This document shows positions 1 to 64,000 of a stretch of 64,000 nucleotides of DNA, one piece after another. The stretch is taken from positions 1,141,638 to 1,205,637 of the forward strand of contig NZ_BSEV01000001.1 of the NCBI RefSeq assembly GCF_027922005.1, written 5' to 3'. The DNA comes from Streptosporangium carneum (GTDB lineage: Bacteria; Actinomycetota; Actinomycetes; Streptosporangiales; Streptosporangiaceae). How positions within the stretch are numbered: position 1 is the stretch's first letter; every line of letters begins with the position of its first letter. Made by a program: the position numbers and the translations under genes. The notes under the pieces were generated by a model. The model saw only the letters and a program-made list of their open reading frames with translations. It did no database searches and was not told the DNA's origin.

Positions 1-12
1 GGGGCCCGCGGG

Positions 13-828
13 TCACCGCCGGTCGAGTCCGAGTCCCGGGAGCAGCGTCGTCACCGGGGGCAGCGTGGAGGGCACCCGCCGGCCCCTCGGCGGCCTGGTC
101 CCGGCGGGCGGAGGCTTCCGCGCGCCCCGCGCGACCGGAACACCCGGCCTCGTCGTGCGGGCGAGTCCCTCCACCGTCATGTGGGGGAGCCCGTCCGCCG
201 AGGTTCTCGCCGAGCCTGGGCGCGGCAGCGGCGGCGACAACGCCGTGCCGCCGGGCAGCGCTCCCGCGGGGTCGGTGAGAACCGGCGGTGAGGAGACAGC
301 GGAGACGGGGATCCGGGTGAACCCGCCCTGGGGGCCGTGAACGCCCGGAGCGCCGGGCAGGCCGGGCAGGTCCGGCATGTCGGCCAGCGCGCCCACCCAG
401 GCGAGACCGGGGAAGCCCGGCGTTCCGGACGGCATGGAGGCCAGGCCTGCGCCCGCCGCGACACCGGCGGCGTCAGCGAGACTGATCACCGCGGAGGCCC
501 GGGAGAGACCGGGCAGGCCCGCGGCCCGCGCGACCCTGTCCACGGCGCTGTCCACGGCGCTGTCCACAGCGGTGTCCACGGTGGGAGCCGTCCCGTCCGT
601 GGGCCGGACGGGCACGCCCACGGCCGAGACCGGGCGGTCCGCGAACCGCGCGAGCCCGTCCGCGACCCGGGGCGTGCCGCCCGTGAGGGCTCGAGGCCCG
701 TCCGAGAGCCCGCTCGCGCCCGCCGACGCCTCGTCCGTGACGGACCCGGCGACGAGGGCGGCGACGAGAGCGGTGGCGAGGGCCGCCGCCGTGAGGGTCC
801 CGCGGGCGCTCCGTGGCGTGTTCGACAT
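13..828 (-). CDS. Secreted Ala/Gly/Pro-rich protein of unknown function
   Basis: 271 residues. The start at 828 is chosen because AGGGGG lies 7 nt upstream; an in-frame ATG at 858 has no ribosome binding site. Residues 1-36 look like a Sec signal peptide: Arg residues near 6-9, a hydrophobic Ala/Leu/Val stretch at about 12-29, and an A-S-A cleavage motif near 36. No domain is recognisable in the mature part. Residues 83-98 repeat A-V-D-S/T, encoded by a 12-bp tandem DNA repeat, and residues about 151-169 contain collagen-like G-x-P steps. It is likely exported, but nothing indicates a function. It lies downstream of clpB and is separated from it by a strong hairpin, so it is probably transcribed on its own. 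Confidence 0.6.
   Translation of the reverse strand: MSNTPRSARGTLTAAALATALVAALVAGSVTDEASAGASGLSDGPRALTGGTPRVADGLARFADRPVSAVGVPVRPTDGTAPTVDTAVDSAVDSAVDRVARAAGLPGLSRASAVISLADAAGVAAGAGLASMPSGTPGFPGLAWVGALADMPDLPGLPGAPGVHGPQGGFTRIPVSAVSSPPVLTDPAGALPGGTALSPPLPRPGSARTSADGLPHMTVEGLARTTRPGVPVARGARKPPPAGTRPPRGRRVPSTLPPVTTLLPGLGLDRR
536..583. repeat. 12-bp tandem repeat, four copies, inside the secreted-protein gene
   Basis: Four consecutive copies of a unit close to CTGTCCACGGCG. The first two are identical, the third has one change and the fourth three. On the minus strand they encode the A-V-D-S/T repeat, so the repeat keeps the reading frame. Confidence 0.85.
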
Positions 829-844
829 GCACGTCCCCCTGTCG

Positions 845-872
845 CGTTCGGCAGTCATAGGACTGCCGAACG
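845..872. terminator. Perfect 12-bp stem-loop downstream of clpB
   Basis: The arms CGTTCGGCAGTC and GACTGCCGAACG are perfectly complementary around a 4-nt loop. It lies 45 nt beyond the clpB stop codon and just upstream of the secreted-protein start. There is no T-tract. Termination of the heat-shock operon is the simplest reading; an operator palindrome or 5'-leader hairpin for the next gene is possible. Confidence 0.55.
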
Positions 873-901
873 TAACAGGGGGAGCCGGCTCGGGGGCGGG
901 C

Positions 902-916
902 TTGACCCTATGCTGG

Positions 917-920
<4 letters not shown>
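902..920. terminator. Small hairpin overlapping the clpB stop codon
   Basis: TTGACC and GGTCAA form 6-bp arms around a 7-nt loop, and the right arm contains the clpB stop codon. It may help stabilise the 3' end of the transcript. Low confidence as a functional site. Confidence 0.25.
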
Positions 921-3502
<2,582 letters not shown>

Positions 3503-3534
3503 GCTTGTCTGCCTTGCTCCGTTCGGCGGCTGTG

Positions 3535-3551
3535 GCGCCGGTGACCGGCGC
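3535..3551. other. Stem-loop in the hspR-clpB gap
   Basis: GCGCCGG and CCGGCGC form a 7-bp stem with a TGA loop, 33 nt before the clpB start. With no T-tract, an mRNA processing or stability element is as likely as a partial terminator that lowers clpB relative to dnaK. Confidence 0.3.
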
Positions 3552-3584
3552 TGTGTGGTCCCCCCGGCCTTCGAGATGGAGTGG

Positions 3585-3932
3585 TCAGGCGGGTGGCAGT
3601 TGGTACTGGATCAGCGCGCGGATCATGGCCATCTCGGCGCGCAGACGGTGGTTCTCGTCACGCAGGCGCAGCGCCTCGGTCTCCAGCGCCAGGATGCGTT
3701 TGATGCCCGCGAGGTTGATGCCCTCCTCCTGGGAGAGCCGCTGCACCTCGCGGAGCATCACGATGTCGCGCGTGGAGTACAGGCGACCGCGCCCCGCCGT
3801 ACGGCCCGGGCTGACCAGGCCGAGACGGTCGTACTGTCGCAGGGTCTGGGGGTGGAGGCCGGACAGCTGGGCCGCCACCGAGATCACATATACCGGGGTG
3901 TCGTCCGACAGATCGAAGTAGTTGGCGTCCAT
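3585..3932 (-). CDS. hspR: Heat-shock repressor HspR (MerR family)
   Basis: 115 residues. It represses the dnaK operon by binding HAIR inverted repeats, with DnaK as corepressor in Streptomyces. The N-terminal winged helix-turn-helix of the MerR family is clear (residues about 14-80: [20 protein letters not shown], then GRLYSTRDI). A short coiled coil follows (about 85-105), with a hydrophobic C-terminal tail. The start lies 2 bp after the dnaJ stop codon, so translation is probably coupled. The matching operators are at 7666-7686 and 7717-7737, making this a closed autoregulatory loop. Confidence 0.95.
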
Positions 3933-3934
3933 GG

Positions 3935-5125
3935 CTACTCGCTTCTGGCCTGTTGGATGAGCTCGGCCCGCGGGTCACCGCCCGCGGTGGCGTCGCGGAA
4001 TTCCTCCAGGGCGCCCCTCGCCTTGTCCTCCAGTTGCTGGGGGACGAGGACCTCGACCGTGGCGAGCAGGTCGCCCTTCGTGCCGTCCTTGCGGGCCACG
4101 CCCCTGCCCCGCACCCGGAAGGTGCGGCCGTTCGGGGTGCCCTCGGGGATGCGCAGGGTGACCGGCATCCCCTTCAGGATCGGCACCTTGATCTCCGCGC
4201 CGAGCGCGGCCTCGGTGAAGGTGACCGGCACGGTGATCGTCAGGTTCTCGCCGGTCCTGCCGAAGACAGGATGCGGCTTGACGTGGATCTGGACGTACAG
4301 GTCACCGGCAGGACCGCCGTTCTCACCGGGCGCGCCCTTGGCCTTGATCTTGATGCGCTGGCCGTCGCCCACTCCGGCGGGAATGCGCGCCTGGATCGTG
4401 CGGGTGCTCTTGCCCCGCCCGCTTCCCTCGCACACCGGGCACGGGTCGTCGACCAGCAGACCCCGCCCCTTGCAGTCGCGGCACGGCTCGGAGAAGGCGA
4501 AGTTGCCCAGGTTCCGGCTGGCCGCGCCGGTGCCCTCGCAGGTCGGACAGACCCTCGGGGTCGTCCCGGCCTTGGCTCCGGTGCCCGTGCACGCCGCACA
4601 GGCGGAGGAACTGGTCAGGCGGAGCGAGACCGTGGTGCCCTCGACGGCCTCCCCGAAGGAGAGGGTGACCTCCGTCTCCACGTCCTGGCCGCGCCGCGCC
4701 CTGGTGGTCGCCCCGCCCGTGCGGGGCGCCCCGCCTCCCCGGTTGAAGATGCCGCCGAAGATGTCGCCGATGCCCCCGCTGCCCGCGCCGGCCTGCTGGT
4801 TGGCGCCCCCGAACAGGTCCCCCAGGTCGAAGGGGAACCCGCCCCCGCGGGAAGCCCCCCCGGCTCCCGCGTAACCGCCGAGCCCCGATCCGAACAGCGT
4901 CCGCGCCTCGTCGTACTCCTTGCGGCGCTTGGTGTCGGACAGGACGTCGTAGGCCTCGGAGACCTCTTTGAACTTGGCTTCGGTCTCCGTGCTGCCCTGG
5001 TTGGCGTCCGGATGGTACTGCCTGGCCAGCTTCCGGTACGCCTTCTTGATTTCCTCGGCGGTGGCGGTCTTGGGCACACCAAGGACGGCGTAGTAGTCCT
5101 TCTCCAGGTAGTCCTTGGTGCTCAT
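3935..5125 (-). CDS. dnaJ: Co-chaperone DnaJ (Hsp40)
   Basis: 396 residues. It stimulates DnaK ATPase and delivers unfolded substrates. The start at 5125 ([16 protein letters not shown]) has AAGGAA 6 nt upstream; the open frame extends further but without a better signal. The J domain has YHPDAN near residue 40. A Gly-rich linker follows (about 75-135), then the zinc domain with four CxxCxG motifs ([34 protein letters not shown]) and two C-terminal substrate domains. This is DnaJ1 type, co-transcribed with grpE and hspR. Confidence 0.97.
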
Positions 5126-5159
5126 CTCAGTTCCTTTGCAGATCTCAGATACGGGGGGT

Positions 5160-5744
5160 TCAGTTGTCGCTCGCGACAGGCTCTTCTTCGGGCTCGGCGA
5201 CCGCGACCCGCGCGGGGCGGAGCACACGCTCGCCGATGCGGTAACCGGGCTGCAGGATCTCCACGCAGGTCGGCTCCGTGACGTCGGGGGAGTAGCTGTG
5301 CAGCAGGGCCTCGTGCACCGTCGGGTCGAAGGGCTCGCCCTTGGTCCCGAAGGTGCTCAGTCCCAGCTTTCCCGTCGCCGCCTCCAGCGACTCGCTCACC
5401 TTGGCGAAGCCGCCGGTGAGCTCGCCGTGGTCGCGGGCCCTGCCGATGTCGTCGAGGACCGGCAGCAGTTCGCCCAGCACACCCGCGACCGCCTGCTCCT
5501 TGACCGCGGTCCGGTCGCGTTCGACCCGCTTGCGGTAGTTGGAGTATTCCGCCTGGAGACGCTGCAGGTCGGCGGTGCGCTCGGCGAGCTGGGTGGCCAG
5601 CTCGACCGAGGCCAGGTCGGGGGTGGGAGCGGCCTGGTCGGCCTGCTCCTTGCCCGTCTCACGTGCCTGCCCCGTCTCCGGGTCGATCTTGCGGTTGTCG
5701 CGGATCACCGGCTCCTGCTCGGAACCGTTCTCACGCGTGTTCAC
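5160..5744 (-). CDS. grpE: Nucleotide exchange factor GrpE
   Basis: 194 residues. It releases ADP from DnaK. I chose the GTG at 5744 because GGGGAG lies 8 nt upstream, whereas the longer open frame overlaps dnaK and reads as Arg/Thr-rich noise. The N-terminal 50 residues are acidic and disordered. A long helix (about 55-110) carries the dimer coiled coil with YRKRVERDR, and the C-terminal beta domain ends in the typical PARVAVAEP segment. The gene is 28 bp downstream of dnaK. Confidence 0.95.
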
Positions 5745-5772
5745 GCTCGCGCTCCCCTCGGCTTTCCCGCCG

Positions 5773-7996
<2,224 letters not shown>

Positions 7997-8028
7997 GGGG
8001 CCTCGCAGGTCAGCGGGGCCCCGCGGGG

Positions 8029-8496
8029 TCAGCGGGCGCCGTCGACGACCTTGCGCTTGCCGAGAGGGGCCTTGAGCTTGACCGTCGTCACCTTCTGGAC
8101 GGCGATGTCGATGCAGGCCACGTTCTGGACCTTGCTGCTCTCGCCCTCCCAGAGGGTGACGGTCACCCGCTTGGCCGTCTGCTTCACGCTCACCCGGTCG
8201 AGCACGTGGCAGGGCTCGACCCCGGACCACCAGACGACCCGCAGACTCCGGCCGTCCTTCGACGGCTTGGCGGACAGCCACGTCACCTTGCGGGGGTTGT
8301 TCGTGTGGCCCTCCGGCTTGACCGGCCTGGGCGCGCCCTTGCCCGTCGGCTCGACCTTGGGCGCGACGGTGTGGCTCACGGACAGGGAGGGGACGGTGAC
8401 GCCTGCTCCCGCGGCGCCGGGGGCCGTGGCGCTGTGTTCGGTGCCACAGCCGACGGCCAGCAACAGGCTTCCCGCCAGGACGGGGATCACGATCAT
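8029..8496 (-). CDS. Lipoprotein of unknown function
   Basis: 155 residues. The start at 8496 has AGGGG 7 nt upstream; an ATG two codons earlier (8502) is the alternative. A short hydrophobic signal ends in the lipobox LAVGC, so the protein should be lipidated at Cys18 and anchored outside the membrane. A Thr/Pro/Gly-rich linker leads to a C-terminal domain (about 75-150) with WWSGVEPC near its start and a second Cys (VACIDIA). These two cysteines could form a disulfide. I recognise this only as a recurrent actinobacterial extracytoplasmic domain and can give no function. Confidence 0.7.
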   Translation of the reverse strand: MIVIPVLAGSLLLAVGCGTEHSATAPGAAGAGVTVPSLSVSHTVAPKVEPTGKGAPRPVKPEGHTNNPRKVTWLSAKPSKDGRSLRVVWWSGVEPCHVLDRVSVKQTAKRVTVTLWEGESSKVQNVACIDIAVQKVTTVKLKAPLGKRKVVDGAR

Positions 8497-8534
8497 ACGC
8501 ATACCCCTGACAACGAACGGCGGCCCCGTCCGGT

Positions 8535-8750
8535 TCAGCGCGCCCTGACGTCGTGCCGTTCCACGATCGCCTCGTCGAACTCGCCTCGTTCCGCGCGTGC
8601 GGAGAGCTTCTCCAGTGCCTCGATCCGCCTGACCCGCGACACGTACTCCCGCAGTGCCGTGTTCACGGTGTCCTTCTTCGTCGTGGTGCCCAGCATCCGC
8701 ATGGCCTCGGCGAGAGCGTCGTCGTCGATGTCGATCTGTGTGACGGACAT
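8535..8750 (-). CDS. VapB-type antitoxin, apparently without a toxin partner
   Basis: 71 residues. The start at 8750 has GGAGGGG 5 nt upstream. The sequence (VTQIDIDDDALAEAMRMLG, then KKDTVNTALREYV) is the ribbon-helix-helix DNA-binding fold of VapB/DUF2191 antitoxins, followed by a helical C-terminal part that would normally embrace a PIN-domain VapC toxin. No PIN domain gene follows: the next gene 33 bp downstream is the lipoprotein and the other neighbour is divergent proC. It may be a solitary antitoxin, a relic, or a regulator in trans. Confidence 0.75.
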   Translation of the reverse strand: MSVTQIDIDDDALAEAMRMLGTTTKKDTVNTALREYVSRVRRIEALEKLSARAERGEFDEAIVERHDVRAR

Positions 8751-8884
8751 GATGCCCCTCCAATGTTGGTCGCCACTAAACGCATTGTGCATCGCCACCA
8801 TCGGCGGGTCGGCCTGCTGTGACGGCTCGCGGTGGTGGCCCCTTAGGCTGGTCATCCGCTTTTCCTCATGCAAGGTGCGTTGAC

Positions 8885-9679
8885 GTGATCGCGATTCTGG
8901 GAACCGGGAAGATGGGCGAAGCCCTGCTGTCGGGGCTGCTGCGGGCCGGGTTCAAGCCGGGCGACGTGCTGGCGACGGCGCGGCGTCCCGAGCGGGCCGT
9001 CGACCTTCGGGAGCGGTACGGCGTGCACGTCGTCTCGAACGCCGAGGCCGCGAAGAGCGCGGAGACGATCATCCTCGCGGTCAAGCCGCAGGACATGGCC
9101 TCCCTGCTGACCGAGATCGCCGCGCACGTCCCCGCCGACCGTCTGGTGATCTCGGCGGCGGCCGGCATCACGACCTCGTTCGTCGAGTCGAGGCTGGAGG
9201 CCGACATCCCGGTGGTGCGGGTCATGTCCAACACCCCGGTGCTGGTCGACGAGGCGATGAGCGTCATCTCGGCGGGCGCCCACGCCTCGGAGGAGCACCT
9301 GCGGCGGGCGGAGGACCTGCTGCGGCCGGTGGGCAAGGTGCTGCGGATCCCCGAGTCGCAGCAGGACGCCGCGACCGCGCTGTCCGGCAGCGGCCCCGCC
9401 TACTTCTTCTACCTCGTCGAGGCCATGGTCGACGCGGGCATCCTGCTCGGCATGCCCCGCGCGGCCGCGCTCGACATGGTCACCCAGTCGATCGTCGGCG
9501 CGGCCATCATGCTCCGCGACTCCGGGGAGCATCCGGTGATCCTCCGTGAGGCCGTCACCTCTCCCGGCGGCACCACCATCGCCGCCATCGCCGAGCTTGA
9601 GCGCCACAGCGTCCGCGCGGCCTTCCTGGCGGCCATCGAGGCGGCGAGGGACCGCAGTCGCCAGCTCGCGGGCGGCTGA
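8885..9679 (+). CDS. proC: Pyrroline-5-carboxylate reductase (proline biosynthesis)
   Basis: 264 residues, normal for the family. It reduces 1-pyrroline-5-carboxylate to L-proline with NAD(P)H. The GTG at 8885 is chosen because AAGG lies 8 nt upstream and it places the Rossmann motif (IAILGTGKMGEALLSG) at the N-terminus as in other ProC proteins. The C-terminal dimerisation domain carries the family signature (SGSGPAYFFYLVEAM and SPGGTTIAAIAELE). It is divergent from the vapB-like gene and shows no operon partner. Confidence 0.95.
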   Translation: MIAILGTGKMGEALLSGLLRAGFKPGDVLATARRPERAVDLRERYGVHVVSNAEAAKSAETIILAVKPQDMASLLTEIAAHVPADRLVISAAAGITTSFVESRLEADIPVVRVMSNTPVLVDEAMSVISAGAHASEEHLRRAEDLLRPVGKVLRIPESQQDAATALSGSGPAYFFYLVEAMVDAGILLGMPRAAALDMVTQSIVGAAIMLRDSGEHPVILREAVTSPGGTTIAAIAELERHSVRAAFLAAIEAARDRSRQLAGG

Positions 9680-9755
9680 TCCCGCACCCCCTCTATTAAT
9701 AAAGTTTCTTCCATAAGGCATCATTTCCCCGGGACTCGGTGGGAATGGGGCAAAG

Positions 9756-11015
9756 GTGGAGCAGGCCGTACACGCTGGCGACCAGGGAGAACAGAGGGGG
9801 CCCGCGGTCTGGTCGCGGAGTTTCGGTCTGTTCTTCACCGCGCGGTCGGTCTCCATGCTCGGCGCCGCGATGATCCCGTTCGCGACGGCGGTCGGCGTCG
9901 GCGCGCTGGGGTACGGTCCGACGGGGGTCGGACTGGCGCTGGCCGCCTGGATGGCGCCCTTCGCGGTGCTGATCCTGTTCGGCGGGGTGTTCGCCGACAG
10001 GTTCACCCCGCGCCGCATGATGATCGGCGCGGACACGACCAGGGTGGTCACCCAGGGGCTCCTGGCGGCGCTGTTCCTCCTCGACCGGCCGCAGCTGTGG
10101 CAGGTGCTGGTCATCTCCGCCGTCAACGGCGTCGCCGCCGCGATGTACCAGCCGGGCGTCTCCAGCACCGTCCCCCGCGTGGCCAGGGACGTGCAGAAGG
10201 CCAACGCCACCCTGCGCGTCTCCGAGTCGATCATGCTGCTGGCCGGGCCCGGCGTCGCGGGCGCCATCGTCGGGTTCTCCAACGTCGGAGTCGTCTTCGC
10301 GATCGACGCCGTGGGGTTCGCGATCAGCGCGGCCTGCCTGCTCCTGCTGCGCCTGCCTCCGGCCTTCGCGGTCCCCGCGGAGGACTCGATGTGGCGCAAC
10401 CTGCGCGGCGGCTGGCACGAGTTCAGATCCAGGACCTGGATGTGGTCGGTGATCCTGGTCTGGATCATCTTCGGCGTCACCCTGTTCGGGCCGATGATCC
10501 CGCTGGGCTCCGTGCTGATCACCGACAGCCTGGGGGTGAGCGCGTACGGCCTGGTCATGTCCGCCTCGGGCGCGGGCACGATCGTGGGAGGCCTGGTCGC
10601 GATGCGGGCGCGTCCCGCGCGGCCGCTGCTGGCCGGGGCGATCGGCCTGTTCGGCTTCGCCCTCGAGCCGCTGACGATCGCGACCGGGATGCCGCTGGGG
10701 ATCCTGATGGCCGCGCACGTGGTGGGCGGCACCGGCTGGGCGTTCTGGTCGGTCATGTGGGCCACGAGCATCCAGACCCAGGTGCCCGCCGAGGCGCTCA
10801 ACCGCGTCACCGCCTACGAGGTCGCCGGGTCGACGATCGCCGTCCCGATCGGCCAGGCGCTGGCCGGTCCGGTCGCCGCCGCCGTCGGCGCGAGGGAGAT
10901 GCTGATCGTCTCCGCCGTCGTCGCGGTGGGCGGCTGCGTCTCGCTGCTCCTGGTGCCCGCGGTCAGGGGACTGCGCAGGATGACGGAACCCGTTCCGCCC
11001 GTCCAGCCGCTCTGA
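9756..11015 (+). CDS. Major facilitator superfamily exporter
   Basis: 419 residues with about 12 predicted membrane segments. The charged loop FADRFTPRRMM after the second helix is the MFS motif A region. Overall pattern resembles the DHA3/EntS-like group of drug or siderophore exporters, but the substrate cannot be told. A GTG start at 9756 fits the N-terminal length; the ribosome binding site is weak. It stands alone, with a strong hairpin plus T-tract after it. Confidence 0.85.
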   Translation: MEQAVHAGDQGEQRGPAVWSRSFGLFFTARSVSMLGAAMIPFATAVGVGALGYGPTGVGLALAAWMAPFAVLILFGGVFADRFTPRRMMIGADTTRVVTQGLLAALFLLDRPQLWQVLVISAVNGVAAAMYQPGVSSTVPRVARDVQKANATLRVSESIMLLAGPGVAGAIVGFSNVGVVFAIDAVGFAISAACLLLLRLPPAFAVPAEDSMWRNLRGGWHEFRSRTWMWSVILVWIIFGVTLFGPMIPLGSVLITDSLGVSAYGLVMSASGAGTIVGGLVAMRARPARPLLAGAIGLFGFALEPLTIATGMPLGILMAAHVVGGTGWAFWSVMWATSIQTQVPAEALNRVTAYEVAGSTIAVPIGQALAGPVAAAVGAREMLIVSAVVAVGGCVSLLLVPAVRGLRRMTEPVPPVQPL

Positions 11016-11077
11016 CCGTCGTGGAGCGTTCCCGGCCCTTTCCGGGACTAAGGGGCCCTTCGAGGTTCGGGGGAGGG

Positions 11078-11112
11078 CTCAGGTGGCCTCTGGGAGGCCC
11101 TGAGGGGCTTTT
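11078..11112 (+). terminator. Intrinsic terminator after the MFS gene
   Basis: CTCAG/CTGAG and GGCCTC/GAGGCC arms form an 11-bp stem with a 2-nt bulge and a TGG loop, followed by GGGGC and four T residues. It is 63 nt beyond the stop codon. Confidence 0.7.
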
Positions 11113-11156
11113 AGGGGGTATGGCTGGCTTGCTTGGGTCTGGAGGAAAGGGTCTGC

Positions 11157-11184
11157 CTGATTAATCGAAACAAGTCCCTATATT
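11157..11184 (+). promoter_or_regulatory. Candidate promoter of the acuC-like gene
   Basis: CTGATT and TATATT are 16 bp apart in a locally AT-rich patch; the -10 is nearly consensus. It would give a 5' leader of about 200 nt before the ATG at 11393, a GC-rich stretch in which I see no gene. Confidence 0.4.
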
Positions 11185-11392
11185 GCGCTCAGGTCAAAAC
11201 GGCCGCCTCCTCGGCGACGGCCGCGTAAACCCGTGCCCTCACGCGTGCGGTAACGTCGGCCCGGGTGGGAGACCCGGTCGCGAGGTCGCGCCGGTGCGCC
11301 GGGTTCCGGCCGCGGAGAGCGCCGGATCGCCGACGGCCGCGCCGCGCCGCGTGGTGTCGCGACCGATCGGGGAGATCGAACAGGGAGGGCGC

Positions 11393-12556
11393 ATGAGCCG
11401 GTCCGTGCGGGTCGTCTGGGACGATGCGCTCACCTCGTACGACTTCGGCCCGGGGCATCCGCTCGCTCCCGTGCGGGTCGAGCTGACCATGGCGCTCGCC
11501 AGGCGGCTGGGCGTGCTGGACGCGGTCGACGTGGCCGGCTGCGTGCCCGCGACCGACGACGAGCTGGCGCTGGTCCACAAGCGCGACTACGTCGACGCCG
11601 TCAAACGGGCGTCCGTCGCGGGGCGTCCCGATCATGTCTACGGGCTCGGCACCGAGGACACCCCCGCCTTCGCCGGGATGCACGAGGCCTCCGCGCTGAT
11701 CACGGGCGCCACCCTCGCCGCGGCCCGCGCCGTCCTGAGCGGAGAGGCCGAGCACGCGGTCAACGTCGCGGGGGGCCTGCACCACGCGATGCCCGGTGCG
11801 GCGAGCGGGTTCTGCGTCTACAACGACCCCGCCGTGGCGATCGCCTGGCTGCTCGCCCAGGGGGTGAGCAGGGTCGCCTACGTGGACGTGGACGTGCACC
11901 ACGGCGACGGCGTCCAGGCCGCGTTCTACGACGATCCCAGGGTTCTGACCGTCAGCCTGCACGAGAGCCCCCGCACCCTCTTCCCCGGCACCGGCTTCCC
12001 CGAGGAGCGCGGAGCCGAGGGGACGGCGGTCAACGTGGCGCTGCCCGCGGGATGCGGCGACGGCGGCTGGCTGAGAGCCTTCCACGCGGTCGTGCCGCCG
12101 CTGCTGCGGGAGTTCGCCCCCGAGATCCTCCTCACCCAGCACGGCTGCGACAGCCACGCCCTGGACCCGCTGGCCCACCTCATGCTCAGCCTGGACGGCC
12201 AGCGCGCCGCCTACGCGGCGTTGCACGAGCTGGCCCACGAGACCGCGGGCGGCCGGTGGATCGTGACCGGCGGCGGGGGGTACGAGCTGGTGCAGGTGGT
12301 GCCCAGGGCCTGGACCCACCTCATCGCCGAGGTCTCGGGACATCCCCTCGCCCCGTCGACCCCCACCCCGCCCGAGTGGCGGCGGTTCGTCGAGGAACGG
12401 ACGGGAGAGACGGCGCCCCTGACGCTGACCGATGGAAGAATTCCGGAATTTCGTGATTTTTCTGCTGGTTACGACCCGGCAGACCCGATCGACCGGGCCA
12501 TCATGGCGACGAGGAAGGCCGTCTTCCCCTTCCACGGGCTGGACCCCCTCCCGTGA
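11393..12556 (+). CDS. acuC: AcuC-like protein of the histone deacetylase family
   Basis: 387 residues. The family removes acyl groups from lysines using Zn; AcuC in Bacillus deacetylates acetyl-CoA synthetase. The start at 11393 has GGGAGGG 4 nt upstream. Active-site features are present: the His pair in GGLHHAMPG, the metal ligands in VAYVDVDVHHGDG, and QHGCDSH. It overlaps the next gene by 4 nt (GTGA), so the two are coupled. Whether the substrate here is acetyl-CoA synthetase is inference from the family. Confidence 0.85.
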   Translation: MSRSVRVVWDDALTSYDFGPGHPLAPVRVELTMALARRLGVLDAVDVAGCVPATDDELALVHKRDYVDAVKRASVAGRPDHVYGLGTEDTPAFAGMHEASALITGATLAAARAVLSGEAEHAVNVAGGLHHAMPGAASGFCVYNDPAVAIAWLLAQGVSRVAYVDVDVHHGDGVQAAFYDDPRVLTVSLHESPRTLFPGTGFPEERGAEGTAVNVALPAGCGDGGWLRAFHAVVPPLLREFAPEILLTQHGCDSHALDPLAHLMLSLDGQRAAYAALHELAHETAGGRWIVTGGGGYELVQVVPRAWTHLIAEVSGHPLAPSTPTPPEWRRFVEERTGETAPLTLTDGRIPEFRDFSAGYDPADPIDRAIMATRKAVFPFHGLDPLP

Positions 12557-13359
12557 CGGCGTCCCGGCGCGTTCCGCCCATGACGCGTGGCGAGCTCCGC
12601 GAACACCTGGTCCGCACCCGGATCGCCGGTCAGGTGGCGACCAGCAGGGAGAACAACCTCGACCACTACCGGTCGCTGGCCAACCGGGACCCGCACCACA
12701 TGTTCGGGCTGACGTTCGAGGGGCGCTGGACCTACCGGGACGTCCTGGAGCTGATGGCCAAGTCCGCCGGGGTCGTGGCCGACCCCGAGCACAGGGAGGG
12801 CCAGGACGTCATCGACCCCGACCGGACGATCGACGCGGTCGAGGCGATGGGCGACACGGTCGCCGGGGTGCTCCGCGGCGGCTCGCCCAGGATCCTCCTC
12901 GCCACCGGGCACCCGACCGGTCTGCTCACCGTCCACATGGCCCTGGCCAGGCTGCTCAGGGAGCACGGCGCGAGGCTGATGGACACGGCGGAGGGCTGGT
13001 CCTACTGGGGGGCCAGGTTCGGCCGCAAACGCAAGATCCGCTACATGGACGACGTCGCCATGCTGGCGGACAAGGGCTCCTTCGTGCACACCCACGACCC
13101 GGCCCCGATGGAGGCCATGATCGCCGAATTCGGCGAGGAGCGCCCCGACCTGGTGATCGCCGACCACGGCTGGGCCGGGGCCGCGGGCGAGGCGGGGATC
13201 CTCACCGTCGGGTTCGCCGACAGCAACGACCCCGCGCTCTTCGTCGGAGAGGCCGAGGGCAAGGTCGCGGTGACCGTGCCGCTTGATGACAACGTGCTGC
13301 CAAGATATTACGCTCCGCTGACAGATCATCTGGTCGAGAGGGTCCTGCGGGCCCTCTGA
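12553..13359 (+). CDS. Conserved actinobacterial protein, phosphatase-like by annotation habit
   Basis: 268 residues. The GTG start overlaps the acuC stop by 4 nt. Homologues next to acuC in Streptomyces are usually named phosphatase; I recognise it from that context and not from a clear catalytic motif. Visible features are a possible nucleotide- or phosphate-binding loop (ILLATGHPTGLL near 115-127), conserved aspartates in RYMDDVAML and LVIADHGWAG, and no signal or membrane segment. It is cytoplasmic and coexpressed with a deacetylase. Confidence 0.6.
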   Translation: MTASRRVPPMTRGELREHLVRTRIAGQVATSRENNLDHYRSLANRDPHHMFGLTFEGRWTYRDVLELMAKSAGVVADPEHREGQDVIDPDRTIDAVEAMGDTVAGVLRGGSPRILLATGHPTGLLTVHMALARLLREHGARLMDTAEGWSYWGARFGRKRKIRYMDDVAMLADKGSFVHTHDPAPMEAMIAEFGEERPDLVIADHGWAGAAGEAGILTVGFADSNDPALFVGEAEGKVAVTVPLDDNVLPRYYAPLTDHLVERVLRAL

Positions 13360-13373
13360 GGCGGACGTTGCGT

Positions 13374-13401
13374 GTATGGGACCGTCCCTATACGGGGTTT
13401 T
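13374..13401 (+). terminator. Hairpin and short T-run after the acuC operon
   Basis: GTATGGGAC pairs with GTCCC-ATAC (one bulged T), followed by GGGGTTTT. It lies 14 nt after the stop codon. The following 13402-13581 shows no gene. Confidence 0.5.
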
Positions 13402-13581
13402 CGCGCCTGCATTCCCCGGCCCTCGCCGACCGTTTGCCAACTTTTTGGCTGTTGTGGGCGACTCTAATAAGAGACAGTTGGTCCGTTCCAAGATCAAGGT
13501 GAGGGGCACGGTCCGGCTGCTGGCCAGCGATTTCCTCCGTTTCGCTGACGTGGGGCTACGAAGACTGAGACAGTAGGGGGT

Positions 13582-13609
13582 TTGCACACTCGGAGTCCCG
13601 ACTTACGCT
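13582..13609 (+). promoter_or_regulatory. Candidate promoter of the bdtA-like gene
   Basis: TTGCAC and TACGCT are separated by 16 bp, with about 70 nt to the ATG at 13682. The -10 region reads TTACGCTG, which also matches the left half of the BldD box (TNAC-N-C-A/T-G). Since bdtA is a BldD target in S. coelicolor this may be meaningful, but the right half of the box is poor. Confidence 0.35.
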
Positions 13610-13681
13610 GACGGCAGTACACGTGCGTGAGCAATGGCACCAGTGGGGATAACCCGGAAACACGTGCGGAAGAGGCGTCCG

Positions 13682-13885
13682 ATGGGTGCAGGCGAAAGAC
13701 CTCTCAGTGAGGTGAAGTTCCTGACGGTGGCAGAAGTGGCCACTGTCATGAGGGTGTCCAAGATGACTGTGTACCGACTCGTGCATTCGGGCGAGCTGCC
13801 GGCCATCCGGGTCGGTCGATCCTTCAGAGTGCCTGAGCAGGCGGTTCACGACTATCTCAGGGATGCCTACATCGAGGCGGGTTGA
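13682..13885 (+). CDS. bdtA: BdtA-like excisionase-family DNA-binding protein
   Basis: 67 residues. The start at 13682 has AGAGG 7 nt upstream and gives the size of its homologues. Nearly the whole protein is one winged helix-turn-helix of the MerR/excisionase type (FLTVAEVATVMRVSKMTVYR, then GELPAIRVGRSFRVPEQAV). Position directly upstream of the bS22 gene, the epimerase and the bldN region matches S. coelicolor SCO3328 (bdtA, a BldD target). It is not a phage remnant; no integrase is near. Confidence 0.8.
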   Translation: MGAGERPLSEVKFLTVAEVATVMRVSKMTVYRLVHSGELPAIRVGRSFRVPEQAVHDYLRDAYIEAG

Positions 13886-13912
13886 AGCGGCGCGAGCCCG
13901 ACGAGCGAGTGA

Positions 13913-13941
13913 GGCGGCCGGTCCCGAGCGAACCGGCCGCC
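13913..13941 (+). terminator. Stem-loop after bdtA
   Basis: GGCGGCCGGT and ACCGGCCGCC form a perfect 10-bp stem with a 9-nt loop, 27 nt after the stop codon. No T-tract follows. The flanks carry two copies of GACGAGCGAG. Confidence 0.5.
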
Positions 13942-14119
13942 AGACGAGCGAGGAGCGGCGAGCGACCGGCGGGTCCTGATCCTCCGGGCGAGACCGGTGG
14001 TGGAGACCCGGCTTCGACGAGATGGCGGCGAGGTAGCGACGTGCGCGTCACGTCGTGAGTTCCAGCGCCCGGGCTCCCCCGGGGGGCGATCTACCACGGA
14101 TCGCCGGTAGTCTGTTGAG

Positions 14120-14141
14120 CCGGTGTGCTTTCGCGCACCGG
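14120..14141 (+). other. Hairpin in the leader of the bS22 gene
   Basis: CCGGTGTGC pairs with GCGCACCGG (one G-T pair) around TTTC, followed by TTT. A TAGTCT -10-like hexamer lies at about 14108-14113, so the transcript could begin with this hairpin, some 58 nt before the GTG. It could be a terminator-like or protein-responsive leader; purely inferred. Confidence 0.35.
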
Positions 14142-14177
14142 TTTGACATTCTCGGCTACCAGCTACCTGGGGGTCCC

Positions 14178-14276
14178 GTGGGCTCTGTGATCAAGAAGCG
14201 TCGTAAGCGCATGGCGAAGAAGAAGCACCGCAAGCTTCTGAAGAAGACCCGCATCCAGCGGCGTAACAAGAAGTAA
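14178..14276 (+). CDS. Small ribosomal protein bS22 (AURKAIP1/COX24 type)
   Basis: 32 residues beginning (V)[16 protein letters not shown], almost all Lys/Arg, with GGGGG 4 nt before the GTG. This peptide is near-invariant in actinobacteria and was identified as bS22 in mycobacterial 30S subunits. It would bind 16S rRNA near the decoding region. The longer open frame upstream is not coding. It sits 23 bp before the epimerase gene and is probably co-transcribed. Confidence 0.92.
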
Positions 14277-14299
14277 CGACGCGGATCTGCGAGGCGCCG

Positions 14300-15337
14300 A
14301 TGACCCACACCGTGCTTGTCACCGGGGTCTCGCGCCACATCGGCGCCCGAGTGGCGAGCGTTCTCGCGGCCGACCCGGGCATCGACCGGGTCATCGGAGT
14401 GGACACGGTGCCGCCGCCCTCGCTCTCACGTGATGGCGGCGTACCTCTCGGCCGGACCGAGTTCGTCCGCGTCGACCTGCGAAGCCCCGACATCGCCCAG
14501 GTGATCGCGGCCGCCGACATCGACACCGTGGTTCACATGAGCCTGCTCAGCGCTCCCTCGAGGAGCGGTGGCAGGGCCCTCATGAAAGAGCACAACGTCA
14601 TCGGCACCATGCAACTTCTCGGTGCCTGTCAGCGGTCCGCGACGGTCCGCCGTGTCGTCGTCCGCTCGACCACCGCGGTCTACGGCTCGTCCCCGCACGA
14701 CCCGGCGGTCTTCACCGAGGACACCGAGCCGGGCGAGCCGCCCGGTCACGGCTACGCCAAGGACGCCTGTGAGGTCGAGGGCTACGTCCGCGGCTTCGCC
14801 AGGCGGCGTCTGGACGTGACGGTCTCGATGCTGAGGTTCGCCAACTTCATGGGGCCCGGCGTCGACTCGCCGCTGACCCGTTACTTCACCCAGCCCGTCC
14901 TGCCGACCGTGCTCGGCTTCGACCCCCGGCTGCAGTTCGTCCACGAGGACGACGCCGTCGAGGTGCTCAGGCGGATGGCGATGGAGGACCACCCCGGCAC
15001 GTTCAACGTGGCCGGGGACGGCGTGCTGCTGCTGTCGCAGTGCGCCCGCAGGGCGGGCCTGCCCTCGCTGCCCGTCCCCTCGTCGGCGTTCCGGTTCATG
15101 GGCGGCCTGGCCCGCGGCGCGGGGCTGGTCGGTTTCTCCCCGGAGCAGCTCCGTCTGATGCGCTACGGCCGCGTGGTCGACACCGCCCGCCTGGCCGCCG
15201 CGCTCGGCTGGAGGCCCAAGTTCTCCACCGCCTCGGCCTACGAGGACTTCGTGCGTGCCAGGGACCTGGCGGGCGGGCTTCCCTCGGCCATGCTGGACCT
15301 GTTCTCCCAGGCGGTGGAGCAGGCGGTGAGAAGGTGA
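14300..15337 (+). CDS. NAD-dependent epimerase/dehydratase (extended SDR)
   Basis: 345 residues. The Rossmann fold begins VLVTGVSRHIGARVASVLA, a variant of the GxxGxxG motif. Catalytic candidates are Ser/Thr in RSTTAVYGSS and Tyr-Lys in HGYAKDACE. Sugar-nucleotide specificity cannot be read from sequence. It is coupled to the acyltransferase (GTGA overlap) and lies within the conserved bdtA-bldN gene order, suggesting a role in envelope metabolism of sporulating actinomycetes. Confidence 0.85.
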   Translation: MTHTVLVTGVSRHIGARVASVLAADPGIDRVIGVDTVPPPSLSRDGGVPLGRTEFVRVDLRSPDIAQVIAAADIDTVVHMSLLSAPSRSGGRALMKEHNVIGTMQLLGACQRSATVRRVVVRSTTAVYGSSPHDPAVFTEDTEPGEPPGHGYAKDACEVEGYVRGFARRRLDVTVSMLRFANFMGPGVDSPLTRYFTQPVLPTVLGFDPRLQFVHEDDAVEVLRRMAMEDHPGTFNVAGDGVLLLSQCARRAGLPSLPVPSSAFRFMGGLARGAGLVGFSPEQLRLMRYGRVVDTARLAAALGWRPKFSTASAYEDFVRARDLAGGLPSAMLDLFSQAVEQAVRR

Positions 15338-16308
15338 CCGAGATGACCCGCGGGGACGGTTCCCCCGGCGACGCCTCCTTCGGCGACGCCTCTCTCAACG
15401 GCGCTTCCCCCGGCGACGGGGACGGCTCCCCGCGAGGCGGGGGAGGCTCTCCCGCCGGCGGGAACGGCGATCGCGACCTCGCCGAACTCCTGGCCTTCCT
15501 GCGCCGCCGCGTCACCGGGGAGTACGACGTCGACGAGTTCGGCTTCGACCCCGAGTTCACGGACAGGGTGCTGCTGGAGCTGATCCGCCCGCTGTACCGG
15601 CGCTGGTTCCGCGTCGAGACCGTTGGCATGCGCAACGTGCCCGGCGACTCCGGAGCCCTGGTCGTGGCCAATCACTCGGGCACGATCCCGCTCGACGCGC
15701 TCATGCTCCAGGTGGCCCTGCACGACGAGCATCCCCGGCGTCGCGCGATCCGCCTGCTCGGGGCCGACCTGGTCTACCAGCTTCCCCTGCTCGGCCATCT
15801 GTCCAGGAAGACCGGCCACACCCTGGCCTGTCGCGAGGACGCCGACCGCCTGCTCCGCAAGGGCGAACTCGTGGGCGTCTTCCCCGAGGGCTTCAAGGGC
15901 GTCGGCAAGCCGTTCTCCGAGCGCTACAGACTGCAACGTTTCGGCAGGGGCGGCTTCGTCGCCTCCGCGATCCGCGCCGGGGTGCCGATCGTCCCCTGCT
16001 CCATCGTGGGAGCGGAGGAGATCTACCCGAAGATCGGTGACCTGCGCCTCATGGCCAGGGCGCTCGGCCTGCCGTACCTCCCGGTCACACCGTTCTTCCC
16101 CTGGCTCGGCCCACTCGGCCTGGTGCCGCTGCCGTCCAAGTGGATCATCGGTTTCGGCGAGCCCGTCCGCACCGACGAGCTCGATCCCGCGGACGCCGAC
16201 GACCCCATGGTGGTCTTCAACCTCACCGACCAGGTTCGCGAGATGATCCAGCAGCAGCTGAACGAGCTGAGGCTCCAGCGCGGTCACGCCTTCCCGCCGT
16301 TCTTCTGA
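15334..16308 (+). CDS. Lysophospholipid acyltransferase (PlsC-like)
   Basis: 324 residues. It is expected to transfer an acyl chain to lysophosphatidate or a related lipid at the membrane. The GTG at 15334 overlaps the epimerase stop codon; an ATG at 15343 is possible. A Gly/Ser/Asp-rich disordered stretch of about 45 residues precedes the catalytic domain. The acyltransferase motif reads NHSGTIPLD, with a longer His-Asp spacing than the textbook HX4D, and FPEGFKG is the lysophosphatidate-binding motif. IVPCSIVGAEEIYP follows. Confidence 0.85.
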   Translation: MTEMTRGDGSPGDASFGDASLNGASPGDGDGSPRGGGGSPAGGNGDRDLAELLAFLRRRVTGEYDVDEFGFDPEFTDRVLLELIRPLYRRWFRVETVGMRNVPGDSGALVVANHSGTIPLDALMLQVALHDEHPRRRAIRLLGADLVYQLPLLGHLSRKTGHTLACREDADRLLRKGELVGVFPEGFKGVGKPFSERYRLQRFGRGGFVASAIRAGVPIVPCSIVGAEEIYPKIGDLRLMARALGLPYLPVTPFFPWLGPLGLVPLPSKWIIGFGEPVRTDELDPADADDPMVVFNLTDQVREMIQQQLNELRLQRGHAFPPFF

Positions 16309-16335
16309 GCCGGGCCCCTCGTCCTGCCGACTCCG

Positions 16336-16350
16336 GCCCCTCGCGGGGGC
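16336..16350. terminator. Small GC hairpin between convergent genes
   Basis: GCCCC and GGGGC arms with a 5-nt loop, midway in the 77-bp gap between the acyltransferase and HAD genes. Confidence 0.3.
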
Positions 16351-16385
16351 GAGCCTCCCGCGTCAGGCGAGCGGCCTGCCGCCGG

Positions 16386-17252
16386 TCACTTGGAACGCTG
16401 GACGCGCCGCAGGGCCACGGCGACGGCCACGCCGCCCGCGACCGCGCCGACGCCCGCGGCGATGGGCAGCCCGATCATGGTGGCCTTGCGCCCCGTGCGG
16501 AAGTCCCTGATCTCCCAGCCGCTCTCCCTGGCGTACTCGCGCAGCTCGGCGTCGGGGTTGACCGCGGTCGCGTGGCCGACGAGCGACAGCAGCGGCAGGT
16601 CGTTGGCCGAGTCGCTGTAGGCCGAGCAGCGGCTCAGGTCGAGGCCCTCCCTGCGGGCCAGGGCGCGTACGGCCTCAGCCTTGGCGGGGCCGTGGAGCAG
16701 GTTGCCCACCAGGCGCCCGGTGTAGACGCCGTCCTTCGTCTCCGCCACGGTGCCGAGCGCGCCGGTCAGGCCGAGCCGCTGGGCGATCACGCGCGCGAGC
16801 TCGATCGGCGTCGCGGTGACCAGCCACACGCGCCTGCCCGCGTCCAGATGGCTCTGGGCGAGGGCGCGGGTGCCCGACCAGATGCGGTCGGCCATCACCT
16901 CGTCGTAGATCTCCTCGCCGAGCTTGACGATGTCCTCGACCTTGTTGCCCGCCACGAACGCCAGCGCGGTCTCCCTGGCCTTGGCGATGTGCTCGGGGTT
17001 CTCGTCGCCCCGCACCCGGAAGATGGCCTGGCCGAGCGCGAACCTGACCAGGTCCTTGGTGGTGAACAGACCGCGTGAGGCCAGCCCCCTCGCGAAGTGG
17101 TAGATGGAGGCGCCGCGCATCATCGTGTTGTCGACGTCGAAGAAGGCGGCCGCGGTCGGGTCGGGCTCCGCCATCGGCATGGCCACCGCCGCCGCGGCCG
17201 CCACCTCTCCGGCCGTCTCCGCTTCGTCCCGCCGTCGTAGTAGCCGCCTCAT
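16386..17252 (-). CDS. HAD-IB family phosphatase with C-terminal membrane segment
   Basis: 288 residues, resembling SerB and the HAD domains linked to lysophospholipid metabolism. The nucleophile motif is FFDVDNTMM (DxDxT), and the metal-binding motif is DSANDLPLL. About 30 residues of Ala-rich disordered sequence precede the domain. The C-terminus (about 262-282) is a hydrophobic helix followed by basic residues, which would tether the enzyme to the membrane. It faces the acyltransferase tail to tail; a shared lipid pathway is plausible but unproven. Confidence 0.85.
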
Positions 17253-17301
17253 AGCACCTCAGCTTAACCGCCGCGCACGGGTGAAATAGGTGTACGGCCC
17301 G

Positions 17302-18003
17302 TTAGTCCCGGGTGACATCTCGTGAGTCGGCGGACGTTCCCGGCGGGGTCAGCCCGTCGATGTAGTCGAGGTAGCCGTTGGCCCTGCGCCGGTCCTCCTC
17401 GTCCATTTTGGGAAGCATGATCTCGATCTGGGTGCGCTGTTTCTGGACGAAGCGCTTGAGCTGTCCGGTGCTCCTGGCGTCGCGGCGCTGCACCCTGGTG
17501 AGGGAGGTGACCGCGGAGCGGGTGGTGTCCTCCATGGCCTTGAGGGTCTCGCTGATCAGCCGGTCCTCCCGTTCGCCCGAGCCCAGGAGCTCCTCGACCT
17601 CGTGGGCGCGGGTCTCCGCGTAGCCGAAGGAGCGGTCGGCCCGTTCGGCGTCGTCGGTGCTCAGGTGGAACAGCGTGTTCTCGGCGGCGCGCTTGAGCGG
17701 GTAGAGGGCGTCGCCCGGCATCGACCGGTAGGTCCCCAGGCCCGCCACCACCATCGCGGACGCCAGTCCCAGGCTCAGAAGCTGGGGGAGCAGGACCGTG
17801 CGGCGCCTGGGCCTGGGGGGGACGACGGGCTGGGCGGAGGACTCCTCCTGCTCGGGCTGCTCGGGCGCGTGCATGAGGCGTTCGCGCAACTCGGCGCGGA
17901 ACTCGGGCCGGGGCTCGCCCCCCAGCCGGGAGCCGAGCGTGGACACGCTGTTCTGGATGTGCGTCTGCGATCTACGTGAGATTCCGGGCAGCCACTTACC
18001 CAT
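17302..18003 (-). CDS. rsbN: Membrane anti-sigma factor of the RsbN type (DUF5667)
   Basis: 233 residues. The start at 18003 has GGGAG 6 nt upstream. A basic cytoplasmic N-terminal region with LRERLMHAPEQ (about 35-60) should bind the sigma factor. One membrane helix follows a poly-Arg stretch (LLSLGLASAMVVAGLG, about 90-105). The extracytoplasmic DUF5667 domain has SMPGDALYPLKRAAE and a helical bundle. It is immediately downstream of bldN, as SCO3324 (RsbN) is of bldN in Streptomyces. Confidence 0.8.
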   Translation of the reverse strand: MGKWLPGISRRSQTHIQNSVSTLGSRLGGEPRPEFRAELRERLMHAPEQPEQEESSAQPVVPPRPRRRTVLLPQLLSLGLASAMVVAGLGTYRSMPGDALYPLKRAAENTLFHLSTDDAERADRSFGYAETRAHEVEELLGSGEREDRLISETLKAMEDTTRSAVTSLTRVQRRDARSTGQLKRFVQKQRTQIEIMLPKMDEEDRRRANGYLDYIDGLTPPGTSADSRDVTRD

Positions 18004-18099
18004 GAACGCTCCCTGCCGCCCCCAGGTCATGATCCGTCTGTGCACTTGCCTAACGACAGCCCCGCTGCCAGGTTACGCGATACGTCACCATCGGCATGG

Positions 18100-18744
18100 T
18101 CAGCCGAGATCCGAGGGCAACGCGCGTGCGAGCGCCCGGATCGCGCGGAACTGCAGGGCCTTGATCGCGCCGCTCTTCTTGCCCATGACGAGCGCGGTCT
18201 CCGCCAGTGACATGCCGTGCAGGAACCTCAGGACCACGCACTCCTGCTGCTCCGGACCGAGGGCGCGCACCGCGCTGAGCACCCGGTCGTTGATCATCGC
18301 GGTGACGACGGCGTTCTCCGGGATGTGCGGGCCGTCGAGCGGGACGTCGATCACCTGGGCGGTCGTGACCTCCAGGCGGTACCTGCCGGACTTGAAGTGA
18401 TCGGCGACCAGGTTCCTGGCGATGGTCACGAGCCACGCTCCGAAGTCACGTCCCTGCCAGGTGAAGTCCGCGATCCGGCGAAGCGCCCTGAGGAAGGTCT
18501 CGCTCGTGAGATCCTCGGCCAGCGGGTGGGAGCCGACACGGAAGTAGACGTAGCGGTACACCAGGTCGAGATAGCGGTCATAGAGCGTGCCAAACGCGTC
18601 CGTGTCTCCAGTCTTGGCACGCAGAACAAGCCTCCGGAGTTCCTCCGAGGCGTCCTCGCGCGTGGCGAGCTCGTTGCTGCGGGCAGGCTGGGCCACCCCG
18701 GAAGTCGTGGGGAGGGGCCCGGCGAACGGCCACGTGTCTGGCAT
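18100..18744 (-). CDS. bldN: ECF sigma factor BldN (development)
   Basis: 214 residues. Sigma region 2 contains LYDRYLDLVYRYVYFRVG and the long block FTWQGRDFGAWLVTIARNL characteristic of BldN; region 4 contains ECVVLRFLHGMSLAETALVMG. In Streptomyces BldN directs bldM, chaplin and rodlin transcription and is held by RsbN. The start at 18744 has AGGGA 7 nt upstream; the open frame reaches 18825 without a better signal. The N-terminal extension (about 45 residues) is shorter than the 86-residue pro-region of S. coelicolor BldN. Confidence 0.87.
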   Translation of the reverse strand: MPDTWPFAGPLPTTSGVAQPARSNELATREDASEELRRLVLRAKTGDTDAFGTLYDRYLDLVYRYVYFRVGSHPLAEDLTSETFLRALRRIADFTWQGRDFGAWLVTIARNLVADHFKSGRYRLEVTTAQVIDVPLDGPHIPENAVVTAMINDRVLSAVRALGPEQQECVVLRFLHGMSLAETALVMGKKSGAIKALQFRAIRALARALPSDLG

Positions 18745-18947
18745 CCGGTATCCCTGTGAGGGAGGGGGTACGGCGTGCTCGAACACTCTAGAAATCAATA
18801 AGAAATTCCACAATCCACTTCGCAACGTCGTGACTAGCGGTAATCAGCCGATACGGTATGGCGCTGGTTCTTTCTGGCCGGCCCGGGCAGCCCCCTACCA
18901 GTTCGGCTACCGGTTGGGGGGTAATGTCCGGCAGCATTGGAGGCACC

Positions 18948-20858
18948 ATGAATCTCCTCGTCGCTGTCATCGCGTTCGCGGGTGCACTGCTCGCGGCCAT
19001 CGCCACCGTCGCTCTGGCCAGTCGCCTCCGGGAGGAGCGCAAAGGGTGGCTGATCGCCTGGAGCATCACGACGGCGATGCTGTGTGTGTCACTCGGAGTA
19101 ATCGGAACCGGTTGCCTGGTCGGTTTTGGGGCAGCCACATTCCGCGTTTACCAGCTGACCGGATCACTGCTCGCCCCACTCTGGCTGGCCGTCGGAGTCA
19201 TCCAGCTCATGGGCAGGAAGCCTGCGGCGAGATTCGCCTCCTGGCTCATGGGGGCCGCCTTCACCGTGGTCGGAGCGGTGATCATGATCTCCGACCCCAT
19301 CGAGCAGGAGCAGCAGTTCACCACCTCCCTGCCGGCGGGCAGCGGTCACTGGGACGTCTTCCCGGCCTATCTGCTGTGGGTGACCCACGTGGTCGTGGCG
19401 CTCATCCTGCTGGGCGGCCTGGTGTTCGCCGTGCTGCGCTGGCGCGGCGGCGACGACTACGACGCGGACAACATGCACGCGCTGCTCGTGCTCGGCCCGA
19501 CCGGCCTCGCCATGGTCGGAGCCGTGAGCTTCGCGGTCCCCGGGATGTTCACCATCCTTCTCCTCTGCGTCACCGCGGCCGCGGTCTGGTACGTCGTGCT
19601 CCGTCCGCTCGCGCCGTACGAGGACGATGACGAGGAGGAGCCGCGGGACGACAAACAGAGCGACCCCCGCCCCGCGGGCCGCAGGGCGGCCCCCGAGCAG
19701 CCCTTCGGCGACGTCCAGGTCGCGGGTCGCCGCCTCACGCCGGAGGAGCAGCCTCCCCAGCGGTCCCTGCCCGATGACCCGTCCCGCCGCTCGGGTCTCG
19801 GTGACCTGGTGGCCGAGTACCGCGCGGGGGAGCAGGAGGTCGACTACGCGGCGCGCATGGGGCAGCGGCCCCCGGCGGCGCAGGACGACCCGTTCGGCGG
19901 CCCCGCCACCGGCATGTTCATGGCGGGCGAGTACGGCATGCCGCCCGCGGGCCGTCCCACGGGACGGCAGGCAGGCGGCGGCCACGCCACGCAGCCCCCG
20001 ATGACCGGCCAGTTCGGCATGTCTCCCGGCGGTCCCGCGACCGGCGAGTTCGGCATGTCCTCCGGTGGGTCCGCGACCGGCGAGTACGACGTCCCCGCCA
20101 ACGAGTACGGAAGGCACTCGAGCCCGGGGGGCCAGCACGGCAGGCCGGGCGGCACCGGCGAGTTCGGCAGGCCCCGCGGTCCCGTCACCGGCGAGTTCGC
20201 CATGCCCGACCCCGCCTACGGCGGGCAGCGGAACGGCAGCCTCCAGCCCATGCCGGCGGACCAGGCGTTCGGCGGCTCCACCGTTCCCGGCCCCCTCCCC
20301 TTCCCGCCGGGAGCGCCGGGAGCGCCGGGAGCGCCCGGCGGGCCGACGCCCCCGCAGGGCTTCGGCGGCGCGCCCCGTCACGGGCAGGGCGGTCCCGACC
20401 GGGGGCTCGCCGGGCAGGGCGTCCCAGCCTTCCCCGCCTACGGCCAGGCCCCCACAGCTCCCCCCGAGACCGGCGCCCTCTATCCCGGCGCGTTCACCGA
20501 GCAGGCGGGGGGCTCGAACCGCCCGTCTCCGAAGATCTTCGGCCTGCTCACCGTCTTCACCCTTCTCGACGGCACCGGTGAGATGTTCGACCGGCTGGCG
20601 GAGGAGACGCTCGAGGCGGTCCGCAACGCGGAGCCGGACACGCTGATCTACGCGTGCCACTCGGTGAAGTCGGCCCCGCTGCAGCGCATCGTCTACGAGA
20701 TCTACCGTGACGAGGTCGCCTACGCCGAGCACCAGCGCCAGCCTCACGTGGAGCGTTTCGTCACCGAGCGTCAGAACATGGTGCTCGCGACCAACGTGAT
20801 CGAGCTCAACGTCAACGCCGCGAAAGTGATGCCGTTGCCCACGGCCTTCAGGATCTGA
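18948..20858 (+). CDS. Polytopic membrane protein with disordered linker and C-terminal ABM/YgiN-like domain
   Basis: 636 residues. The start at 18948 follows GGAGG by 4 nt. Residues 1-230 hold about seven membrane helices. Residues about 235-525 are Pro/Gly/Arg-rich and disordered, with degenerate repeats of the form A-T-G-E/Q-F-G-M. Residues about 530-625 resemble an antibiotic biosynthesis monooxygenase (quinol monooxygenase YgiN-like) dimer domain (TLIYACHSVKSAPLQRIVYE, then YRDEVAYAEHQRQPHVERF). I have not seen this three-part fusion characterised. It is divergent from bldN, with a 203-bp shared upstream region, and may be developmentally regulated. Function unknown. Confidence 0.75.
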   Translation: MNLLVAVIAFAGALLAAIATVALASRLREERKGWLIAWSITTAMLCVSLGVIGTGCLVGFGAATFRVYQLTGSLLAPLWLAVGVIQLMGRKPAARFASWLMGAAFTVVGAVIMISDPIEQEQQFTTSLPAGSGHWDVFPAYLLWVTHVVVALILLGGLVFAVLRWRGGDDYDADNMHALLVLGPTGLAMVGAVSFAVPGMFTILLLCVTAAAVWYVVLRPLAPYEDDDEEEPRDDKQSDPRPAGRRAAPEQPFGDVQVAGRRLTPEEQPPQRSLPDDPSRRSGLGDLVAEYRAGEQEVDYAARMGQRPPAAQDDPFGGPATGMFMAGEYGMPPAGRPTGRQAGGGHATQPPMTGQFGMSPGGPATGEFGMSSGGSATGEYDVPANEYGRHSSPGGQHGRPGGTGEFGRPRGPVTGEFAMPDPAYGGQRNGSLQPMPADQAFGGSTVPGPLPFPPGAPGAPGAPGGPTPPQGFGGAPRHGQGGPDRGLAGQGVPAFPAYGQAPTAPPETGALYPGAFTEQAGGSNRPSPKIFGLLTVFTLLDGTGEMFDRLAEETLEAVRNAEPDTLIYACHSVKSAPLQRIVYEIYRDEVAYAEHQRQPHVERFVTERQNMVLATNVIELNVNAAKVMPLPTAFRI

Positions 20859-20863
20859 GCCGT

Positions 20864-20896
20864 CCGCGGGCCCTCCGGAATCCGGACGGCCCGCGG
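20864..20896. terminator. Strong bidirectional stem-loop between convergent genes
   Basis: CCGCGGGCC and GGCCCGCGG form a perfect 9-bp stem. The 15-nt loop itself contains TCCGGA twice, and GAGC/GCTC can extend the base. It serves the membrane protein gene (ending 20858) and possibly the glutaredoxin-like gene (ending 20982). Confidence 0.65.
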
Positions 20897-20981
20897 AGGC
20901 GCTCGAATGCCCCGGGTTCCCAGCCGTCACCCGGCTCTCCCGGCTCCTTGCCGCCCCTCCCGGCTCCTCGCGGCCGGAGTC

Positions 20982-21230
20982 TCAGGCTCCGAGCGCGGCG
21001 CGCAGGCGCCTCTCGTCGACGCGCCAGAAGTCGTGCTGGACACCGTCGATCAGGGTGACCGGGATCATCTCCCAGTATTTCGCCTGTTCCTCCTCGGAGA
21101 GGGTGATGTCCCGCTCCTCCCAGGGGACGCCAAGCTCCGTCGCCACGCGCTCTACCACCGCGCGCGCGTCGTCGCACAGGTGACAGCCGGGCTTGCCGAA
21201 CAGTGTGATGCGGTGGTCCTGCGGTGCCAT
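20982..21230 (-). CDS. Glutaredoxin-like thiol protein
   Basis: 82 residues from the ATG at 21230. A single thioredoxin-fold domain starts ITLFGKPGCHLCDDA with a C-H-L-C redox motif and has the cis-Pro loop in MIPVTLIDG. The family is common in actinobacteria, where reduction by mycothiol or mycoredoxin pathways is assumed. It is divergent from rex, whose operator lies 131 bp upstream. Co-regulation by Rex is possible but the spacing is long. A weak ribosome binding site lowers confidence in the start. Confidence 0.75.
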   Translation of the reverse strand: MAPQDHRITLFGKPGCHLCDDARAVVERVATELGVPWEERDITLSEEEQAKYWEMIPVTLIDGVQHDFWRVDERRLRAALGA

Positions 21231-21360
21231 GCACGTCACGGTAGCCGAGCGGGGAGCCGGTCGGGCAGGTGGCCGGAACGGGTGGTGATCCCCCCGGGAC
21301 AGGTGAGCAACCTGGGAGATCTCGCGGAATCGCGCCGTGACCGAAACTGTGAAGACCCAC

Positions 21361-21380
21361 TTTGTGCACCGGTTCACAAA
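21361..21380. promoter_or_regulatory. Rex operator in front of rex-hem
   Basis: TTTGTGCACCGGTTCACAAA is a 20-bp inverted repeat with a single mismatch in 9-bp arms and matches the Rex operator (TTGTG-N8-CACAA). It overlaps a plausible promoter with a TAACCT -10 at 21386-21391. Rex would release it at high NADH. Autoregulation of rex is standard in Streptomyces. Confidence 0.85.
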
Positions 21381-21467
21381 GGGACTAACCTGAAAGACAG
21401 TGGCCTCACCTCGTCATCCGTCGCGTCCGGGCCGCGCCGGCCGCCTGTCCCCCTGGAGCTCCGGCAC

Positions 21468-22175
21468 GTGATTCGCCGTCTTTCCCAAGCTCGTGAACGT
21501 GGCATCCCCGAGGCGACCGTCGCCCGCCTGCCGCTCTACCTGCGAGCGCTCAACGGCATGGCCGAGCGGGGCCTGGCGACCGTGAGCTCGGAGGACCTGG
21601 CCGTCGCCGCGGGAGTGAACTCCGCCAAACTCCGCAAGGACCTTTCTCACCTGGGCTCCTACGGCACTCGCGGGGTAGGCTACGACGTCGAGTACCTCAT
21701 CTACCAGATCTCCCGCGAGCTGGGGCTCACCCAGGACTGGGCCGTGGCCATCGTCGGCGTGGGTAACCTCGGTCGCGCGCTCGCCAACTACGGCGGGTTC
21801 GTCTCCCGTGGATTCAGGGTCGCCGCGCTTCTGGACGCCGACCCTGAAGTGGTGGGCGACCATATAGCGGGGCTGAGCGTGGAGCACATCGACGAGCTGG
21901 AAGCCGTGATCAGGCGGCGAGGAGTGTCGATCGTGGTGCTCGCGACGCCCGCGGCGGCGGCCCAGCAGGTGGCTGACAGGGTCATCGCCGCAGGTGTGAC
22001 AAGCATTCTGAACTTCGCCCCGGTCGTACTCGCTGTACCCGAAGGCGTCGATATCCGTAAAGTCGACCTATCGATTGAATTGCAGATCCTCGCGTTCCAC
22101 GAACAGCGGAAGACGGATCGAATGACTGGGGGGCCCGCGATGGCCGAGGAGTGGCCCGAGGCGGTGGACTTGTGA
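21468..22175 (+). CDS. rex: Redox-sensing repressor Rex
   Basis: 235 residues. It senses NADH/NAD+ and represses respiratory and haem genes. An N-terminal winged helix (RGIPEATVARLPLYLRALN, then SAKLRKDLSHLGSYGTRGVG) is followed by a Rossmann domain (VAIVGVGNLGRALANYGG) and the swapped C-terminal helix LSIELQILAFHEQRKTD. No ATG lies in frame upstream. The GTG at 21468, with GGAG about 10 nt before, places the first helix as in other Rex proteins; a CTG at 21390 is an alternative. Its start overlaps the stop of a short upstream frame. Confidence 0.93.
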   Translation: MIRRLSQARERGIPEATVARLPLYLRALNGMAERGLATVSSEDLAVAAGVNSAKLRKDLSHLGSYGTRGVGYDVEYLIYQISRELGLTQDWAVAIVGVGNLGRALANYGGFVSRGFRVAALLDADPEVVGDHIAGLSVEHIDELEAVIRRRGVSIVVLATPAAAAQQVADRVIAAGVTSILNFAPVVLAVPEGVDIRKVDLSIELQILAFHEQRKTDRMTGGPAMAEEWPEAVDL

Positions 22176-22323
22176 ACGACAGAGCCCGAGGAGACGACGC
22201 CTCCCGGCCGGAGGCGGCCGGAGCCGGAGATCGGGTCCGTTCAGCGGGAGCGGGATCACCGCGACCGGTTCCGCCGGGAGAGGGTTCGCCGGGAGCGGGT
22301 TCAGCGAGGACGGAGGAGGGCCG

Positions 22324-23646
22324 ATGAGCGTTCTCGTCGTCGGCCTGAGCCACAGGACGGCTCCCGTCGCCCTGCTGGAGCGGGTCTCCGTCTCCGGTGA
22401 CGCCCTGGTCAAGCTGCTCCACGACGTTCAGCAGGACGTCCGGGTGGCCGAGGCCATGGTCGTCTCGACCTGCAACCGGGTCGAGGTCTACGCCGTGGTC
22501 GACCGCTTCCACGCCGCGGTCAACGCGATCTCCGAGCTGCTCGCCACCCATTCGGGCGTCGCCATGGAGCGGCTCGCGGCCCACCTCTACGTGCACTACG
22601 AGGACCGGGCGGTCGAGCACCTGTTCTCCGTCGGCTCGGGGCTCGACTCGATGGTCCTGGGAGAGGGACAGATCCTCGGCCAGGTCCGTTCGGCGCTGAG
22701 GCTGGCCCAGGAGCAGGGCACCGTCGGCTCGACGCTCAACGAGCTCGTCCAGCAGACCCTGCGGGTCGGCAAGCGCTCCCACACCGAGACGGGCATCGAC
22801 AGGGCGGGCGCCTCCCTCGTCGGCGTCGGCCTCACCCTCGCGGAGCGGGCCCTCGGCCCGATCCAGGGCAGGCGCGCCCTGGTGGTCGGCGCGGGCTCGA
22901 TGAGCGCCCTGTCGGCCGCGACCCTGCAGCGCGCGGGCGTCACCGACATCGTGGTGGTCAACCGGACCCACGAGCGCGCCGTACGGCTGGCGCAGACGGT
23001 CGGCGGCAGGGCCGCCGAGTTCGGCGACCTGGCGGCCGAGCTGGCCCAGGCCGACCTGGTCATCTCGTGCACCGGGGCGACCGACGTGGTCGTCACCGCG
23101 GACATGGTGCCCGCCAGGGAGATGTTCCTGCTGGACCTCGCGCTGCCCCACGACGTCGACCCCGCCGTACGGCGGCTGCCCGGCGTCACCCTGGTCGACC
23201 TGGAGTCGATGCAGGACGGCAGCGCCGACGCCGACACCGACGACGGCGGGCGCGCGGAGGCGGTCGCCGCGGTGCGCGAGATCGTCGCGGACGAGGTCGC
23301 CGCCTATCTTTCCGCCGAACGCGCGGCCAGGGTGACGCCGACCGTGGTCGCGCTGCGCAGCAAGGCCGCAGACGTGGTCGAGGCCGAGCTCGGGCGGCTC
23401 GTGGCGCGGGTGCCCGACCTCGAGGGGCGGGTGCGCGACGAGGTCGCGCAGACGGTCAGGCGCGTGGTCGACAAACTGCTCCACGAGCCCACCGTGCGTG
23501 TCAAACAGCTCGCCGAGTCCCCGGCAGGAGATCATTATGCGGAGGCGCTGCGTGAGCTGTTCAATCTGGATCCGAAGGTGCCCGACGCGGTGAGAAGAGT
23601 CGATTCGGTGGACCCGGAGATGAGCAGGAAGGAGGCGGGCAGGTGA
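22324..23646 (+). CDS. hemA: Glutamyl-tRNA reductase
   Basis: 440 residues. It reduces glutamyl-tRNA to glutamate-1-semialdehyde, the first committed step of C5-pathway haem synthesis. N-terminal SVLVVGLSHRTAPV, the catalytic Cys in STCNRVEVYA, and LGEGQILGQVR are diagnostic. An NADPH-binding domain (ALVVGAGSMSALSA) and the dimerisation helix follow. GGAGG lies 6 nt before the ATG. It is downstream of rex, within the Rex-controlled unit, and overlaps hemC by 4 nt. Confidence 0.97.
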   Translation: MSVLVVGLSHRTAPVALLERVSVSGDALVKLLHDVQQDVRVAEAMVVSTCNRVEVYAVVDRFHAAVNAISELLATHSGVAMERLAAHLYVHYEDRAVEHLFSVGSGLDSMVLGEGQILGQVRSALRLAQEQGTVGSTLNELVQQTLRVGKRSHTETGIDRAGASLVGVGLTLAERALGPIQGRRALVVGAGSMSALSAATLQRAGVTDIVVVNRTHERAVRLAQTVGGRAAEFGDLAAELAQADLVISCTGATDVVVTADMVPAREMFLLDLALPHDVDPAVRRLPGVTLVDLESMQDGSADADTDDGGRAEAVAAVREIVADEVAAYLSAERAARVTPTVVALRSKAADVVEAELGRLVARVPDLEGRVRDEVAQTVRRVVDKLLHEPTVRVKQLAESPAGDHYAEALRELFNLDPKVPDAVRRVDSVDPEMSRKEAGR

Positions 23647-24563
23647 ACGACGTCGCTCCTCCGCTCAAGATGGGCACGAGGCGCAGCCTGATGGCGACGA
23701 CCCAGTCGGGCCTGGTCGCCGCCCGCCTCACCGAGCTGACCGGCCGTGCCGTCGAGCTCGTCGGCGTCACCACCTTCGGAGACGTGACCAAGGCCAGTCT
23801 CACGCAGCTGGGCGGGACCGGTGTCTTCGTCAGCGCGCTGCGCGACAAGCTGATCGAGGGCGACATCGACTTCGCCGTCCACTCGCTGAAGGACCTGCCG
23901 ACCACGCCCGACCCTCGCGTGGTCATCGCGGCCATCCCGCCGCGCGACGACCCCAGGGACGCCCTGGTCGGCGTCGCGAAGCTGGCCGACCTGCCGCCGG
24001 GCGCCAAGGTCGGCACGGGGTCCCCGCGCAGGGTCGCCCAGCTCCGGCTGCTCCGTCCCGACCTGGAGTACGTCCCGATCCGCGGCAACGCGGAAACCCG
24101 CATCGGCAAGGTCACCTCCGGTGAGCTGCAGGGCGTCGTGCTCGCCGCCGCCGGGCTCGGACGGCTCGGGCGCGAGGCGGAGATCTCCCAGATCTTCGAG
24201 GTCGAGGAGATGCTCCCGGCCCCCGGGCAGGGCGCGCTGGCCGTGGAGTGCCGTTCGGACCGCACCGACCTGATCGAGTTCCTGAGCGTGCTCGACGACG
24301 CCAGGACACGCGCCGCGGTGACCGCCGAGCGCGCGGTCCTCAACGCCCTGGAGGCGGGGTGCGCCGCCCCGGTCGGCGCGTACTCGGCCGATCACGGGCA
24401 AGATCTGTTCCTGACCGCCGCTGTCGTCGCCGTCGACGGCAGGCGAGCGGTGCGCAAGTCCACCGCCGGGACCTCTTTGGCGCCCATGGATCTCGGTCGC
24501 GACCTCGCGGCCGAGATGATCGCCGAAGGGGCAGGCACGTTGATAGGGGAGCAAGCACATTGA
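23643..24563 (+). CDS. hemC: Porphobilinogen deaminase (hydroxymethylbilane synthase)
   Basis: 306 residues. It polymerises four porphobilinogen molecules to hydroxymethylbilane. GTG start overlapping the hemA stop. Recognisable segments are DFAVHSLKDLPT, GTGSPRRVAQLR, RGNAETRIGK and the dipyrromethane-attachment Cys in EAGCAAPVGAY. The order hemA-hemC-hemD is that of most actinobacteria. Confidence 0.97.
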   Translation: MNDVAPPLKMGTRRSLMATTQSGLVAARLTELTGRAVELVGVTTFGDVTKASLTQLGGTGVFVSALRDKLIEGDIDFAVHSLKDLPTTPDPRVVIAAIPPRDDPRDALVGVAKLADLPPGAKVGTGSPRRVAQLRLLRPDLEYVPIRGNAETRIGKVTSGELQGVVLAAAGLGRLGREAEISQIFEVEEMLPAPGQGALAVECRSDRTDLIEFLSVLDDARTRAAVTAERAVLNALEAGCAAPVGAYSADHGQDLFLTAAVVAVDGRRAVRKSTAGTSLAPMDLGRDLAAEMIAEGAGTLIGEQAH

Positions 24564-26140
24564 GCTCCGGAAGCACCACCTTCGAGCGCCCTGCGGGGTT
24601 CGTCGCCTTCGTGGGCGCGGGCCCCGGTGACGAGGGCCTCCTCACACTCCGCGGCGCGGACCTGCTCTCGAAGGCCGACGTCGTCGTGCTCGACCGGGAG
24701 TCGTACGGCGCGCTGCTGCGCCACTGCGGGCAGAACGTCGAGGTCGTCGACGCGACGGGGGAGGAAACCGTCTCGTTGAGGGCCGTCACGGCGGCCAAGG
24801 GCGGGCGCGCCGTCGTGCGCCTCTGCCCGGGCGACCCGATGTTCTTCTCCTCGATCACCGAGGAGGTCGCCGCCTGCGCCAAGGCGGAGGTGGACTTCGA
24901 GATCGTCCCGGGAGTGCCTCCCGCGACGGCCGTCCTCACCTACGCGGGCATCCCCGCGGCGGTCTCCGTGCCCGAGTTCAGGGTCGTCGACGCCACGCAG
25001 GTCGACGACTGGTCGGCCCACGCCACGGGCGCGGGCACCCTGGTGATCTACAACGGCGTCGCCCAGGCGGTCGCGATCGGCAAGGCGCTGGTCGCCGCGG
25101 GCCGTCCCGACTCGACGCCGGTCGCGATCAGCAGCTCCGGCACGACCACCGAGCAGTACACCGTGGTGACGACCCTCGGCCGGATCGCGCCCGACCTCAA
25201 GCACGCCGGGATGACCGAGCCCGCGCTGATCGTGGTCGGCGAGGCCGTCGGCATGCGCGACCGCCTGTCGTGGTTCGAGACCAAGCCGCTGTTCGGCTGG
25301 CGGGTGCTCGTGCCCAGGACCAAGGAGCAGTCGGCCGGGCTCGTCGAGCAGCTGCGCTCCTACGGCGCGGTGCCCGAGGAGGTGCCCACGATCTCCGTCG
25401 AGCCGCCCCGAACCCCGCAGCAGATGGACAGGGCGATCAAGGGCCTGGTCACGGGGCGCTACGAGTGGGTGGCCTTCACCAGCGCGAACGCCGTCAAGGC
25501 CGTGCGCGAGAAGTTCGAGGAGTACGGCCTCGACGCCAGGGCCTTCGCCGGGCTCAAGGTGGCGGCGGTCGGTGAGGCGACCGCGCGTGCGCTGGTGAGC
25601 TTCGGGGTGAAGCCCGACCTGATGCCCTCGGGCGAGCAGTCCTCCGAGGGCCTGGTCGCCGAATGGCCCCCGTACGACTCCATGCTCGACCCGATCAACC
25701 GGGTCCTGCTGCCGCGCGCGGACATCGCGACGGAGACCCTGGTCGCCGGGCTGACCGAGCTCGGCTGGGAGTGCGACGACGTGACCGCGTACCGGACCGT
25801 CAGGGCGGCGCCTCCGCCCGCCCCGACCCGGGAGGCCATCAAGGGCGGCGGATTCGACGCGGTGCTGTTCACCTCGTCGAGCACCGTGCGCAACCTGGTG
25901 GGCATCGCGGGAAAGCCGCACAACGTCACGGTCATCGCCGTGATCGGCCCGCAGACCGCCAAGACCGCGGAGGAGTTCGGGCTCAGGGTCGACGTCATGG
26001 CCGACAAGCCCGCGGCCTCCTCGCTCGCCGCCGCACTGGCCGAGTACGGCGCCAAGCAGCGGCAGGCCGCGGTCGCGGCCGGTGACGTTCCCCGCAGGCC
26101 TTCGCAGACTCGGCGGGGAGCCCGGCGCCGCGCCAAGTAA
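24560..26140 (+). CDS. hemD: Fused uroporphyrinogen-III methyltransferase / uroporphyrinogen-III synthase
   Basis: 526 residues. The TTG at 24560 overlaps the hemC stop (TTGA), with GGGGAG about 9 nt upstream. The N-terminal half (about 1-250) is a SAM-dependent methyltransferase of the CobA/SUMT type (VAFVGAGPGDEGLLTLRGAD near the start, VVLDR, VVRLCPGDPMFFSS). The C-terminal half (about 258-505) is HemD (GWRVLVPRTKEQSAGL, EWVAFTSANAVKA), which closes the tetrapyrrole ring. The fusion places the haem and sirohaem/cobalamin branch point in one polypeptide. A basic tail follows. Confidence 0.93.
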   Translation: MSSGSTTFERPAGFVAFVGAGPGDEGLLTLRGADLLSKADVVVLDRESYGALLRHCGQNVEVVDATGEETVSLRAVTAAKGGRAVVRLCPGDPMFFSSITEEVAACAKAEVDFEIVPGVPPATAVLTYAGIPAAVSVPEFRVVDATQVDDWSAHATGAGTLVIYNGVAQAVAIGKALVAAGRPDSTPVAISSSGTTTEQYTVVTTLGRIAPDLKHAGMTEPALIVVGEAVGMRDRLSWFETKPLFGWRVLVPRTKEQSAGLVEQLRSYGAVPEEVPTISVEPPRTPQQMDRAIKGLVTGRYEWVAFTSANAVKAVREKFEEYGLDARAFAGLKVAAVGEATARALVSFGVKPDLMPSGEQSSEGLVAEWPPYDSMLDPINRVLLPRADIATETLVAGLTELGWECDDVTAYRTVRAAPPPAPTREAIKGGGFDAVLFTSSSTVRNLVGIAGKPHNVTVIAVIGPQTAKTAEEFGLRVDVMADKPAASSLAAALAEYGAKQRQAAVAAGDVPRRPSQTRRGARRRAK

Positions 26141-26166
26141 GCCGGGTAACCTGAGAACGGCAGCCG

Positions 26167-26204
26167 CGGGTGCCGCGTGGCGGAAGGCGCGGCGACGGCA
26201 CCCG
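26167..26204. other. Stem-loop in the hemD-hemB gap
   Basis: CGGGTGCCG and CGGCACCCG form a perfect 9-bp stem around 20 nt. It begins 26 nt after the hemD stop and ends 82 nt before hemB. Without a T-tract it could attenuate or stabilise rather than end transcription. Confidence 0.4.
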
Positions 26205-26286
26205 TAAGGCGACGAACCAACCGAATACGTCCCCCGGCTCCTCCACCTTCGTGGTGCCCGTGCGACCGGGGGGAGGGGGAGAGACC

Positions 26287-27273
26287 ATGACCGCCCAGTT
26301 CCCTGCAGCGCGCCCGCGAAGGCTTCGCCGTACGGCGACGATGCGCAGGATGGTCGCGGGAACCAGGCTGCACCCCGCGGAGCTGGTGCTGCCGGTGTTC
26401 GTCAAGGAGGGCATCGACGAGCCCAACCCCATCGGCTCGATGCCCGGCGTCTTCCAGCACACCCGTGACTCGCTGCGCAAGGCGGCCCACGAGGCGGCGG
26501 AGGCGGGGGTCGGCGGGTTGATACTGTTCGGCGTTCCCGCGGTGAAGGACGCCAGGGGCTCCGCGGCCGACGACCCCGACGGCATCGTCCAGCGCGCCGT
26601 CGGCGACCTGGTCGCCGAGGTCGGCGACGCGCTGGTCGTGATGACCGACACCTGCCTGGACGAGTTCACCGACCACGGCCACTGCGGCATCCTGACGCCC
26701 GACGGGCAGGTGGACAACGACGCGACCCTGGAGCGCTACGCCGCCTCCGCCGTGGCCCAGGCCAGGGCCGGATCCCAGGTCATCGCGCCCAGCGGCATGA
26801 TGGACGGCCAGGTCGGCGCGATCCGCGCCGCGCTCGACGCCGACGGCTTCGAGCAGATCCCGGTCCTCGCCTACTCGGCCAAGTACGCCTCGGCGTTCTA
26901 CGGCCCCTTCAGGGAGGCCGCCGAGTGCGCGCCGCAGTTCGGCGACCGCAACGCCTACCAGCAGGACCCGGCGGGCCCGGTCGGAGAGGCGCTGCGCGAG
27001 GTGCGCCTCGACCTCGACGAGGGCGCGGACGCCGTGATGGTCAAGCCCGCGCTCGCCTACCTCGACATCCTCCGCCAGGTGCGCGACCTGGTGGACGTCC
27101 CGGTGGCCGCCTACCAGGTCAGCGGGGAGTACTCCATGATCGAGGCCGCCGCGGCGAACGGCTGGATCGACCGGGATCGCGCGATCATGGAGTCGCTGGT
27201 CGCGATCCGCAGGGCGGGAGCGGACATGATCCTCACCTACTGGGCGACCGAGGTGGCCAGGAAGCTCGCCTGA
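26287..27273 (+). CDS. hemB: 5-aminolevulinate dehydratase (porphobilinogen synthase)
   Basis: 328 residues. It condenses two 5-aminolevulinate molecules to porphobilinogen. The start at 26287 is preceded by GGGGAGAGACC. It contains [20 protein letters not shown] at the N-terminus, metal-site region [15 protein letters not shown], catalytic Lys in [15 protein letters not shown] and the second Lys in [11 protein letters not shown]. The [14 protein letters not shown] form has Asp/Glu where zinc enzymes have Cys, suggesting a Mg/K-type enzyme. Confidence 0.97.
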
Positions 27274-27410
27274 GGCGTCGCTCGCGCCTCGGGGAAAGCC
27301 CCACCCGGAACGGGCGACCCGGTGGCCGGAGCGTTCGGCCGGGGTGGGCCGGAAGGCTCAGAGAAGGCTCGGAGAGGACGGATCTGAGCGTCCGACCAGG
27401 GCGGGGTCAA

Positions 27411-27460
27411 GGATCCTCGGGGGCTCGCGGGAGCGGGCGCGAGCCCGAAGGGGAGGATCC
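27411..27460. other. Nested GC-rich stem-loop after hemB
   Basis: An outer perfect 8-bp stem GGATCCTC/GAGGATCC encloses a perfect 9-bp stem GGGCTCGCG/CGCGAGCCC. It sits in the 415-bp gap between hemB and the primase-like gene (27274-27688), 138 bp after hemB. No T-tract. The rest of that gap shows no gene; GGAGG immediately precedes the next start. Confidence 0.55.
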
Positions 27461-27688
27461 GCAGGGATGAAGCGGTGTGGGCGAGCCTGAGTGAGACGAG
27501 AGGCACACGCTGAGAACTGGGGGTTTGCCGCTTACTTGTGTGGTCTGTGCGTTAGAGTGCGAGGACCGGTGCGGACGTGTCCCAGGTGGTGTAGACCCTG
27601 GTTGTCTGACTTCTCTTGCTGACCGGCCCAGTGTGGGCATGTCGTCGCATCCGAAGGCACGCGTGACGCGCGGACGACGGAGGACACA

Positions 27689-28330
27689 ATGGTGGGGGTA
27701 CCGCTGACTCGTCGTAGCAAACGACGTGCTCATCCCAAGCAAATGATCAACTCTGTGCTGGAGTACGCCGCCCTCGGCTGGGCGAGCTGTCCCGGGGCGC
27801 GCCCGCTGCACAGCGGTTCCCGCGCCTGCTCGTGCGATCGCATCGGCTGCCCCGACGCCGGCGCCCACCCGCTCTCGCGTGCCTGGCAGATGCAGGCGAC
27901 CACCGACCCCACCCTGCTCAGCCACTGGTGGCACCGCGACCCCGAGGCGAACGTGATCCTCCCGACGGGCCGGGTCTTCGACGTCTTCGACGTGCCGCTC
28001 GCCGCGGGCCTGGCCGCCTTCGCGAACATGGACTCCACCGGAACCGCACCGGGCCCGGTCGCCGCCAACGGCGACCGGGTCCTGTTCTTTGTGGCCACCC
28101 GCAACGCCTCCGACGACGAGGACGAGTGGTGGTCCTGCCCGCTGGACTACGGCCCCTCGACCATCGAGGAGATGCCGGGCCTGCGCTGGCACTGCCGTGA
28201 CAGCTACGTCCTGGCCCCGCCGTCCGTCCTGCCGTCCGGCAGGGCCGCCTCATGGCTGCGTCCCCCTGACGGCCGCCCCCTGCCCGACCCCCTGCTCGTC
28301 CTGGAACAGCTCGCCGACGTCTGCGAGTAG
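27689..28330 (+). CDS. Stand-alone primase-polymerase (Prim-Pol) domain protein, probably inactive
   Basis: 213 residues with GGAGGACACA directly before the ATG. The fold pattern is that of the N-terminal bifunctional primase/polymerase domain: ALGWASCPGARPL near residue 30, a Cys-rich insert (CSCDRIGCPD), a DPTLLSHWW block, then NVILPTGRVFDVFDVP. Active enzymes carry D-x-D at this last position; here the motif reads D-V-P, so one metal ligand appears lost. Similar stand-alone proteins occur near hemL in other actinomycetes. A nucleic acid or nucleotide-binding role is possible; no partner helicase is present. Confidence 0.6.
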   Translation: MVGVPLTRRSKRRAHPKQMINSVLEYAALGWASCPGARPLHSGSRACSCDRIGCPDAGAHPLSRAWQMQATTDPTLLSHWWHRDPEANVILPTGRVFDVFDVPLAAGLAAFANMDSTGTAPGPVAANGDRVLFFVATRNASDDEDEWWSCPLDYGPSTIEEMPGLRWHCRDSYVLAPPSVLPSGRAASWLRPPDGRPLPDPLLVLEQLADVCE

Positions 28331-28342
28331 GCCCCGTTTATG

Positions 28343-28448
28343 GCGACGCTGCGCGTCGCGGGCTTGGGCGCCCCCGGGTCGGCGTCTTCCCTCGTCACTC
28401 CGTCGCTTCGCTCCTGCGTTCCTCAGTCCAGACACCGACGCGCCCAAG
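28343..28448. other. Structured intergenic inverted repeats before hemL
   Basis: A small hairpin (GCGACG/CGTCGC, 28343-28359) is followed by a long-range inverted repeat: CTTGGGCGC (28363-28371) pairs with GCGCCCAAG (28440-28448), and GTCGGCGTC with GACACCGAC with one mismatch. The 44-nt loop is CT-rich. It may terminate the upstream gene or form the hemL leader. Confidence 0.45.
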
Positions 28449-28579
28449 CCGAAAACCGGTCCTCGGCTGATCGGCGTGGCCAGGTCGAAGCATGTCTTGG
28501 GCGTGTCCCTCCGGCGTTCCTCGGAGTGCGTTCCGGCCGAGCGGCGGGGGCTGCCCTTCCTGTGACTACCCTGGAGGGC

Positions 28580-29875
28580 GTGAGCCGTACTGAGAACTCC
28601 GAGGACCTGTTCGCCCGCGCCCGTGAGATCGTTCCGGGAGGGGTGAACTCCCCTGTCCGCGCCTTCGGCGCCGTCGGCGGCACGCCCCGGTTCATGGCCT
28701 CGGGGCAGGGACCGTACATCACCGACGTCGACGGCAACCGCTACGTCGACCTGGTCTGCTCGTGGGGTCCGATGATCCTGGGGCACCGCCACCCCGCCGT
28801 CGTCGAGGCCCTGCAGGAGGCGCTCGCGGCCGGGACCTCGTTCGGCACGGCGACGCCCGGCGAGGTGGAGCTCGCCGAGGAGATCGTCGCCCTCGTCGAC
28901 CCGGTGGAGAAGGTCCGCCTCGTCAGCTCGGGCACCGAGGCCACGATGTCCGCCGTACGGCTGGCGCGTGGTTTCACCGGGCGGTCGAAGGTCGTGAAGT
29001 TCGCGGGCTGCTACCACGGCCACGTGGACGCCCTGCTCGCCGCCGCCGGATCCGGCCTGGTCACCTTCGGCCTGCCCGACACCCCCGGCGTCACCGGCGC
29101 CTCCGCCGCCGACACGGTGGTGCTGCCCTACAACTCCGTCGAGGCCGTGACCGAGGCCTTCCGGACCTTCGGTGACGAGATCGCGTGCGTGATCACCGAG
29201 GCGTGCCCGGCCAACATGGGAGTCGTCCCGCCGCTCGACGGGTTCAACGCCACACTGCGCGAGCTGTGCACCGCGCACGGCGCGCTGCTGATCATCGACG
29301 AGGTGCTCACCGGTTTCCGGGTCTCCGAGGCCGGGTGGTACGGGCTCGACCCGGTCGACGCCGACCTGATGACCTTCGGGAAGGTGATGGGCGGCGGCCT
29401 GCCCGCCGCCGCGTTCGGCGGCCGTGCCGACGTGATGGCCCACCTCGCGCCCGAGGGCCCGGTCTACCAGGCGGGCACCCTGTCGGGGAACCCGCTGGCC
29501 TGCGCCGCGGGTCTGGCCACGCTGCGCGCCTGTGACGACGAGGTCTACGACCGGGTCGACGCCGCCGCCCTGATCATCGGCCGCGCCGCCGCCGACGCCC
29601 TGGCCGCCGCCGGGGTGCCGCACCGCCTGCAGCGCGCGGGCAGCCTGTTCTCCATCTTCTTCACCGAGGACCGGGTCACCGACTTCGCCGGAGCCCAGAG
29701 CCAGAACGTCGCCGCCTACCGGGCCTTCTTCCACGCCATGCTCGAGCAGGGCGTCTACCTGCCGCCTTCGGCGTACGAGGCGTGGTTCCTGTCGGCGGCC
29801 CACGACGACGAGGCCCTGTCCCGCGTCGCCGAGGCCCTCCCGCTCGCCGCGAAGGCCGCAGCCCAGGCCTTCTGA
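28580..29875 (+). CDS. hemL: Glutamate-1-semialdehyde 2,1-aminomutase
   Basis: 431 residues. A PLP enzyme converting glutamate-1-semialdehyde to 5-aminolevulinate, which completes the C5 pathway begun by HemA. Features are [18 protein letters not shown] near the N-terminus, [30 protein letters not shown] with the PLP Lys, and [14 protein letters not shown]. The GTG at 28580 matches family N-termini, but GGAGG is only about 2 nt away; a GTG at 28562 is an alternative. Confidence 0.96.
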
Positions 29876-29886
29876 CCTTCGCGCGC

Positions 29887-29913
29887 TCCGGGAGGCGTCC
29901 GGCGTCTCCCGGA
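29887..29913. terminator. Stem-loop between hemL and the Uma2 gene
   Basis: TCCGGGAG and CTCCCGGA form a perfect 8-bp stem with an 11-nt loop in the 67-bp gap between convergent genes. It can serve both strands. Confidence 0.55.
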
Positions 29914-29942
29914 AGGCACGCCTGATCTCACGAACAGGCTCT

Positions 29943-30581
29943 TTAACGCGGCAGCTTGTCGAGGTCGAGGTCGATGGGGAAGGGGACCCGCACGGTCAGT
30001 CGCCCGTGGTGGATGCCGGTGAGGCCGTAGGCGCGAGTGGCGAGGTCGAGTTCGTACACATAGACGACGGGCCTGCCGTCGTTGTTCTCCACCCGCCAGA
30101 AGTGCGCGATCCCCGCCTCCGCGTAGCGGAACGGCTTGGTCTTGCGGTCGCGGTCCTCGGACTCCGGCGAGACGATCTCGACGACGAGATGCACCTCGTC
30201 GGGGGTGTAGAACGTCCGATCGTCGTCGTCGGCCGCCGCCGTGTCGATGACCAGCACGTCAGGACACGGCCGCATCCGGTGCCCGAGCTTGACGTCCATC
30301 TGGGCCACCGCTGTGACGTGCTCGGGAATCTGGGCGTTCAGAACGACCCGAAGACCGGAGATCACACACTGGTGGAAACGCCTCTGGGGGGACATGAAGA
30401 CGAGGGCTCCATCGATGAGTTCGACATGCTTGAAGAAGCCGGGCTCGCCGTTCGGTCCCTCGGAAGGAAGATGATCGAGGTCGTCGGCCTTCCACCCCCA
30501 CGGAGGCGGTGACGGCCAGTACTCGAGCGCGCTGCTCACGTCGGTCACCGTGACATCGTCTCCGTCACTCGGTGTGCTCAT
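29943..30581 (-). CDS. Uma2 family putative nuclease (DUF820)
   Basis: 212 residues. PD-(D/E)xK-type core: the catalytic series is seen in CPDVLVID and VHLVVEIVSPESEDRDRKTK, with the Lys from KPFRYAEAGIAHFWRVE. Such proteins are abundant paralogues in cyanobacteria and Streptosporangiales and their role is unclear. The start at 30581 gives an acidic N-terminus and SPPPWGWKADDLDHLP, typical of the actinobacterial subgroup. It lies 126 bp downstream of the DsbA gene on the same strand, likely separately expressed. Confidence 0.8.
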   Translation of the reverse strand: MSTPSDGDDVTVTDVSSALEYWPSPPPWGWKADDLDHLPSEGPNGEPGFFKHVELIDGALVFMSPQRRFHQCVISGLRVVLNAQIPEHVTAVAQMDVKLGHRMRPCPDVLVIDTAAADDDDRTFYTPDEVHLVVEIVSPESEDRDRKTKPFRYAEAGIAHFWRVENNDGRPVVYVYELDLATRAYGLTGIHHGRLTVRVPFPIDLDLDKLPR

Positions 30582-30707
30582 TCAGATCATCTCCGTTGCC
30601 CTGCGCTCATTCTCTCCTGCTTTCGCCGTCGGGGGCAGAGCCGAGGCGGAGAAAGCGGGTGTCACGGCTCTCGGCTTGGGTGTCGCACCTGGTCCTGTCG
30701 GGTGTTC

Positions 30708-31496
30708 TCATGATTTTTTGGCGGAGGCGAGGATCTGGTCGAGGCTGGAGGGGTTGGACATGAGTCGGCTCACCTGTTCCGGGCTCAGGTCCTTGCCGTC
30801 GAGTCTGAGGGTGGGAGTGCTGTTCACCTTCTGTCGCTGGGCGTAGTCGGTGGCCTTGGCGATGTCCTGCGCCTTCTGCGTGTACACCACGCACCTGTCG
30901 AACTCGGCGCTGTAGAAGCCGAGATCCCGCGCCCAGTTCAGGAGCTCCTTGTTCTCGAACCCGTCGCGGCCCTCCTTCGGCTGGTGGGCGAACAGGGTCT
31001 TGGCATATGAGGCCCACTTGTCGGCCGGGGCGCAGAAGGCCGCGTTCGCGCCGCGCCGGGAGACCGACGGGACGGGTTCCGGGTGGTCGGGCGCCTTGAA
31101 GAGCTGGAAGGGGCGGAAGATCACTTTGGCTTTGCCGTCGGCGGCCGCCTTGTAGATCGTGTCCCCCGCCGCCTCCTCGAGTTTCTTGCAGTAGGGGCAC
31201 TGGAAGTCCTCGAAGATCTCCAGGGTGGGGCCGGTGACGCCGTTTTTCGCCATGAGGATCGATCCGTCCGCCTGGCGGACGGCAGGGGCCGACGGTCCGG
31301 TGTAGGCGATGCCCTTCTGGTCGCTCTGGCTCGCCCTGTCTCTCACGACGACCACGGCGACCACGGCGACGGCCGCCACGGTGACGCCGCCGACGACGCC
31401 GAGCAGCAGCCTGCGCTGTCTCTCGTGGGCCGCCTGCTTTCTGCGCTCCTCGGCGATTCGCTCCCTGGCCGATCTCTGCCGGGCACTCTTGCTCAC
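30708..31496 (-). CDS. Membrane-anchored DsbA-like thiol oxidase
   Basis: 262 residues. An N-terminal basic cytoplasmic helix (RSARERIAEERRKQAAHERQ) leads to one membrane helix (about 28-52). An extracytoplasmic thioredoxin-fold domain follows, with DFQCPYCKKLEE as the CxxC active site and the cis-Pro loop in VNSTPTLRLDG. It would introduce disulfides into exported proteins. The VKOR gene directly upstream is the expected re-oxidant, so the two form one oxidative folding system. Confidence 0.9.
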   Translation of the reverse strand: MSKSARQRSARERIAEERRKQAAHERQRRLLLGVVGGVTVAAVAVVAVVVVRDRASQSDQKGIAYTGPSAPAVRQADGSILMAKNGVTGPTLEIFEDFQCPYCKKLEEAAGDTIYKAAADGKAKVIFRPFQLFKAPDHPEPVPSVSRRGANAAFCAPADKWASYAKTLFAHQPKEGRDGFENKELLNWARDLGFYSAEFDRCVVYTQKAQDIAKATDYAQRQKVNSTPTLRLDGKDLSPEQVSRLMSNPSSLDQILASAKKS

Positions 31497-31553
31497 TGCG
31501 GCTCCTTGTCGATGACGGTTTCAAGCCTTCGTTCTCCGGCGGGCCGGGCGGGG

Positions 31554-32042
31554 TCAGGAGGCCTGGCCGACCCGCCGGTATTCGTCGACGACCACAAGTC
31601 CGAAAAGAACAACGGTGATCACGTGTACGGCCGTGCACCACAAACAGATCTTTCCCAGGACGAGAAGTTCGGCGCTCACCAGGTAGACCACGAAAAGCAC
31701 TCCGACGATCACGCCGCCGAATCGCGACCACCGGATCAGGGGCGACTCCGAGCGCCATGCCCAGGGCGTGACCAGGGCTCCGATTCCGAGGAAGAATGCC
31801 AGGCCCAGCAGGGGGACGGGTATTCCGAGCAGCTGGGAGTATTCGCTCGACGTCACGGAGGCGCAGTCGATTCTCGCGCTCTCCGCGCACACGAGAGAAA
31901 CCGTGTGGTCGTAGTGGACGACGGTCAGGTAGGCCGAGACCGCCAGGCCGGCGAGGCTCAGAAGAGCCGTCGTGACCAGGAACCATCGTGGACGCGGCGA
32001 CGCCGATGCGCGGCGGGGGCGCGGGGGGACGTCTCCGGCCAT
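31554..32042 (-). CDS. Vitamin K epoxide reductase family protein (VKOR)
   Basis: 162 residues with four predicted membrane helices. The start at 32042 has AAGGG 7 nt upstream; the ATG at 32057 has none. The CxxC active site is ICLWCTAVH in the last helix. The loop Cys pair lies in VCAESARIDCASVTSSEYSQ. It transfers electrons from DsbA to menaquinone, linking disulfide formation to the quinone pool supplied by menG here. 57 bp upstream of the DsbA gene. Confidence 0.92.
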   Translation of the reverse strand: MAGDVPPRPRRASASPRPRWFLVTTALLSLAGLAVSAYLTVVHYDHTVSLVCAESARIDCASVTSSEYSQLLGIPVPLLGLAFFLGIGALVTPWAWRSESPLIRWSRFGGVIVGVLFVVYLVSAELLVLGKICLWCTAVHVITVVLFGLVVVDEYRRVGQAS

Positions 32043-32507
32043 GGGTGATCCCTTCATGCGGACGGCCGCCGACCGCTTTTCCGTCGCGGGACTCCGTGTC
32101 GGGGCGCTTGTTGACAGGGGTTTGTGATGTTAAAACGCAATGTGTAAGCGGGTGGTAAGAAAAATCGGCCGAGGTGTCTTTGGGTTTTTTGGGTCCGGGG
32201 TGCTTTTGTGTGGCATGGCGGGTGGAATTCGTCCGGGCGGCCCGGAAACCCGGTTTGAAGCAGGAGATGTCAGGGGTCGCGTGTTCCGCGTGTTCCTCAG
32301 GGCGCGCATTCCTGGCGAACCGCGTGTTCGGGCGACGGCCGGGCCGGTCGGTTGGAGCGAGACTAACGAGGCCGATCTTCAGGTGATAGGGCACAAAGTC
32401 CTGTCGTGGGGGGATCGATGCCGGTTGTGTTGGCATGCCCCGGCTGTCGCCCGTCGAGGCGGTCGTCCGGGGCGGGCGCTTCTCTCCGTGGTGCGGCCAC
32501 GTCGAGT
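32043..32507. other. Gene-poor divergent intergenic region
   Basis: 465 bp between the VKOR gene and the promoter of the next gene. It is less GC-rich than its surroundings, especially 32110-32210, with T-runs (GGGTTTTTTGGG at about 32183). A frame open across 32140-32535 has atypical codon use and no ribosome binding site, so I do not call it. The VKOR-DsbA promoter should lie in the AT-richer part, but no convincing -35/-10 pair stands out. Confidence 0.5.
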
Positions 32508-32520
32508 AAACAACTTGTTT
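32508..32520. promoter_or_regulatory. Palindrome upstream of the leaderless gene
   Basis: AAACAACTTGTTT is a perfect inverted repeat (6-bp arms, 1-bp centre), 11 bp upstream of the -35 hexamer. The position fits an activator or repressor site; the binding protein is unknown. Confidence 0.4.
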
Positions 32521-32531
32521 GCATCGATCTG

Positions 32532-32561
32532 TTGACAACGCATTGAGTCAAGGTTCATGCT
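32532..32561 (+). promoter_or_regulatory. Promoter giving a probable leaderless mRNA
   Basis: Consensus TTGACA (32532-32537) is followed after 18 bp by CATGCT (32556-32561). Transcription should begin 6-7 nt later, at or next to the ATG at 32568. No ribosome binding site precedes that ATG, which is consistent. Confidence 0.55.
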
Positions 32562-32567
32562 GGGCGC

Positions 32568-33044
32568 ATGACCACTGGTTCCGATCAGCCGATCGATCCC
32601 TTCGCGCCCCCGGACCCGGGCAGGGCGCGGGCGCACCGGGTGTACGCGTCTCTTCAGCGCATCGCCGAGCGGCACGCGACGACCGAGGCGCAACGCTCCC
32701 GCCAGGTCCACTCCCACGTCCTCGGTCCGCACGAGGCGATCAGGCTCGTGTCGTTTCTCGCCGCGGGAAGCGCGCAACGCGAAGAGGGCGAGCCCGAGGT
32801 GGACGGCTCCGACATCACCGCGGCGTTGACCCTGATCCCGCTGGCGCGCGCGGAGATGGACCAGTTGGAGGCCGGGCTCCTGCAGATGGCGCGTGGCCGG
32901 GGCATGACCTGGCAGGAGATCGCCTTCGGTCTCGGTCTCGGCACCTCCCAGGCGGCCAGGCAGCGCTACGAACGGCTGGCGGGTCGCGTGGCCGGCGAAA
33001 CGGCCGGCGAAACGGCCGGCGAAACGGGCGGCGAAGCGGACTAG
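32568..33044 (+). CDS. Small helix-turn-helix-like protein with C-terminal repeat
   Basis: 158 residues, cytoplasmic, family not recognised. The C-terminal half has a helix-turn-helix-like segment (GMTWQEIAFGLGLGTSQAARQRYERL, split here as GMTWQEIAFGLGLG then TSQAARQRYERL, about 113-140) resembling the DNA-binding part of small actinobacterial regulators. A tail repeats A-G-E-T, encoded by a 12-bp tandem repeat. The gene is divergent from the VKOR operon and apparently leaderless. A transcription regulator is the best guess. Confidence 0.55.
   Translation: MTTGSDQPIDPFAPPDPGRARAHRVYASLQRIAERHATTEAQRSRQVHSHVLGPHEAIRLVSFLAAGSAQREEGEPEVDGSDITAALTLIPLARAEMDQLEAGLLQMARGRGMTWQEIAFGLGLGTSQAARQRYERLAGRVAGETAGETAGETGGEAD
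32991..33036. repeat. 12-bp tandem repeat encoding the AGET tail
   Basis: GCCGGCGAAACG occurs three times in tandem, followed by a degenerate fourth unit (GGCGGCGAAGCG) ending just before the stop codon. Copy number may vary between strains without frameshift. Confidence 0.75.
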
Positions 33045-33265
33045 GGCATGGCTTCGGGCTGTTCGCCCTCTCCGTGCAGGGCCGGGCCGGCCGCTCGCGG
33101 GGCACTGGCTGACGCCTGCCTGTTCGGGGCTCGTCCACCCGGTGTCGGGCGGGGCAAGGGGCGCTCGCGGGCGTCGGTGCTCTTTCCGCGACGTTGGAAT
33201 GAGGGGCGAGCGGACTCTTCGGGCGCTCTCTCGGGTTTTCCGCCTGTTGTGGGGGTGTTCGGGGG

Positions 33266-33322
33266 CCGGGCCGGATTTCCATATGGCTGGATTTTTCGCC
33301 TACGGAATATGGTCCGGCCCGG
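33266..33322. terminator. Long stem-loop between convergent small genes
   Basis: CCGGGCCGGA pairs perfectly with TCCGGCCCGG, and inside it CCATAT pairs with ATATGG, after a TTT bulge. A 22-nt AT-richer loop remains. It lies between the HTH-like gene (ending 33044) and the small secreted protein gene (ending 33360). The remainder of 33045-33359 shows no gene. Confidence 0.65.
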
Positions 33323-33335
33323 ACGGTGTCATTGC

Positions 33336-33365
33336 GCGGTCACATCAGACGCGGTCACATCAGAA
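33336..33365. repeat. 15-bp direct repeat over a stop codon
   Basis: GCGGTCACATCAGA occurs twice back to back with period 15 (33336-33350, 33351-33365). The second copy contains the stop codon of the small secreted protein gene (33360-33362, minus strand). Confidence 0.7.
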
Positions 33366-33671
33366 GGGAATGGACACGCTGAGGCGTGGACCCACCGGGG
33401 TCGGGGTCGTCCCGGGGGTCACGACCAATGAGAAGCCCTGACAGAACGCGTCCGCGTAGACGGTGACGGGCGCGTTCGTGTTGTTGGTGACCGCGTTGAA
33501 CCCGGCTCCGGTGATGCACCCCCGCGGCGGGTTGACGTGCACGTAGGAGGGTCCTGAAGGGGGATTGGACAGGGTGAGCGTTCCTGTCGCCGCACTGGAC
33601 GGCATTGAGGTGACACCGAGGATTCCCGCTGCCAGCGTCGATGCCACCGCGAATCGGATCGCTAGTCTCAT
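33360..33671 (-). CDS. Small secreted protein of unknown function
   Basis: 103 residues with AAAGGG 6 nt before the ATG. A classical signal peptide (MRLAIRFAVASTLAAGILG) ends at about SSAA-T. The mature 75 residues are predicted beta-rich, contain two Cys (NPPRGCITG and DAFCQGFS) that may pair, and end LSVSIPF. Similar short exported proteins occur in actinomycetes without assigned function. It lies 339 bp from the RiPP precursor on the opposite strand, so a link with that cluster is only positional. Confidence 0.65.
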   Translation of the reverse strand: MRLAIRFAVASTLAAGILGVTSMPSSAATGTLTLSNPPSGPSYVHVNPPRGCITGAGFNAVTNNTNAPVTVYADAFCQGFSLVVTPGTTPTPVGPRLSVSIPF

Positions 33672-33929
33672 GGCTAACCCTTTCGAGGCATTTTCACTTC
33701 ATGGGCCGAGCATTTCGACCCGGTCCGGCCACCCCTAATTTCGCATGAAGTCGTTTGTCGGGATCGCACGATGAACTGCCAAATATCACCGGTTTCATGC
33801 CAAAGCGCTCCGGTGTGCCTTCGGCGGGGCAGGCACTCTCCGGACAGCGCCCGGTGGAGTCATGCCCGAGGTGGATCCCGTCGCGGGGCGGCTCATCCAT
33901 CGGGGTGGGCGCCGTGACGCCCGGCGAGC

Positions 33930-33958
33930 TCCAAGGTGCCTCCAAGGCGTTTCCAAGG
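33930..33958 (+). promoter_or_regulatory. Three heptameric direct repeats, SARP-type operator
   Basis: TCCAAGG occurs three times without mismatch at 33930, 33941 and 33952, always with a 4-bp spacer (11-bp period, one helical turn). SARP activators bind this kind of array about 8 bp upstream of the -10. A weak -10 candidate, AAGGAT (33968-33973), starts 9 bp after the last repeat. The transcript would start near 33980, about 30 nt before the precursor peptide ATG. The reverse complement CCTTGGA recurs at 33991-33997. Confidence 0.65.
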
Positions 33959-33967
33959 TGTCGGGCG

Positions 33968-33973
33968 AAGGAT
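33968..33973 (+). promoter_or_regulatory. Candidate -10 of the RiPP cluster promoter
   Basis: AAGGAT at the distance from the heptad array expected for SARP-activated promoters. No -35 consensus is present because the heptads occupy that region, as is typical for such promoters. Otherwise 33672-33929 holds no gene. Confidence 0.4.
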
Positions 33974-34010
33974 TCGGTCGCGTTGAAACCCCTTGGAAGG
34001 AGGTGTGGAA

Positions 34011-34175
34011 ATGACCGTTCGCATCGATGACCTGGATGGCTCCCTGGAGCTTCCCGAGGACGCGCTGGAGACCGTCGTCGGAGGTCGGGAGCCGATGACC
34101 CCCCCGACCCCCAAGCTGTCGTCTTCCCTTGGCAACGGAACGAGGGGCGACCCTCTGCCCGACACGTTCACCTGA
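34011..34175 (+). CDS. Graspetide-type RiPP precursor peptide
   Basis: 54 residues. A near-perfect ribosome binding site (GGAGGTG) lies 8 nt before the ATG. The acidic leader (about 1-25: TVRIDDLDGSLELPEDALETVVGG) is written here in two parts, TVRIDDLDGSLELP and EDALETVVGG, and ends in Gly-Gly. The 29-residue core starts REPM, is rich in Pro/Thr/Ser (TPPTPKLSSSLGNGT), and ends RGDPLPDTFT. It thus has hydroxyl donors (Thr, Ser) and two Asp acceptors for omega-ester rings. It is followed after 63 bp by an ATP-grasp ligase. Recognition rests on size, leader/core layout and context; the exact graspetide class is not known to me. Confidence 0.8.
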   Translation: MTVRIDDLDGSLELPEDALETVVGGREPMTPPTPKLSSSLGNGTRGDPLPDTFT

Positions 34176-34238
34176 GGATGACTGGGCGGCGCCCGTACGA
34201 CCCCGTACGGGCGTCGTCCGCTCGACGCGGAGAATCCC

Positions 34239-35213
34239 TTGATCCTTGTACTCAGCAGAAAAGACGACCTGGCGGTCAACCTGGTGCTGCCCGAGCTCGC
34301 CAAGCGGGGCGTCGAGGCGCTCTGGTGGGACCCCGGAGACTATCCCGCGGAGAGCCGGATCATCTCCCGCCTGGTCGACGGGGCGTGGCGGCACACGCTG
34401 GTCACAGGCGGCGCGGAGTACGACTGCTCGGTTTTCAGCGCCGTCTGGAACCGCAGACCCTCCCGGCCCAGGGCGGCGGACGTCGTCGAGGACGCCACGC
34501 ACCGCGGCTACGTCGAGAAGTTGGCGCGGATCTACCTCAACGGGTGGGAGGACACCTTCGACACCCGCTGGTTCCCCGCGCGCAGCATCGACGTGATCCG
34601 CACCCAGAACAAGCTGCTCAACCTCACGGCCGCCGCCCGGCTCGGCTTCACCGTCCCGGAGACGACCGTCACCAACGACCCCGAGACGCTCGTCGAGGCC
34701 TGGACGGAGGCGGAGGGACGGCTGATCGCGAAAGAGGTCGAGTTCGTGGAGTTCGGGATCGACGGCGCGGGCCACAACTTCTACACGACCCCGGTCTCCC
34801 GGCGGCACCTCACCAGCCGTCACCGTCTGGCCCACGCCCCCGCGATCCTCCAGCCCTACGTCGACAAGGCCGTCGAGCTGCGGATCACCGTCGTGGGCGA
34901 CCGGGTCTTCACCGCGGAGCTCCACTCCCAGGGATCGCGGGCGACCCGCCACGACTACCGCCACTACGAGGGCAACTTCTCCCAGTACGCCGTCCACGAC
35001 CTGCCTGAGGACGTGGAACGGCGCTGCGTCGACCTGGTCGGGTCGCTGGGCCTGGCCTTCGGCTGCATCGATGTGATCCTCACCCCGGAGGGCGAGTACG
35101 TGTACCTGGAAGTGAACCCCAACGGCCAGTGGGGGTGGATCGAGGAGTTCACCGACCTGCCCATCTCCGAGGCGATCGCCGACTGGCTCGTCGCGGGGGA
35201 GGTTCCCGCATGA
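34239..35213 (+). CDS. ATP-grasp RiPP maturase (MvdD/SAV_5884-like)
   Basis: 324 residues. The TTG at 34239 has GGAG upstream. The family uses ATP to activate Asp/Glu side chains of a precursor and couple them to Thr/Ser hydroxyls or Lys amines. Visible are the N-terminal pre-ATP-grasp domain (ILVLSRKDDLAVNLVLPELA), a linker motif NRRPSRPR, the ATP-binding Lys region RLIAKEVEFVEF, and the metal-binding end YLEVNPNGQWGWIE, typical of this maturase group. It overlaps the next gene by 4 nt. Together with the precursor it defines the cluster. Confidence 0.92.
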   Translation: MILVLSRKDDLAVNLVLPELAKRGVEALWWDPGDYPAESRIISRLVDGAWRHTLVTGGAEYDCSVFSAVWNRRPSRPRAADVVEDATHRGYVEKLARIYLNGWEDTFDTRWFPARSIDVIRTQNKLLNLTAAARLGFTVPETTVTNDPETLVEAWTEAEGRLIAKEVEFVEFGIDGAGHNFYTTPVSRRHLTSRHRLAHAPAILQPYVDKAVELRITVVGDRVFTAELHSQGSRATRHDYRHYEGNFSQYAVHDLPEDVERRCVDLVGSLGLAFGCIDVILTPEGEYVYLEVNPNGQWGWIEEFTDLPISEAIADWLVAGEVPA

Positions 35214-36205
35214 CCGGGTTCCCCGAGACGCTGGCCGAGGCCGTCGAGCTGCTGCGCGGGCTGCCGCGCCGGCGCGAGGGCGTGCGGGCCGCCCGCGAGA
35301 GCGTCGCCGCGTGGCGCGCCGTCCGTCCCGGGAGCCGGGCCCAGCTGGTCGTGGACGTGCGGCCCGGCTCACCCGTCGTCGACTACGACCTGATCCTCGA
35401 CCACCCGGACGGCGGCGCCGTCGCCCTCACCGCGCCCGCCGAGGACGGGGTCCCCTGGACGGTCGAGCACTCCACGCACTGGGCGGCGAGCAAGGTCCTG
35501 GCCGTCGACGGCCAGGAGCTGTCGGTGCAGACCGCCCTGCTCACCCTGCGGGCGCTCGCCGGCCGCGACCGGACCGTGCACGACGACCTCATCGACCACT
35601 GCGTCCTCACGCTGGCGAGCTGGGAGGAGCCCGACCCCTCACCGGAGGAGCTGCAGCGGGCCTCCGACGACTTCCGCAGGCGACGGGGCCTGCACAGCCG
35701 GGCCGACATGCTGCGGTGGCTGGAGGAGGTCGGCCTGACGTCCGCCGCCTACGACAACCACCTGTACTCCCTGGCCAGGATGCGCGGTTTCAGGACCCGG
35801 ACGGAAGCCGAGTCGGCCGAGGCCTACTTCGAGGAGCACGCCGCGGAGTTCGACCGGGTCTCGGCCGTGTGGGCCGTCGGGCCCGAGCCCCCGCTGGCCG
35901 AGCTGGCGGGTCACGACGACCCCTTCGCGGCGATCGCCGGGGCGGTCGCCCGTCCCGTGGGGGAGATCGTCGTGCACGTGGCCGACCGGGTGGCCGCCGA
36001 GGTGCCCGCCCCGTTGCGCGAGGCGGGAGAGGGCGACGCGGTCGGGCCGGTGCCGTACCGCGACGGGTTCCTGTTCGGAGCCGTACGGCGTCGCCGTCTC
36101 GCGTCCCCCGACCCCGACACGCTGGCGGCGGCCGGGCGGGCCGCGTTCTCCGCCTTCCTCGCCGACAGACGGGCGAAGGCGAAGGTCGAGTGGTACTGGC
36201 TGTGA
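35210..36205 (+). CDS. PpiC-related peptide maturation system protein
   Basis: 331 residues, cytoplasmic; no signal peptide. ATG overlaps the ATP-grasp stop codon, with GGGGGAGG upstream. The C-terminal part (about 200-331: EAYFEEHAAEF, VGPVPYRDGFLFGAV) resembles the parvulin/SurA-type PpiC family; the N-terminal half (about 1-150) is not recognised. I recall a family described as putative peptide maturation system proteins found next to SAV_5884-type ATP-grasp genes; this fits it. It may present, fold or hydrolytically process the precursor. No transporter or protease gene is adjacent. Confidence 0.75.
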   Translation: MTGFPETLAEAVELLRGLPRRREGVRAARESVAAWRAVRPGSRAQLVVDVRPGSPVVDYDLILDHPDGGAVALTAPAEDGVPWTVEHSTHWAASKVLAVDGQELSVQTALLTLRALAGRDRTVHDDLIDHCVLTLASWEEPDPSPEELQRASDDFRRRRGLHSRADMLRWLEEVGLTSAAYDNHLYSLARMRGFRTRTEAESAEAYFEEHAAEFDRVSAVWAVGPEPPLAELAGHDDPFAAIAGAVARPVGEIVVHVADRVAAEVPAPLREAGEGDAVGPVPYRDGFLFGAVRRRRLASPDPDTLAAAGRAAFSAFLADRRAKAKVEWYWL

Positions 36206-36226
36206 GCCCCAGGCCCGCGACCCCTC

Positions 36227-36250
36227 GTCGGCCCGCCTCGTCAGGCCGAC
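36227..36250. terminator. Stem-loop ending the RiPP cluster
   Basis: GTCGGCC and GGCCGAC form a perfect 7-bp stem with a 10-nt loop in the 57-bp gap to the convergent SDR gene. Confidence 0.5.
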
Positions 36251-36262
36251 GTCTCCGGGAGG

Positions 36263-36979
36263 TCATCGGGGGAGGATCTCGGGGTTTCGCGCGGCCTGGG
36301 CGACGAACGCCCTGAACGCCTCCACGTCGCCGACGACCTCCTCGACGCGGTCGCGCCTGAGGTACAGGTCGTGGTAGCGGGCCCCGACGGCGTCCGGGTC
36401 GCCCTCGCCGCCGCCGGGGCTGATCCCCAGGGCGATCGTGACCGTCGCGACGTGGACGCCCTGGGGGCCGAGTTCGGCGTGCAGGGCGTGCGCCCAGTTG
36501 CGCAGGGCCGCCATGGCGAGGCCGACGTTGGCCAGGAACGGCGCGGGGACCGTGGACGACACGCCCGTGGTCAGCAGCAGCGTGCCCTCGCCGCGAGCGA
36601 GCATGTCCGGCAGGACCTGGCCCACGGCGGTCACCGCGCCGAGCACGTTCAGCTCGAACTGGGCGGTGGCCGACTCGACCGTGGTCTGCGCGGCGTGTGT
36701 GATCGGTCCGGTCGGGCTGGGGCCGTACTCGAGGACGTCGACCGGGCCGAGCGTGCGCCTGAGGTCCGAGAGGGCCGCCGCGAGCCCGTCGCGGTCGTGG
36801 ATGTCGGCGGGGAACGCGGCGGCGGTGACCCCCAGACCGGCCAGCTCGCGCACATACGTGTCGAGGTTGTCCTTGTTACGGGCGATCAGTCCCACCTGGA
36901 AGCCGTTTCTGCCGAACGCGCGGGCCACTCCCATGCCCAGTCCGGGACCTGCGCCGACGACGGCCAGGGTTCTCGTCAC
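36263..36979 (-). CDS. Short-chain dehydrogenase/reductase
   Basis: 238 residues. The GTG at 36979 has GAGAGGA 7 nt upstream and puts the cofactor motif GAGPGLGMGVARAFG at the N-terminus. The usual SDR Ser-Tyr-Lys triad is not obvious: the active-site region reads LLTTGVSSTVPAPFLANVGLAMAA, here given as TTGVSSTVPAP then FLANVGLAMAA, with no YxxxK. It may be an atypical or non-catalytic member. Divergent from the HxlR regulator, which probably controls it. Confidence 0.75.
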   Translation of the reverse strand: MTRTLAVVGAGPGLGMGVARAFGRNGFQVGLIARNKDNLDTYVRELAGLGVTAAAFPADIHDRDGLAAALSDLRRTLGPVDVLEYGPSPTGPITHAAQTTVESATAQFELNVLGAVTAVGQVLPDMLARGEGTLLLTTGVSSTVPAPFLANVGLAMAALRNWAHALHAELGPQGVHVATVTIALGISPGGGEGDPDAVGARYHDLYLRRDRVEEVVGDVEAFRAFVAQAARNPEILPR

Positions 36980-37128
36980 TGCGGATCCTCTCTGCCAGGA
37001 CCGGCCGGATCTTCCATGAGCCGCCCGAATCCAATGGTTACGCTTTGTTCGCAGCAACATGGTTTGTTATTACGATGGCGGTGGACAAGACGGCACATCG
37101 ATGTCGGTGAGGCACATGGAGGGAACCC

Positions 37129-37623
37129 ATGGCGGGCAGAGGCGATCCGGTGTCGACCCCGTGTGACCCCGATCCGGCGGTGAGCGCGGACATGGTGAGC
37201 GGCGAGGACGTCGAGGACGGCGAGTCGGACATCGAGGTCTGCCGGCAGGTGCTTCAGATCCTCGCTCTGATCGGCGACAAGTGGAGCGTCCTGGTCATCG
37301 GCCAGCTCAGGGACCGCACGCTGCGCTTCAGCGAGATGCACCGCAGGGTCGTGGGCATCTCCCAGCGCATGCTCACACTGACCCTGCGCCAGCTCGAACG
37401 CGACGGCCTGGTCACCCGCACCGTCTACCCCAGCGTGCCGCCGCGCGTCGACTACGCGCTCACCGAGCTCGGCGCGACGCTGCTCGACTCGGTCTCCGCC
37501 CTCGCGGGGTGGGCGAAGACGCACCGGCGTGAGATCAACCGGAACCGGGATCGCTACGACGCCGACCATCCACCGCGGAAACAGGCGTCGGCCAGGCCCG
37601 CGCGGACCGCCGGGGGAAGGTAG
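37129..37623 (+). CDS. HxlR family transcription regulator
   Basis: 164 residues with GGAGGG 6 nt before the ATG. The winged helix is typical: IGDKWSVLVIGQL, then RFSEMHRRVVGISQRMLTLTLRQLERDGLV. The Cys in EVCRQVLQIL is at the position used for redox or electrophile sensing in several HxlR proteins (HypR, QorR). The basic tail is unrelated. It probably senses a reactive compound and regulates the divergent SDR gene through the 149-bp intergenic region. Confidence 0.88.
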   Translation: MAGRGDPVSTPCDPDPAVSADMVSGEDVEDGESDIEVCRQVLQILALIGDKWSVLVIGQLRDRTLRFSEMHRRVVGISQRMLTLTLRQLERDGLVTRTVYPSVPPRVDYALTELGATLLDSVSALAGWAKTHRREINRNRDRYDADHPPRKQASARPARTAGGR

Positions 37624-37633
37624 CCGTTCTCCT

Positions 37634-37658
37634 CGGCGGGGCTCGCGCGCTCCCGCCG
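37634..37658. terminator. Stem-loop between HxlR and EamA genes
   Basis: CGGCGGG and CCCGCCG form a 7-bp stem around 11 nt in the 52-bp convergent gap. Confidence 0.45.
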
Positions 37659-37675
37659 GTCCGGTGCGGCGGCGG

Positions 37676-38584
37676 TCACCGTGATCCGGCGGGTTCCGGC
37701 TGCAGGTTCTCCGGAGGCGGCGTCCCCGTGGTGACGGCCGTACGGCCCGCGGGACGGGTGCCCGCGTACAGGACGCCGCAGATGATGAGGCCGCCGGCGA
37801 GAAGCTTCGGGACGGAGAGCGGCTCGTCGGCGAACAGGGCGGCCGAGGACATGCCGAAGACGGGGACGAGCAGACTGTAGGGGGCGACGACCGAGGCGTC
37901 GTAGCGCCTGAGCAGGAAGCCCCAGACGGCGAAACCGCCCAGGGTGGAGATCAGCGCCACGTACAGCACGGACAGTGCGCCCTCCGGGGAGAACGTCAGG
38001 TGGGGCACGCCTTCGAGCAGCAGGGACAGGCCCAGCATGGGAGGAGCCGCCACCGCGCTCATCCAGATCGTGAAGCGGAGAGAGTCGGGCGGCGCGGCCT
38101 TCCTGACCACGACGTTGCCCACGCCCCACGCGAGGGCCGAGGCGACGACCAGGACGAACGCGCCGACCGGGCTGCCGTCGCCGAGGGTCAGCGCGATCAG
38201 GGCCAGTCCCGCGAACGCGACGCCCATGCCGGTGATCCGGCGGGCGGTGATCCGTTCCTTGAGGAGGGCCGCCGCGAAGACCACCGTGAAGACGGCCTGG
38301 ACCTGGACGACGAGCGAGGACAGTCCCGCGGGCATGCCCGCCCGCATGCCCACCAGCAGCAGGCCGTACTGGGTGACGCCGAGGGTGGCGCCCGCGGCGA
38401 GGACCCAGCGCCATGGCGCGCGGGGACCGCCGACGAACAGCAGCGCGGGGAAGGCGGCCAGGGTGAAGCGGAGCGTCACGTACAGCAGCGGCGGGAAGTG
38501 GCGCAGTCCCGCCTGCATCACGACGAAGTTGAAGCCCCATACGGCAGCGAGTCCGATGGCCATGAAGAGGTGACGGATTTGCAT
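37676..38584 (-). CDS. EamA/DMT family transporter
   Basis: 302 residues with about ten membrane helices in two EamA repeats. The first begins LAAVWGFNFVVMQAG, with the conserved W-G-x-N-F start; the second begins near VVASALAWGVGNVVVRKA. Members usually export amino acids or other metabolites; substrate unknown. Divergent from a LysR regulator. Confidence 0.85.
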   Translation of the reverse strand: MQIRHLFMAIGLAAVWGFNFVVMQAGLRHFPPLLYVTLRFTLAAFPALLFVGGPRAPWRWVLAAGATLGVTQYGLLLVGMRAGMPAGLSSLVVQVQAVFTVVFAAALLKERITARRITGMGVAFAGLALIALTLGDGSPVGAFVLVVASALAWGVGNVVVRKAAPPDSLRFTIWMSAVAAPPMLGLSLLLEGVPHLTFSPEGALSVLYVALISTLGGFAVWGFLLRRYDASVVAPYSLLVPVFGMSSAALFADEPLSVPKLLAGGLIICGVLYAGTRPAGRTAVTTGTPPPENLQPEPAGSR

Positions 38585-38598
38585 CCCTTCATCCTTAT

Positions 38599-38620
38599 TT
38601 GTGACGATAATTCAGCACAA
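38599..38620. promoter_or_regulatory. Candidate LysR-type operator
   Basis: TTGTG and CACAA flank 12 bp in the 74-bp region between the divergent eamA and lysR genes. The dyad and position fit a LysR-type regulator site controlling both genes. Confidence 0.4.
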
Positions 38621-38658
38621 GCGAGTTTTTCTAAGCCTGGTCGTTTAGAGTTGCTTAT

Positions 38659-39627
38659 ATGTTGGATCTCAACCGCCTCAAGGCTCTGCACGCCGTGGCC
38701 GTCTACGGCTCGGTCGGCGCGGCGGCCGACGCGCTCATGGTGACCCCGTCCGCCGTGTCGCAGCAGCTCGCCAAGCTCGAACGCGAGATCGGCGCGACGC
38801 TGCTCGAGCGCAACGGGCGCGGGGTGCGGCTGACGGACGCGGCCGGGCTGCTCGCCGACCACGCCGAGCGCATCCTCGCGCTGGTGGAGACCGCGGAGGC
38901 CGACTTCGAGGCGTTGAGAGGGGAGGTCGTCGGCAGGTTGAGCATCGGGGCGTTCCCCACGGCGGCCCGAGGGCTGCTGCCCGCGGCGCTGGCCCACCTG
39001 CACGAGCGTCACCCCGACCTCAGGCTCCAGCTTCACGAGCGGGAGCCGGAGCGTCAGCTCCGCGATGTGAGCAGAGGGGAGCTGGACCTCGCGGTGGTCC
39101 AGGACTGGGTGAACCGGCCGATCGCCATCCCCGACGGGTTGTCCAGGGCGATGCTCTTCGACGACATCGCCGACGCGATCCTGCCCGCCTCCCACCCGTT
39201 GGCCGACCGCTCCGAGATCGAGCTGGCCGAGCTGTCCGGGGAACGGTGGATCAGCTCGTCACCCGGAACGGTCTGCCACGACTGGCTCGTCTACACCCTG
39301 CGCGCCGCCGAGCTCGAGCCCGACATCACCTGCATGGCGGACGAGTACCCGACGCATCTGGCCCTTGTCGCGGCGGGGCAGGGATGCGCCATCATTCCCC
39401 GCCTGGGACGCGACTTCGTTCCCGAGGGAGTACGGGTCATCCCGCTCAGACCGCGTCCCGTCCGCAAGATCTACGCGCTGTGGCGCACCGACGCGGCCCG
39501 CCGGCCGGCGATCAGGGCCGCCGTCGAGGCGCTCAGGGCCGCGTCCGCCGTCTACCGGCCCGCCGAGCCCTCCGAGTCATCCGGGGTCGCGGAGCAGGTC
39601 AGACGCGGTGAGGTCGCCGTTCAGTGA
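38659..39627 (+). CDS. LysR family transcription regulator
   Basis: 322 residues. N-terminal winged helix: LNRLKALHAVAVYGSVGAAA, then SAVSQQLAKLEREIGATLLER. A linker helix and a periplasmic-binding-like effector domain follow (about 90-300). It is expected to control the divergent transporter in response to a small molecule, possibly the transported metabolite. Confidence 0.92.
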   Translation: MLDLNRLKALHAVAVYGSVGAAADALMVTPSAVSQQLAKLEREIGATLLERNGRGVRLTDAAGLLADHAERILALVETAEADFEALRGEVVGRLSIGAFPTAARGLLPAALAHLHERHPDLRLQLHEREPERQLRDVSRGELDLAVVQDWVNRPIAIPDGLSRAMLFDDIADAILPASHPLADRSEIELAELSGERWISSSPGTVCHDWLVYTLRAAELEPDITCMADEYPTHLALVAAGQGCAIIPRLGRDFVPEGVRVIPLRPRPVRKIYALWRTDAARRPAIRAAVEALRAASAVYRPAEPSESSGVAEQVRRGEVAVQ

Positions 39628-39720
39628 GCACGCTCCAGCCGTGCGCGGGACGACGGGGCTGAGGTGAAGGGATCCTTCATGGAAGGTGCGGTTCCGTGGT
39701 GAAATCCATCATGGGGTCGC

Positions 39721-39752
39721 GGAACCAGCGCGAAACACGTGGAACCAGTGCG
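39721..39752. repeat. Direct repeat GGAACCAG(C/T)GCG, 20-bp period
   Basis: Two 12-bp copies with one difference start at 39721 and 39741, two helical turns apart, 110-140 bp upstream of the histidine phosphatase gene. Upstream, TGAAGG/CCTTCA (39665-39679) makes a short hairpin that may terminate the lysR transcript. Confidence 0.4.
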
Positions 39753-39861
39753 GAACGCCGGACTTAACCGTCTTCGGGCCTGGCGTCGCCCGCGCGGCAC
39801 GGTCACACTGGTCCATCTATGCGCCCTATTCACCTGTACCTGTCGGTAGGCTGGCGGCACC

Positions 39862-40500
39862 ATGGCTGAGACGACCGTCGTTCACCTCCTGCGCCACGGT
39901 GAGGTGCACAACCCCGCGAACATCCTGTACGGCAGGCTGCCGGGCTACCACCTCTCGGAAACGGGCAGGCAGATGGCCGACATGGTCGCCAAGTCCGTCG
40001 CCGGGCGTGACGTCACCGCCCTGTTCTCCTCCCCGCTGGAGCGGGCCCAGGAGACGGCGGCCCCGCTCGCGGAGACCTTCGGCCTGGAGGTCACGCTGGA
40101 CGACCGTCTCATCGAGGCGGAGAACATCTTCGAGGGCGTCGCGGTCAGCGGGGGCGACGGGGTCTTCCGCAGTCCGCGTCACTACCGCCACCTGTGGAAC
40201 CCGCTGCGTCCCTCATGGGGCGAGCGCTACACCGACGTGGTGCGGCGGATGAAGAGCGTGATCGACACCGCCCGTGACGCGGCGCGCGGTCACGAGGCGG
40301 TGCTGGTCAGCCACCAGCTCCCGATCTGGATCATCCGGCTCGCGGCCGAGGGCAGGCGGCTGCCGCACGACCCCCGTCGCAGGCAGTGCGGGCTGGCCAG
40401 CCTCACCAGTTTCTCCTTCGAGGGGAACCGGCTCATCAGCGTCGGATACAGCGAACCCGCGGGCGTGCTCGGCAAGCGCCCCACTGTGCCGGGCGCCTGA
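39862..40500 (+). CDS. Histidine phosphatase family protein
   Basis: 212 residues. The RHG catalytic motif is LLRHGEVHN at the N-terminus; further signature segments are SSPLERAQETA and the second His in VLVSHQLPIWI. It belongs to the phosphoglycerate mutase-like phosphatases with unknown substrate. The same gene precedes the cytochrome c maturation genes in Streptomyces, where it may be co-transcribed. A hairpin separates it from the TlpA-like gene here. Confidence 0.88.
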   Translation: MAETTVVHLLRHGEVHNPANILYGRLPGYHLSETGRQMADMVAKSVAGRDVTALFSSPLERAQETAAPLAETFGLEVTLDDRLIEAENIFEGVAVSGGDGVFRSPRHYRHLWNPLRPSWGERYTDVVRRMKSVIDTARDAARGHEAVLVSHQLPIWIIRLAAEGRRLPHDPRRRQCGLASLTSFSFEGNRLISVGYSEPAGVLGKRPTVPGA

Positions 40501-40505
40501 CCACG

Positions 40506-40529
40506 CCGGTAGAGTGACTGCTCTACCGG
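40506..40529 (+). terminator. Stem-loop between histidine phosphatase and TlpA-like genes
   Basis: CCGGTAGAG and CTCTACCGG form a perfect 9-bp stem with a 6-nt loop, followed by TTGT, 5 nt after the stop codon. It may be a terminator or attenuator. Confidence 0.55.
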
Positions 40530-40556
40530 TTGTAGTACAGGAAGACTCAGCCTCTG

Positions 40557-41138
40557 ATGCGCGCAAAACCGTTCGCGGCCGTGTTGTTCGCCGCCGTGTC
40601 GCTCATCGCCGTGGCCGGATGCGCGGGCAACCAGGGATCGCAGCCCCAGAGCGGGGACACGCGCTTCGTGGCCGGAGACGGCAGGATCACCATGTTCGAG
40701 GCCGCCGACCGCAAGGCCGCTCCCGCGGTCGGGGGTGAGACCCTCGACGGGGGGAGCGTGACGCTCGCCGCCCACAAGGGCAAGGTCGTGGTGCTGAACT
40801 TCTGGGCCTCCTGGTGCGCGCCCTGCCGCGCCGAGGCTCCGGTGCTCAAGGACATCGCGGCCAAGACCAAGGCCGACGGCGTCGAGTTCCTGGGCGTCGA
40901 CTTCAAGGACCGCAAGGCCGACGCGCTGGCCTTCGAGCGCAACCACGCGGCGGGATACCCGAGCATCTTCGACCAGCCGGGCAAGGTGGCGCTCTCCTTC
41001 CAGGGCACGGTTCCTCCCGCGGCCATCCCCTCGACGCTGATCATCGACCGTCAGGGCCGGATCGCCGCCCGCGCCCTCGGCGCGGTCAAGTACAACGACC
41101 TGCTCGAGGCGGTCACCAAGGTCGGCGATGAGAAGTAA
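40557..41138 (+). CDS. TlpA/ResA-like thiol-disulfide lipoprotein
   Basis: 193 residues. The signal ends in the lipobox IAVAGC (lipidated at about Cys22). The thioredoxin-like domain has the active site [12 protein letters not shown] and the cis-Pro region AIPSTLIID. It reduces the CxxCH cysteines of apocytochrome c outside the membrane with electrons from CcdA. First gene of the System II cluster tlpA-ccdA-resB-ccsB. Confidence 0.93.
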
Positions 41139-41158
41139 CCGGCCGCGACGGGCCTGTG

Positions 41159-41893
41159 ATGAGCGCTGACCTGACCGCGACGGTCGCGAGCGGGTCGCTC
41201 GTCCTGGCGCTGCCGATCGCCGTGGCGGCCGGACTGGTCTCGTTCCTGTCGCCGTGCGTGCTGCCGCTGGTCCCCGGCTACCTGTCCTACGTGACGGGGA
41301 TGAGCGCCGATCCGAAACGCGGCCGGATGGTCGCGGGCATCACGCTGTTCATCCTCGGCTTCGCGGTGGTCTTCATGGCGGGCGGCGCGCTCTTCGGCGG
41401 GCTCGGCTCCGCGTTGCTGGGCAACGTCGAGATCATCACCCGGGTGCTGGGCGTGCTCACCGTCGTGCTCGGCCTGGCGTTCATGGGGCTCCTGCCCGGT
41501 CTCCAGCGTGACTTCCGCATCCACCGGGCGCCCGCGGCGGGTCTCGCGGGAGCCCCGCTGCTCGGCGTGGTCTTCGGCCTGGGCTGGACCCCCTGCATGG
41601 GGCCGACTCTGGGAGTCGTGCTCACCCTCAGCCTCACCGAGGGCAGCGCGGGACGGGGGGCGCTGCTCGCCTTCGCCTACGCGCTCGGCCTCGGCCTGCC
41701 CTTCCTGGTCGCGGGGCTGGCATACCGTAGGGCACTGCACACGTTCAAGGCGGTCCGCCGCCACTCTCAGCTGATCACACGGGTCGGCGGGGCCATGCTG
41801 GTCGCCGTCGGGCTGCTGCTCGTCACCGGGCTCTGGGGAGAGCTCATCGCGACGATGCAGGGGTGGATCAGCGGATTCGAGCCGGTGATCTGA
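41159..41893 (+). CDS. ccdA: Cytochrome c biogenesis protein CcdA
   Basis: 244 residues with six membrane helices. It carries reducing equivalents from cytoplasmic thioredoxin to the TlpA-like lipoprotein. The redox Cys residues are in [19 protein letters not shown] and [13 protein letters not shown]. An adjacent GTG (41156) is an alternative start. It overlaps resB by one base (TGATG). Confidence 0.95.
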
Positions 41894-43533
41894 TGGAGGA
41901 AGTCGAGCAGGCGACCAGGGAGCGCGAGGCGGGCGAGGCCCCCCGCGCGACCCCCGCCACGGACAGCGGCGCCGAGGACAGGGCGGCCGTACGGCCTGTC
42001 GGCCTGGGCGTCGTCGGCTGGGCGCGCTGGTTCTGGCGCACGCTCACCTCGATGCGCACGGCGCTGATCCTGCTGTTCCTGTTCGCGCTCGGGTCGATCC
42101 CCGGGTCGATCTGGCCGCAGCGCGGCGTCTCCGACGCCAAGGTCGCGCAGTACTTCGACGACAGTCCGCAACTGGCCGAGTGGCTGGACCGGTTCTGGCT
42201 GTTCGACGTGTTCAAGGCGCCGTGGTTCGCCGCGATCTACCTGCTGCTGTTCCTGTCGCTGATCGGCTGTGTGCTGCCGCGCACCATGACCCACCTGCGC
42301 GAACTGCGCAGGAAGCCGCCCACGCCGCCGCGCAACCTGGCCAGGCTGCCCCAGCACGCCTCGTTCGAGGCGGAGGGCCTGACCGTCGAGGCGGTGGCGA
42401 AGCGGCTGCGCCGGATGCGGTTCCGGGTGACCACCGGTCCCGACTGGGTCGCCGCGGAGAAGGGCTACCTGCGCGAGACCGGCAACCTGCTGTTCCACGT
42501 CGCGCTGCTCGGGCTGCTGATCGCGGTCGGGGCAGGCGCGCTGTACGGCTACCGCGGCAACGTGCTGGTCGTCGAGGGGGAGGGCTTCGCCAACACGGTC
42601 GCGGCCTACGACCGCTACATGCCGGGCCAGCAGGTCAACGCCGAGTCGCTGGAGCCGTTCTCCTTCACCGTCAAGGACTTCCAGGCCTCCTACATCGCCA
42701 AGGGCGAGCGGCGCGGGCAGCCCCTCGACTTCCAGGCGGATCTCGGAGTCACCGACGCCCCCGGGGCGCCCGAGCGTGACTTCGCCCTGAAGGTCAACGA
42801 CCCGCTCGACGTCAACGGCACGCTGACGTACCTGATCGACCACGGCTACGCGCCCACCTTCAAGATCACTGATGGCAAGGGGCAGGTCGCCTTCGACGGC
42901 CCCGTGCCCTGCCTGGTCGTCCAGCCCGCCACCTTCACCTCCGAGTGCGTCATCAAGGTTCCCGACGCCCAGCCGGAGCAACTGGGCCTGCTGGTCGCCT
43001 TCCTGCCGACCACCGTGCCGATGAACGACCAGTGGATTTCGGTCTTCCCCGGCGCGGCCAACCCGACCGCCCAGGTGTACGGCGCCTTCGCCGGTGACCT
43101 GGGCCTGAAGAACGGCAGGCCGCAGTCGGTCTACGAGCTCGAACCGACGAGCCTGAAGAAGATGAAGCCGCTGGTCATGAAGGCCGATCCGCTGGCCGTA
43201 GGCAAGAAACTCGACCTGCCGAACGGCGCGGGGTCGATCGAGTTCACCGGTGTGAAGGAGTGGATCGCCCTCCAGATCACCCACGATCCGGGGCGTCTGC
43301 CCGCGTTCGTGGCCTCCGCGCTCGCGGTCGTCGGCCTGGTGCTCTCCCTGACCGTCCGCCGCCGCCGGGTGTGGGTGCGGATCGGGAGCGCCTCTTCGGA
43401 GGGCCGTCGCGAACAGGACCGTGGACCCGTCGAGGTGGGCGGTCTCACGCGCACCGAAGGCAGCGATTTCAGCGAGGAGTTCGCCGAGATCGTCTCCGCT
43501 TTGAATCCAGGAGTGAAGAACGATGCCCGTTGA
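41893..43533 (+). CDS. resB: Cytochrome c biogenesis protein ResB
   Basis: 546 residues. ATG at 41893 overlaps the ccdA stop. A basic/acidic N-terminal tail leads to membrane helices at about 48-68, 105-125 and 195-215, then a large extracytoplasmic domain (about 225-470) and a last helix. It includes SMRTALILLFLFALGSIPGS. ResB with CcsB forms the haem-delivery and ligation complex for c-type cytochromes. Confidence 0.94.
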   Translation: MEEVEQATREREAGEAPRATPATDSGAEDRAAVRPVGLGVVGWARWFWRTLTSMRTALILLFLFALGSIPGSIWPQRGVSDAKVAQYFDDSPQLAEWLDRFWLFDVFKAPWFAAIYLLLFLSLIGCVLPRTMTHLRELRRKPPTPPRNLARLPQHASFEAEGLTVEAVAKRLRRMRFRVTTGPDWVAAEKGYLRETGNLLFHVALLGLLIAVGAGALYGYRGNVLVVEGEGFANTVAAYDRYMPGQQVNAESLEPFSFTVKDFQASYIAKGERRGQPLDFQADLGVTDAPGAPERDFALKVNDPLDVNGTLTYLIDHGYAPTFKITDGKGQVAFDGPVPCLVVQPATFTSECVIKVPDAQPEQLGLLVAFLPTTVPMNDQWISVFPGAANPTAQVYGAFAGDLGLKNGRPQSVYELEPTSLKKMKPLVMKADPLAVGKKLDLPNGAGSIEFTGVKEWIALQITHDPGRLPAFVASALAVVGLVLSLTVRRRRVWVRIGSASSEGRREQDRGPVEVGGLTRTEGSDFSEEFAEIVSALNPGVKNDAR

Positions 43534-44542
43534 GGTCGACGTCGGCCTCGCCACGCTGAGCGACCAGCTCACCTTGGCGACAGTGCTGCTCTACATCGTC
43601 GCAATGATCGGCTACGCCCTCGACCTCGGCTTCGGCCGGGCCAGGGCCACGGCCAGGGGCGCGAAGGCCAAGCCCGTGCTCGCCACAGTCGGGAGCACAG
43701 TCGGAAGCACGGTCGGGGCCGGCACGGCGTCCGTCCCCGGGGCCGCCTCCGAGGACGGCGAAAGCGCGGGCGGCGAGCGCGCCGAGGGCGACCGCGTGGA
43801 GAAGGCGCCCCCCGCCTGGGCGGTGTGGGCCGCCCCCGTCGCGGTCGGGCTGACCTGGCTCGGCTGGGCCGCGAACCTGACGGCCATCCTGACCAGGGGA
43901 TGGGCCGTCGGCCGGTGGCCGTGGGGCAACATGTACGAGTTCGTGGTCGCGATGTGCTTCGCGGCGGTGAGCGCGTTCCTGTTCATGCACATCCGCTACA
44001 GGAGTCGTTTCCTGGGCGCGTTCGTCACGGTCGCCGCCGCCCTGGGGCTGGGCTTCTCCGTGCGCTACCTGTACGTGCAGGCCGGGCCCGTCGTGCCCGC
44101 GCTCAACTCCTACTGGGTCGCCATCCACGTGTCGGCGGCGATCATCGCCAGTGGCCTGTTCATCATGGCGGGCGTCTCCGGCATCCTCTTCCTGGTCAGG
44201 AAGGACGGCGCGGTCCGCCTGCCGTCGCGGGAGGATCTCGAACGGGTGGCGCACCGCGCCATCGTGATCGGCTTCCCGATCTGGACGTTCGCCGTCATCG
44301 CGGGCGCGCTCTGGGCCGACAAGGCGTGGGGCCGCTACTGGGGCTGGGACCCCAAGGAGATCTGGGCCTTCATCACCTGGATCGCCTACGCGGCCTACCT
44401 GCACGCCCGCGCCACGGCGGGCTTCAAGGGCAGGGCCGCGATGATCGTGCAGCTCATCGCCTTCGCCTGCCTGATGTTCAACCTGGTCGGGGTGAACATC
44501 TTCCTCGGCGGCCTGCACTCCTACGCCGAGGTTCCCGGCTAG
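43523..44542 (+). CDS. ccsB: Cytochrome c biogenesis protein CcsB (ResC)
   Basis: 339 residues, overlapping resB by 11 nt. The haem-handling WWD motif is WGWDPKEIWAFITW; flanking His residues lie in later helices. An Ala/Gly/Ser-rich stretch of about 45 residues (about 45-90, with the repeat VGST) is inserted between the first and second helices. About eight membrane segments in total. Confidence 0.94.
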   Translation: MPVEVDVGLATLSDQLTLATVLLYIVAMIGYALDLGFGRARATARGAKAKPVLATVGSTVGSTVGAGTASVPGAASEDGESAGGERAEGDRVEKAPPAWAVWAAPVAVGLTWLGWAANLTAILTRGWAVGRWPWGNMYEFVVAMCFAAVSAFLFMHIRYRSRFLGAFVTVAAALGLGFSVRYLYVQAGPVVPALNSYWVAIHVSAAIIASGLFIMAGVSGILFLVRKDGAVRLPSREDLERVAHRAIVIGFPIWTFAVIAGALWADKAWGRYWGWDPKEIWAFITWIAYAAYLHARATAGFKGRAAMIVQLIAFACLMFNLVGVNIFLGGLHSYAEVPG

Positions 44543-44570
44543 GGTCTCACCGCTCACCCTCCGAGGCTCC

Positions 44571-44697
44571 CGGCCGGCGTCGAGCCGGCCGTGCCTCCCA
44601 GGCGCCTCTTCGGTGCCTTTTCCGTGCCTTTTCCGGCGTGCCTTCGCACGCCCTGTGTCCGAAGGGCCCGGCCGCGGCGGGCGGCCGTACCGGGCCC
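44571..44697. terminator. Cluster of three hairpins between convergent genes
   Basis: Three perfect stems follow each other: CGGCCGGC/GCCGGCCG (44571-44591), GGCGTG/CACGCC (44635-44652) and GGGCCCGG/CCGGGCCC (44664-44697). Between the first two, GTGCCTTTTCC is repeated twice with an 11-bp period. Strong bidirectional termination is likely. Confidence 0.65.
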
Positions 44698-44700
44698 GTC

Positions 44701-45000
44701 TCACTCCTCGTCGCGCAGACGCCTGTCCAGGTCCCTGAGGAAGTCGGGGTCGTCGTCGGGGCCCTTCGGGGCCTGCGGGCGCGCGCGCCCGTCGCCCGGC
44801 GGGAGCGTGCCCGCGGCCCGGGGGCCGTTCGGCCTGCCGAGCAGCAGCCAGAACACGCCGCCGGCGAGCGGCAGCAGAAGCACGATGATCACCCATAGGA
44901 GCTTGGGCAGGTTTCTGGTCTCCTCGTCCGGCGTCGTGATCGCGTCGAACAGGCAGTAGAGCCAGAAGGCGAGCAGCGCCAGACCGACAAGCAGGGGCAT
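44701..45000 (-). CDS. Small membrane protein with PLDc_N-like domain
   Basis: 99 residues from the ATG at 45000. Two membrane helices (LLVGLALLAFWLYCLFDAI and LLWVIIVLLLPLAGGVFWLL) joined by a short charged loop match the phospholipase D N-terminal membrane module. The cytoplasmic tail is Pro-rich and ends in acidic DDDPDFLRDLDRRLRDEE. No catalytic PLD domain follows; such stand-alone modules are common in actinobacteria. Confidence 0.75.
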   Translation of the reverse strand: MPLLVGLALLAFWLYCLFDAITTPDEETRNLPKLLWVIIVLLLPLAGGVFWLLLGRPNGPRAAGTLPPGDGRARPQAPKGPDDDPDFLRDLDRRLRDEE

Positions 45001-45113
45001 GCCCGAACTGTAAGCCATTCGGAGACAGGGTGTGGTCATGCTCCTGTTCCAGGTGACTGGCGAAGATCCACGTCGTACGGTGGAGCCTGTTGCCACTTCC
45101 CCTGGGGTGTGTG

Positions 45114-45950
45114 ATGGCGAATTCGGCGGACAAAGGCCGTCATCGACGGCGCTGGTGGCAGCGGGGCCCGTCCCAGCGCACGGAGAGTGTCGTCAGGAAA
45201 GCCGTCCGTGACGCCCCCGTCGAGCCGGAGCGCCGGGTCGGGACCGTCACGGCGCCGGTGGTCGACCGCCCGCAGTACACCTGGCGGGACTTCGAGCTCG
45301 AGGACGAGCGTCCCAGAGCCCAGCCCAACTCCCCTGACACGCCTGACCTGGGCGACGGCCTGCGGCACTGCGGGCGCCTCGAGCGGATCCTGCACCGCCA
45401 GTGGGACTCCCTGCAGGGGCCGCCCTCCCCGGACGCCGTGCGGGCCGTGGAGAGCCTGGCCAGGCTGCCGGACAGGCTGAAGGACAAGCTCGCCGAGGGG
45501 CTCGACGGCATCTACGTCGGCGCGGGCGGGGTGCCCGACCTGGACGACATGGGCTACCTGCGGGGAGCTCCGCTGCCCTCGGGGCGGGCGACCTGGGACA
45601 TCTGCGCCGGAGCGTACGGCGACCGCAAGATCGTGGTGGGTGACCGGCCCTCGCCGACCCCCGACGTGATGATGCACGAGGTCGGGCACGCCCTGGACGA
45701 CGTGGACGCGCCCCACGGAAGCTGGGTCTCCGACTCGCCCGAGTTCGCCGCGCTCTACGCCCAGTGCGTCCCGATGCTGGCCTCCGGGTTCCACCTGCAG
45801 GGCGGGGAACTCGGGCGCAAGGAGTTCTTCGCCGACGCCTTCGCCGCCATCGTCTCGCGGCAGCGTCCCGCTCTGGTGGACATGCTCGGCGGTGACACGA
45901 GGATGGCGCTCAATGTCATGTTGTTCTTCAACCGGCGTTACGGAATCTAG
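45114..45950 (+). CDS. Putative zinc metallopeptidase (HExxH)
   Basis: 278 residues from the ATG at 45114; GTG at 45111 is possible. The first 70 residues are basic and disordered. The second half holds VMMHEVGHALD (HExxH zinc motif) and, 60 residues later, KEFFADAFAAIVS, whose Glu or Asp could be the third ligand, as in anthrax lethal factor-like peptidases. No signal peptide or membrane segment is visible, so it may act in the cytoplasm or be exported by another route. It is followed after 10 bp by a small gene. Confidence 0.65.
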   Translation: MANSADKGRHRRRWWQRGPSQRTESVVRKAVRDAPVEPERRVGTVTAPVVDRPQYTWRDFELEDERPRAQPNSPDTPDLGDGLRHCGRLERILHRQWDSLQGPPSPDAVRAVESLARLPDRLKDKLAEGLDGIYVGAGGVPDLDDMGYLRGAPLPSGRATWDICAGAYGDRKIVVGDRPSPTPDVMMHEVGHALDDVDAPHGSWVSDSPEFAALYAQCVPMLASGFHLQGGELGRKEFFADAFAAIVSRQRPALVDMLGGDTRMALNVMLFFNRRYGI

Positions 45951-45960
45951 GTGATCTGGG

Positions 45961-46200
45961 ATGTACGTCATCCTGCTCGCTGACGGGACTCTGCGAGTGC
46001 CGCAGACCCTGTCCAGCGATGACGGGCGTCTGATCGGCAACGCGTACGTCGAGCTGTCACCGGGCGATCCGGACTACGACCGCTGGTTGTCGGAGGCGCT
46101 CACCGAGGAGGAGCTGGCCGAGCGCAGACGGCGCTGGATCGAGGAGAACGACGAGCTGGAACGTGAGTTCCTGGCCTTCAAGGCCGACCAGGACAGTTAG
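45961..46200 (+). CDS. Small acidic protein of unknown function
   Basis: 79 residues. Begins MYVILLADGTLRVP; the C-terminal half is a charged helix (EEELAERRRRWIEENDELER). It follows the metallopeptidase-like gene by 10 bp with CTGGG before the ATG, so it is probably its partner, for example an inhibitor or regulator. That role is a guess. Confidence 0.6.
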   Translation: MYVILLADGTLRVPQTLSSDDGRLIGNAYVELSPGDPDYDRWLSEALTEEELAERRRRWIEENDELEREFLAFKADQDS

Positions 46201-46362
46201 TGCGACGGGGTCCCGGGGAGACTCTTCCGTCCCCGGTCGCGGGGGCCGTTCGCCCGGATGCCCTGGACGCCATGGGCTCCCCCCAGGTGGGTGGGGGGAC
46301 CGGGAGTCCGTCGGCGAGGGAGGTGAGCGATCGCGGCCTCGGGGGGCGCGGGTTGTACGACT

Positions 46363-46415
46363 CCATCGGTGACCCTGCGGCTTTCCGGGTGGGGATCCCG
46401 TAGGACCACCGATGG
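46363..46415. terminator. Stem-loop downstream of bldC
   Basis: CCATCGGTG and CACCGATGG are perfect 9-bp arms around 35 nt, which include a second CGGG/CCCG stem. It lies in the convergent gap between the small acidic gene and bldC. Confidence 0.5.
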
Positions 46416-46432
46416 TGTGACGTCATAAGGCG

Positions 46433-46654
46433 TCAGACACGCGGGGTTTCGCCTGCCGGCCGTTCGGCCGTCAGAACGTCCTCTCCGCGTAGAAGGGCGT
46501 GCACTTCCGACTCGCGGAACCGCCGGTGCCCTCCGGGGGTACGGATGCTGCTGATGCGGCCTGCCGCGGCCCAGCGTGTAACCGTCTTTGGGTCGACCCG
46601 GAAGAGGGCGGCAACCTCTCCAGGCGTCAGCAGACGCTCGCTGCTACTCTCCAC
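46433..46654 (-). CDS. bldC: Developmental regulator BldC
   Basis: 73 residues. The GTG at 46654 has GGGGGAG 6-7 nt upstream; an ATG at 46672 would add six residues without a better signal. The single MerR-like winged helix-turn-helix (LLTPGEVAALFRVDPKTVTRW, given as LLTPGEVAALFRV then DPKTVTRW, and SSIRTPGGHRRFRESEVHALL, given as SSIRTPGGHRRF then RESEVHALL) is almost identical to S. coelicolor BldC. BldC binds direct repeats cooperatively and controls entry into development. Confidence 0.93.
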   Translation of the reverse strand: MESSSERLLTPGEVAALFRVDPKTVTRWAAAGRISSIRTPGGHRRFRESEVHALLRGEDVLTAERPAGETPRV

Positions 46655-46762
46655 AATCTCTCCCCCTCGCATCCCGCTTCCTGCCAGCGGGCGGACAGGT
46701 AACCAGTGTGCCGAGCGAAGTCTGATTTATCCGTGCTTTTCAACAAAGATCACGGGTTGTTA

Positions 46763-46790
46763 TCGACTGACTGCCCGATTGTTATATGAT
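46763..46790 (+). promoter_or_regulatory. Candidate promoter in the bldC/DUF4229 divergent region
   Basis: TCGACT and TATGAT are separated by 16 bp in the most AT-rich part of this 280-bp region. It would serve the plus-strand gene. A bldC promoter should lie in the same region on the other strand, but no pair stands out. Confidence 0.35.
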
Positions 46791-46934
46791 AGAGCCTCTT
46801 TGAGACTCTCGTGGGTGTTTCTTTACGAAACTGATCTGTTGGGAACACTAGCAGTGCTCGCGCCCGGTGCGAAGAGCGTCACTCCGGCCTCCCGCCCGCG
46901 CCCTGAGCAGGCAGAGTGACGTAACCTCAACGCT

Positions 46935-47132
46935 GTGCATCCCGTCTTCGTTTACACCGTCTCCAGGCTGGCACTGCTGGCCGCGAGCATCGGTGTGCTC
47001 TATCTCCTTGGCCTGCGCCAGCCCTTCATCCTGCTGGTCGCCGCATTCCTGGTCAGCGGAGTGGCCAGTTACGTCCTGCTGTCGAAGCAGCGCGACGCGG
47101 TGAGTGAGCGATTCACTAAGAATCAGGAGTGA
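46935..47132 (+). CDS. DUF4229 small membrane protein
   Basis: 65 residues from a GTG start. Two membrane helices (LALLAASIGVLYLLGL and ILLVAAFLVSGVASYVLL) and a basic tail ending in ERFTKNQE match the DUF4229 family found near menaquinone and nuo genes of actinobacteria. Function unknown. Its stop codon abuts that of the next gene on the other strand. Confidence 0.75.
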   Translation: MHPVFVYTVSRLALLAASIGVLYLLGLRQPFILLVAAFLVSGVASYVLLSKQRDAVSERFTKNQE

Positions 47133-48431
47133 TCACGGCAACGGGAACATGCCGACTCGGGCATGGTACTCGTGACCAAGGCGCGTTGTGTCACTACCAA
47201 CCAGTAACCCTCCGTGATGGGCCAGGAATGCCTTGACGCCGATTCCGCGCTCCCTTGTGGGATTCCACGCCGTGGCTCTGCCGGTGCGCGGATCGATCGC
47301 CCCGATCCCGGGCCGCGCGACCGCTCCCGGGCCCGCGGAGTCACGACCGTACGGATTGTCCAGCCAGCGCTGGTGGCCTCCCACATACACCGCGGCCCCG
47401 GTGACCGCGACCGCGTAGAGCGAGTCGCCGCCGGTGTGGTTCACCCACGTCGGCCGCACGTTCTCCAGGGAGCCGCGGGGGCGGGTCTCGAAGCGCGCCG
47501 CGCTGTCGCACGGCTTGCCGGGCCCCTCCGGCCCCCCGGTCGTCACGACCGCGAAGTAGTCGCCGCCGGGGGAGAAGTCCACGCCCCGCACGTAGCCCGG
47601 GAAGACGTCCCTGCACCTGGCGGCGTAGGTGGAGGTCCGCCAGCCGGCGACCCGCGCGGGGCGCGCGGCGACGTCGACCAGGCCGAGCTGGGGCCGGGAC
47701 AGGCCGTCCAGGGTCGTGAAGTCGCCGGCGACCGCGAGGCGGTCGCCGCTCAGTGACATCGCGTGGACCCTCACCCTGCGGCCCCTCGGCTCGCCCGGCT
47801 CGACCGCGAAGGCCGGATCGACCGCGCCGCTGCCCGCGTCGAGGCGGGCCAGCGCCGTGCGGCGCACACCGCCGATCCCGGTGAAGTCGCCGCCCACGTA
47901 GAGCAGCGAGCCGCGGCCCGCCAGCTCCGTGACCGTCCCCCCGCGGACCTGGGCGTCGAAGCCCGGCGCGGGGGAGCCGTCGGAAAGACGCAGCCTGACC
48001 AGCCCGCGGGTCACGGCGCGCCTTTCCGCGCCCGGCCCCAGGCCGGCGGGGGCCGCCGTCCGCGTCTCGGTGAACTCGCCGCCCGCGTACACGGTGCCGT
48101 CCGCGCCGGGGGCGAGCGCGCGGACCGGGCGGTCGAGGTAGGGCTCGAAACCCGGCAGGACGCGCCCGGTCGCCAGGTCGTAGGCGAAGATGTTGGCACG
48201 TTCCAGGGTCGTGGCGCCGCGGGCCTCGCGGACCGCGCCGAACGAGCCGCCGACCACGACCGTGCCGCCGACCAGCGCGACGGCCTCGACGATCCCGTCG
48301 AGCACGTGGGGGGTGGTGTCCACGGGGTCGGCGGAGACGACCCGGCTGTGCCTCGTCGCGCCGGCGGCGGCGACTCCGGCGGGAGCCAGGACCACGGCCG
48401 CGACCAGCAGAGAGGTGGCTTTGGCAAACAT
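47133..48431 (-). CDS. Secreted beta-propeller-like protein
   Basis: 432 residues. The start at 48431 has AGGAA 7 nt upstream. The signal peptide ([20 protein letters not shown]) ends near AAAGA. The mature part is a series of short repeats with the pattern V-Y-V/A-G-G-x-F-T ([47 protein letters not shown]), typical of delta-60/propeller proteins. It probably folds as a six- or seven-bladed propeller outside the cell; ligand unknown. Divergent from menG. Confidence 0.75.
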
Positions 48432-48509
48432 TCGGTAATTCCTAGCAGACTCTCGGTAACCGAGGTGCTGCTTTCCGTGGACCGTTCGAGCAGGCCTAGG
48501 CTTGTCCCC

Positions 48510-49235
48510 ATGACGCGCGCTTCGCTGGACAAGCAACCGCATGAGGTCGCCGCGATGTTCGATCGCACGGCCCGGCGATACGACCTGGTCAACGACGTTA
48601 TCTCCCTTGGACAGGTCCGGTTGTGGCGCAAGGCGACCGCGGCCGCCGTCGACGCGGGCCCGGGCGAGCTGGTGCTCGACCTCGGCGCGGGCACCGGCAC
48701 CTCGACCGACGCCTTCACCGCGCTCGGCGCCAGGGCGATCGCCTCCGACTTCTCGCTCGGCATGCTGAGCACGGGCGTGCGGCGGCGGGGCGGCTCCGGC
48801 CTGTCGGGCGGCGGGGTGCGGGGCGTCACCTTCGTCGCGGGCGACGCGCTGAGGCTGCCCTTCGCCGACGAGGTCTTCGACGCGGTGACGATCTCCACGG
48901 CGCTGCGCAACGTCCAGGACACGGGCCAGGCGCTGCGCGAGATGCTCAGGGTCGCCAAGCCGGGGGCGCGCCTGGTGATCCTGGAGTTCTCCCACCCGCC
49001 GTCGAAGGCGTTCGACCAGGTTTACACGCAGTACCTCATGAGGCTGATGCCGCAGGCCGCGAAACTGTTCGGCTCCAACGACGACTCCTACGAGTACCTG
49101 GCGGAGTCGATCAGGGAGTGGCCCGACCAGGCGGCCCTGGCGAAGATCATTCAGAAGGCGGGCTGGGAGCGGGTCGCCTGGCGCAATCTCGCACTGGGCA
49201 TCGTGGCCCTTCATCGCGCTTATAAGCCCGCTTAG
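48510..49235 (+). CDS. menG: Demethylmenaquinone methyltransferase
   Basis: 241 residues. It methylates demethylmenaquinone with SAM in the last step of menaquinone synthesis. Motif I is [33 protein letters not shown] near the N-terminus and [10 protein letters not shown] are UbiE/MenG signatures. It precedes the Rex-controlled reductase-nuo unit that uses menaquinone. Confidence 0.93.
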
Positions 49236-49264
49236 AAGATTGACCGGCGATAGTCGTACCCGGC

Positions 49265-49295
49265 CTGACACTTCACCCCGCAAAGGGGTTAGACT
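49265..49295 (+). promoter_or_regulatory. Candidate promoter of the reductase-nuo unit
   Basis: CTGACA and TAGACT are separated by 19 bp (18 bp if read as TTAGAC). The Rex operator begins 14 bp after the -10, over the expected transcript start, where a repressor would block initiation or clearance. Confidence 0.5.
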
Positions 49296-49308
49296 TCGGC
49301 CCGACAAG

Positions 49309-49328
49309 TTTGTGAAGACCTTCACAAA
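49309..49328. promoter_or_regulatory. Rex operator before geranylgeranyl reductase and nuo genes
   Basis: TTTGTGAAGACCTTCACAAA is a perfect inverted repeat with 9-bp arms and a 2-bp centre, matching the Streptomyces Rex operator. It lies 57 bp upstream of the reductase start. Confidence 0.92.
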
Positions 49329-49384
49329 GGAACGAAAGGCCCCTCATCCGAGGCCCTCAAAGCGTGTAGGACAGGACAGGTCCC

Positions 49385-50662
49385 GTGACCGTGCCAGCCG
49401 CCACACAGCGGAATGTCGCTGAGGCTGACGCCGACGTCATCGTCGTCGGCGCCGGGCCCGCCGGTTCGACAACCGCTTTCCATCTCGCACAGGCCGGGCT
49501 CGACGTCCTGTTGCTCGAGAAAACCACATTCCCCCGCGAGAAGGTGTGCGGCGACGGGCTGACGCCCCGGGCCGTCAAGCAGCTCATCGCCATGGGAATC
49601 GACATCGACGCTCCCGGCTGGGTCAGGAACAAGGGCCTGCGCGTGGTCGGCGGCGGGATGCGCTTCGAGCTCGACTGGCCGCAGCTGGCCAGCTACCCGG
49701 ACTTCGGTCTGGTCCGCACCCGCCAGGACTTCGACGAGATCCTCGCGGAGAACGCGGTGCGCGGCGGGGTCCGGCTGCTGCAGGGCGTCAACGTCACCGC
49801 CCCGATCCTCGACGACCGCAGCGGCCACATCGTGGGCGTCGTCGCGAAGAAGGACGGCGAGGAGGTCTCCTACCGCTCACGCCTCGTGGTGGCCGCGGAC
49901 GGCAACTCCACCCGCGTCTCCCTGGCGATGGGGCTGCACAAGCGCGAGGACCGCCCGATGGGCGTGGCCGTGCGCACCTACTTCACCAGCCCGCGCCACG
50001 ACGACGACTACCTGGAGACCTGGCTGGAGCTCTGGGACGGCGACACGCTGCTGCCCGGCTACGGCTGGATCTTCGGAGTCGGCGACGGCACGTCCAACGT
50101 GGGGCTCGGGCTGCTGAACACCAGCGAGTCGTTCAAGGGCATGGACTACCGTGACCTGCTCAAGCGCTGGGTGAAGAGCATGCCCCCCGAGTGGGGCTAC
50201 GTCGAGGAGAACATGACCGCCCCCATCAGGGGAGCGGCGCTGCCGATGGCCTTCAACCGCCAGCCCCACTACACCCGGGGCCTGGTGCTGGTCGGCGACG
50301 CGGGCGGAATGATCAACCCGTTCAACGGCGAGGGCATCGCCTACGCGATGGAGAGCGGCCACGTCGCGGCCGAGACCATCGTCCAGGCCCTCGGCAGGGT
50401 CACCCCGGCCCAGCGCGAGCGTGTGCTGCGGGCCTACCCTCAGACACTGAAGGACGCCTACGGTGGTTACTTCACCCTGGGCAGGGGTTTCGTGGAGCTC
50501 ATCGGGCACCGCGGGGTGATGGACTTCGCCACGCGTCACGCGTTGCCGCACCCTCGTCTGATGCGGTTCGCGCTCAAACTCCTTGGTAACCTCACCGACC
50601 GGCGAGGCGACGCGTCAGACCGCATCATCAACGCCCTGTCGAAGGTCGCGCCATCGGCATGA
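49385..50662 (+). CDS. Geranylgeranyl reductase family protein (menaquinone side-chain reductase)
   Basis: 425 residues from a GTG start. An FAD-dependent enzyme: VIVVGAGPAGSTTAFHLAQAG binds FAD, EKVCGDGLTPRAV is the family active-site region, and GDAGGMINPFNGEGIAYAM is the second FAD motif. The mycobacterial homologue MenJ partially saturates the menaquinone isoprenoid chain; the position between menG and nuoA supports the same role here. Confidence 0.9.
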   Translation: MTVPAATQRNVAEADADVIVVGAGPAGSTTAFHLAQAGLDVLLLEKTTFPREKVCGDGLTPRAVKQLIAMGIDIDAPGWVRNKGLRVVGGGMRFELDWPQLASYPDFGLVRTRQDFDEILAENAVRGGVRLLQGVNVTAPILDDRSGHIVGVVAKKDGEEVSYRSRLVVAADGNSTRVSLAMGLHKREDRPMGVAVRTYFTSPRHDDDYLETWLELWDGDTLLPGYGWIFGVGDGTSNVGLGLLNTSESFKGMDYRDLLKRWVKSMPPEWGYVEENMTAPIRGAALPMAFNRQPHYTRGLVLVGDAGGMINPFNGEGIAYAMESGHVAAETIVQALGRVTPAQRERVLRAYPQTLKDAYGGYFTLGRGFVELIGHRGVMDFATRHALPHPRLMRFALKLLGNLTDRRGDASDRIINALSKVAPSA

Positions 50663-50783
50663 CCTCAGCAAACGTCCAGAACCTGGAACCAAGAGCGTTG
50701 ATCGCCCTGCCTAGACTTGCACAACGAAACGACACGATGAGCTGCGCGCGGGCGCGCGTGGAGATGGGAGAGGAGGCGTAGCG

Positions 50784-51143
50784 ATGGAGTTGTACGCACC
50801 CATCCTGGTGCTCGCCGTTCTCGCGGCGGGATTCGCGATCTTCTCGGTGACGATCGCCCCCTTCACCGGTCCCAGGCGCTGGAACCGCGCGAAACTCGAC
50901 GCCTACGAGTGCGGGATCGAACCGACGCCCCAGCCTGTCGGCGGCGGTCGCTTCCCGCTGAAGTACATGATCACCGCGATGCTCTTCATCGTGTTCGACA
51001 TCGAGATCATCTTCCTCTACCCGTGGGCGGTCGCGTTCGACCAGCTCGGGATCTTCGGGTTGGTCGAGATGGTGCTGTTCATCGTCACCGTGCTCGTGGC
51101 CTACGCGTACGTGTGGCGCCGCAAGGGTCTGGACTGGGACTAG
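50784..51143 (+). CDS. nuoA: NADH-quinone oxidoreductase subunit A
   Basis: 119 residues, three membrane helices. The conserved loop is [20 protein letters not shown], followed by [22 protein letters not shown] precedes the ATG. First gene of the complex I operon, 121 bp after the reductase gene. Confidence 0.97.
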
Positions 51144-51145
51144 AT

Positions 51146-51697
51146 ATGGGTCTTGAAGAGAAACTTCCGAGCGGGTTCATGCTCAGCACGGTCGAGCAGG
51201 TGGCCGGTTGGGCGCGTAAGAACTCCGTATGGCCGGCGACCTTCGGTCTCGCCTGCTGCGCCATCGAGCTGATGTCCACCGGCGGTCCCAAGCACGACCT
51301 GGCGCGCTTCGGCATGGAGCGCGCCTCGGCGTCTCCGCGCCAGGCCGACCTGATGATCGTCGCGGGCAGGCTGTCGCAGAAGATGGCGCCGGTGCTGCGC
51401 CAGATCTACGACCAGATGGCCGAGCCCAAGTGGGTCATCGCCATGGGCGTGTGCGCCTCCAGTGGAGGTATGTTCAACAACTACGCCATCGTGCAGGGCG
51501 TGGACCACGTCGTCCCCGTCGACATCTACCTGCCCGGCTGCCCGCCGAGGCCCGAGATGCTCATCGACGCGATCGTCAAGCTGCACGACAAGATCCAGAA
51601 CATGAAGTTCGGCGCGCACCGTGCCAAGCAGATCGACGAGCTCGAGCTGCAGGCTCTGCGGACACTGCCCCTGATCGACCAGGGGACCACCAAATGA
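51146..51697 (+). CDS. nuoB: NADH-quinone oxidoreductase subunit B
   Basis: 183 residues. It carries the last iron-sulfur cluster (N2) before quinone; the Cys ligands are in [18 protein letters not shown] and LPGCPPRPE. It starts 2 bp after nuoA. Confidence 0.97.
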
Positions 51698-51750
51698 GGT
51701 GCGGACCCAGCCAGGCCAGCGCGGCGGACGAGGAGCGGTGAGAGACCGGC

Positions 51751-52428
51751 ATGAGCACTGACAACCTCCCCGAGGTCCCGGAGGAGCCGATCGCCCGGCT
51801 GGGCATGTTCGGCGCCTCGGGCACCGGTGACACCTCCGGCTACGGTCGCCTGGTCGTACGGCGCAAGCCCGAGCTGTCCACCCCCCGCCCCTACGGCGGC
51901 TACTTCGACACCGTGGCCGACGAGCTCGAGCGCGCGCTCGGCGGCGACCTCGGCGACGCGATCGAGCGCGTCGTCGTCGACCGCGGCGAGCTGACCTTCC
52001 ACGTCAGGCGTGAGCGCCTGCTGGAGGTCGCCAGGCTCCTGCGCGACGACCCCGCGCTGCGCTTCGAGCTCTCGCTGGGCGTCTCCGGCGTGCACTACCC
52101 GCACCTCGAGGGCGAGGAACTGCGCGCGGTGATCCACCTGTGCTCGATCACGCACAACCGGCGGCTGCGCCTCGAGGTGTCCTGTCCCGACGCCGACCCG
52201 CACATTCCCTCCACGGTCTCGGTCTACCCGACCCACGACTGGCACGAGCGGGAGACGTGGGACTTCTTCGGAATCGTCTTCGACGGGCACCCGGCGCTGA
52301 CCCGCATCATGATGCCCGACGACTGGGACGGCCACCCCCAGCGCAAGGACTACCCGCTCGGCGGCATTCCGGTCGAGTACCGCGGCGCCCACATCCCCGC
52401 GCCGGACCAGAGGAGGACGTACTCGTGA
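51751..52428 (+). CDS. nuoC: NADH-quinone oxidoreductase subunit C
   Basis: 225 residues. The 30-kDa subunit signature is [17 protein letters not shown]. An N-terminal extension of about 50 residues precedes the domain. A 53-bp gap separates it from nuoB and it overlaps nuoD by 4 nt. Confidence 0.96.
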
Positions 52429-53750
52429 GTGCTCCGTACGAGGAGGCCACCGAGGGCAAGGTCTACACCGTCTCCGGCAACGACTGGACGGAGCTGGTCG
52501 AGACCCTCACCGGTCAGCAGGACGAGCAGCTCGTCGTCAACATGGGGCCGCAGCACCCGTCGACGCACGGCGTGCTCCGCCTGGTGCTGAACCTCGACGG
52601 TGAGACGGTCACCGAGGCCCGCACGGTCATCGGCTACCTGCACACCGGCATCGAGAAGAACATGGAGTTCCGGACGTGGACCCAGGGGACCACGTTCGTC
52701 ACCCGCATGGACTACCTGGCGCCGATCTTCAACGAGACGGCCTACTGCCTGGGCGTCGAGAAGCTGCTCGGCATCACCGACCGCATCCCTGAGCGGGCCC
52801 AGGCCATCCGCGTGATGATGATGGAGCTGACCCGCATCTCCTCGCACATGGTGGCCATCGGCACCTTCGGCATGGAGCTGGGCGCGACCACGCCGTTCCT
52901 CTTCGGGTCCCGCGAGCGCGAGATGGTGCTCGACGTGATGGAGTACATCACCGGCCTGCGGATGAACATGGCCTACGTCCGTCCCGGCGGCGTCTCCGTC
53001 GACCTGCCCGCGGGCGCGGTCGACAAGGTCGGCGAGCTGCTCAAGGTCATGCCGGGGCGCATCAAGGACATGCGCAAGATGCTCGACGCCAACCCGGTCT
53101 ACCTGGCCCGGACCAAGGACATCGCCTACCTCGACCTCACCGGCTGCATGGCGCTGGGCGTCACCGGGCCGATGCTGCGGGCCGCGGGCCTGCCGTGGGA
53201 CCTGCGCAAGTCGCAGCCCTACTGCGGCTACGAGACCTACGAGTTCGACGTGCCGACGGAGAAGACCGCCGACGTCTACGGCCGCTACCTCGTGCGCGTG
53301 GCCGAGATGGAGCAGTCGCTCAGGATCATCGAGCAGGCTCTCGACCGGCTCGCCGGGCCGCTCAAGGGCGGCCGCGTGATGGTCGACGACAAGAAGATCG
53401 GCTGGCCCGCGCAGCTCGCGCTCGGCCCCGACGGCCTGGGCAACTCGCCCGACCACATCGCGCACATCATGAGCGGCTCGATGGAAGCGCTGATCCACCA
53501 CTTCAAGCTGGTCACCGAGGGCTTCAGGGTCCCGGCCGGTCAGGCGTACGCCTCGGTCGAGTCGCCCCGCGGAGAGCTCGGCGCCCACGTGGTCAGCGAC
53601 GGCGGCACCCGCCCGTACCGCGTGCACTTCCGCGACCCGTCGTTCACGAACCTGCAGTCCATGCCCGCGACGTGCGAAGGCGGCATGGTCGCCGACGTCA
53701 TCTCGGCCGTGGCCTCGATCGACCCCGTCATGGGAGGTGTGGACCGGTGA
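52425..53750 (+). CDS. nuoD: NADH-quinone oxidoreductase subunit D
   Basis: 441 residues. GTG start overlapping nuoC. It forms the quinone-binding pocket with Nuo[14 protein letters not shown] and the long [15 protein letters not shown] signature are conserved; the C-terminus reaches the usual [12 protein letters not shown]. Confidence 0.97.
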
Positions 53751-54406
53751 CATACGCACCGGAGGTCCGCGAGCGCCTGGAGCGCGACGCCAAGGAGATC
53801 ATCGGCCGCTACCCCAAGCCGCGGTCGGCCCTGCTGCCCCTGCTGCACCTGGTGCAGTCCGAGGACGGCTACGTCTCCGACGACGGCCACGAGTTCTGCG
53901 CCGAGATGCTCGGCCTGAGCAAGGCCGAGGTGGTCGGTGTGGCCACCTTCTACACGATGTACAAGCGCAGGCCGATGGGCGACTACCACGTCGGCGTCTG
54001 CATCAACACGCTGTGCGCCGTCATGGGCGGCGACCAGATCTGGGACGAGCTCTCCGAGCACGCCGGGGTCGGCCACGACGAGACGACCCCGGACGGGAAG
54101 GTCTCGCTGGAGCGGCTGGAGTGCAACGCCGCCTGCGACTTCGCCCCGGTGATGATGGTCAACTGGGAGTTCTTCGACAACCAGACGCCTGAATCGGCCA
54201 AGCAGCTCGTCGACGACCTGAGGGCGGGCAAGGACGTCTCGCCGACCCGGGGCCCGAAGAAGCTGTGCACCTTCAAGGAGGCCTCGCGCGTGCTGTCCGG
54301 CCTGCCCGACGGCCTGGCCGCGGACGGCCCCTCGGCGAACGGCGCCTCCCTGGAGGGCCTCAAGGTCGCCAAGGCCAACGGATGGAAGGCTCCTGAGCCA
54401 TCATGA
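53747..54406 (+). CDS. nuoE: NADH-quinone oxidoreductase subunit E
   Basis: 219 residues. GTG start overlapping nuoD. Thioredoxin-like [2Fe-2S] subunit with Cys ligands in [12 protein letters not shown] and [10 protein letters not shown]. The C-terminal 55 residues are a low-complexity extension. Confidence 0.96.
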
Positions 54407-55692
54407 CGACTCTCACCCCGGTCCTGACGGCCAACTGGGACCAGCCGGACTCCTTCACCCTGGACGGCTACGGCGACTACACCGCGGCCAGGAAGGCGCT
54501 GGGCATGGACCCCGACGCCGTCATCCAGGCCGTCAAGGACTCCGGTCTGCGCGGCCGCGGCGGCGCGGGCTTCCCCACCGGCATGAAGTGGGGCTTCATC
54601 CCGCAGGGCGACGGCAAGCCGCACTACCTGGTGGTCAACGCCGACGAGTCCGAGCCGGGAACCTGCAAGGACATCCCGCTGATGATGGCCAACCCGCACT
54701 CGCTGGTCGAGGGCGTCATCATCGCCTCCTACGCCATCCGCGCCAACCACGCCTTCATCTACGTGCGCGGCGAGGTGCTGCACGTCATCCGCCGCCTGCA
54801 GGCGGCCGTCGCGGAGGCGTACGGCAAGGGCCTGCTCGGCAAGGACATCTTCGGCTCCGGCTTCGACCTGGAGCTCGTGGTCCACAGCGGTGCGGGCGCC
54901 TACATCTGCGGCGAGGAGACGGCGCTGCTCGACTCGCTGGAGGGCTATCGCGGCCAACCTCGGCTCAAGCCCCCCTTCCCGGCCGTGGCGGGCCTGTACG
55001 CCTCGCCCACTGTCGTGAACAACGTGGAGTCGATCGCGAGTGTTCCCTCGATCATCTCCAACGGCGCCGACTGGTTCGCCTCGATGGGCACCGAGAAGTC
55101 CCAGGGCTTCGGCATCTTCTCGCTGAGCGGCCACGTCACCCGCCCGGGCCAGTACGAGGCGCCGCTCGGCATCACGCTGCGCGAGCTGCTCGACATGGCG
55201 GGCGGCATCCGCGAGGGTCACCGGATCAAGTTCTGGACCCCCGGCGGGTCGAGCACGCCGATCTTCACCGACGAGCACCTGGACGTCCCGCTCGACTTCG
55301 AGTCGGTCGGGGCCAAGGGCTCCATGCTCGGCACCCGGGCCCTGCAGATCTTCGACGAGACCACCTGCGTGGTGCGCGCGGTGCTCCGCTGGACCGAGTT
55401 CTACGCCCACGAGTCCTGCGGCAAGTGCACCCCCTGCCGGGAGGGCACCTACTGGCTCAAGCAGGTGCTCAAGCGCCTGGAGAAGGGCCAGGGCACCGAA
55501 GAGGACCTGAGCACGATCACCGACATCGCCGACAACATCCTGGGTCGCTCCTTCTGCGCCCTGGGAGACGGCGCGACCAGCCCCATCCACTCGTCGGTCA
55601 AGCACTTCAGGGACGAGTACCTCAAGCACTTCGAGATCGGCGGCTGCCCGTTCGACCACGCTCCCTCCACGGTCTGGGGGAACGGCAAGTGA
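54403..55692 (+). CDS. nuoF: NADH-quinone oxidoreductase subunit F
   Basis: 429 residues, overlapping nuoE by 4 nt. It binds NADH and FMN and carries a [4Fe-4S] cluster. Seen are [32 protein letters not shown] and [12 protein letters not shown]. Confidence 0.97.
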
Positions 55693-55756
55693 CCGGGCGC
55701 GAGGCCACCAGCAAGCACAGCACCGTTTCGGTCATGAGGCCGACGGAGGAGGCGCC

Positions 55757-58252
55757 ATGACCGTCGAAGCGACCACCCCGGCGCAGGCGCCGGTAGACCT
55801 GGTAACCCTCACCATCGACGGTTTCCAGGTCAGCGTCCCGAAGGGCACGCTGATCATCCGGGCGGCCGAGCTGCTCGGCATCCAGATCCCCAGGTTCTGC
55901 GACCACCCGCTGCTCGACCCGGCGGCGAACTGCCGCCAGTGCCTGGTGGACATCCCCGACGCGGGCAACGGCAGGGGCTTCCCGAAGCCGCAGCCGTCCT
56001 GCGCCATCGAGGTCGCCCCCGGCATGGTCGTCCAGACCCAGCTCACCTCGCCGGTCGCGGAGAAGGCACAGCGCGGCGTCATGGAGCTGCTGCTGCTGAA
56101 CCACCCGCTGGACTGCCCGGTCTGCGACAAGGGCGGCGAGTGCCCCCTGCAGAACCAGGCCATGTCCAACGGCCAGGGCGAGAGCCGCTTCGAGGAGAAC
56201 AAGCGCACCTTCGACAAGCCCATCGCGCTGTCCACCGAGGTGCTGCTCGACCGTGAGCGCTGCGTGCAGTGCGCGCGCTGCATCCGCTTCTCCGACGAGA
56301 TCGCGGGCGACCCGCTCATCGAGTTCTTCGAGCGCGGGGCCAAGGAGCAGGTCAGGACCGCCGACGGCGAGCCGTTCGAGTCCTACTTCTCCGGCAACAC
56401 CATCCAGATCTGCCCGGTGGGCGCGCTGACCGGCGCCGCCTACCGCTTCCAGGCCCGCCCGTTCGACCTGGTCTCCACGCCCAGCGCGTGCGAGCACTGC
56501 GCCAGCGGCTGCTCGCTGCGCACCGACCACCGCAGGGGCAAGGTCACCCGCCGCCTGGCCGGGGACGACCCCGAGGTCAACGAGGAGTGGAACTGCGACA
56601 AGGGCCGCTGGGCCTTCACCTACACCACCCAGCCGAACCGGCTCAAGACCCCCCTCGTCCGTGACGAGGAGGGCCGCCTGGTCCCGGCCTCCTGGCCCGA
56701 GGCGCTCGCCGCCGCGGCCAAGGGCCTGGCCGCCGCCCACGGTAGGGCGGGCGTGCTCGTCGGCGGCAGGGTGACCGTCGAGGAGGCCTACGGCTACGCC
56801 AAGTTCGCCAGGACCGCGCTCGGCGGCAACGACGTCGACTTCCGGTCGAGGCCCCACTCCGCGGAGGAGGCGCAGTTCCTCGCGCACGCCGTCGCGGGCA
56901 AGGGCATCGAGATCCGCTACCGCGACCTGGAGAAGGCCCCGGCCGTGCTCCTGGTCGGCTTCGAGCCCGACGAGGAGTCGCCGATCGTCTTCCTGCGCCT
57001 GCGCAAGGCGTGGCGCAAGAAGGGCCTGAAGGTCTTCTCGATCGCGCCGTTCGCCACCGCGGGCCTCGCCAAGATGGGCGGCACGCTGGTGCGCACGGTT
57101 CCCGGCGCGGAGACCGCCGCCGTGGAGGACCTCGTCTCCGGCGTCTCGCCGATCTCCGACGTCGTCAGGCAGGAGGGGGCGATCATCCTCGCGGGCGAGC
57201 GGCTCGCCACCGTGCCGGGCGCGCTGTCGGCGCTGGTGCGGCTGGCCGAGACCAGCGGCGCCCGCCTGGCCTGGGTGCCGCGCCGAGCCGGTGAGCGCGG
57301 CGCGATCGAGGCCGGAGCGCTGCCGAACCTGCTGCCCATCGGCAGGCCGATCGACGACGAGACCGCCCGCGCCGAGGTGGCCAGGGTGTGGAACGTCACC
57401 TCGCTGCCGGAGACCCCGGGCCGCGACACCTCCGCCATCCTGGCGGCGGCGCTCGGCGGGGAGCTCGACGCCCTCGTCGTCGCCGGTGTCGACCCCTACG
57501 ACCTGGCCGACCCGGAGGCCGCCCTCGCGGCCCTGGAGAACACCCCGTTCATCGTGAGCCTGGAGCAGCGCCCCAGCGCGGTCACCGACCGCGCCGACGT
57601 GGTGCTGCCGGTGGCGACGGTGAGTGAGAAGTCCGGCACGTTCGTCAACTGGGAGGGGCGCGGCCGTACGTTCGAGGAGGCGCTCCCGGTGCCGGGGATC
57701 ATGAGCGACCTGCGGGTCGTCTCCGCGATCGCCGACCACATGGACGTGCACCTCGGCCTGCCCGACCCCGCCGCCGCCCGCCGCGAGCTCGCCTCGCTCG
57801 GCGCGTGGCGCGGCTCCCGCACCGCGGCGCCGGACGCGGCCGGCAGGTCGCTGCCCGCCCCGGGACAGGGGGAGGCGGTCCTCGCCACCTGGCACCAGCT
57901 GCTCGACGACGGCCGTCTGCAGGACGGCGAGCCGTACCTCGCGGGCACCGCCCGCGCCGGTGTGGCGCTGGTGTCGGCCGCGACCGCGGCCGAGTCCGGC
58001 GTCGCGGACGGCGACAAGATCACCATTACCGCCGAGGGAGGCTCGCTGAGCCTGCCGGTCCTGGTCGCCGACCTGCCCGACAGGGTGGTGTGGCTGCCCT
58101 CGAACTCCGGGGGCCGCTCGGTGACCCGCGACCTGCGCGCCACGGCCGGTGACATCGTCAAGATCGGGAATGCCCACGGGAGCGAGCCCGACGCAGTGAG
58201 CGTGCCGGGCGGCGGCGAGCAGGCCGCCCCCGACGCGCATGAGGAGCGGTGA
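55757..58252 (+). CDS. nuoG: NADH-quinone oxidoreductase subunit G
   Basis: 831 residues. Iron-sulfur motifs run from the N-terminal ferredoxin domain ([17 protein letters not shown]) through the HxxxCxxC region ([16 protein letters not shown]) to [14 protein letters not shown], followed by a molybdopterin oxidoreductase-like domain ([17 protein letters not shown]) and a C-terminal MoCoBD-type domain. A 64-bp gap separates it from nuoF. Confidence 0.96.
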
Positions 58253-58259
58253 GCGACCA

Positions 58260-59609
58260 ATGAATACGCGCATGCTTCTGGCGGCCGATCCTTCCCTTGC
58301 CGACTTCGGCAAGGACCCGATCTGGATCAGCATCATCAAGGCCGTCGTCATCTTCGCCGTCCTGATGCTGGGCGTGCTGTTCGGCGTGTGGTTCGAGCGC
58401 AAGCTCATCTCCCGCATGCAGAACCGCTACGGCCCCAACAGGGCGGGCAAGTTCGGCCTCCTGCAGTCGGTGGCCGACGGCCTGAAGATGGGTCTGAAGG
58501 AAGACCTGATGCCCAGGACCGTGGACAAGGTGATCTACTTCATCGCCCCGGTCGTCCTGGCGGTCCCCGCCTTCCTGGCCTTCTCGGTCATCCCCATGGG
58601 GCCGATGGTCTCGATGTTCGGCGTCACCACGCCGCTGCAGCTCACCGACCTTCCGGTCGCGGTGCTGCTGGTGCTGGCGATGGCCTCGATCAGCGTCTAC
58701 GGCATCGTGCTCGCGGGCTGGGGCTCGCGCTCGCCGTACACGATCCTGGGCGGCCTGCGGGCCAGCGCCCAGGTGGTCTCCTACGAGATCGCGATGGGTC
58801 TGTCGTTCGTGGGCGTGTTCCTGTACGCAGGGACGCTGTCCACCTCGGAGATCGTCGCCTCGCAGGCGGGAGGCAAGGCGCTCGAACTGGGCGGCCTGAC
58901 CATCCCGATGCCGTCGTGGTACATGATCCTGCTGATCCCCTCCTTCCTGGTCTACGTCGTCACGATGCTGGGCGAGACCAACCGGGTCCCCTTCGACCTG
59001 CCCGAGGGTGAGGGCGAGCTGGTCGGCGGCTTCCAGACCGAGTACTCCAACTCGCTGAAGTTCGCGGTCATCATGCTCGCCGAGTACGTCAACGTCTTCG
59101 TGGTCTCCGCGGTGTCGATCACCCTGTTCATGGGCGGTTGGCGGGCGCCGTTCCCGATCTCCATGTGGGACGGCGCGAACAGCGGCTGGTGGCCGCTGCT
59201 GTGGTTCTTCCTCAAGATGGTGCTCGTCTTCTCCTTCTTCATCTGGTGCCGCGCCTCGCTGCCGCGAGTCCGCTACGACCAGCTGATGGCCCTCGGATGG
59301 AAGATCCTCATCCCGGTCAACCTCGGCTGGATCCTCCTGGTCGCCACGATGAAGGCCTTCCAGATCCAGGGCGTCAACAGGCAGCTCGTCGTGGCCCTGG
59401 CCGGGGTCGTGCTTCTCGGGTGCTTCGCGCTGTGGTGGCGCTTCGACAGCGTGCTGCAGAAGCGCAGGGAGGCCAAGGCCGCCCAGGTCGAGGCGGAGTT
59501 CGCCGAGCTGGACGCCGAACCGACCGCGGGCGGCTTCCCTGTGCCGCCGCTCGACCTGCCGCACTACCACGGGGTGGCGCGCAAGGAGGTTCCCAGTGGG
59601 AGCAACTGA
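58260..59609 (+). CDS. nuoH: NADH-quinone oxidoreductase subunit H
   Basis: 449 residues. An ATG at 58239 would add seven residues and overlap nuoG more; 58260 is chosen. Eight membrane helices; [18 protein letters not shown] and [19 protein letters not shown] are signatures of the quinone-site subunit. A C-terminal extension of about 60 residues is hydrophilic. Confidence 0.96.
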
Positions 59610-60111
59610 TTGGCTGAACTCCGTCAAGGGGTTCGGCGTGACCTTCCACACGATGTTCAAGAAGGTCGAAACGGTCAACTACCCCGAGGAGAAGCGGCCC
59701 ACGGCTCCGCGCTTCCACGGTCGCCACCAGCTCAACCGCTGGCCGGACGGCCTGGAGAAGTGCGTCGGCTGCGAGCTGTGCGCCTGGGCCTGCCCGGCCG
59801 ACGCGATCTTCGTCGAGGGCGCGGACAACACCGACGAGCAGCGCTTCTCGCCGGGTGAGCGCTACGGACGCACCTACCAGATCAACTATCTGCGGTGCAT
59901 CCTGTGCGGCCTGTGCATCGAGGCCTGTCCGACCCGCGCGCTCACCATGACCAACGAGTACGAGCTCGCCGACTCGAGCCGCGAGAGCCTCATCTACACC
60001 AAGGAGATGCTCCTCGCGCCGCTCGGACCCGGCATGGAGGCCCCGCCCCACGCCATGCGTCTCGGTGAGACCGAAGAGGACTACTACCGGCTGGGACGAA
60101 ACAATGGGTGA
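59596..60111 (+). CDS. nuoI: NADH-quinone oxidoreductase subunit I
   Basis: 171 residues from a GTG overlapping nuoH by 14 nt. Two [4Fe-4S] motifs: [12 protein letters not shown] and [12 protein letters not shown]. It passes electrons to NuoB. Confidence 0.97.
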
Positions 60112-61075
60112 GACCATCACGTTCTGGGTGCTGGCGGTCGTCTCTGTCGCCGGCGCCCTCGGCCTCGTCTTCAGCCGCAAGGCGGTCTACTCGGCGCTGA
60201 TGCTGGGCGTGGTCATGCTGTCCCTGGCGGTCCTCTACGCCGTCCAGGACGCCCCCTTCCTCGCCGCGGTGCAGATCATCGTCTACACCGGCGCGGTCAT
60301 GATGCTCTTCCTGTTCGTGCTGATGCTCGTCGGCGTGGACTCGGCGGACTCACTGGTCGAGACGATCAAGGGGCAGCGCTTCTGGGCGGCCGTCGCGGGC
60401 CTGGGCTTCGCCGCCCTGCTCGCGCTGGGGATCGGCAACGTGACGCTGTCCCCGGCCGCGGGCCTGGGCAACGCCGTCAAGCAGGCGGGCGGCAACGTGC
60501 CCAGCCTGGCCCAGCTCGTCTTCACCAGGCACGTCTTCGCCTTCGAGGTCACCTCTGCGCTGCTGATCACCGCGGCGCTCGGCGCGATGGTCCTGGCACA
60601 CCGCGAGCGCGTGCGGCCGAAGGCCACCCAGCGCGACCTGGCCCGCGCCCGCTTCAGCGGCCCGCAGCCCTCGCCGCTGCCCGGTCCCGGCACCTACGCC
60701 CTGCACAACGCCATCGACATGCCGGCTCTGCTGCCCGACGGCACGCTCTCGCCCAAGTCGATCAACCGGGTGCTCGCCAGGCACGACGAGGAGGCCGGCG
60801 TCACGCCGACCGACCCGCGCAAGGCCGCCATCGTCAAGCAGCTCCTGGCCAAGGACGTCCTCGTCGAGGACGGCTCCGGCGGGGGCGGCGACGAGGAGGC
60901 GCGCGACGACGACGCCGTGCACGACACCGCGCGCGAAGGCGCGCACGACGTCGTGAAGGACAACGTCGTCAGGGACGACGTGACGGACATGGACGTACAG
61001 GACGACGCCGTGCGGGACGACGTCGCACGTAGCGGCGACGTCGAGGAAGCGGCTCACCGGGAGGACGTCAAGTGA
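60104..61075 (+). CDS. nuoJ: NADH-quinone oxidoreductase subunit J with acidic tail
   Basis: 323 residues. Five membrane helices occupy about 1-165; [16 protein letters not shown] is the conserved central helix. The remainder is a long hydrophilic extension. Its last 60 residues are degenerate acidic repeats of the D-D-V/A-x-D type (for example [16 protein letters not shown]). Typical NuoJ proteins end far earlier. It overlaps nuoI by 8 and nuoK by 4 nt. Confidence 0.94.
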
Positions 61076-61368
61076 CCACCCACTACCTGGTGCTCTCGGC
61101 GCTGCTGTTCGCGATCGGTGCCATCGGCGTGCTGACGCGGCGCAACGCGATCGTGGTGTTCATGTGCGTCGAGCTCATGCTCAACGCCTGCAACCTCGCG
61201 TTCGTCACCTTCGCCAGACAGCACGGAAACCTGGACGGCCAGCTCATCGCGTTCTTCGTGATGGTCGTGGCCGCGGCCGAGGTCGTGATCGGCCTCGCCA
61301 TCATCGTGATGATCTTCCGAACCCGCAGGTCGGCGTCTGTAGACGACGCCAGCCTGCTGAAGTACTAA
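61072..61368 (+). CDS. nuoK: NADH-quinone oxidoreductase subunit K
   Basis: 98 residues, GTG start overlapping nuoJ. Three membrane helices; the proton-path Glu lies in [14 protein letters not shown] and a second in [11 protein letters not shown]. Confidence 0.97.
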
Positions 61369-61378
61369 GAGGTGGCCG

Positions 61379-63280
61379 GTGGAATCTCCCGCTGAGATCA
61401 TCCCGCACTCCGGTGGAGTGATCGGGGTCTCCTGGCTGATGATCGCGCTGCCGCTGATCGGCGCCGCGGTCCTGCTGCTGGGCGGCCGTCGCACCGACCG
61501 GTGGGGCCACCTCCTCGGCGTCGCCATGTCGCTGGCCTCCTTCGTGGTCGCCGTCGCCTCCTTCATGGAGCTGCTCGGCCTGGACCCGGAGCAGCGCCGC
61601 AGGGCCTATGAGCTGTACCAGTTCATCCCCGGCGTCGCCGACATGGGCATCCTGATCGACCCGCTGTCGATCAGCTTCGCCCTGCTGATCACCGGTGTGG
61701 GCTCGCTGATCCACATCTACTCGATCGGCTACATGTCGCACGACCCCGACCGGCGCCGCTTCTTCGCCTACCTGAACCTGTTCGTGGCGGCGATGCTCCT
61801 GCTGGTGCTGTCGGACAACTACGTCGGCCTGTTCATCGGCTGGGAGGGCGTCGGCCTGGCGTCCTACCTCCTGATCGGCTTCTGGCAGTTCAAGCCCTCC
61901 GCGGCGGTCGCGGCCAAGAAGGCCTTCATCGTCAACCGCGTCGGCGACTTCGGCCTGCTGATCGCGATCTTCACGGTCTGGACCACGTTCGGCTCGGTCG
62001 CCTTCGGCGAGGTCTTCGGCAAGGCCGGTGAGGCCTCCCAGAACACGCTGACCGCCATCGGCCTGCTGCTGCTCCTCGGCGCGTGCGGCAAGTCCGCCCA
62101 GCTGCCGCTGCAGTCCTGGCTGCTGGACGCGATGGAGGGCCCGACCCCGGTCTCGGCCCTCATCCACGCCGCGACCATGGTCACCGCCGGCGTCTACCTG
62201 GTCGTCAGGTCCGGCGCGTTCTTCGAGGCGGCCCCGACCGCGCAGCTCGTCGTGACGATCGTCGGCGTGGCCACGCTGCTCGCCGGTGCGATCATCGGTT
62301 GCGCCAAGGACGACATCAAGAAGGGCCTGGCCGGTTCGACGATGTCGCAGATCGGCTACATGATGCTCGGCGCGGGCCTCGGCCCCGTCGGCTACACCTT
62401 CGCCATCGCGCACCTGATCACGCACGGCTTCTTCAAGGCCAACATGTTCCTCGGCGCGGGCTCGGTCATGCACGGCATGAACGACGAGGTCGACATGCGC
62501 AAGTACGGCGGCCTGTTCCCGGTGATGAGGATCACCGCGATCACCTTCATCATCGGCTACCTCGCGATCATCGGCTTCCCGCTGCTGTCCGGCTACTTCA
62601 CCAAGGACGGCATCATCGAGACGGCCATCGAGCACAACGCGATCCTGGGCTGGCTCGCCGTCGTGGGCGCGGGCATCACCGGCTTCTACATGTCGCGGAT
62701 GGTCTTCATGACCTTCTTCGGCAAGCGGCGCTGGGCCGACGACGCCCACCCGCACGAGTCGCCCGCGGTCATGACCGTGCCGCTGATCATCCTGTCCATC
62801 GGGTCGATCTTCCTCGGCGGCTTCCTGGTCCTGGACAACCGGTTCATGCAGTTCCTCGCCCCGGCCGTCGGCCGTCCCGAGGAACTGCCCGTCTTCCACT
62901 TCGTCAGCCCCGCCGGTCTGGCCACGCTCGCGCTGGTCGCCGTCGGCGCGGTCTTCGCCTGGTTCCGGTACGGCGCCGCAGAGGTGCCCCGGGTCGCCCC
63001 GCGCGGCTCGTTCCTCACCACGTTCGCCCGCCGCGACCTGTACGGCGACGCCCTGAACGAGGCGCTGTTCATGCGCCCCGGCCAGTGGCTGACCCGGATC
63101 GCGGTGTTCTTCGACAACCGCGGCATCGACGGCCTGGTCAACGGGCTGGCCGCGGCGATCGGCGGAACCTCGGGGCGGCTGCGTCGCGTCCAGACCGGCT
63201 ACGTACGGTCCTACGCGTTGTCCATCCTCTTCGGTGCCGCCGTGGTCGTTGGCGCGCTGCTCTACGTAGGGAACATGTGA
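61379..63280 (+). CDS. nuoL: NADH-quinone oxidoreductase subunit L
   Basis: 633 residues from a GTG with GAGGTGGCCG upstream. Antiporter-like proton-pumping subunit with about 16 helices; [17 protein letters not shown] carries the key Glu and [20 protein letters not shown] the conserved Lys. It overlaps nuoM by one base. Confidence 0.97.
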
Positions 63281-64000
63281 TGCCCTGGCTCTCGACCCTG
63301 ATGGCCGTGCCCGTGGTGGGCGCGGTGGGTGTCTCCCTTGTCAAGAGTGACAAGCTCGCCAAGCAGCTGGCCCTGGCGGTCTCGCTGGTCGTGCTGGCCC
63401 TGACCGGCGTCATGGCGGCCAGGTTCGACCCGGCCCTGGGCGCCTCGAAGGAGACCCGCTTCCAGTTCGCCGAGGTCTACGACTGGATCCCGCGCTTCGG
63501 GGTTCACTACGGCGTCGGCGTCGACGGCATCGCCCTGGTGCTGATCGCGCTGTCGGCGATCCTCGTGCCGATCGTGATCCTGGCCTCCTGGCACGACGCG
63601 GACGGCACCGGCGCGGCGGCCCCGCCCAAGCGCTCGGTGAAGACCTACTTCGCGCTGCTGCTGGTGCTGGAAGCGATGATGATCGGCGTCTTCGCGGCGA
63701 CCGACGTCTTCCTCTTCTACGTCTTCTTCGAAGCCATGCTGATCCCGATGTACTTCATGATCGGGTCGTACGGCGGAGCCCAGCGGTCCTACGCGGCCGT
63801 CAAGTTCCTGCTCTACTCGCTCTTCGGCGGCCTGCTCATGCTGGTCGCGGTGATCGCGCTCTACGTGATCGCCGAGAAGAACACCTTCATGTTCCCCGAG
63901 CTGATCGGGGTCATCCAGGACCCGACCACGCAGAAGTGGCTCTTCCTGGGCTTCTTCATCGCGTTCGCGGTCAAGGCGCCGCTGTGGCCGTTCCACACCT
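63280..64000 (+). CDS. nuoM: NADH-quinone oxidoreductase subunit M, truncated by the window end
   Basis: The ATG at 63280 overlaps the nuoL stop codon (TGATG). 240 codons are visible with no stop. The product begins [19 protein letters not shown] and contains VYDWIPRFGVHYGVGVDGIA, FEAMLIPMYFMIGSYGG with the conserved Glu, and ends in KAPLWPFHT, the conserved helix-7 Lys region. About half the protein is missing at the edge. Confidence 0.96.
   Translation, partial: MPWLSTLMAVPVVGAVGVSLVKSDKLAKQLALAVSLVVLALTGVMAARFDPALGASKETRFQFAEVYDWIPRFGVHYGVGVDGIALVLIALSAILVPIVILASWHDADGTGAAAPPKRSVKTYFALLLVLEAMMIGVFAATDVFLFYVFFEAMLIPMYFMIGSYGGAQRSYAAVKFLLYSLFGGLLMLVAVIALYVIAEKNTFMFPELIGVIQDPTTQKWLFLGFFIAFAVKAPLWPFHT

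Follow-up and report, generated by a model that had tools for sequence, protein, structure and literature searches.

The closest described system is that of rosaritide, a graspetide of group 21 reported in 2026 from Micromonospora rosaria and encoded with MirA, MirB, MirC and MirD (PMC13097080). Neither MirB, a TIGR04187 protein, nor MirC, a TIGR04500 protein, produced a mass shift on its own, while both together gave a shift of up to -54 Da, and the two proteins were co-purified in active form (PMC13097080). Rosaritide contains three macrolactones, S8-D22, S9-D26 and T11-D24, and the N-domain of MirC is essential (PMC13097080). It was the only characterised TIGR04500-dependent graspetide found in the literature. 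The family TIGR04500, or 'cluster 145', was also noted beside actinobacterial ATP-grasp loci as a predicted modifier only (Makarova et al. 2022, PMC8939145); the available text of that account gives no core motif, operator or split arrangement, unlike the analysis presented here.

The locus compared with these systems lies in a stretch of 64,000 nucleotides of the genome of the soil actinobacterium Streptosporangium carneum (contig NZ_BSEV01000001.1, positions 1,141,638 to 1,205,637), which is referred to as the window and whose numbering is used throughout. The features of the locus are as follows.

33997-34003, plus strand: ribosome binding site AAGGAGG, 7 nt 5' of the precursor ATG, read from the sequence
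34011-34175, plus strand: precursor gene, 54 codons
34011-34085, plus strand: precursor leader MTVRIDDLDGSLELPEDALETVVGG, conserved in 13 aligned precursors of 11 genomes
34086-34172, plus strand: precursor core REPMTPPTPKLSSSLGNGTRGDPLPDTFT, 29 aa, with the motif S/T-x4-9-D-x2-3-D found in 13 of 14 cores
34119-34127, plus strand: predicted donors among core Ser12-Ser14
34149-34151, plus strand: predicted acceptor Asp22 of the core
34161-34163, plus strand: predicted acceptor Asp26 of the core
34239-35213, plus strand: graspetide synthetase (ATP-grasp ligase) with MvdD pre-ATP-grasp domain, 324 aa, TTG start
within 34239-35213, plus strand: synthetase motifs DYR (residues 239-241) and EVNPNGQWGW (residues 291-300)
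35210-36205, plus strand: TIGR04500 partner protein ('PpiC-related'), overlapping the ligase gene by 4 nt (ATGA)
within 35210-36205, plus strand: partner domains with approximate limits, namely N-domain (~1-90), SurA-like chaperone part (~90-212 and ~297-331) and inserted parvulin-like domain (~213-296)

The precursor, ligase and TIGR04500 genes form an operon-like row in the window sequence. The initial annotation had described a 54-codon gene with a strong ribosome binding site, encoding a small precursor with an acidic leader ending in Gly-Gly and a Ser/Thr/Pro-rich core with two C-terminal Asp, followed by an MvdD-like ATP-grasp ligase with EVNPNGQWGW near its end and a PpiC-related protein overlapping the ligase by 4 nt; each of these features was recovered, the leader measures 25 aa, and the PpiC-related protein was assigned to TIGR04500. 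The GC content of the precursor gene by codon position (0.65/0.53/0.80) is like that of a coding gene, the GC content of the window being 69.8%. A divergent neighbour (33360-33671, minus strand) encodes a small protein with a signal-peptide-like start, and no link to the cluster was seen.

The ligase scored 229 bits with the TIGR04187 profile, 207 with MvdC and 188 with MvdD as opposed to 45 with RimK, and its MvdD pre-ATP-grasp domain (PF21068) was above the Pfam cut-off. The TIGR04187 score is below the curated cut-off of 350, as are the scores of the three other partner-linked copies in the genome. The solved structures nearest in both sequence and fold are the graspetide synthetases MdnB, AMdnB, MdnC, CdnC, PruB and PsnB, and with the AlphaFold model (mean pLDDT 75) CdnC, AMdnB, MdnC, PruB, MdnB and PsnB all matched ahead of RimK. 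Profile, sequence and fold matches are in agreement that the enzyme is an ATP-grasp ligase of the MvdC/MvdD/TIGR04187 type. Residues D239 and R241 are retained, and we read the 'DFR' motif of the rosaritide paper as D-aromatic-R, which would correspond to DYR in the window. That the enzyme instead adds an amino acid or small molecule to a peptide in the manner of RimK or PGM1, without forming a ring, is highly improbable, for although RimK and LysX/ArgX share the fold and were matched at lower score, the TIGR04187, MvdC and MvdD profiles reached 4-5 times the RimK score, the best fold matches are macrocyclases and the MvdD pre-ATP-grasp domain exceeded its cut-off. The profile scores rule out RimK, LysX and D-Ala ligase as families for this protein, and the ligase does not group with non-RiPP ATP-grasp families, a grouping that the initial annotation had named as one that would refute its proposal. 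Two more TIGR04187 synthetases, both above the cut-off, are encoded in the genome at G000:C10:97097-98011 and G000:C2:693552-694511 (L074 and L075), away from the four TIGR04500 loci, and perhaps belong to ordinary graspetide clusters.

Microviridin clusters contain two ligases each, with a core motif and leader unlike those of the window, and the microviridin ligases MdnB and MdnC are not known to need a TIGR04500 partner; nor is such a partner known for the prunipeptin synthetase PruB. The window synthetase has the same fold and domain layout as MdnB and MdnC (PDB 5ig8, 5ig9), with ELR and D-aromatic-R motifs. PruB (PDB 9bou), from Streptomyces coelicolor, is likewise an actinobacterial ATP-grasp ligase and is 25% identical to the window synthetase over the fold alignment; prunipeptin is called bicyclic in the title of a cited work.

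Synthetases at least 67% identical to that of the window were found in 11 of the 341 genomes of the window's family, its own genome included; the others include Nonomuraea solani, Microtetraspora niveoalba, Planotetraspora, Streptosporangium saharense, Spongiactinospora, Sphaerimonospora thailandensis and N. zeae. The synthetase gene in all 11 genomes is preceded immediately by a conserved precursor with a leader and with donor and acceptor residues in the core, and is followed by a TIGR04500 gene. The precursor frame is thus kept beside all 10 other close homologues, its loss there being the second outcome by which the initial annotation would have been refuted, and the conserved precursor together with the RiPP ATP-grasp profile scores makes a graspetide-type RiPP cluster, as first proposed, the best reading. 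The window cluster is a genuine graspetide cluster of the partner-dependent kind, whose genes very probably direct the formation of a small ring-closed peptide, assisted by the chaperone-like partner. Tandem precursors with diverging cores precede a single synthetase in G279 (three, L091:9127-9781) and in S. saharense (two, L087:2208-2563).

In a synthetase tree of 86 rows built by a quick method, the distant row L043 of 87 having been left out beforehand, the window synthetase fell in an 11-row clade (SH-aLRT 100), itself part of a 44-row clade (99) to which none of the 8 rosaritide-type synthetase rows belongs. The window synthetase is 35-39% identical to these eight, and the window partner is 28-31% identical to the rosaritide-type partners of the three loci compared (L124, L118 and L102). 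TIGR04500 was found in 8 of the 160 genomes of the genus of G434, at rosaritide-type loci, with a precursor seen in 5 of these 8; the precursor motif scan of this Micromonospora-type set, which is not exhaustive and also misses the C12 precursor of the window's own genome, finds L102, L118, L122, L123 and L124 and does not find L119-L121. The locus L124, with core LPRNGAGSSKTIDDIPGGGRPDTDSDF, is called rosaritide-type because that core has every core residue named in the paper at the named number. In a large sister group (L082:7197-7346; L005-L014) the cores are almost identical to one another, contain a single Asp and end in H(T/S)HTSGDSN; the TIGR04500 scores of this group are among the highest, and it has no heptad pairs (0/11). 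In Nonomuraea spiralis, a doubtful second short ORF with a GG leader, MNDFGTGARELDDDELAAVNGGMWANYDWRDAVIDALP, follows a partner-system cluster at a distance of ~2 kb (L040:9788-9904).

The precursors were aligned with MAFFT as 13 rows from 11 genomes, the first of the three G279 precursors being left out of the 14 found. Invariant positions are M1, R4, D7, L14, D17, L19, G24 and G25 together with one core Asp column, in which the second Asp of the window (D51) is placed opposite the first Asp of the others, so that the core register is unsure. The motif S/T-x4-9-D-x2-3-D was chosen after the cores had been seen; it is present in 13 of the 14 clade cores, the exception being the first G279 precursor with one Asp, and when each of the 13 motif-holding cores is shuffled, the motif turns up in 4-21% of the shuffles. 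The precursors of Microtetraspora, Streptosporangium and Spongiactinospora and two of those in G279 carry a Cys ahead of the S/T and another between the Asps, neither of which is present in the window core. The microviridin-type motif was not seen in the window core. The rosaritide arrangement of three donors with D-x-D-x-D acceptors is also absent, the window core having D-x3-D only. Two clustered Asp, as against three in rosaritide, suggest two rings, and judged from the core sequence the window product is probably bicyclic. A product of the same class with one or three rings, in which core Glu2, Lys10 or Thr19 took part or only one Asp was used, is rather unlikely: the window core does offer one Glu, one Lys and eight Ser/Thr, and carboxylates are single or few in the cores of sister groups from the same synthetase clade (for example ...SVSWKIGGKPAEWVIS), but Glu is missing in 7 of the 14 clade cores and Lys in 4, against the D-x2-3-D following S/T in 13. 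Comparison of this two-Asp peptide with its three-Asp relative would be a natural way to test the evolution of ring number.

The third protein matched TIGR04500 with 250.7 bits against a cut-off of 180 and is encoded with the synthetase, as in rosaritide-type loci. Since it is a distant homologue of MirC, the architecture of the cluster has already been described. The AlphaFold model (mean pLDDT 82, pTM 0.65) matched SurA, Cj1289 and PrsA. Residues ~213-296 matched isolated parvulin domains, namely the PrsA fragment 6xd8 (Z 7.7, rmsd 2.5 over 80), Par14 (3ui4, rmsd 2.7 over 81) and Pin1; a Z below 8 by itself proves little, but the low rmsd over the whole domain and the position of the domain within a SurA-like frame are in agreement with this match. 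The end of the N-domain was poorly modelled (mean pLDDT 54 for residues 71-80 and 36 for residues 81-90) and its weak fold matches were left unread. No relative was found when a sequence profile of the partner was searched against the PDB, the one chance match being T4 lysozyme (E 0.05), and a Pfam search of the partner gave no rotamase at E up to 1.

Parvulins use an active-site His in the first and the last strand. The window protein has no His in either strand of the parvulin-like domain and the inserted domain therefore looks inactive, an active PPIase being thought unlikely. All 10 partner rows have Ala at position 219, which was assigned to the first strand by eye, one row having His at 216, and position 287 in the last strand is His in 4 of the 10 (Planotetraspora, N. 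zeae, N. solani and S. thailandensis) and Phe in the other 6, including the window. As a His used by parvulins in catalysis seems to be kept in these four relatives, PPIase activity may differ inside the branch. Our own reading of the model is that the partner would be a chaperone descended from a SurA/PrsA-like foldase. Its predicted resemblance to SurA and Cj1289 is the same as that reported by the authors for MirC; according to that paper, the C-domain of MirC and the PPIase domain of Cj1289 are not similar (PMC13097080), in contrast to the parvulin-like domain that seems visible in the window's branch. Matches to TIGR04500 covering only ~84-339, without the N-domain, were observed in several genomes of the family (for example G112:C22:671588-672286 and G100:C42:72868-73572).

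The gene set of rosaritide consists of that of the window plus the transporter MirD (PMC13097080, as far as its available text extends), and no adjacent peptidase-containing transporter of this type is present at the window cluster. No C39 peptidase was recognisable by tblastn in the 64-kb window, neither a leader peptidase nor a transporter lies beside the cluster, and a local leader peptidase was not found. The genome contains four TIGR04500 clusters and a single C39 match, which adjoins the cluster on contig C6, composed of a synthetase and TIGR04500 gene with the C39 transporter (L081:9451-11482 and 7119-9350). A full-length homologue of the C6 transporter adjoins the cluster in 6 of the 11 clade genomes (on the opposite strand in Microtetraspora) and is absent from that position in 5, the window included, while a C39 match is present somewhere in all 11; in S. 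carneum, N. solani and Planotetraspora, the three of these 5 in which the surroundings were inspected, the distant C39 gene adjoins another synthetase or TIGR04500 gene. The window cluster could be viewed as a decaying remnant that lacks its peptidase-transporter and exports nothing, given the six clade members with an adjacent transporter. This is quite improbable, since the three frames are intact, D239 and R241 are kept, the promoter array is perfect, and all five clade members without an adjacent transporter retain a C39 match elsewhere.

The motif scan, which is known to miss the C12 precursor, showed no precursor in the 18 kb covered at C6. When 150 of 249 candidates were scored with a profile built from precursors of the C6 cluster's tree neighbours, one was found at C7:73833 (E 2.6e-28) and none at C6. 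This lone precursor (L127:1501-1644; G000:C7:73833) is complete, reads MSKINIDDIPFEG...GGRMSVSWTIGGKPAEWVGTNN and lies between unrelated genes, and no TIGR04187 match was found on C7. With no precursor seen beside the enzymes on C6 and no synthetase match on C7, enzymes and substrate therefore appear to be split in this genome.

Upstream of the window precursor are two further features.

33929-33957, plus strand: three direct heptads, CTCCAAG-gtgc-CTCCAAG-gcgt-TTCCAAG, with 4-bp spacers and an 11-bp period, in the layout of a SARP-type operator
33968-33973, plus strand: AAGGAT, separated from the last heptad by 10 nt and possibly a -10 element

Three copies of TSCAAG at an 11-bp period gave one perfect match in the 9.84-Mb genome, which is the window array. 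With up to 3 mismatches there were 17 matches in the whole genome, one being the window array in shifted register, and since the reversed pattern gave 14, the weak matches as a whole are at background. Two of the 17, each with 3 mismatches, nevertheless lie upstream of precursors, 123 nt from the start codon at C7 and 125 nt from that at C12; none was found upstream of the C10 precursor. When the window heptad was used as a probe, 22 of 60 precursor upstream regions, that of the window included, reached p<0.05 on dinucleotide shuffles against ~3 expected. The 60 regions are those left by the precursor scan and a 150-nt minimum, identical precursors being taken once, and they include the doubtful ORF L040:9788 and the partly coding region of the second L087 precursor, which passes p<0.05. 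Exact CAAG pairs 11 bp apart are present in 24 of the 60; of the other spacings, those from 5 to 21 gave 0-4 each and 22 gave 14. The controls gave 0/60 for the DNA between 200 and 400 nt past the start and 1/60 for the reverse strand. By precursor types set with simple patterns, the pairs occur in 7/8 ERCY, 12/21 SKI/EW, 2/2 SS..DxD, 2/14 of the window clade, 0/11 KSQVI and 1/4 others; related sequences were counted singly and the counts are therefore not independent events. Beyond its two exact pairs, the window clade has TCCAACC/TCCAAGG-like arrays at L084, L086 and L090 and nothing clear in the rest.

A SARP operator is laid out as heptad direct repeats separated by 4 bp and placed ahead of a gene, and the window array has this layout. 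The genome contains 35 BTAD matches, none of which falls within the window on contig C1 or close to it, and neither a report linking graspetides with SARPs nor a RiPP precursor with SARP direct repeats was found in the literature. Other winged-helix regulators also read direct repeats. With no SARP gene linked to the cluster, the array might be the target of a different type of regulator, such as a response regulator or sigma factor, an alternative we regard as doubtful against the fit of CAAG-ending heptads with 4-bp spacers to the PimR, SanG and PolR operators (PMC3367932, PMC5930380). Those SARP operators have two or three CGGCAAG-type heptads, the available text giving 4-bp spacers for PimR, whose footprinted operator is TGGCAAGaaagCGGCAGGtgttCGGCAAG (PMC3367932, PMC5930380). 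They drive polyene or nucleoside-antibiotic genes as described in these sources, whereas the window array precedes a RiPP precursor. The operator can serve as a search tag for precursors encoded at a distance from their enzymes, which are missed by gene-neighbourhood mining, and perhaps also as a way to switch the pathways on.

The DNA itself shows the three genes with the families they belong to, the conservation of the precursor, the array and where the C39 gene lies; from these the following mechanism is proposed. A SARP-family activator probably binds the heptad array and switches the operon on. By analogy with rosaritide, the synthetase and TIGR04500 protein would form one complex in which the partner keeps the synthetase folded and presents the precursor. 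The synthetase would bind the acidic leader and use ATP to phosphorylate Asp22 and Asp26 of the core at their side-chain carboxylates. Attack on the activated Asp by Ser hydroxyls from the run S12-S13-S14 would give two macrolactones (-36 Da), for which the calculated monoisotopic mass of the core behind GG falls from 3068.52 to 3032.50 Da. Cleavage behind Gly-Gly would then free the core for export, perhaps through the C39 peptidase-transporter beside the paralogous C6 cluster. The mechanism is carried over a long distance, because the synthetase is only 35-39% identical to those of the rosaritide type and scores 229 against the TIGR04187 cut-off of 350; nonetheless, a partner-dependent graspetide operon working as proposed is considered highly likely.

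The best reading, as far as sequence comparison extends, is that the window cluster belongs to a set of partner-dependent graspetides that is dispersed over the genome and controlled by a SARP. In its fullest form, which is put forward tentatively, this would be a dispersed regulon with several partner-dependent synthetases, at least one precursor without enzymes (C7), one enzyme cluster without a seen precursor (C6), one SARP-type operator and one shared peptidase-transporter, in which the window member yields a bicyclic product whose ring pattern has not been observed before. No characterised product of the window's branch was found in the literature text, consistent with the initial annotation that knew of no described product with such a core. 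The window's branch shows that cores of a wide range are served by the partner system, and it is therefore a good place to ask about the role of the chaperone-like protein and about the choice of rings by synthetase and partner.

Compared with rosaritide, as given in the available text (PMC13097080), the window cluster has the same make-up of leader-bearing precursor, TIGR04187-type synthetase and TIGR04500 partner, with Ser/Thr donors before clustered Asp acceptors and with core D22 and D26 at the same numbers. The window cluster differs in having no Asp at core position 24, in the sequence of the leader, in the low identity of synthetase (35-39%) and partner (28-31%) and in belonging to another clade of the synthetase tree; the published similarity groups were drawn from a network at an alignment score of 70. 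Overall, the class is known, and the window branch differs from the known systems in its core, its split parts and its heptad operator, of which the operator, together with the lone precursor, was least expected.
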